A stretch of 21,894 bases of DNA from a virus, in IMG/VR virus record IMGVR_UViG_3300047546_001939, positions 1 through 21,894 of that record; one strand, 5' to 3'. Positions 1 to 21,894 of this stretch are shown one piece after another; position 1 is the stretch's first letter; each line of letters starts with the position of its first letter. A model generated the notes under the pieces. It was not told the origin of the DNA and did no database searches. It saw only the letters and a list, made by a program, of their open reading frames with translations. The position numbers were made by a program, and so were the translations under genes.

Positions 1-1
1 T

Positions 2-88
2 GGTGGTGACACTCCAGAACAGATCTATAGTGTGGCACCCAGTGCTGTGTATGCTTATCTAATGCGAAGTGCAGAAGGAGAATGGTGA
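2..88 (+). CDS. 3' end of an upstream gene (partial)
   Basis: An open frame enters from the left edge and ends at TGA 86-88, giving about 28 C-terminal residues (ending RSAEGEW). The stop overlaps the ATG at 88 of the next gene (TGATG), the same coupling seen throughout this cluster, so it is probably the tail of a real upstream gene. The part inside the window has no recognisable domain, so no function is assigned. Confidence 0.5.
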   Translation, partial: GGDTPEQIYSVAPSAVYAYLMRSAEGEW

Positions 89-312
89 TGAACGAACAAA
101 TTCAAAATCTCAAAGATAAAATCTGGGCAGATGAATATTGGACCAAACCCAATACAGATAAACTTTTGCCTGCACAGTTGAACAGGTTCGCCGAGTTGAT
201 TGTTAGGGAATGTATTGAACAAGCAAGCACTGGTAACGGACACGGTAATAATCAATGGGATAGAGCGTTGACCTTTGCTGCAAAGAATATCAAAGAACAT
301 TTCGGAGTTTAA
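88..312 (+). CDS. Small phage protein, FAELI/ECI/KEHF family, copy 1
   Basis: A 74-residue acidic protein. I chose ATG 88 over ATG 82 because the AAGGAG at 75-79 sits about 8 bases before it, it overlaps the previous stop (TGATG), and paralogues also begin MNE. The core reads RFAELIVRECIEQA, then a variable loop and a C-terminal IKEHFGV. The same pattern recurs in the genes at 1216, 1579 and 4389, so this is a paralogous family. Proteins of this shape are common in phages of aquatic bacteria as I recall, but no biochemical role is known to me. It is probably a soluble helical protein. Confidence 0.8.
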   Translation: MNEQIQNLKDKIWADEYWTKPNTDKLLPAQLNRFAELIVRECIEQASTGNGHGNNQWDRALTFAAKNIKEHFGV

Positions 313-314
313 GA

Positions 315-452
315 ATGAATACTATAATTGTAATCCTTGGCTGTCTGTTTTTATTTGTTGGTGGAGCAATGTGCCACGAAATTCCTTTGCTTAGATTCCT
401 AATAGCAATGATCCTGATCACCGCTGGCACCCACATGATCCACTGGGGATAA
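315..452 (+). CDS. Small two-helix membrane protein
   Basis: A 45-residue ORF starting two bases after the previous stop and ending four bases before the next gene. Residues 3-17 (IIVILGCLFLFVGGA) and about 27-39 are strongly hydrophobic, joined by a short polar turn (CHEIPLLR), so two membrane helices are likely. There is no strong Shine-Dalgarno sequence beyond the end of the upstream gene, so translation is probably coupled. Function unknown; it could be an inner-membrane effector of infection. Confidence 0.6.
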   Translation: MNTIIVILGCLFLFVGGAMCHEIPLLRFLIAMILITAGTHMIHWG

Positions 453-456
453 ACAG

Positions 457-642
457 ATGACTGACCTAGAAAAAGAACTAACAAGACAAATCCATGAGCT
501 ATCCAAAGAATTAACAGCGATCCGAGAAAGACTTGCGGTATTGGAATATAAAATAATGATCGGTCCTCAGAACAATCCGCTAGCGCCACCTTGGGTCGTA
601 ACTTGCGCAACTGGATCAACTGGCATTGCAGGGAGAGACTAA
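457..642 (+). CDS. Small coiled-coil protein
   Basis: A 61-residue protein. Residues 1-34 are charged and heptad-like (LEKELTRQIHELSKELTAI), which predicts a coiled coil. The C-terminal part is Pro/Gly-rich and probably unstructured. Its TAA overlaps the next ATG (TAATG), which indicates coupling. No family recognised. Confidence 0.6.
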   Translation: MTDLEKELTRQIHELSKELTAIRERLAVLEYKIMIGPQNNPLAPPWVVTCATGSTGIAGRD

Positions 643-986
643 TGAGCCTTGATGTTGATTTAATGGTAACGCAACCAGTTTCCGTTTATAGCGGAAACAT
701 TACCCATAACTTGACTGCAATGGCAGGCGCTGTTGTTTTGTCTAATGGTATGACACTATACGATGTACTGTGGCGACCCGATGAACAACAAGGTTTGAAG
801 TTTGCCAAAGACATCTCTGATTTGCTTGATGAGGGATGGAATATCCTGTTGAGCGACCCTGATAAGTTCAAAGCATTCAATCCAGAGAATGGATGGGGAT
901 CATACGAAGGACTTTGTGACTTTGTTTACAAGTACCGTAACGCATGCTGGGATACTCCAGATGCAGAATTGAGAGTGTGTAGATGA
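642..986 (+). CDS. Conserved phage protein (YSGNITHNL family)
   Basis: A 114-residue protein. ATG 642 overlaps the previous stop; an upstream in-frame ATG at 591 lies inside the preceding gene and is less likely. The sequence has the layout YSGNITHNLTAMA near the N-terminus, then LWRP, then NGWGSYEGLCDFV and a final PDAELRVCR. I recall this pattern from a widespread uncharacterised phage family with a conserved N-terminal YxxNxTHNL and a central NGWG(T/S)YE motif. No enzymatic motif is evident. Function unknown; its place among early accessory genes suggests a role in host takeover. Confidence 0.8.
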   Translation: MSLDVDLMVTQPVSVYSGNITHNLTAMAGAVVLSNGMTLYDVLWRPDEQQGLKFAKDISDLLDEGWNILLSDPDKFKAFNPENGWGSYEGLCDFVYKYRNACWDTPDAELRVCR

Positions 987-1219
987 AAAAATGGGTATTG
1001 AAAGAATTCAATCAATGGGTCTACTTTGATGAGTCTGATGGCAAGATCATTGGATCAGTCCACAAGGTAGGTAACCAGTTGTCTATCTTTGGCGCTAAGG
1101 TGTATAATGTCGAAGAGGGTACGCTTGGCCAATATATCGACTCAATGTACGCACAAAGAGCTGTCGAACAATACTGGGACATTCAAAGCAGAACACTCCT
1201 TGAGGATCAATCGAAATGA
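983..1219 (+). CDS. Conserved hypothetical phage protein
   Basis: A 78-residue protein starting at ATG 983, which overlaps the previous TGA by four bases (ATGA). It contains alternating aromatic and charged stretches (WVLKEFNQWVYFDESDGK) compatible with a small beta-rich fold, then a helical C-terminus. It is followed by another ATGA overlap. Nothing catalytic is visible and no family is recognised. Confidence 0.7.
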   Translation: MKKWVLKEFNQWVYFDESDGKIIGSVHKVGNQLSIFGAKVYNVEEGTLGQYIDSMYAQRAVEQYWDIQSRTLLEDQSK

Positions 1220-1440
1220 ACGAACTACTAACATCACTCTATAGATCAGTAAGACCAGCAGAAGCACTGAAGTCTCAAGACATCTACGAATCAGCAAACG
1301 TCCTGATAGGAAAAGAAGTAGAAAAGTTTGCCGAATTGATTATTCAGGAATGTGCATTGGTCGTTGATAAAGCAGAACCACACAATACCTGGACCAAACG
1401 GTACAGTACTCTAATCAAAGAACATTTCGAACAGAACTAA
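1216..1440 (+). CDS. Small phage protein, FAELI/ECI/KEHF family, copy 2
   Basis: A 74-residue paralogue of the gene at 88. It shares KFAELIIQECA in the centre and LIKEHFEQN at the C-terminus, with an unrelated N-terminal 40 residues. It starts at an ATGA overlap with the previous gene. Conserved core plus variable N-terminus suggests a shared scaffold with different targets; that is inference, and no function is known. Confidence 0.75.
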   Translation: MNELLTSLYRSVRPAEALKSQDIYESANVLIGKEVEKFAELIIQECALVVDKAEPHNTWTKRYSTLIKEHFEQN

Positions 1441-1448
1441 AGAATAAT

Positions 1449-1526
1449 ATGCTGTTTTCTTTGGGAATGATTGTCGGTATAATAGTAGGTGTTTTAATAT
1501 GGCTTTTCGTCAAGGAGAATGAATAA
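1449..1526 (+). CDS. Micro-ORF: 25-residue membrane peptide
   Basis: A short ORF (MLFSLGMIVGIIVGVLIW...) with one membrane helix covering about residues 2-20 and a charged C-terminus (VKENE). Its stop overlaps the ATG of the next micro-ORF (TAATG at 1524-1528), and an AAGGAG inside its 3' end could serve that gene. The hydrophobic composition, spacing and overlaps argue for real translation, but at this size chance cannot be excluded. Function unknown. Confidence 0.45.
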   Translation: MLFSLGMIVGIIVGVLIWLFVKENE

Positions 1527-1582
1527 TGGGTATACTTGCAATGGCAATCATTTTGTTTATTGAATTCGGAACAAGGGTATGA
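1526..1582 (+). CDS. Micro-ORF: 18-residue hydrophobic peptide
   Basis: MGILAMAIILFIEFGTRV, preceded by AAGGAG at about 1512-1516 and overlapping both neighbours (TAATG upstream, ATGA downstream). It could be a genuine membrane micropeptide, or merely a leader that carries ribosomes to the gene at 1579. Low certainty. Confidence 0.3.
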   Translation: MGILAMAIILFIEFGTRV

Positions 1583-1713
1583 ACGAGGAACTGAGAAAAA
1601 TAGCAATCAATGCAGGTGCACCAGAAGAAGTGATTGATGACCTTTGGTTCAATATATTCTGCATCAAGTTTGCTGACCTTATCATCAAAGAGATGGAAGA
1701 TCAAGATAAATAA
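1579..1713 (+). CDS. Small phage protein, FAELI family, copy 3 (short)
   Basis: A 44-residue ORF beginning MNEELRKIA and containing KFADLIIKEME, which matches the KFAELI(I/V)xEC core of the genes at 88, 1216 and 4389. It lacks the cysteine and the C-terminal KEHF block, so it is a truncated or minimal paralogue. ATG 1579 overlaps the previous TGA. Homology to three neighbours supports it as a real gene despite its length. Confidence 0.6.
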   Translation: MNEELRKIAINAGAPEEVIDDLWFNIFCIKFADLIIKEMEDQDK

Positions 1714-1730
1714 TCAATAAAGGATTTATT

Positions 1731-2051
1731 ATGAAATTTACTCAAACGCATACCGACTTTCGTACTGGTAAACCACTAGAAACAGTTTCAATCGAAATTG
1801 CTGAACATAGTGATATCGGTACAGTCTTGGAAGCATTCACCCGCTTCCTCAGAGCAGCTGGATATTACTTTGACGGTGAAGTCGAAATTGTTGAAAATCA
1901 AGAGGATTTCAATTACTTTGAAGATTCAGACGATTCATTTGATAATACCAACTATGACGAGTATCAAGCACAATTCGAAGGCCCTATAGAAGGATTCACA
2001 GATACACAGAACTCCTCTGACTGGCCATTCCCATCACATACCAAACCATAG
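1731..2051 (+). CDS. Conserved acidic phage protein
   Basis: A 106-residue protein preceded by AAAGGA. The first about 55 residues form a structured part (IGTVLEAFTRFLRAAGYYFDG); I recall LEAFxxFLRAAGY as a motif of an uncharacterised phage family. Residues about 58-95 are very acidic and rich in D, E, N and S, probably disordered. The acidic tail could mimic DNA or bind a basic partner, which is inference. The stop abuts the next ATG directly. Confidence 0.75.
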   Translation: MKFTQTHTDFRTGKPLETVSIEIAEHSDIGTVLEAFTRFLRAAGYYFDGEVEIVENQEDFNYFEDSDDSFDNTNYDEYQAQFEGPIEGFTDTQNSSDWPFPSHTKP

Positions 2052-2339
2052 ATGACACCAAAACAGGCAAAGACAAAAACAGCACTCCTCATCATTTGTT
2101 CTCTCTTTGCTCTGTTTGCCATTATGGCATTGATTATAATATTACGTGACTTCATCTACGCTGCTATCTTCATCTCATCCGTTGTCGCTTGCATTGCGCT
2201 CACTGGTTGGGGGCTATGGGATGAGTTGTGGCCTGAAATATATGCACATCAGAAAATGATCGATGAACTATATGCAGCAGCTCATACCGAAGAGCAAAAG
2301 AAGTGGACCAAGTTTTTTATAGAATACTTTGAACTATGA
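2052..2339 (+). CDS. Two-helix membrane protein
   Basis: A 95-residue protein. Residues 9-33 (ALLIICSLFALFAIMALIII) and 35-53 form two hydrophobic helices after a short basic N-terminus (MTPKQAKTK). The C-terminal 40 residues are soluble and charged. The orientation suggests both termini in the cytoplasm. It starts immediately after the previous stop and ends in an ATGA overlap. No family recognised. Confidence 0.65.
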   Translation: MTPKQAKTKTALLIICSLFALFAIMALIIILRDFIYAAIFISSVVACIALTGWGLWDELWPEIYAHQKMIDELYAAAHTEEQKKWTKFFIEYFEL

Positions 2340-2473
2340 ATATTTTCTTTGAAATAGTTGCGATCCTTCTTTTGTTCTTTTTGTTTTGGGGTGAGCCGGA
2401 TGTTTGGGACGCTCTACATAGCAGAGCAATGAGTGTAATGGAACCTGTTGACTGTACTAACCAAAGAGAGTAA
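2336..2473 (+). CDS. Small single-helix membrane protein (FWGEPDVWDAL)
   Basis: A 45-residue ORF starting at an ATGA overlap. Residues 3-18 form a membrane helix (IFFEIVAILLLFFLFW), followed by a conserved-looking GEPDVWDALHSRAM segment. I recall small phage proteins with W-G-E-P-D after one helix, which supports a real gene. Function unknown. Confidence 0.55.
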   Translation: MNIFFEIVAILLLFFLFWGEPDVWDALHSRAMSVMEPVDCTNQRE

Positions 2474-2474
2474 T

Positions 2475-2693
2475 ATGGCAATATCAAGAAAAAAACCAAC
2501 TAGTTCCGTCGAAGAAAGAATGCGAGAGCTGATGGAGCCAATCGATCAGCAAATCATGATGACAGACGATAGAGAAGAGATGTTGATGATTGCATGCGCA
2601 ATGCTTTCCAGATCGAAAGAGATTCTCGTCAACGAGATGGGTATCAGAGCAACAGTAGATATCTTTCTTCTATCTGTTGAAGATATTCGGTAG
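2475..2693 (+). CDS. Hypothetical helical phage protein
   Basis: A 72-residue protein starting at ATG 2475, two bases after the previous stop, with a GAGAG-type ribosome site just upstream. It has a basic N-terminus (AISRKKP) and a mostly helical remainder rich in Met and acidic residues. No recognised domain. Confidence 0.65.
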   Translation: MAISRKKPTSSVEERMRELMEPIDQQIMMTDDREEMLMIACAMLSRSKEILVNEMGIRATVDIFLLSVEDIR

Positions 2694-2711
2694 TTTAAAT
2701 TCCAATATATT

Positions 2712-2939
2712 ATGATTAAGATGCCAATGAGAAAACGTGAAATTATGAAATGGATTGCTGATGGTAACAATCCAACAGCCAACTCAATGTTGATGGGAAT
2801 GCTGGGATCCGATGCACTGGTTGAGAAGTGGTGGAATTCACCAAACAAAGCATTTGACTATAAATGCCCAGTTGAGGTTGACCAAAAGGATGTCGTAGAA
2901 TACCTCATGTGGCATTCATTCGGAGCCGGAGGATCATAA
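2712..2939 (+). CDS. Phage protein resembling MbcA/ParS toxin-binding domains
   Basis: A 75-residue protein. ATGs at 2712, 2721 and 2727 are all in frame and none has a strong ribosome site, so the start is uncertain. The C-terminal half reads WWNSPNKAFDYKCPVEVDQKD followed by VVEYL. This resembles the C-terminal domain of Xre/MbcA/ParS-type antitoxins (DUF2384), where N-P-A-F/L-G-G-x-x-P is typical. Many phages carry such stand-alone domains. The match is by pattern only, so an antitoxin role is a guess. The stop overlaps the next ATG (TAATG). Confidence 0.65.
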   Translation: MIKMPMRKREIMKWIADGNNPTANSMLMGMLGSDALVEKWWNSPNKAFDYKCPVEVDQKDVVEYLMWHSFGAGGS

Positions 2940-3157
2940 TGGCAAAACAATTTGAACTTAGTTACGATCAGATCGATGTTATACTGGTAGACGAACTGCA
3001 AGAAACTGTAGAGCTTAACTGGAACGGTGACCATGAGCTTGTTGAAGCTGCGTTGAGGTTGCTCGCCTATTACATGCCCCCTAGTGACTACGTGGCCTAC
3101 CGTGAGAAGTTGAAACAATCACCACCGCGTGATTCTAACTACGAAAACACCAACTGA
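2939..3157 (+). CDS. Hypothetical phage protein
   Basis: A 72-residue protein starting at ATG 2939, overlapping the previous TAA and preceded by GGAGG at about 2928-2932. This ribosome site decides against the longer in-frame start at 2909. Residues 8-60 look helical with an AYYMPPSDYVAYREKL segment. Function unknown. It ends in a TGATG overlap. Confidence 0.7.
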   Translation: MAKQFELSYDQIDVILVDELQETVELNWNGDHELVEAALRLLAYYMPPSDYVAYREKLKQSPPRDSNYENTN

Positions 3158-3375
3158 TGAGCGGCAAATCTCTTCCAACTTACTTGCATGTGTTTGAGCA
3201 ACGGCTCAACGCAATAAGAGTGAAACTACAAGAGCAGTTAGACCTTCCTAAAGAGAAGCGAGAGAAGAGGTCATTGAAGATGTTAGTGAAAGAAGCAAAG
3301 AAGTTGAGAAACTTGATTCGTGAAGTGAAAGACGAACACGCGGCAAAGTGTCCGCATTGTGGTAAAAAAATTTAA
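3157..3375 (+). CDS. Small coiled-coil protein with C-terminal CPHCGKK
   Basis: A 72-residue basic protein. Residues 9-60 are a long amphipathic, Lys/Arg-rich helix (LNAIRVKLQEQLDLPKEKRE), and the end is AAKCPHCGKKI. The CPxCG is half of a zinc ribbon, so it could bind zinc as a dimer or use the cysteines otherwise. The basic helix could contact nucleic acid. No named family. Confidence 0.65.
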   Translation: MSGKSLPTYLHVFEQRLNAIRVKLQEQLDLPKEKREKRSLKMLVKEAKKLRNLIREVKDEHAAKCPHCGKKI

Positions 3376-3388
3376 CAAGGAGTATATG

Positions 3389-3559
3389 ATGAAAGATGTA
3401 GACATGGATATTTTGGTTGCTGCTGTTGCATTCATTGTTTTTTTTGCAATGATGTTTGGAGCATTGATGTACGGTGATTCCAAGAAAACAGAATGCAAGG
3501 TAGTTGCACTTCAAAGAGGAATGACTGCAATTGAGATTCAGGCTGTTTGCGGCCGTTGA
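3389..3559 (+). CDS. Single-helix membrane protein
   Basis: A 56-residue protein. AAGGAG at 3377-3382 is 6 bases before ATG 3389 and 3 before ATG 3386, so 3389 is preferred. Residues about 8-28 form one membrane helix, followed by a soluble tail with LQRGMTAIEIQAVCG, which resembles a short helix-turn motif found in small phage membrane proteins. Function unknown. Confidence 0.6.
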   Translation: MKDVDMDILVAAVAFIVFFAMMFGALMYGDSKKTECKVVALQRGMTAIEIQAVCGR

Positions 3560-3574
3560 TGATTGAGGTTTATT

Positions 3575-4003
3575 ATGGAGAATGTGAATGTTAGACGTCG
3601 TTTTCTTAAAGGGTTTGGTTTGTTTGGCGCTGCTGCAAGCGGCTTTCTGGCTGCACAAACTTCGTTCGCCAATACTCCCCCTCCCACTCCTATTGGCGTT
3701 CCTGCTGATGCTGAACGTGATGTCGGAACTGTTGAGGACATTGCCCACCTCGCACCACTAGGAACAACAACGATTGCTTTGAATGCCGACAATCGTCCGC
3801 CACCGCCTCCCCCACCACCTGTAGCAGCAAGTCCATATAGTCTAGGTGTTTCAGGTGGTGGTTATGTTTCCACTGTTGCATCGTTTGGATCCGGTCATTA
3901 CGTGCCTGAAGGACACAATCAAATCAAAATGTCTGTTGGTAAGGATAATCGTTTGTGGATTGAAGTGGACGGAACATGGAGGCGCGTTGCGTTAGAGGGA
4001 TGA
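3575..4003 (+). CDS. Secreted protein with twin-arginine-like signal and proline tract
   Basis: A 142-residue protein starting at ATG 3575. Residues 7-12 read RRRFLK, the S/T-R-R-x-F-L-K core of a Tat signal. A hydrophobic stretch (GFGLFGAAASGFLAAQTSFA) follows with a plausible Ala-x-Ala-type cleavage region near residue 32. The middle is Pro-rich with eight consecutive prolines. The C-terminus (about 112-142) is a compact block, KMSVGKDNRLWIEVDGTWRR, that looks like a small beta domain. I recall relatives with this three-part layout in aquatic phages. Export by the host Tat or Sec system is inferred; the role is unknown. The stop overlaps the next ATG (ATGA). Confidence 0.75.
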   Translation: MENVNVRRRFLKGFGLFGAAASGFLAAQTSFANTPPPTPIGVPADAERDVGTVEDIAHLAPLGTTTIALNADNRPPPPPPPPVAASPYSLGVSGGGYVSTVASFGSGHYVPEGHNQIKMSVGKDNRLWIEVDGTWRRVALEG

Positions 4004-4215
4004 GTGATGTCAAATCAATCCTCAATAGAATCAAACAACTTACATATTACGAAGTTGCAGTCGAGCTGTATGAACCAATTCAATTTCATGGTACAATACC
4101 GTTTGACCTAGAGATATCAGGTAATATGGTAGTTGCTCAGGTCCTTGCTAATTCGTACGAAGAAGCAGAACAAAAACTTTTGACATTCTTATTTGAAGGT
4201 GATCGTGATGATTAA
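4000..4215 (+). CDS. Hypothetical phage protein
   Basis: A 71-residue protein starting at ATG 4000 in an ATGA overlap. It has an alternating hydrophobic pattern (YYEVAVELYEPIQFHGTIPF) typical of beta strands and a C-terminal helix (SYEEAEQKLLTFLFEG). No recognised family. It overlaps the next gene by 8 bases. Confidence 0.65.
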   Translation: MSDVKSILNRIKQLTYYEVAVELYEPIQFHGTIPFDLEISGNMVVAQVLANSYEEAEQKLLTFLFEGDRDD

Positions 4216-4456
4216 AGACCGTGCTTTTATTCAAAGAAAGATGGATCACTATAATAAATGGATGCTAGATACTACTAGAGATCCTAATTCCAGGTATCCA
4301 GGGTTCCCGGAAGAGATTGCAATGGAATTTGCTCGTAAAGAGTTCGTTCGTGAGTTTCTTTCTCGTCCTAAAAAAGGAAAGGTCAAGCATGAAAAAGATA
4401 TTTGCGGAACTAGCACTGAAAGCAGTTGCTCATCCAGTTCAACTATTCACCCCTAA
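4208..4456 (+). CDS. Hypothetical phage protein with unusually long 3' overlap
   Basis: An 82-residue ORF starting at ATG 4208 inside the end of the previous gene. Residues 1-55 look like a normal helical protein (AFIQRKMDHYNKWMLD, PEEIAMEFARKEFVREFL). The last about 23 residues are Ser/Thr/Cys-rich and lie in a 68-base overlap with the gene at 4389, so this tail may be a recent extension or indicate a mutated stop. Function unknown. Confidence 0.55.
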   Translation: MIKDRAFIQRKMDHYNKWMLDTTRDPNSRYPGFPEEIAMEFARKEFVREFLSRPKKGKVKHEKDICGTSTESSCSSSSTIHP

Positions 4457-4580
4457 TGACAGAGCATTCAACAAATTTGGTGAGCTAGTCGTCGATGAGT
4501 GCATAGAAATTATAAAAACAAGTGAAAATTTAGATGAAGCATGTGAAAGAATTAAAAAAAAGTTTGACCAAAAAGCGTAG
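4389..4580 (+). CDS. Small phage protein, FAELI family, copy 4
   Basis: A 63-residue ORF with ATG 4389 preceded by an AAGGAAAGG-like ribosome site. It contains KFGELVVDECIEII and ends ERIKKKFDQKA, matching the [KR]FxEL[IV][IV]xEC...IKxxF layout of the genes at 88 and 1216. It overlaps its upstream neighbour by 68 bases and its downstream neighbour by 47 bases, both in different frames. Homology to the other three copies supports translation. Confidence 0.65.
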   Translation: MKKIFAELALKAVAHPVQLFTPNDRAFNKFGELVVDECIEIIKTSENLDEACERIKKKFDQKA

Positions 4581-5106
4581 AACAATCTATATTGACATGG
4601 ATGGGGTCGTTGCAGACTTCAATTCTTATGTTTCTGAGCTGCTAGGACGCAAAATTGGATGGGGTGTACACGACCTGGCATCGGAAGAATGGGATATTTT
4701 GGCCAAAGTTCCAAATTTATACCGAAAACTTCCGTTGATTGAGGAATCAGTCAACATGGTCAAGGTGTGCAAAAGCTTCGAGCCCGAGCTAAACGTCGAG
4801 TTTTTGACCGCAATTCCGCGTCAATCGACGATGCCAAGCGCAAAACAGGACAAAACTGACTGGATAAACGAGCATTTTCCAAATACAATCGTTAATTTTG
4901 GCCCTTTTAGTCGCGATAAACAGCATTGGGCACGTCCGGGTGACATTTTGATCGACGATAAACTGAGCAATATTGAAGAATGGGGTGCTGCAGGCGGCAT
5001 TCCCATCCTTCATTTTGGTGATTACGGAAATACAATCAAGTTAATTTTGTTTGCTTTAGGTGAAATTCCAGAACCAGAGTTGAAATTGGACTTCCAAACC
5101 CACTAA
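4534..5106 (+). CDS. 5'(3')-deoxyribonucleotidase-like HAD phosphatase
   Basis: A 190-residue protein of the HAD superfamily, NT5C type, which removes phosphate from deoxynucleoside monophosphates. Visible motifs: IYIDMDGVVADF with nucleophile Asp21 and acid/base Asp23; LTAIP with Thr92 (motif II); Lys107 in KTDW (motif III); and ILIDDKLSNIEEW with Asp141-Asp142 (motif IV, Mg2+). The first 15 residues are basic and not part of the fold, so the start (ATG 4534, or GTG 4543) is uncertain; both overlap the upstream gene. In a lytic phage this enzyme would adjust dNMP pools or recycle host nucleotides. The gene ends inside a terminator stem. Confidence 0.85.
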   Translation: MKHVKELKKSLTKKRRTIYIDMDGVVADFNSYVSELLGRKIGWGVHDLASEEWDILAKVPNLYRKLPLIEESVNMVKVCKSFEPELNVEFLTAIPRQSTMPSAKQDKTDWINEHFPNTIVNFGPFSRDKQHWARPGDILIDDKLSNIEEWGAAGGIPILHFGDYGNTIKLILFALGEIPEPELKLDFQTH

Positions 5107-5121
5107 TTCTGTGGGTTTTTT
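5097..5121 (+). terminator. Rho-independent terminator after the deoxyribonucleotidase gene
   Basis: Perfect 7-bp stem AACCCAC (5097-5103) / GTGGGTT (5111-5117) with a 7-base loop, followed by a T run to 5121. It includes the stop codon of the upstream gene and ends the small-gene operon just before a new promoter. Confidence 0.85.
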
Positions 5122-5127
5122 GATCTG

Positions 5128-5156
5128 TTGACTTCATTTCGTTTGAGGTATATAAT
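5128..5156 (+). promoter_or_regulatory. Sigma70-type promoter for the DUF932 gene
   Basis: TTGACT (5128-5133), a 17-base spacer, and a perfect TATAAT (5151-5156). It lies between the terminator at 5097-5121 and the gene at 5202, leaving a leader of about 40 bases. This near-consensus host promoter implies early transcription by unmodified host RNA polymerase. Confidence 0.85.
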
Positions 5157-5201
5157 GGAGGCGTTAGTTAGTTGAAACCCTCTTTTTAAAGGAAATGAAA
5201 A

Positions 5202-6161
5202 ATGGCTCACATGATCGAAACTATTGCTTATTCTGGTGAAACTCCTTGGCATGGCCTTGGTAAGGCAGTCCCTGCTGACCTGTCTCCTGCTCAGATGTTG
5301 GAAGCTGCAGACCTTGACTGGACTGTAGAGAAGATTCCTACATTTGCCAAGATCGATGGCAAGCAAATCTACACTGGCAAAGATGCGCTAGTTCGTAGCT
5401 CAGACAACTCTATTCTTGATGTTGTCTCTAAAGACTGGAATCCGTTGCAGAATCATGATGCTTTTGAGTTCTTCAATGACTTTGTGATCTCTGGTGACAT
5501 GGAAATGCATACAGCTGGCTCACTTCGTGATGGTCAGATTGTATGGGCTCTTGCTAAGGTGAAAGAGTCATTCGAACTGTTTGGTGGAGATACTGTCGAT
5601 AGCTATTTGCTGTTCACTCTTCCACACAAGTTCGGTCAATCTATTGATGTGCGCTTTACACCTATTCGTGTTGTCTGTAATAACACATTGACACTTTCGT
5701 TGTCGGTGAAAGCAAACAACGGTGTCAAAGTATCACACCGTACTACTTTCAATGGTGACTCTGTCAAGGAGACATTGGGTATTGCATCAGACAAATTAGC
5801 CAAGTACAAAGAGATGGCTAAGTTCCTGGGTTCCAAGAAGTTCAAGGAAGAGTCTGTTAAGGACTACTTCAACCGCATCTTCCCAGTCAATGCTTATGGT
5901 CGTTCTAAGAACGAGGATACCAAGGCTAAGAAAGAGATGTCACAATCTGCCACATTGGCAATGCAAGCTCTTGAAACACAACCCGGAGCCAAGTATGCTG
6001 AGGGTACATGGTGGTCAGCGTTCAATGCTGTGACATACTTGACCGACCATCACCTTGGTCGTACTCAAGAAGGTCGTTTGGCTTCTGCTTGGTACGGTCC
6101 AAACAAAGCGTTGAAAGTGAAAGCGCTTGAAACCGCAGTCGAAATGGCTGAAGTTGCTTGA
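5202..6161 (+). CDS. DUF932 / phage-plasmid-like protein (TIGR03299 type)
   Basis: A 319-residue protein with the hallmark N-terminus MAHMIETIAYSGETPWHGLG, followed by QNHDAFEFFNDFV, a central RFTPIRVVCNNTLTLSL block and a C-terminal HHLGRTQEGRLASAWYGPNK. These are the conserved blocks of DUF932, widespread in phages and plasmids. Its function is not established to my knowledge; conservation beside replication genes suggests nucleic-acid metabolism. It is transcribed alone from a strong sigma70-type promoter between two terminators, so it is probably an abundant early product. The start is set by AAAGGA about 11 bases upstream. Confidence 0.9.
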   Translation: MAHMIETIAYSGETPWHGLGKAVPADLSPAQMLEAADLDWTVEKIPTFAKIDGKQIYTGKDALVRSSDNSILDVVSKDWNPLQNHDAFEFFNDFVISGDMEMHTAGSLRDGQIVWALAKVKESFELFGGDTVDSYLLFTLPHKFGQSIDVRFTPIRVVCNNTLTLSLSVKANNGVKVSHRTTFNGDSVKETLGIASDKLAKYKEMAKFLGSKKFKEESVKDYFNRIFPVNAYGRSKNEDTKAKKEMSQSATLAMQALETQPGAKYAEGTWWSAFNAVTYLTDHHLGRTQEGRLASAWYGPNKALKVKALETAVEMAEVA

Positions 6162-6167
6162 TTGGAC

Positions 6168-6191
6168 GGGTGGCCTAGTGCCACCCTTTTT
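6168..6191 (+). terminator. Rho-independent terminator after DUF932
   Basis: GC-rich stem GGGTGGC (6168-6174) / GCCACCC (6180-6186) with loop CTAGT, then five T. It isolates the DUF932 gene as a single-gene transcription unit. Confidence 0.88.
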
Positions 6192-6202
6192 GAGGATATA
6201 TT

Positions 6203-6610
6203 ATGATTACGGATTGGTTACCTGCTGGTAAGTATTGGGTTGGTGATTTGTGCTATGTGATGCATGAAGAGTGGGATGAGGTTTGTGGACTCTTCTTCAA
6301 AGGTCGTGACGATCACGGATGCAATGAAGGACTGTTTACATTGAAGGACGGCCGTAAGTTCGTTTCATTCAATACTAAATGGGGTGACGGTGGATACTAT
6401 GATGAAGCCGGAAACGAGTACGGTGTTGATGCTGGTTTGATTGGTTGTATTTTACTTTCTGATATAAAGAACAATGATCAGGATCATTTGGAAGGTGGTC
6501 ATGTTCATGAATTCATTTCACCGTTCAACTGTTCAGGCGGTCGTAGCGAGCAAGGACGAGATTGGGACGGTGTAATTAGAATTGGTAATGTTGAGATTGC
6601 AACAGACTAA
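6203..6610 (+). CDS. Conserved phage protein (PAGKYWVGDLCYV family)
   Basis: A 135-residue protein preceded by an AGGA site. The N-terminal block LPAGKYWVGDLCYVMHEEWD and the middle FVSFNTKWGDGGYYDEAGNEYGVDAG match an uncharacterised family I recall from diverse phages, where P-G-x-Y-x-[IV]-G-D-P/L-C-Y is the signature. It is Gly/Asp-rich and predicted beta-rich, with no clear catalytic set. The last codons lie only about 12 bases before the first paired base of the tmRNA acceptor piece, so both may share a transcript. Confidence 0.8.
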   Translation: MITDWLPAGKYWVGDLCYVMHEEWDEVCGLFFKGRDDHGCNEGLFTLKDGRKFVSFNTKWGDGGYYDEAGNEYGVDAGLIGCILLSDIKNNDQDHLEGGHVHEFISPFNCSGGRSEQGRDWDGVIRIGNVEIATD

Positions 6611-6621
6611 ATAAAATATAT

Positions 6622-6685
6622 TGCTGTATGAAGCAAAGAGAAAAGTGTTCTGGACGCGGGGGGCAGTTCCCCGCCACCTCCACCA
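6622..6685 (+). ncRNA. ssrA: Permuted tmRNA, acceptor (3') piece
   Basis: The 3' end of a tmRNA, encoded upstream of the 5' end. CCA is at 6683-6685 with discriminator A6682. CACCTCC (6675-6681) pairs with GGGGGTG at 7045-7051, giving a 7-bp acceptor stem with a G3-U wobble (G7047-U6679), the alanyl-tRNA synthetase identity pair. GGAC (6652-6655) precedes the T stem, as in E. coli tmRNA. The T stem is GCGGGG/CCCCGC (6656-6661/6669-6674) with loop GGCAGTT, not the usual TTCRANY. Helix 2 strands TGTTCT (6646-6651) and TGCTGT (6622-6627) pair with AGGGCA (7065-7070) and ACAGCA (7087-7092). The 5' boundary is a minimum estimate; it should be fixed by RNase processing. Confidence 0.92.
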
Positions 6686-6688
6686 AAT

Positions 6689-6696
6689 TATAAATA
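6689..6696 (+). promoter_or_regulatory. T4-type late promoter for the HNH gene
   Basis: TATAAATA, an exact match to the T4 late promoter consensus, 27 bases before the HNH ATG and only 3 bases after the tmRNA CCA end. It would be read by host polymerase carrying a gp55-type sigma and a gp33-type coactivator. Transcription from here would cover the HNH gene and the tmRNA coding piece but not the acceptor piece. Confidence 0.75.
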
Positions 6697-6723
6697 CATG
6701 ATCAACAATAAAGGAGTTCATGT

Positions 6724-7098
6724 ATGTTTGACAGGAAGGCGTTCAAGAAGCAGTGGGATAAGGAAAGACGCGACTACAACAACGCGCTCGTGAGGCGTTG
6801 GAAGATGCGTAAAGGGTGTGCATGTTGTGGATACAAGACTCACCACGCTGCGCTAGTGCTGGACCATATAGATCCAACCACAAAGTGCTCAACGTTGAGT
6901 AAACTACGCAAATCCTACAACCCTGCTTGGTCGAACGATCGACTGAAAAAAGAGCTGGCCAAGTGCCAAATCTTGTGCGCAAACTGTCATCACGTTCGAA
7001 CCTATGATGAAGGTCATCATTGGAACGAGCTAAATTCTAGTTACGGGGGTGAAACAGGTTCGACAGGGCAAAGAGTAACAGAGTGGACAGCACAGTAG
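6724..7098 (+). CDS. HNH endonuclease inside the permuted tmRNA spacer
   Basis: A 124-residue HNH nuclease with a two-CxxC zinc frame. It has a basic N-terminus, CACCGY (first CxxC), LVLDHIDPTTK (the His-Asp-His core, H-I-D), a helical stretch, then LCANCHHVRTYDEGHH, giving the second CxxC and the final catalytic His. Such small enzymes cut DNA and often act as free-standing homing endonucleases in phages. AAGGAG lies about 7 bases before ATG 6724. The gene fills the spacer between the tmRNA acceptor and coding pieces, and its last about 17 codons (from 7045) are also tmRNA sequence; the nuclease domain itself ends before that overlap. It could instead be a nuclease for packaging or host DNA degradation, but its location favours homing. 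Confidence 0.88.
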   Translation: MFDRKAFKKQWDKERRDYNNALVRRWKMRKGCACCGYKTHHAALVLDHIDPTTKCSTLSKLRKSYNPAWSNDRLKKELAKCQILCANCHHVRTYDEGHHWNELNSSYGGETGSTGQRVTEWTAQ

Positions 7099-7212
7099 GC
7101 GATGACTGTAAATCAAGCAAATAAAGTAAAAGCAAACGATGAACGCTTTTTGATGGCTGCGTAAGCGCCATCGGAGTTTTGATAGTTGAACTTAGCAACA
7201 GAATCAACTATC
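7045..7212 (+). ncRNA. ssrA: Permuted tmRNA, coding (5') piece, tag ANDERFLMAA
   Basis: The 5' piece starts GGGGGTG (acceptor strand), followed by the D-loop-like AACAGGTTCGAC (compare CTGGATTCGAC in E. coli). Helix 2 strands follow at 7065-7070 and 7087-7092, then a small stem ACAGT/ACTGT (7092-7096/7105-7109) where PK1 is expected. TAAATCAAGCAAATAAAGTA leads into the resume codon GCA at 7132. The tag frame 7132-7161 reads ANDERFLMAA, stop TAA 7162-7164; E. coli has ANDENYALAA. The stop sits in a hairpin GATGGC/GCCATC (7152-7157/7167-7172), matching helix 5. A further 9-bp stem GATAGTTGA/TCAACTATC (7181-7189/7204-7212) is probably part of the next pseudoknot. The 3' boundary is an estimate. 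Confidence 0.93.
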
Positions 7213-7230
7213 CCCTCTTTCAAATACCTA

Positions 7231-7238
7231 TATAAATA
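7231..7238 (+). promoter_or_regulatory. T4-type late promoter for the tail-fibre cluster
   Basis: TATAAATA, an exact late consensus, ends 29 bases before the ATG at 7268. The spacing is nearly the same as for the HNH gene (27) and the fibre gene at 11768 (29), which supports function. Confidence 0.8.
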
Positions 7239-7267
7239 AATACACAAGTATAACAAGGGGTATATCT

Positions 7268-7492
7268 ATGGGAACGTCAATTAACGCAACAAGCGTTATA
7301 TACAATGACAATACTACACAAAATACTGCTGCCTTCATGGGGGCAAATAATTGTCTGTATGAGAACAATCAAACAATCGGAGCAAATTACACGATTACGA
7401 CAAACAGAAACGCAATGTCTGTTGGACCTATTACTGTTGCTGATGGTGTATCTGTTACTGTTCCTAGTGGCTCAATCTGGATTGTACTGTAA
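7268..7492 (+). CDS. Small tail/fibre-associated structural protein
   Basis: A 74-residue protein with AAGGGG upstream and a late promoter at 7231. The N-terminus GTSINATSVIYNDNTTQNTAA resembles the start of many phage tail-fibre proteins (S-I-x-x-T-x-[IV]-x-[FY]-x-D-x-T-x-Q). The end, VADGVSVTVPSGSIWIVL, is a short beta repeat seen at fibre C-termini. It is Thr/Asn/Ser-rich with almost no charge, typical of fibre beta-structure. It may be a short fibre subunit or the detached N-terminal part of the following fibre gene. Confidence 0.7.
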   Translation: MGTSINATSVIYNDNTTQNTAAFMGANNCLYENNQTIGANYTITTNRNAMSVGPITVADGVSVTVPSGSIWIVL

Positions 7493-7500
7493 GGATATAA

Positions 7501-8625
7501 ATGAGCTCAATACAATTTCAAAGTAATGCAAGTGGTACTGGTGTATCGACACTGCTATCACCAAACACCAATACTAACTACACTATCACTCTCCCAACAG
7601 AATCAGGTACAGCGCTGACAAGTGTTTCACCAGGTTTCAATGGCTTCAAGAACCGCATCATCAACGGTGCAATGATGATTGACCAGAGGAATGCGGGGGC
7701 GAGTGTTACGCCTAATGGAACTTATACCCTTGATAGATTTGCTGCTCAATTATCGCAATCATCAAAATATACTGTTCAACAAAATGCTGGCTCTGTTACT
7801 CCACCAACAGGCTTTAGTAATTATTTAGGCGTTACTTCATCAAGTGCATATTCTATAACCAGTAGTGATTTTTTCTTTATTCAGCAACATATTGAAGGCT
7901 TTAACACAGCAGATTTGGCTTTTGGTACTGCAAGTGCCTCAACAGTTACTTTGTCATTTTGGGTGCGGTCAAGCCTAACAGGAACATTTGGTGGCTCTTT
8001 ACGAAATTCTGCCGCAAATAGAAGTTATCCATTTAGTTATACTATTTCATCCGCTAATACATGGGAACAAAAATCAATAACTATTGCAGGTGATACATCA
8101 GGCACTTGGATTGGTGCAACAAATGGAATTGGTATAAATGTGTCATTTTCGTTGGGTATGGGTTCAACATATTCAACAACTGCTGGCGCATGGGCAACTG
8201 GAAATTACGCATCAGTCACTAGCGCAACATCAGTAGTTGGAACAAACGGTGCAACCTTCTACATCACCGGCGTTCAGCTAGAAAAAGGCTCAACAGCAAC
8301 GAGCTTTGATTACAGACCTTATGGAACTGAGTTGGCTTTGTGTCAGAGGTACTATCAAAAATTCAGTTCTTTTATGAACGCATTTAACAATGCCTCATAT
8401 AATTACTACCCTGTTGTTGTATTGAAAGTAACAATGCGAGCAACGCCAACTTTAGATTCCGGGGCAAGTTTTGCTGTTAGCTCTGGCAGCGCAGGAACGC
8501 CAGCTATTTATTCTGGTACAGGAGCAACCAACAGCCCTGATGCTATCGGCATTTATAACAGCGCAGGCAATTGGACAACAAATGTAAATGTAACTTTAAC
8601 TGCTGGGTTTAATTCGGAGCTATAA
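7501..8625 (+). CDS. Tail fibre / receptor-binding protein with carbohydrate-binding-like domain
   Basis: A 374-residue protein with AAGGA before the ATG. Residues 1-45 are a fibre-type linker (SNASGTGVSTLLSPNTNTNY). From residue 48 it has NGFKNRIINGAMMIDQRNAG, LDRFAAQ, FWVRSSLTGTF and FYITGVQLEKGSTATSFDYR. I recognise this series from many phage tail proteins with a jelly-roll, carbohydrate-binding-like domain; the Q-L-E-x-G-x-x-A-T-x-F-x-x-R-P motif is a hallmark. It probably binds a cell-surface glycan during adsorption. Two small genes and a glycine-rich fibre follow in the same direction. Confidence 0.85.
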   Translation: MSSIQFQSNASGTGVSTLLSPNTNTNYTITLPTESGTALTSVSPGFNGFKNRIINGAMMIDQRNAGASVTPNGTYTLDRFAAQLSQSSKYTVQQNAGSVTPPTGFSNYLGVTSSSAYSITSSDFFFIQQHIEGFNTADLAFGTASASTVTLSFWVRSSLTGTFGGSLRNSAANRSYPFSYTISSANTWEQKSITIAGDTSGTWIGATNGIGINVSFSLGMGSTYSTTAGAWATGNYASVTSATSVVGTNGATFYITGVQLEKGSTATSFDYRPYGTELALCQRYYQKFSSFMNAFNNASYNYYPVVVLKVTMRATPTLDSGASFAVSSGSAGTPAIYSGTGATNSPDAIGIYNSAGNWTTNVNVTLTAGFNSEL

Positions 8626-8799
8626 ATGATTTCATACAAACAAATTAAGCTACCAGACGGTTCATTAAACAATGCAGTGTTTCGTTCTGATGGCGCTTGC
8701 ATACCATTCGACCCCGCAAACACAGACTACCAACAATACCTTGCATGGCTTGCCGAGGGTAACCAACCATTGCCAGCAGATGAAGAAAATCAAGGATAA
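8626..8799 (+). CDS. Small fibre-associated protein ([20 protein letters not shown])
   Basis: A 57-residue ORF whose ATG directly follows the previous stop. It contains [20 protein letters not shown] and [20 protein letters not shown]. The D-P-x-N-x-D-Y-x-x-[YF]-x-x-W-x-x-[EA]-G-N motif recurs in short proteins next to phage tail-fibre genes as I recall, so it is probably a fibre assembly or accessory factor. The last part (PLPADEEN) is acidic. Seven bases separate it from the glycine-rich fibre gene. Confidence 0.75.
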
Positions 8800-8805
8800 T
8801 AAACA

Positions 8806-9789
8806 ATGACAACAAAAATTGATGGATTAAATGGTGTACTGCAGTCGTATGACTACCAGGTACCAACAACAGGGTTCTCCTACACATTTGCTGCAGGAAT
8901 AACTAATTTAATAATGAACCCAGCCGGTACATTAGCAACTGGTACAATCACTATGCCAGCGTCTCCTGCAGACGGTATGACTATTACATTTAGTTCAACA
9001 CAAACAATTACTGCGTTGACTGTTAATGGAAATACAGGCCAAATTATTGTTGGTGCTCCAACGACGCTAACAGCAGGGGCTGTTGTTGTGTTGGTTTACA
9101 GACTTTCTGCTAGTACATGGATCACCCAAGTAAACACCAATAGTTCTGGTGCTACAGGTGTTCCTGTTCTCAATGTATTTACAGCAAATGGAACTTGGAC
9201 AAAATCAGCGACAGTCAAAGCAATTAAAGTGACTGTAGTTGGTGGAGGTGGATCCGGCGGCAACTCTATTGGCGGCGCCGGTGCTGGTGGTTTCACTATG
9301 TATACAGGAACTGGTGGTGGAGGAGGAGGTGGTGCATCTGTTAAAGTTTATCCAGCTCCTTCATTACCGGGCCCACAACCTTATACTGTCGGTCCTGCTG
9401 GCTCAACATCTTCATTTGGTGTAGCACCTGTCACGGTCATTTCGGCAACTGGTGGATCAAGTTCATCTCCATTAACAGCTCCAGGATCCGCCTCAGTCAT
9501 CTCAAGTGGTGCTGGTGCAGCTGGTGGTGCTGGTTCCAGTGGGGATTTGAATGTAGTTGGTAATGGTGGTGGGACTGGTGTAGCTTCCACCTCAGGCACA
9601 TTAGCTGGTAACGGAGGTGGTTCAATGTTAGGTGGTGGTGCTATTGGTACTTCTGGTGCAGGTACAGCTGGAAGCAACTACGGCGGAGGTGGTTCTGGTT
9701 CTTCAAGAGCTGCAACTTCCCCATCACCAGGAACAAATAATGGTGGCGCTGGTGCGGCCGGAGTAGTTATCGTAGAGGAGTTTTATTGA
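8806..9789 (+). CDS. Glycine-rich tail adhesin candidate 1
   Basis: A 327-residue protein. Residues 1-110 are a beta-structured attachment part (YDYQVPTTGFSYTFAAGITN). Residues 122-150 (VLNVFTANGTWTKSATVKAI) lead into VTVVGGGGSGG. The remaining about 180 residues are glycine-rich repeats ending GAAGVVIVEEFY. The K-V-T-V-V-G-G-G-G entry and A-G-V-V-I-[VI]-E exit recur in the second copy at 11768. Glycine-rich segments like this can pack as polyglycine-II helices, as in the tip adhesin of phage S16 (gp38), so this is a candidate receptor-binding tip. That assignment is by analogy. It ends in a TGATG overlap with a small partner gene. Confidence 0.8.
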   Translation: MTTKIDGLNGVLQSYDYQVPTTGFSYTFAAGITNLIMNPAGTLATGTITMPASPADGMTITFSSTQTITALTVNGNTGQIIVGAPTTLTAGAVVVLVYRLSASTWITQVNTNSSGATGVPVLNVFTANGTWTKSATVKAIKVTVVGGGGSGGNSIGGAGAGGFTMYTGTGGGGGGGASVKVYPAPSLPGPQPYTVGPAGSTSSFGVAPVTVISATGGSSSSPLTAPGSASVISSGAGAAGGAGSSGDLNVVGNGGGTGVASTSGTLAGNGGGSMLGGGAIGTSGAGTAGSNYGGGGSGSSRAATSPSPGTNNGGAGAAGVVIVEEFY

Positions 9790-10010
9790 TGAAGCAAGCA
9801 TTAATTTCAAAAATTGAACCAAGAGAAACAGGATATAGAGTAGCACAGGTTGTACCCGTTGATCAAACTTTCCCTGTCGCCTCGGATATGTTCTGGGTCA
9901 AAGTTACTGATGATGTAGAACAAGATAAATTCTGGTATGATCCATCAAATGGGACTGTCAAACCGATCCCGGTACCAGTTATACCGGAACCAATTCCTGT
10001 ACCAGAGTAG
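9789..10010 (+). CDS. Small adhesin-partner protein, copy 1
   Basis: A 73-residue protein starting at ATG 9789 (TGATG overlap). It aligns along its length with the gene at 12619: GYR[VI]AQVxPxDxxFxVA, M[FY]W, FWYxDPSxxT[VI]Kx[IV]PxP. Both copies sit directly downstream of a glycine-rich fibre gene, suggesting a dedicated assembly factor or a capping subunit. The C-terminal tail is a proline-valine repeat (PIPVPVIPEPIPVPE). It resembles small tail-fibre assembly-like proteins in layout only. Confidence 0.75.
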   Translation: MKQALISKIEPRETGYRVAQVVPVDQTFPVASDMFWVKVTDDVEQDKFWYDPSNGTVKPIPVPVIPEPIPVPE

Positions 10011-10025
10011 TATTAATTATTTGTT

Positions 10026-10580
10026 ATGAATTCTAATTTGAAAGATTTTATATTCAAGAAAAACTGCATTGATACCAACGAATGTCAGCAAATACTTGAA
10101 TCTATAAAAAAACAAGAGTGGCAAAAGCACGAGTGGTATAATTACCACCGTGATAGGTTTCACAGCTACTATGAGAAAGAATTAAACGTTCTTTTTAATG
10201 ACGATTTCTCAAAAGAGATTTTATCAAAACATATAATCAGTACTCTACATGAGTATTGTACGTTTGTTGGTGAGAAGACGTTTGTGCATAAATTCAGCGA
10301 TGTCAGATTCAATCATTATCCAGTTGGTACAATGATGAGAAAGCATTTTGATCACATCTATTCTATATTTGATGGCAACCTCAAAGGAATCCCAATACTT
10401 TCGATTGTTGGTCTATTGAACGATGATTATGAAGGTGGTGAATTTGTTTTTTCTGATGATTATAGCTTCAAGTTAGAGTCTGGTGATATAATGATATTTC
10501 CATCTAACTTTCTATATCAACATGAGGTAAAGGAAGTTACAAAAGGAGATAGATATTCTTTTGTATCTTGGGCTTTCTAA
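10026..10580 (+). CDS. 2OG-Fe(II) oxygenase, prolyl-4-hydroxylase-like
   Basis: A 184-residue single-domain enzyme. The Fe(II) triad is visible: His107 and Asp109 in RKHFDH, and His166 in YQHEV. Arg176 in KGDRYSFVSW should bind the 2-oxoglutarate carboxylate. The segment GLLNDDYEGGEFVF between them is the standard P4H-type core. The family uses 2-oxoglutarate and O2 to hydroxylate protein or small-molecule substrates. It lies in the fibre cluster just after a proline-rich small protein; hydroxylation of a virion protein is possible but unproven. The ribosome site is weak. Confidence 0.9.
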   Translation: MNSNLKDFIFKKNCIDTNECQQILESIKKQEWQKHEWYNYHRDRFHSYYEKELNVLFNDDFSKEILSKHIISTLHEYCTFVGEKTFVHKFSDVRFNHYPVGTMMRKHFDHIYSIFDGNLKGIPILSIVGLLNDDYEGGEFVFSDDYSFKLESGDIMIFPSNFLYQHEVKEVTKGDRYSFVSWAF

Positions 10581-10614
10581 TTTATAACATTAACCAAACG
10601 TTTAAGAGATTATT

Positions 10615-11730
10615 ATGAATACAGTGGAATCATTTGAAAAGAATAGGTATGTTCATTTGGAAGACTTTCTTGCAGTTGATTCGTGCCATGAGTTGACAGA
10701 AGCACTGAAACAGCTTGTCAAAGAACAGCAAACTGTTAAAGACGAACAATGTCCAAAGTCAGAAGCCATTCACGGATCTGCAACTTTTGATAAATTGCTA
10801 GTTGATCTACTACCACACTTTGAAGCGGCATCAGGTAAAAAACTACACCCAACTTATTCATATGCTAGGTTATATGCTCCCGGTGATGAACTAAAGAATC
10901 ATACAGATAGACCGTCTTGTGAAATATCCGCCACGGTGACGCTCGGATTCGACGGCGACGTGTGGCCAATCTTTATGGGTAACAAAGACAAGTCAATAAA
11001 GAATAAAATTAAAATGAAGGTTGGTGATGCTGTGATGTACCGGGGTTGTGAGGTGCATCACTGGCGTAAGAAGTATACACAGGGTAAGTGGCAAGCTCAA
11101 GTATTTCTTCACTATGTTGATGCTAACGGTCCTCATGCTGAGTGGAAGTTTGATAAAAGACCAAGTTTGAATTTACCGAATGAACAACAAGAGTTGCGCT
11201 ATAGAGTTTATCAAGACATACTGACACCAGATGCCTGTGATATGTTGATCCGTCTTTACACAAGCGATAAAACAGAAAAACAACCTCCTGTAATAGGAAC
11301 GGGTGGTGGAACAATCAACAGGAGTATTCGCAATGTTGAACGAGTAATGCTACCAACATATAAGGATATTGGTGGTCGACTTGCAGCAGTTGGACTATCT
11401 GCTAACCACCATGCGTGGCAATTTGATATCACTCATGCCAACCAAGCAGAGTTTTTAATCTATCCAGCTGGCGGGCGGTATCAGGCTCATACAGATACAT
11501 TCTTAGCACACACTGAAGAATGTCGTAAACTGACAGTACTTGCCTTTTTGAATGATGATTTCAAAGGCGGTAGATTCTTCATTCAAGACGGGCATGAGCG
11601 GCACTATCCGCCTCAAGCAAAAGGAACAGTATTAGTATTCCCGTCATTTATTATGCACGGTGTAGAGGATATTGAGGAAGGTCAGAGATGCTCTGTTGTT
11701 TGTTGGATGGTTGGTAAGTTCTTCAAGTAA
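10615..11730 (+). CDS. Tandem two-domain 2OG-Fe(II) oxygenase
   Basis: A 371-residue protein with two complete oxygenase domains. Domain 1 (about 1-185) has His96-Thr97-Asp98 (KNHTDRP), a distal His at 148/149 (EVHHW) and Lys158 as the probable 2OG anchor; its core GFDGDVWPIFMG is divergent. Domain 2 (about 190-371) has His292-Thr293-Asp294 (QAHTDTF), FLNDDFKGGRFF, His348 (IMHGVED) and Arg358 (EGQRCSVVCWM), a canonical P4H pattern. Fusion of two such domains is unusual; domain 1 may bind or modify a different substrate. The ribosome site is weak (AAGAGA), and a late promoter for the next fibre gene starts directly after the stop. Confidence 0.9.
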   Translation: MNTVESFEKNRYVHLEDFLAVDSCHELTEALKQLVKEQQTVKDEQCPKSEAIHGSATFDKLLVDLLPHFEAASGKKLHPTYSYARLYAPGDELKNHTDRPSCEISATVTLGFDGDVWPIFMGNKDKSIKNKIKMKVGDAVMYRGCEVHHWRKKYTQGKWQAQVFLHYVDANGPHAEWKFDKRPSLNLPNEQQELRYRVYQDILTPDACDMLIRLYTSDKTEKQPPVIGTGGGTINRSIRNVERVMLPTYKDIGGRLAAVGLSANHHAWQFDITHANQAEFLIYPAGGRYQAHTDTFLAHTEECRKLTVLAFLNDDFKGGRFFIQDGHERHYPPQAKGTVLVFPSFIMHGVEDIEEGQRCSVVCWMVGKFFK

Positions 11731-11738
11731 CATAAATA
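11731..11738 (+). promoter_or_regulatory. T4-type late promoter (CATAAATA)
   Basis: CATAAATA, one mismatch from TATAAATA, ends 29 bases before the ATG at 11768, the same distance as the promoter at 7231. It begins immediately after the stop codon of the double oxygenase. Confidence 0.65.
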
Positions 11739-11767
11739 CTATGTACATTTTATAAGAGGAAGATAAT

Positions 11768-12607
11768 ATGCCAGTTATAGTTAACGGAACAACCGGGGTA
11801 ACAACACCAGCTCTTGTTGCTACCAATTCATTAGAGTCTAATACTAGTCAGATCACGGTAGCATCCGGTGTTAAACTATCATCAAACGGTAGTGTTGGAA
11901 CATCAGGGCAAGTGTTATCATCAAATGGATCGACCGGATCACCTTACTGGGCAACTTTGTCGTCAGGCGGCTTCTCCAATATGGTTGTCATTACATCAAA
12001 TAATGCATCATATTCAATTCCAGCAACTAAGATTAAAGTGACTGTGGTTGGGGGTGGAGGAGGAAGTGGTGGAACCACGGCCGCATTTTGTAATCAATTT
12101 ATGTCAGGCGGCGCAGGGGGTGGCGGTGCTGCGATAAAGATTTTGTCTGGACTCACAATTGGTGCTACTTTGAACATCACTGTGGGCGCAGGTGGGACTG
12201 CTGGTGCTGTTGGTGGCGCTGGTGGTACTGGAGGCACAAGCAGTGTTGCATCGGGAACACAAACTATCTCAACTATTTCGGCCACAGGAGGAGCTGGTTC
12301 TGCTGGATCAGGAAGTAGCTCACAATCAGGTGCCGATGGTGGTATTGGTAGTGGTGGAGATTTAAACCTAAAAGGTTCAGGTGGGGATGGCATCACTTAT
12401 TCCGTGTCAAACCAAAGAGGAGGATTAGGAGGTTCTAGTATTCTTGGTGGAGGAGGAAGGTCTATATTAGGTCCCCAAGGCGGCGTAACTCCGGGTGCGG
12501 CAGGAGGCCAATATGGTGGAGGAGCATCTGGATCAGTTTGTGACAACAATGGCACCGGTACTGTTGGTTCTGCTGGCGGAGCTGGTGTTGTTATCATTGA
12601 ATATTAA
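11768..12607 (+). CDS. Glycine-rich tail adhesin candidate 2
   Basis: A 279-residue protein. The N-terminus PVIVNGTTGVTTPALVATNS and VLSSNGSTGSPYWATLSSGG are common phage fibre elements. From about residue 90 (IKVTVVGGGGGSGG) it is glycine-rich to the C-terminus, ending AGGAGVVIIEY. The glycine-rich half is organised like that of the gene at 8806 but the N-terminal part differs, consistent with modular exchange of receptor-binding tips. It is driven by its own late promoter and followed by a paralogue of the small partner gene. Confidence 0.8.
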   Translation: MPVIVNGTTGVTTPALVATNSLESNTSQITVASGVKLSSNGSVGTSGQVLSSNGSTGSPYWATLSSGGFSNMVVITSNNASYSIPATKIKVTVVGGGGGSGGTTAAFCNQFMSGGAGGGGAAIKILSGLTIGATLNITVGAGGTAGAVGGAGGTGGTSSVASGTQTISTISATGGAGSAGSGSSSQSGADGGIGSGGDLNLKGSGGDGITYSVSNQRGGLGGSSILGGGGRSILGPQGGVTPGAAGGQYGGGASGSVCDNNGTGTVGSAGGAGVVIIEY

Positions 12608-12618
12608 TAGGAGTATAA

Positions 12619-12858
12619 ATGAAAGCTTTAATTTGTCCAAATGAACCAGTGCCAAATGGTTACAGAATAGCACAAGTAGAACCAGATGACAAAATATTTG
12701 GTGTTGCTGAACCTATGTACTGGATGAATTGTGCTGATGAAGTAGTTGCTGACTTTTGGTATTTTGATCCATCAGATAGAACAATTAAAGAAGTACCAAG
12801 ACCAGTGTTTGCTCCAGCAAACAATCAACCAATCTCTAGCGGATCACAAAATCTATGA
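12619..12858 (+). CDS. Small adhesin-partner protein, copy 2
   Basis: A 79-residue protein preceded by AGGAG, paralogous to the gene at 9789 (GYRIAQVEPDDKIFGVAEPM aligned with GYRVAQVVPVDQTFPVASDM; DFWYFDPSDRTIKEVP with KFWYDPSNGTVKPIP). It again follows a glycine-rich fibre gene, so the pairing is conserved within this genome. Its C-terminus differs and is short and polar. The stop overlaps the cupin start (ATGA). Confidence 0.75.
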   Translation: MKALICPNEPVPNGYRIAQVEPDDKIFGVAEPMYWMNCADEVVADFWYFDPSDRTIKEVPRPVFAPANNQPISSGSQNL

Positions 12859-13139
12859 GTGTAGAAGTTGTAGCACCGTCTCATTCTGTTACGTATGATA
12901 GTGCTACAATCAATGTTTATCATGTAAACAAAGGACAAGGATTACCTGCTCACTCCCATAGCTATTCACATTTAACAATCTGTCATGCTGGATCATGCAT
13001 TGTTCGTAAAGAAGGTAAAGAATTAATTATGACAAAGATGACACAGCCAGTAAATCTATTGGCAGATGGTTGGCATGAGATAGAAGCACTAGAAGACGGT
13101 ACTGTATTTTGTAATGTATTTGCAGAAGGAAAGTATTAG
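12855..13139 (+). CDS. Small cupin-fold protein
   Basis: A 94-residue single-cupin protein. GLPAHSHSYSHLTICHAGSC holds the metal-binding H-x-H-x(3)-H of cupin motif 1 followed by the G-x-C turn. LLADGWHEIEALEDGTVF carries the His of motif 2. Small cupins bind Fe, Mn, Zn or Ni and include dioxygenases, isomerases and sensors; the substrate cannot be read here. It lies at the end of the second fibre module, in the place occupied by an oxygenase in the first, and immediately before the PqqA-like unit. Confidence 0.82.
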   Translation: MSVEVVAPSHSVTYDSATINVYHVNKGQGLPAHSHSYSHLTICHAGSCIVRKEGKELIMTKMTQPVNLLADGWHEIEALEDGTVFCNVFAEGKY

Positions 13140-13166
13140 TCATATTATTTTAATGATTTTCGTTAG

Positions 13167-13196
13167 TTGAAACACAACGACCATTTAATATATAAT
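13167..13196 (+). promoter_or_regulatory. Sigma70-type promoter for the PqqA-like gene
   Basis: TTGAAA (13167-13172), 18-base spacer, TATAAT (13191-13196). Transcription should start near 13203, inside the palindrome at 13201-13216. There is no other gene between here and the short ORF at 13239, so the promoter appears dedicated to it. Confidence 0.7.
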
Positions 13197-13200
13197 TGTG

Positions 13201-13216
13201 GTTGCAATATTGCAAC
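13201..13216. promoter_or_regulatory. 16-bp perfect palindrome, operator candidate
   Basis: GTTGCAATATTGCAAC is its own reverse complement and begins 4 bases after the -10 box, so it covers the expected transcription start. Placement and symmetry suit a dimeric repressor site; as RNA it has no loop room and would be a poor hairpin. No matching regulator is seen in the window. Confidence 0.55.
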
Positions 13217-13238
13217 GGATTTAGTTTAAGGAAACAAC

Positions 13239-13316
13239 ATGAAACAATGGTCTACTCCATCTGCAAGCGATATGCGTTATGGGTTTGAAATCTCGATGTA
13301 CATTGCAAACAGATAA
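13239..13316 (+). CDS. pqqA: PqqA-like PQQ precursor peptide
   Basis: A 25-residue ORF with AGGA 6 bases before the ATG. Residues 4-7 are WSTP and residues 11-25 are DMRYGFEISMYIANR. The Klebsiella PqqA C-terminus, from memory, is DLRLGLEVTLYISNR, with W-x-x-P upstream; the two align without gaps. Glu17 and Tyr21 keep the E-x(3)-Y spacing of the residues that PqqE cross-links and that become pyrroloquinoline quinone. No pqqB-F genes are visible, so host enzymes would be needed. It has its own promoter and candidate operator. Function as a PQQ booster is inference; a decoy or regulatory peptide for host PqqD/PqqE is an alternative. Confidence 0.85.
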   Translation: MKQWSTPSASDMRYGFEISMYIANR

Positions 13317-13332
13317 ATAACTGAATGGTTTT

Positions 13333-13356
13333 GGTTGATTTCCAAAATAATCAACC
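13333..13356 (+). terminator. Stem-loop after the PqqA-like gene (weak terminator or leader hairpin)
   Basis: Perfect 8-bp inverted repeat GGTTGATT (13333-13340) / AATCAACC (13349-13356) with an 8-base loop, 17 bases after the pqqA-like stop. No T run follows, so it is not a classic terminator. It could protect the short transcript's 3' end or act as a leader structure for the gene at 13384. Confidence 0.45.
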
Positions 13357-13383
13357 ACACACTCACACAACACAGGAGACACT

Positions 13384-13665
13384 ATGTCAAACATGACCCC
13401 TTTCGAGATAAGGCTCGAATTACTCAAAATGGCAAAAGACATGCTAACCGATTCTTACTCTTCAGAAAAGAATCGACTTAGTGAGGACTGGCACGTAAAG
13501 GTTGATTCAGCCAAGCTGAACGGACAACCAATCCCAGAGCATCCATCCTATCCGCCATATCCCACAGAAGCCGACATCATTAGCAAAGCACAGACTTTGA
13601 ATGGATTCGTTTCTAACCTCCCTTCGGAGACAAAGCACACATCTCACACTTCTGCCAAGAAGTAA
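13384..13665 (+). CDS. Hypothetical phage protein
   Basis: A 93-residue protein preceded by GGAG 7 bases before the ATG. Residues 1-45 are helical (TPFEIRLELLKMAKDMLTDS); a basic middle is followed by a Pro/Tyr-rich stretch (EHPSYPPYPTEADIISKAQ). I recall similar small proteins encoded near lysis or late-regulator genes in T4-like phages of aquatic bacteria, but know no function. GATAAATA at 13312-13319 upstream is a possible weak late promoter. Confidence 0.7.
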   Translation: MSNMTPFEIRLELLKMAKDMLTDSYSSEKNRLSEDWHVKVDSAKLNGQPIPEHPSYPPYPTEADIISKAQTLNGFVSNLPSETKHTSHTSAKK

Positions 13666-13676
13666 TCTGATCGTGC

Positions 13677-13695
13677 AGAGGGCACACTGCCTTCT
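13677..13695 (+). other. Hairpin before the cell-wall hydrolase gene
   Basis: AGAGGGCA (13677-13684) / TGCCTTCT (13688-13695), 8 bp with one G-U pair and a 3-base loop, lying between the stop of the upstream gene and the ribosome site of the hydrolase gene. No T run follows, so it may be an mRNA-processing or translation-control element. A C-A-C loop on such a stem is short but allowed. Confidence 0.4.
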
Positions 13696-13712
13696 ACAAA
13701 TAAGGAGAACCA

Positions 13713-14249
13713 ATGGTACGCGCAATCAACATTGTATTGAAAGTATTACTGCTTTCAATCACATTAATTTTAATCACAAAATTCACATCGAATAAAATTG
13801 AACAACACAGACAGGATCGTGACTTCAATAGTCCTATCTCTATGGCTGAAAGAGAGAGGCAACTAACCTGCCTTGCAAAGAACATTTACTTCGAAGCCGC
13901 ATCGGAACCTTTTGAAGGCAAGGTTGCTGTTGCTCAGGTAACAATAAATAGAGCCGAATCTGGCAAATATCCATCTGACATCTGTGCAGTTGTCTACCAG
14001 AAGAATGTAGTGTATGGTAAGGTAATATGTCAGTTCTCTTGGTATTGTGAAAGTGGACCAGTTGTGAAACATAATGCATATTACAAAGAGTCTATGGAAG
14101 TTGCAAAGAAAGTTTTGTTAGAAAACTTTAGACTATCTTCTTTGAAGAATGCATACTTCTATCACGCAGACTATGTCAAACCAAATTGGAAGCTTCCCAA
14201 GATAACTCAAATCGGTCATCACATCTTTTATGGACAGAAAAATGGATAA
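13713..14249 (+). CDS. SleB/CwlJ-type cell-wall hydrolase (endolysin candidate)
   Basis: A 178-residue protein with AAGGAG before ATG 13713. Residues 6-24 are a hydrophobic helix (NIVLKVLLLSITLILITKF) that anchors or exports it. Residues 50-175 form a Hydrolase_2 domain: LTCLAKNIYFEAASEPFEGK with catalytic Glu61, VAVAQVTINR, then QFSWYCES. This family cleaves peptidoglycan glycan strands. A membrane-anchored form could be a signal-arrest-release-type endolysin or an accessory lysis protein. A multi-helix membrane protein overlaps its 3' end, making a plausible lysis cassette. Confidence 0.88.
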   Translation: MVRAINIVLKVLLLSITLILITKFTSNKIEQHRQDRDFNSPISMAERERQLTCLAKNIYFEAASEPFEGKVAVAQVTINRAESGKYPSDICAVVYQKNVVYGKVICQFSWYCESGPVVKHNAYYKESMEVAKKVLLENFRLSSLKNAYFYHADYVKPNWKLPKITQIGHHIFYGQKNG

Positions 14250-14550
14250 AATTAATCAATTCAAGCAAACAGTAGTTCAATTCTTCGAAGGCTTTTCTAA
14301 GACATCTGCAGATACTCTTGCATGGATCAGTGTGATCTGTATCATTGCTTCTACGATACCTGGATTCTTTGCTGTGATGGCGCATGTAACAGACCGTATG
14401 CCACCTTTAGATGTTACTCTAATGGTATGGACAGGGTTGTTGTTATACTTCATCAGATCCGCTATAATTAAGGATATGCTGATGGTTGTTACTATCGGAT
14501 TGGGATTTGCAATTCAAGCTATTTTGCTTGGTTTAATCTTTTTCGTCTAA
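14242..14550 (+). CDS. Three-helix membrane protein, holin candidate
   Basis: A 102-residue protein from ATG 14242 (ATG 14230 is an alternative) overlapping the end of the hydrolase gene. Hydrophobic segments at about residues 24-46 (LAWISVICIIASTIPGFFAV), 55-73 and 78-101 predict three membrane helices after a charged, helical N-terminus. Size, helix number and position next to the cell-wall hydrolase fit a class I holin. It has no similarity I can see to T4 holin t, so the call rests on topology and context. Confidence 0.65.
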   Translation: MDKINQFKQTVVQFFEGFSKTSADTLAWISVICIIASTIPGFFAVMAHVTDRMPPLDVTLMVWTGLLLYFIRSAIIKDMLMVVTIGLGFAIQAILLGLIFFV

Positions 14551-14551
14551 T

Positions 14552-14788
14552 ATGATCCAAGACCTGAGTTTTGTCAGTATTGTTGAATTTACAAAAGAGA
14601 TAGAAAAGCTGGTACTGACCAAGAATATGGAGTACATTGATGCTGTTATCTACTTTTGTGAACAAAAGGGACTTGATGTGGAAACTGCTGCATCACTGAT
14701 CAGAAACAATTCCAAGCTGAAAGCATCGATTCAGTTAGAAGCTGAAAAGTTAAATTATCTTCCAAAGACTACACAATTGCCTCTATGA
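14552..14788 (+). CDS. 33: gp33-like late transcription coactivator
   Basis: A 78-residue protein located immediately before the gp59-like gene, the T4 order 33-59-32. The sequence MEYIDAVIYFCEQKGLDVET followed by AASLI and LEAEKLNYLPKT matches the compact acidic-helical form of gp33-type coactivators I recall from marine T4-like phages. gp33 bridges the RNA polymerase beta-flap and the sliding clamp to activate late promoters. TATAAATA late promoters in this window give it targets. Position and size support the call more strongly than sequence alone. It overlaps gp59 by ATGA. Confidence 0.75.
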   Translation: MIQDLSFVSIVEFTKEIEKLVLTKNMEYIDAVIYFCEQKGLDVETAASLIRNNSKLKASIQLEAEKLNYLPKTTQLPL

Positions 14789-15363
14789 CAGATTACGAAG
14801 CGTATAAAGTTTACTGCGCTCTCAAAAGACACTTTCAATCACAGACATACGATTACTTTAAGTACAACGGTAAGGTACGTACCTCGTATGCTACTTTTGA
14901 AAAGCGTCCAGATAAATACTTCTTCTCGAAGTTGGCAAAGCATAAAGACATCATTGGGTTCCTTGTTGCTAATTTTGTTAATGGGGATAGATGGGTTGGA
15001 GATCTCGTCAATGAGCAAGTCGCTGAGAAGGCATATAGAGATTGGTTGATGAGAAAGCAATCAATGTCTTATGTTTTTAAAAACGATCTTGGTAAGATTG
15101 ATGACCTCATAGAGAGTCTGAAGGTAGTTGATAACCAACATCCAGCGTTGTTTAAGCTATATCTTTCCAAAGAGATAAGTGCAGAAACGGTTATCATCAT
15201 CAACAAGATACAACGGTTCTTTGGATACTGGACAAAGAATTTAAAGAATTGTATTGTGTGGCAAGAGGAGAAAAACAAGTTACAAAAACTTGCTCCGTTT
15301 GTTGAATATGATGAGAAGTATAAACAAATACTGATAGAAAGTTTTAAAAATGCAACTAGTTGA
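14785..15363 (+). CDS. 59: gp59-like replicative helicase loader
   Basis: A 192-residue protein. The N-terminal YKVYCALKRHFQSQTYDYFK and RPDKYFFSKLAKHKDI match T4 gp59 (VYKLYLMIKQHMNGKYDVIK; RRDKYFFQKL), and GDRWVGDL matches QDAWIGDI. gp59 loads the gp41 helicase onto gp32-covered forked DNA. T4 gp59 is about 217 residues, so this version is slightly shorter. It lies between gp33 and gp32 as in T4, although two oxygenase-like genes separate it from gp32. Translation is probably coupled to gp33. Confidence 0.9.
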   Translation: MTDYEAYKVYCALKRHFQSQTYDYFKYNGKVRTSYATFEKRPDKYFFSKLAKHKDIIGFLVANFVNGDRWVGDLVNEQVAEKAYRDWLMRKQSMSYVFKNDLGKIDDLIESLKVVDNQHPALFKLYLSKEISAETVIIINKIQRFFGYWTKNLKNCIVWQEEKNKLQKLAPFVEYDEKYKQILIESFKNATS

Positions 15364-15955
15364 TTTGATTAAGTGTTATGATAATGTTATTCCAGATCAC
15401 TACTGTGATTACTTTGTTCAGTTCTACGATAATCATTCCGATAAAGCCACAAGATATAATAGCAGTGATTACGATCAAGCACCAGACTTCTCAGAGTTGA
15501 TATTTACAACATTTTCTAACAATCCAGAACACGTCAGATTCAATAATCATGTTGCTGGAATGCTTGATACCGTTGCTCAAAGATACAGTCAAAGTCTTCC
15601 TCTGACTAATAATTTCTTTCCTAAAAAGTACTCATTTGAGTTTTTAAGAATCAAGAAATATAACAATGACGGTCTTGATGAATTCAGGTCACATTGTGAT
15701 GCTGATAGTATTTGCAGCAGCGCGAGGTTCATGAATATCTTTTGTTATCTCAATGATGTTGAGGAGGGTGGTGAGACAGACTTTCCAGATTTTGGAATTT
15801 CGTTTAAACCTAAAAAAGGATCGGTTATTGCTTTTCCTCCCTACTGGTTTTTTCCACACCAAGGAAATAAGCCAATATCTGGTCCCAAATATTTACTAGC
15901 AACAAACCTTCACCATTCCATCTGTTCAGATTGTCACGGATGTTTGGTTACATAA
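15350..15955 (+). CDS. 2OG-Fe(II) oxygenase-like protein (tandem copy A, intact)
   Basis: A 201-residue protein overlapping the end of gp59 by 14 bases. His115 and Asp117 (RSHCDAD), YLNDVEEGGETDFP, His170 (WFFPHQG) and Lys180 (SGPKYLL) make a complete P4H-like Fe(II)/2-oxoglutarate set. A Lys in place of the usual Arg is accepted in several such enzymes. The C-terminus is Cys/His-rich (HHSICSDCHGC) and may bind another metal. The following gene is a clear paralogue that has lost these residues. The substrate is unknown. Confidence 0.85.
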   Translation: MQLVDLIKCYDNVIPDHYCDYFVQFYDNHSDKATRYNSSDYDQAPDFSELIFTTFSNNPEHVRFNNHVAGMLDTVAQRYSQSLPLTNNFFPKKYSFEFLRIKKYNNDGLDEFRSHCDADSICSSARFMNIFCYLNDVEEGGETDFPDFGISFKPKKGSVIAFPPYWFFPHQGNKPISGPKYLLATNLHHSICSDCHGCLVT

Positions 15956-15956
15956 T

Positions 15957-16601
15957 ATGAATATTACTAAGTTTATCAAAGTATATCAAGAAGTCTTTAC
16001 AGAAGATTTTTGTAAGACAATGACCAGAAGGACAGATTCCAATGAGTTGGAGAGTGTCGAATATTCTAAGAATCCAAACGACAACTATAATTGCAATGCA
16101 ATAATTCAATCTAATAAGACTGTCAAGTTCTATGATGGCCATCCAAAAGGAACTGTTGAAAACATCAGTCTTTTCATGTTCAAACGCATAGACATAGCAA
16201 TCAAACATTACATACAAAATTTAGGATATGAAAATCCATTTCATCCAACCAGGTACACTTATGAGGCGATTACTTTGTCAAGATATTTGAACAATGACAA
16301 AGATGAGTATGGTTTGCATATAGCAAGTGATTGTGTCTGTTCTTCTTCTAAGACCTTGATGGTTATTGGATTACTTAATAATGTTGAGGAAGGTGGAGAA
16401 ATAAGCTTTCCAGACTTCGATGTGGATATTAAGTTGGATTTGGGATCAATACTAATATTTCCAAGCAATTGGATGTTTCCTTTCAAAATAAACAAACCAA
16501 TATCAAACCCACAATACATTTTCAATACTTTCACTCATTTTGCTGATTCGTGTAATCAACCAGATATTTGCTTACATCCTATTCATAAAAAAACAAGTTG
16601 A
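15957..16601 (+). CDS. Oxygenase-like protein without the metal triad (tandem copy B)
   Basis: A 214-residue paralogue of the gene at 15350. Aligned blocks are DEYGLHIASDCVCSS with DEFRSHCDADSICSS, LLNNVEEGGEISFPDF with YLNDVEEGGETDFPDF, and FPSNWMFPFKINKPISNPQY with FPPYWFFPHQGNKPISGPKY. His121 remains, but the Asp position is Ala123, the distal His is Phe176 and the 2OG-binding Lys is Gln186. A working Fe(II) enzyme is therefore unlikely. Intact reading frame and conserved fold motifs argue for a retained non-catalytic role, such as partner of copy A. Confidence 0.82.
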   Translation: MNITKFIKVYQEVFTEDFCKTMTRRTDSNELESVEYSKNPNDNYNCNAIIQSNKTVKFYDGHPKGTVENISLFMFKRIDIAIKHYIQNLGYENPFHPTRYTYEAITLSRYLNNDKDEYGLHIASDCVCSSSKTLMVIGLLNNVEEGGEISFPDFDVDIKLDLGSILIFPSNWMFPFKINKPISNPQYIFNTFTHFADSCNQPDICLHPIHKKTS

Positions 16602-16630
16602 ACCATTTTGAGGAAGCATATATAGTAATG

Positions 16631-16660
16631 TTGTTATGCAAAAGGTGGATAAGTTAATAT
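16631..16660 (+). promoter_or_regulatory. Possible sigma70-like promoter before gp32
   Basis: TTGTTA (16631-16636), 18-base spacer, TAATAT (16655-16660). This is a weak match, but the 92-base gap before a highly expressed gene must hold regulatory sequence. The same leader ends in AAGGAG (16682-16687) for ATG 16694. T4 gp32 autoregulates through its leader; no clear pseudoknot is seen here. Confidence 0.35.
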
Positions 16661-16693
16661 ACATTTACATACGTTTTATACAAGGAGTACACT

Positions 16694-17611
16694 ATGTCAT
16701 TTTCTAATCTCAAAAAGTCTTCAAAGACTAGTCTCGAGAAAATCACCCAGCAAGTAAACAAACTCGCAGCACCGGAAGGTGGAGCACGCGAGAATGATAC
16801 ACGCTTCTGGCAACCAGAAGTAGATAAGTCCGGTAACGGCTTTGCTGTCATTCGATTCCTACCAGCACCTGATGGTGAAGATGTTCCGTTTGTTCGTATC
16901 TTCGAACACGGCTTCCAAGGCCCTACTGGCAAATGGTATATCGAAAAGTCTCTTACTACTTTAGGTAGGCAAGATCCAGTTTCTGAATACAATAGCCAAT
17001 TGTGGGCAACTGGTATTCAGGCAAATCAAGATCAAGTACGCAAACAAAAGCGTAAGCTGAATTTCATCAGCAATATTATGGTTATCAGTGATAAGGCACA
17101 TCCAGAGAACGAAGGCAAAGTCTTTTTGTTTAAGTATGGCAAAAAGATCTTCGATAAGCTGAATGCTGCAATGAACCCAGAATTCGAGGATGAGGATCCT
17201 GTGAACCCATTTGATCTTTGGGCTGGTGCAAACTTTAAGTTGAAGATCCGTAAGGTAGAAGGTTATCGCAACTATGACAAGTCTGAGTTTGATAAGCCAG
17301 AGCCATTGAGCGATGATGATGCTGAACTTGAAAAGATTTGGAAGTCAGAGCATTCTTTGAGTGAGTTCTTGAAAGAAGAACACTTCAAGCCATATGATGA
17401 ATTGAAGACTAAACTCTACCGCGTACTTGCATTGGACGGAAGTTCGTCTTCTGTGCAGAATGCATCGTTCGCTAATTTAGATGAGGATGAGGTGGAAGCA
17501 CCAAGACCTCAAAAGACTGCAAAAGCAGCTTCGTCAGCAAAGGAGTCGGCACCGTGGGATTCTGATGAGGATGAAGATCTCGATAAGTTCAAAGAACTAT
17601 TGAACGATTAA
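16694..17611 (+). CDS. 32: gp32-like single-stranded DNA-binding protein
   Basis: A 305-residue protein. The basic N-terminus NLKKSSKTS resembles the T4 LAST motif used for cooperative binding. The core [31 protein letters not shown] and [20 protein letters not shown] matches T4 gp32 ([26 protein letters not shown]). The C-terminus (about 265-305) is acidic with [14 protein letters not shown], the partner-binding tail. It covers ssDNA during replication, recombination and repair and interacts with gp59. The whole protein has no cysteine, so the zinc site of T4 gp32 is absent. AAGGAG lies 6 bases before the ATG. It ends at a bidirectional terminator. Confidence 0.95.
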   Translation: [305 protein letters not shown]

Positions 17612-17616
17612 GAGAG

Positions 17617-17639
17617 AAAGGGCCAATAGGCCCTTTTTT
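17617..17639. terminator. Bidirectional terminator between gp32 and the tail operon
   Basis: 8-bp stem AAAGGGCC (17617-17624) / GGCCCTTT (17629-17636) with loop AATA and T run to 17639 on the plus strand; the minus-strand side is followed by TTTCTCTCT. It lies between two converging genes. Confidence 0.9.
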
Positions 17640-17640
17640 A

Positions 17641-20172
17641 TTATCCCATTAATGTTCCACCAGCGAGTGAATTGAATTGCCAGGATTTGTCATATGCTCT
17701 GTTTGAGACACTACCTACAGAGATAGACGGTGCAGCACCGCCACCACCGGCAACAGATGTACTAACAGAGTTGTCTTGGTAAACTACTGATACTTGCTGC
17801 TTGTTATTCAAACTTTCTTCCAAGTCTTTTACCATGTTCTCATAATCGTTGAAGAAAGTATTTGCTGTTACTTTGGTATTGGGATTGAATATATCGCTGA
17901 GAGTATATTTGACTCTCTCTGCAACCTTCTTAACATCCTCTGTAGCTTTTCCAACAACATCAACACCATTGATAACAAGAGGTGTTGTATTTCCAATTGG
18001 AGATGTAAATTCTTCATACGCGCTTTTAAATCTTTCGATGTCTATTTTTCTCTTTAGCTCTTTTTGTTCTTCAGAAAGATTGGCAACTTTAGGTCCTTCA
18101 AGCGGAGAATCGATGATGGCCATCAACTCGTCTTTATATTTTTGGTTCTTTCCAAATACTTCCCATATCCCTGTTACTTTGTCTGCAAACTGATCTTTAG
18201 TAATCTTACCAGACATATAATCGTTGAGGTCTTTGTTGATTCTCCATTTGAAGAAAGCATCCTGAACCTCTTTGTCAAATAATCTGTCTTTGGAAATTTG
18301 AGGATTATTCTTGTAGAAGTCTTCAAGGGTTCCTTGTGTTGCTTGATAGGCACCTACTGCCCCAGTTCCCTTACCACCAGCTATTCCAGCTTTTCTTGTT
18401 TTTGCTACAAGCTCTTCTTGGAATTTTTGAACTTCAGCTCCAGTCATTTCTGTTAACGGTTTAGGAGGTTTTGCAAATTGGCCATATCCAAATACAACAT
18501 CGTACGATGATTCCTCACCCCCAAGTGGAGGAGATTCTCTACTCAGTATCAGGTTCTTTAAAGAACTCTCAATATCGCTTCTTGTTGACTTTACAATCGA
18601 CGGATCATTTACATTTGTAAGTTTCTCATATTCAACATAAGTCATCTTCATTATCTTACCATTTTCTCCTGCAAAATACACATACTTTGCAGTTCTGAAT
18701 AGCGGTGTATGATGTTGAATAACGAAATCTTTCTCATACTTGTTTAGAGCAGACCATCTTTCAGCAAAAGCAGATTTGACAAAAGGAGCTGCATCCATTG
18801 CATCCTCGATATTTGTTTGATCTTGTAGGGCTTTCAAACTACGTCTGTACTCAACAACTTTCTTGACAGCTTCAACATCTTTATACAATTCATTTTTAAG
18901 ATCAGGATCACTTGTTCGATTAAGTGCTGCAGCTGCATTTCTTATTGCATCTTCTTCACCGCCGCCTCCGGACATCTTTGTGAATGTCTTTAGTTCTTGT
19001 TCTGAAGGAGTTGATGGTGCCATTGCACCAAGGTATTCAGCTCTTTGCAATTCCGGACTCTCGCCATGGTATGCCAGAGCTTCCTTAATATCTTTTTCTG
19101 AAATCTTTTCTTTTTTCAAGGAGTCCAATATTTGATATGCAGTGAGTCCCATTGCAAGCATCCAACCAACTGGTCCAAGTAAAGCACTTACTGCTCTACC
19201 ACCAATTGCTCTTGCTAAATTCCAACCCGTTCTTGCCTCAGCCGCGGCTGCTGCTGCCGCTGCTGCATTCTTTGCTCTTGCAGCACCAGCTCCGTAAGGA
19301 GCTCTTTGCTGATTTTGAGGACCTCTTGGTGTTTGATTTCCACTACCTTGACCACCACCTGGCACGGGTACAGGAGTAGGTCCACCACGTCCACCACCGC
19401 GTCCCGTTGGAGGAATTCTTCTTAAAACAGCATCATCAATTGCTGCCATCAAGTAGCTGTTCTTTAGAAGAATGGAAAGAAGACTGGTCGCAGTTGGGAG
19501 TATAAGAGCTGTCAGAGCACCAATTCCGATTGCCTTTAGACTATCTTGAATCAACTGTACAGGATCTTTACTAACAAAATCTCTAATCTGGTCGAAAAAA
19601 GGTTTTATAATATCAAAGCCAGCGATCATCATTTTTACGAAGGCACCAGCCTTCTTAGACAGCTCATCAAAAAGAGGTGAAGTAACAGTTATTCCTTTGA
19701 GTTTATCTTTTATACTGTTTATGAGGTTAGCAAGATATTCGGGTACACCGCCAAACACACTTTGAAAAAGATTAGCAACAGAGGAAGTTAGTTTGTTTTT
19801 TGAGTCTTCGGTTAAGTTATCCCACAAAAGAACCTTAGCCAATAGACCTCCAATGGCGAGTGGGAGTACTTTAGTGAGGCCTCCAGCTATTGACCCAGCT
19901 AGACCTGCAGCTCCGCTTGCAGATGCTTGGACTCCCTTGCCTGCAATTCCTCCAATTGAAACAGCAAGCCCCTTGAAACCAGACAACATTGATCTAGACA
20001 TATTCTCCATGCTGGAGATCATCTTCTCGTTAGATTTAATCAACATTCTCTGAGAAGCAGTCATAGAAGAGTAGAACGCTTTATCAGCGCCCTGCTGTCT
20101 CAGTTGTTGAGTGCGTAGAGCCCTCATCTCCTTCAACTGTTCAATGTAGCCTGCTTGTTGTTTATCAGCCAT
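17641..20172 (-). CDS. Large tape-measure/baseplate-hub-like protein with lysozyme-like domain
   Basis: An 843-residue protein from ATG 20172; an in-frame GTG 12 bases upstream is an alternative. It has an N-terminal coiled coil (about 5-60), Gly/Ala-rich and hydrophobic segments (near 72-118, 218-236, 330-348), a Pro/Gly linker and an Ala run (about 254-312). This layout is tape-measure-like. Residues about 540-690 resemble lambda-type phage lysozyme: Glu546 in LSRESPP, YDVVFGYGQF (lambda has YNTIFGGGRF), then GAVGAYQATQGTLEDFY. The domain could open peptidoglycan at DNA entry. It overlaps the gp51-like ORF by 8 bases. Exact equivalence to T4 gp29 or gp5 is not settled. Confidence 0.75.
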   Translation of the reverse strand: MADKQQAGYIEQLKEMRALRTQQLRQQGADKAFYSSMTASQRMLIKSNEKMISSMENMSRSMLSGFKGLAVSIGGIAGKGVQASASGAAGLAGSIAGGLTKVLPLAIGGLLAKVLLWDNLTEDSKNKLTSSVANLFQSVFGGVPEYLANLINSIKDKLKGITVTSPLFDELSKKAGAFVKMMIAGFDIIKPFFDQIRDFVSKDPVQLIQDSLKAIGIGALTALILPTATSLLSILLKNSYLMAAIDDAVLRRIPPTGRGGGRGGPTPVPVPGGGQGSGNQTPRGPQNQQRAPYGAGAARAKNAAAAAAAAAEARTGWNLARAIGGRAVSALLGPVGWMLAMGLTAYQILDSLKKEKISEKDIKEALAYHGESPELQRAEYLGAMAPSTPSEQELKTFTKMSGGGGEEDAIRNAAAALNRTSDPDLKNELYKDVEAVKKVVEYRRSLKALQDQTNIEDAMDAAPFVKSAFAERWSALNKYEKDFVIQHHTPLFRTAKYVYFAGENGKIMKMTYVEYEKLTNVNDPSIVKSTRSDIESSLKNLILSRESPPLGGEESSYDVVFGYGQFAKPPKPLTEMTGAEVQKFQEELVAKTRKAGIAGGKGTGAVGAYQATQGTLEDFYKNNPQISKDRLFDKEVQDAFFKWRINKDLNDYMSGKITKDQFADKVTGIWEVFGKNQKYKDELMAIIDSPLEGPKVANLSEEQKELKRKIDIERFKSAYEEFTSPIGNTTPLVINGVDVVGKATEDVKKVAERVKYTLSDIFNPNTKVTANTFFNDYENMVKDLEESLNNKQQVSVVYQDNSVSTSVAGGGGAAPSISVGSVSNRAYDKSWQFNSLAGGTLMG

Positions 20173-20335
20173 TTTTTGAAGCACTCTCTTGATTCTTAAT
20201 GTGTTGTTTTAGTAACTCTAAAAATATATCTCTTTCAAAAGGAATCATTGATTCAACTTCTGTTATTGAATAATGATGATGCTGAGCCAAAACAAAAATT
20301 ATGTTGTAATAATTTTCTAGGTTATTATGGCTCAG
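20165..20335 (-). CDS. 51: gp51-like baseplate hub assembly protein without an ATG start
   Basis: An open frame of 56 codons between gp26 and the large tail gene, reading ...NYYNIIFVLAQHHHYSITEV then ESMIPFERDIFLELLKQHI. This matches the pattern of gp51-like proteins I recall from T4-like phages (aromatic helix, YHYS-like, then MLPFER[DE][IM]). The only in-frame ATG would leave 27 residues, removing half the domain. A CTG (20335-20333) overlaps the gp26 TGA as CTGA, where an ATGA would be expected. Translation may start there or arise by frameshifting from gp26. gp51 acts catalytically in hub assembly and is not in the virion. Confidence 0.65.
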   Translation of the reverse strand: MSHNNLENYYNIIFVLAQHHHYSITEVESMIPFERDIFLELLKQHIKNQESASKNG

Positions 20336-21042
20336 CCCAAGGTAAAAAAATCTTCAATTGATTTAAGCTCGATTACCCTTTCGGTTCCTTTTTTATTTAC
20401 ATACTCGATCTTATGATAAAGTCTTGGCATTGTATCAAAGAACTTTTCAAATAGCTTCAATACATTTGATGGAAGACTCTCTACAAATTGATCAATCTCT
20501 TCTGGTTTGCTGTCTTTGAAGTTTACTACCTCGTCACCATTAAAATATTGATCCATACATCCTCTAATCATGAAAAACAGAATATCTGTAATCTCATCTT
20601 TCGTGACAACATCGGCCATTAACTTGGCACTTGGATATTTCATAACAATTCCACTGTTTTCGGACAGCTTTACAATATTGCTATGATCTTCACTCTCCGA
20701 TGCATTTACTTCGTCAATATTGATGTGGAAAGTATACATTTCCTCATCTTCAGGATCCTTGTAATTTATCTCAATATCCTCACCAACAGACTTAGCTCTT
20801 AATTTGAGAAAAAGGATCTCCAAATCAAATGAGGAAAGTTCATCTGCGTTTATTACGCTGTCCACGTCACAGTTAATAATAACTTGTTTGATTACGTTAA
20901 TAATATCTTGCTGCTCACCACTTTGTTTGGCCATCAACATTAACTTTTCTTCTTTGACTAAGAAAGGTCTGAATTTGACCATTTGTTTTGTTGACGGAAC
21001 TTTCAACTCAAACACTGGGTGCATTAATTTTGGTAAAGCCAT
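20332..21042 (-). CDS. 26: gp26-like baseplate hub subunit
   Basis: A 236-residue protein with AGGAG before its ATG. The N-terminal MALPKLMHPVFELKVPSTKQ, VKFRPFLVKEEKLMLMAKQS, VINCDVDSVINADELSSFDL and FLKLRAKSVGEDIEI are the signature blocks of the T4_baseplate (gp26) family as I recall from marine T4-like phages. T4 gp26 is about 208 residues. It takes part in central hub assembly. It is co-transcribed with the tail-tube-fold gene upstream and the gp51-like ORF downstream. Confidence 0.88.
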   Translation of the reverse strand: MALPKLMHPVFELKVPSTKQMVKFRPFLVKEEKLMLMAKQSGEQQDIINVIKQVIINCDVDSVINADELSSFDLEILFLKLRAKSVGEDIEINYKDPEDEEMYTFHINIDEVNASESEDHSNIVKLSENSGIVMKYPSAKLMADVVTKDEITDILFFMIRGCMDQYFNGDEVVNFKDSKPEEIDQFVESLPSNVLKLFEKFFDTMPRLYHKIEYVNKKGTERVIELKSIEDFFTLG

Positions 21043-21074
21043 TATATCTCCTAATAATTAAAAATTTAATTCAA

Positions 21075-21797
21075 TCAAACTTGCCCTGCAATTTGTATAT
21101 CAAATGTCTGATATGTAAAGTTAACAGTAAATTCTGAAACTGAATCGGTTGCGCTTGTCGATAATCCAATATCGCTTATGTTTGTTGGATAGAGTTTTTT
21201 AACACTGTATCTTTTAGTCGGAACAAGTGGTACATCGGGAAGTGACCTGCCTCCAATCAATGAACCAAGAAAAGGTACTCCAGCTGCAGCTGATGCAACT
21301 GATGCTATAGTTTGTAATAAGCCTGCACCTTTGAATTGACCAGGCTTACCGTGATAGACTGTGATTGTCATATCAGTCTGGTAATCTTTTTTGAACGGAT
21401 GTTGATAAGTTTGGTCAGCACCAGGAACCTTATTACTGTTTTGGGTTTGTGGATATATCGATTGAATCCAAGTGTAGAAGAATCCATACACATAGCTATT
21501 TGAGTCGTTGAGAAACGTCAAACTAATATCATTCAATGATCCTCTTACAGGCATTTTAATTGATGGACCAATTCCGTATCTGATAGATTCTGTCGTAGCA
21601 AGATTTAAACCAGGCAAGTTTGCATTCTTGCAAAATAAACTAACCAACTTGCCGTTTTCAGTTTTGTTAATATAAAGAGGTCCGTTAGTGTACTTCCTCA
21701 AAAGGTCAGGAATAGTAATATTGACCTCAAAAAGATTCGGTCTTTCCAAATCATATTTGTGGATTGCTGACTTAAACTCGTTTATATTTAATGGCAT
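21075..21797 (-). CDS. Tail-tube-fold baseplate protein (gp48/gp54/gp19 family)
   Basis: A 240-residue protein. MPLNINEFKSAIHKYDLERP-NLFEV, LVSLFCKNANLPGLNLATTE and GSLNDISLTFLNDSNSYVYG follow the plan of T4 tail-tube-like proteins (RPNLFEV..., C-K-x-A-x-L-P, then [FW]xxTFxND). At 240 residues it is longer than the tube subunit gp19 (163) and has an Ala/Gly-rich insertion (about 165-185). Together with its place before gp26, this suggests a tube-initiating cap such as gp54 or gp48. Which of the two cannot be decided here. The start is coupled (TAATG) to the gene upstream. Confidence 0.75.
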   Translation of the reverse strand: MPLNINEFKSAIHKYDLERPNLFEVNITIPDLLRKYTNGPLYINKTENGKLVSLFCKNANLPGLNLATTESIRYGIGPSIKMPVRGSLNDISLTFLNDSNSYVYGFFYTWIQSIYPQTQNSNKVPGADQTYQHPFKKDYQTDMTITVYHGKPGQFKGAGLLQTIASVASAAAGVPFLGSLIGGRSLPDVPLVPTKRYSVKKLYPTNISDIGLSTSATDSVSEFTVNFTYQTFDIQIAGQV

Positions 21798-21894
21798 TAC
21801 TTTTTCTTTTTGTATACAAAGTCATCTAGAGGTAACATCAGCGCCTTTGACCATTCATCTGGCTTAATGTAGAAAAATCTAGACCTTACATGGC
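21797..21894 (-). CDS. C-terminal fragment of an upstream tail/baseplate gene
   Basis: An open minus-strand frame enters from the right edge and ends at TAA 21799-21797, overlapping the next ATG by one base. It encodes about 32 residues (RSRFFYIKPDEWSKALMLPL, DDFVYKKKK). The overlap with a baseplate gene indicates the same operon. Too little is present to name it. Confidence 0.6.
   Translation of the reverse strand, partial: HVRSRFFYIKPDEWSKALMLPLDDFVYKKKK

Follow-up and report, generated by a model that had tools for sequence, protein, structure and literature searches.

A phage-encoded, circularly permuted tmRNA gene with a putative homing-type HNH endonuclease gene in its spacer

Two-piece tmRNAs are already known from phages, 53 of them being counted in the accessible text of PMC9004378. 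As described in the accessible part of a tmRNA survey (PMC11915505), tRNA-processing enzymes cleave the precursor of a two-piece tmRNA, and base pairing keeps the resulting pieces together. The same part of that survey places homing endonucleases within T-loop group I introns, and reports a tRNA-Ala as well as a repetitive element in the spacers of permuted tmRNAs; no mention of a protein gene in such a spacer was found in it. For I-TevI and related endonucleases of T4 phages it has been described that a hairpin blocks translation of the read-through RNA and that a late promoter bypasses this block (PMC2988022).

The permuted tmRNA and its HNH gene

The stretch of DNA analysed here, referred to as the window, comprises a record of 21,894 bases and is a fragment of a T4-like phage genome, in which profile searches identified the following landmarks.

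Window 16694-17611: gp32
Window 20332-21042: T4 baseplate protein
Window 21075-21797: tail tube protein

Four putative ORFs resembling 2OG-oxygenases (prolyl-hydroxylases) can moreover be seen by eye in the ORF list at 15350-16601 and 10026-11730 of the window, between fibre-like genes and gp32. A DNA search of deposited phages with the tmRNA/HNH region returned no match. The region itself is composed as follows.

6622..6685, + strand: 3' piece of the tmRNA (tRNA-like 3' part), from the RF04321 alignment, the sequence and the lineage alignment; 6622 is the start of the model, not a mapped end
Contents of the 3' piece, + strand: helix-2 strands, GGAC, T-arm (6656-6674), 3' strand of the acceptor stem (6675-6681), A6682 and CCA (6683-6685)
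6686..7044, + strand: spacer (intervening segment) of 359 nt, from behind CCA up to the 5' strand of the acceptor stem
6724..7098, + strand: HNH endonuclease ORF of 124 aa (PHROG 2255; homologues in loci L123 and L124)
7045..7212, + strand: 5' piece of the tmRNA (acceptor 5' strand, D-like part, tag frame and 3' structures), the last base being set by the alpha model and not mapped
7132..7164, + strand: tag reading frame ANDERFLMAA-stop, from the sequence

The first-pass annotation had read this region as a permuted tmRNA whose 3' CCA lies upstream of its 5' end, and had named the Rfam models as a check. Two Rfam models bear it out: RF04321 (tmRNA_permuted) scores 117.9 bits against a cut-off of 47 (E = 7.5e-23) at 6622-7164, is covered completely from model position 1 to 213 and spans the spacer, and the alpha_tmRNA model matches 6566-7212 with 55.5 bits, again across the spacer, so that the two pieces are recovered in permuted order. 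The acceptor stem and the tag are likewise as annotated, with GGGGGTG at 7045-7051 pairing with CACCTCC at 6675-6681, the G3-U70 pair included, and with an identical ANDERFLMAA peptide being encoded by different codons in a related locus (L288). A complete non-permuted ssrA elsewhere, next to which the present pieces could have been taken for a decayed remnant, was not found, nor was any further ssrA, in the 21.9-kb record, which is itself a fragment.

That the HNH gene might nevertheless sit in a dead, decayed tmRNA gene or in an assembly chimera is suggested by a T-stem able to form 6 bp (6656-6661/6669-6674), which is unusual, by the fact that ARAGORN makes no call for this gene, and by the single metagenomic record in which the arrangement occurs. 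However, the model score is attained across the insert, and the same T-arm recurs in four other loci (L165, L287, L288 and L289), one of which shares the tag in different codons. Furthermore, the four acceptor pairs that are free to vary match without exception across 102 distinct loci from the window's tmRNA lineage, although they occur there in 10 different 5'/3' combinations, while shuffling the arms between the 102 loci yields 32 matches on average and 44 at most. The retention of this match in the HNH-bearing window is poorly explained by decay or by a chimeric join, and both were rejected as very improbable in view of the bit score, the pairing of the acceptor arms and the recurring T-arm. 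The lineage motif is found in at least 120 viral contigs, with the qualification that some IMG/VR contigs in the survey may be host DNA, whereas among 84,980 genomes of bacteria and archaea it has a single hit, on a 3-kb contig, which indicates an essentially phage lineage. As judged from its sequence, the tmRNA of the window is thus intact, phage-encoded and circularly permuted.

The annotated HNH gene in the spacer is equally well founded, as its product matches PHROG 2255 over residues 7-106 (E = 7.9e-24) and the HNH residues CxxC, DH and CxxCH are conserved in two homologues (L123, L124); Pfam profiles left this copy below detection, and a PDB sequence search with the protein as query gave nothing useful. 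What had been overlooked is that the frame has no stop codon within the spacer: its last 54 nt, including the TAG at 7096-7098, lie inside the 5' piece of the tmRNA. The homologue in L123, which is 46% identical, adjoins a gene for the terminase large subunit whose 3'-end codons are repeated downstream, a duplication that would be the typical trace of such insertions. No intron family was matched in an Rfam scan of the window, and the self-splicing intron that defines an intron-encoded endonuclease is accordingly missing here. The HNH gene thus probably codes for a free-standing, homing-type and self-spreading nuclease.

Spacer contents across phage tmRNAs

In line with a mobile gene, the spacer is polymorphic for the nuclease. 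Two close relatives from the same phage group (L133 and L136), in which the upstream gene is 84-85% identical in protein, have tmRNA spacers of 86 and 30 nt without a nuclease, and three loci with the window's T-arm (L165, L287, L288) have spacers of 82, 89 and 121 nt without the HNH gene, a presence/absence pattern as expected of a free-standing homing endonuclease. The search for permuted ssrA with and without the HNH gene that the first-pass annotation had called for thus recovered nuclease-free relatives, while the HNH gene itself was seen in the tmRNA spacer of one record only, no closely related HNH being found in other tmRNA spacers among the surveyed loci. Since the acceptor and the T-arm of L133 and its relatives differ from those of the window, a co-conversion tract around the HNH gene was suspected, but was rejected because L165, L287 and L288 carry the window's T-arm without the HNH gene and the swap is therefore not tied to the nuclease.

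A further locus with the window's T-arm, L289, has a spacer of 453 nt whose opposite strand codes for a LAGLIDADG-motif protein. This protein matches PHROG 5046 (E = 3e-22; the family is labelled HNH there) as well as the Pfam profiles LAGLIDADG_1 (E = 2e-4) and LAGLIDADG_3 (E = 5e-4), both just below their cut-offs. The Rfam match to the permuted tmRNA of L289 spans the insert with 94.2 bits, and gp32 is encoded on this record, too. From these profile matches, two unrelated homing-type nuclease families, HNH and LAGLIDADG-type, are found in one and the same tmRNA slot. The nuclease-free relatives, the LAGLIDADG-type gene of L289 and the terminase-side homologue in L123 together strengthen the reading given by the first-pass annotation, a homing-type nuclease in a removable part of the tmRNA gene, as the best one.

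Nucleases are not the only occupants. Viral loci were gathered via DNA patterns and via the upstream gene; because the survey relies on conserved sequence patterns, it misses diverged tmRNAs and spacers above 2.5 kb. For 284 distinct permuted tmRNAs of viruses the spacer length has a median of 81 nt, and no more than six spacers, three of them near-identical, reach 359 nt, the share of long spacers being no population estimate as part of the patterns was picked for non-standard spacer ends. In 22 of the 25 sequence clusters with spacers of at least 170 nt, an ORF in sense orientation takes up 60% or more of the spacer, compared to an expectation of 2.2 from dinucleotide shuffles (maximum 8) and to 6 on the opposite strand, and a Shine-Dalgarno-like motif follows within 18 nt of CCA in 20 of these 25 clusters versus 14 of the 102 spacers that measure 40-100 nt. 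Homologous pairs of spacer ORFs show purifying selection, with dN/dS values, which come from simple counting over short ORFs, of 0.09 for the DUF6356-family pair L008/L092, 0.13 for L025/L066 and mostly 0.1-0.3 in the MKNPLV family. Known families amongst the spacer ORFs are DUF6356 (E = 4e-11) and a CxxCxxCC domain (E = 1e-6). The cultured phage Melnitz carries in its tmRNA spacer an ORF of 54 aa with GGAG behind CCA, which is related to the spacer ORF of L023 (E = 7e-6) and is unannotated in the deposited record, where only SsrA is given at this place. Two further loci (L294:2738-2811 and L295:10242-10315, - strand) harbour a complete tRNA-Arg (CCG) within the permuted tmRNA spacer. In phages of Stenotrophomonas and Rhodobacter that were recovered through DNA similarity, the permuted tmRNAs show no obvious spacer gene, and a 'spacer' of 1589 nt was dismissed as a chance pairing that was lost under a stricter filter.

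In view of its observed contents, which range from small protein genes and a tRNA-Arg to LAGLIDADG-type and HNH nucleases, the spacer is a tolerated gene site, a broader statement than that of a nuclease home. The survey suggests that spacer protein genes are common in phages with permuted tmRNAs and that they escape annotation since the region is entered as an RNA gene. A homologue of the spacer protein of L216 is located just upstream of ssrA in L314:460-640 (- strand) and ends in the spacer-gene motif TCTTTATGAT; from this pair, genes seem to move into and out of the spacer.

Some loci of the survey have unusual layouts. L163 looks non-permuted by a simple pairing test. For L282:1383-2017 (- strand) the tag given by ARAGORN has 28 residues and is thus unusually long (AKASTNGSFKFSGKGVKLASARREAVLA), L073:1-400 (- strand) has, behind a 5'-piece-like sequence, a separate second 3' piece of a tmRNA (GGAC...CTCCACCA) and possibly represents a duplicated or rearranged ssrA, and the permuted tmRNA of L044 near 4050-4240 has a TTCGAAA-like T-loop instead of the usual alpha-type GGCRGTA but is otherwise alpha-like.

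Alternatively, the HNH gene might be an ordinary free-standing endonuclease gene in neutral intergenic space, with the spacer playing no part in its tolerance or expression. Free-standing HNH genes are indeed common in phages, and T4 has SegB between tRNA genes (PMC2988022). However, the present gene lies inside a tmRNA precursor and overlaps the 5' piece, ORFs in long spacers are far above chance over the 25 clusters and have a ribosome-binding motif just behind CCA, and a second type of nuclease occupies the same slot, all of which makes this explanation improbable.

Expression, maturation and the stop codon in the 5' piece

A spacer that is discarded would offer a tolerated gene site. The precursor would be cut after CCA and, by RNase P, at 7044/7045, after which the pieces would pair, so that a gene inserted between them would leave the RNA undamaged; in the sequences, spacer genes are present while the pairing of both pieces stays intact. 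The first-pass annotation had also proposed that the two RNA pieces might come from different transcripts. For the mature tmRNA this finds no support, as the relatives suggest one precursor, and an additional late RNA would comprise only the HNH gene and the 5' piece. Two elements at the start of the HNH gene bear on such an RNA.

6689..6696, + strand: TATAAATA, T4-type late-promoter-like site, an exact match, with the start expected at about 6702
6694..6725, + strand: possible hairpin with arms 6694-6701 and 6718-6725, the loop containing the Shine-Dalgarno motif (6710-6716) and the 3' arm containing the start codon

The putative late promoter that had been attributed to the nuclease gene is plausibly placed, just after CCA. 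TATAAATA occurs twice in the window versus 1.03 times expected, a count that is suggestive only and by itself no evidence for a late promoter. The hairpin has a predicted folding energy of -8.5 kcal/mol with a z score of -1.67, and 12 of 200 shuffles fold as well, which by itself is insignificant. Its 5' arm ends at 6701, directly ahead of the expected late start, and the HNH start codon is predicted to be unpaired in 5-7% of cases in a long read-through RNA as against 13-58% in an RNA starting at 6702-6703. Because the hairpin and the promoter count are each weak alone, late expression of the HNH gene from TATAAATA at 6689-6696 is rated as about even. An exact TATAAATA is found 60-100 nt before the CCA end in 81 of 186 viral loci outside the window lineage, versus 1 of 186 in a control zone, and suggests that the tmRNA and the spacer gene may be late products in the relatives so preceded; at this distance the window itself has only a two-mismatch version.

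If the HNH gene were expressed mainly late from TATAAATA just behind CCA, the late RNA would lack the 3' piece of the tmRNA, the hairpin arm covering the start codon and the structure that RNase P needs in cis. Without the 3' piece this RNA should not be cleaved by RNase P in cis and should retain the HNH stop codon in the 5' piece, while maturation of a read-through tmRNA precursor would remove this stop. Taken as a whole, an intact two-piece phage tmRNA, whose discarded spacer would serve as a general gene slot and here as the site of a free-standing, homing-type HNH gene expressed late, is in our view a probable reading of the locus.

The position of the stop codon is not peculiar to the window. 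A Shine-Dalgarno-like motif accompanies 38 spacer ORFs. Within the spacer stop 25 of these, 16 of them one base ahead of the 5' piece (TGA of the common TGAT end), and 13 stop within the 5' piece: 11 at +13, on the UAG in GAAATAG, a single one at +30, and at +54 the HNH gene of the window. The spacer ORF of Melnitz stops at +42 of the 5' piece. Conservation at the protein level is seen in two of the families whose frames extend into the 5' piece, with pN/pS values of about 0.16-0.34 in diverged pairs. As such ORFs are recurrent and conserved, the missing spacer stop of the window is no accident of a single sequence. An RNase P cut at the 5' piece would remove the stop codons of all ORFs of this kind.

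This layout allows for a self-limiting circuit, in which RNase P cuts the HNH mRNA ahead of its stop codon, the ribosome stalls and tmRNA tags the nuclease for destruction. It would fit with an HNH frame that is stopless up to the RNase P site and with the repetition of the layout in 12 further surveyed ORFs and in Melnitz, including the two conserved families. However, with 25 of the 38 spacer ORFs stopping ahead of the cut, a non-stop mRNA is unnecessary for spacer genes, and the stops at +13 may merely reflect a conserved UAG in the 5' piece; on the whole, we regard the circuit as tentative and unlikely. Its extension to the spacer as an exchangeable gene cradle, where maturation by RNase P would make non-stop mRNAs and tmRNA would tag and remove the product of the nested gene, is a rather doubtful generalisation. 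The question thereby raised is whether the maturation of tmRNA by RNase P controls translation of the nested gene.

The arfA mRNA loses its stop codon through a cut by RNase III. Control of ArfA by trans-translation (PMC10107115, accessible text) resembles the proposed HNH circuit in that an mRNA stop is lost and tmRNA limits the product, but differs from it in that the cut in the HNH mRNA would be the tmRNA's own maturation by RNase P.

Comparison with known systems

The first-pass annotation had found the arrangement unfamiliar, and this holds for one part of it: permuted tmRNAs of phages have been described before, while protein genes in their spacers appear to be new in the searchable literature, subscription papers lying outside this scope. 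Nor did the searchable literature yield, apart from introns, any protein gene lying within a segment that is removed from a functional RNA.

One close counterpart of the window is Melnitz, a Methylophilales phage (PMC9004378), which according to the accessible text is T4-like with a circularly permuted ssrA, and whose spacer ORF equally reads into the 5' piece; that ORF, however, does not code for a nuclease, and no mention of the spacer gene was found in the accessible text. A foreign gene in a permuted tmRNA spacer, comparable to the tRNA-Arg of L294 and L295, is reported in the accessible part of PMC11915505 in the form of a tRNA-Ala in one nominally archaeal sequence, but this is an RNA gene whereas the HNH gene of the window codes for a protein. 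SegB in the tRNA region of T4 (PMC2988022) is, like the HNH gene, a nuclease gene between segments of stable RNA with possible control by a late promoter and a hairpin. It is located, however, between separate tRNA genes, while the HNH gene lies inside one RNA gene and overlaps it.

The endonucleases in group I introns of tmRNA genes, as far as described in the accessible part of PMC11915505, share with the window the location of a nuclease gene in a removed part of the tmRNA gene. In those cases the removed part is a self-splicing intron in the T-loop and the nuclease is of the LAGLIDADG type, in contrast to the window, where the gene is of the HNH type and resides, with no intron, in a permuted spacer that would be removed by tRNA processing. 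To the known homes of homing endonucleases the permuted tmRNA would thus add a safe site that is free of introns.
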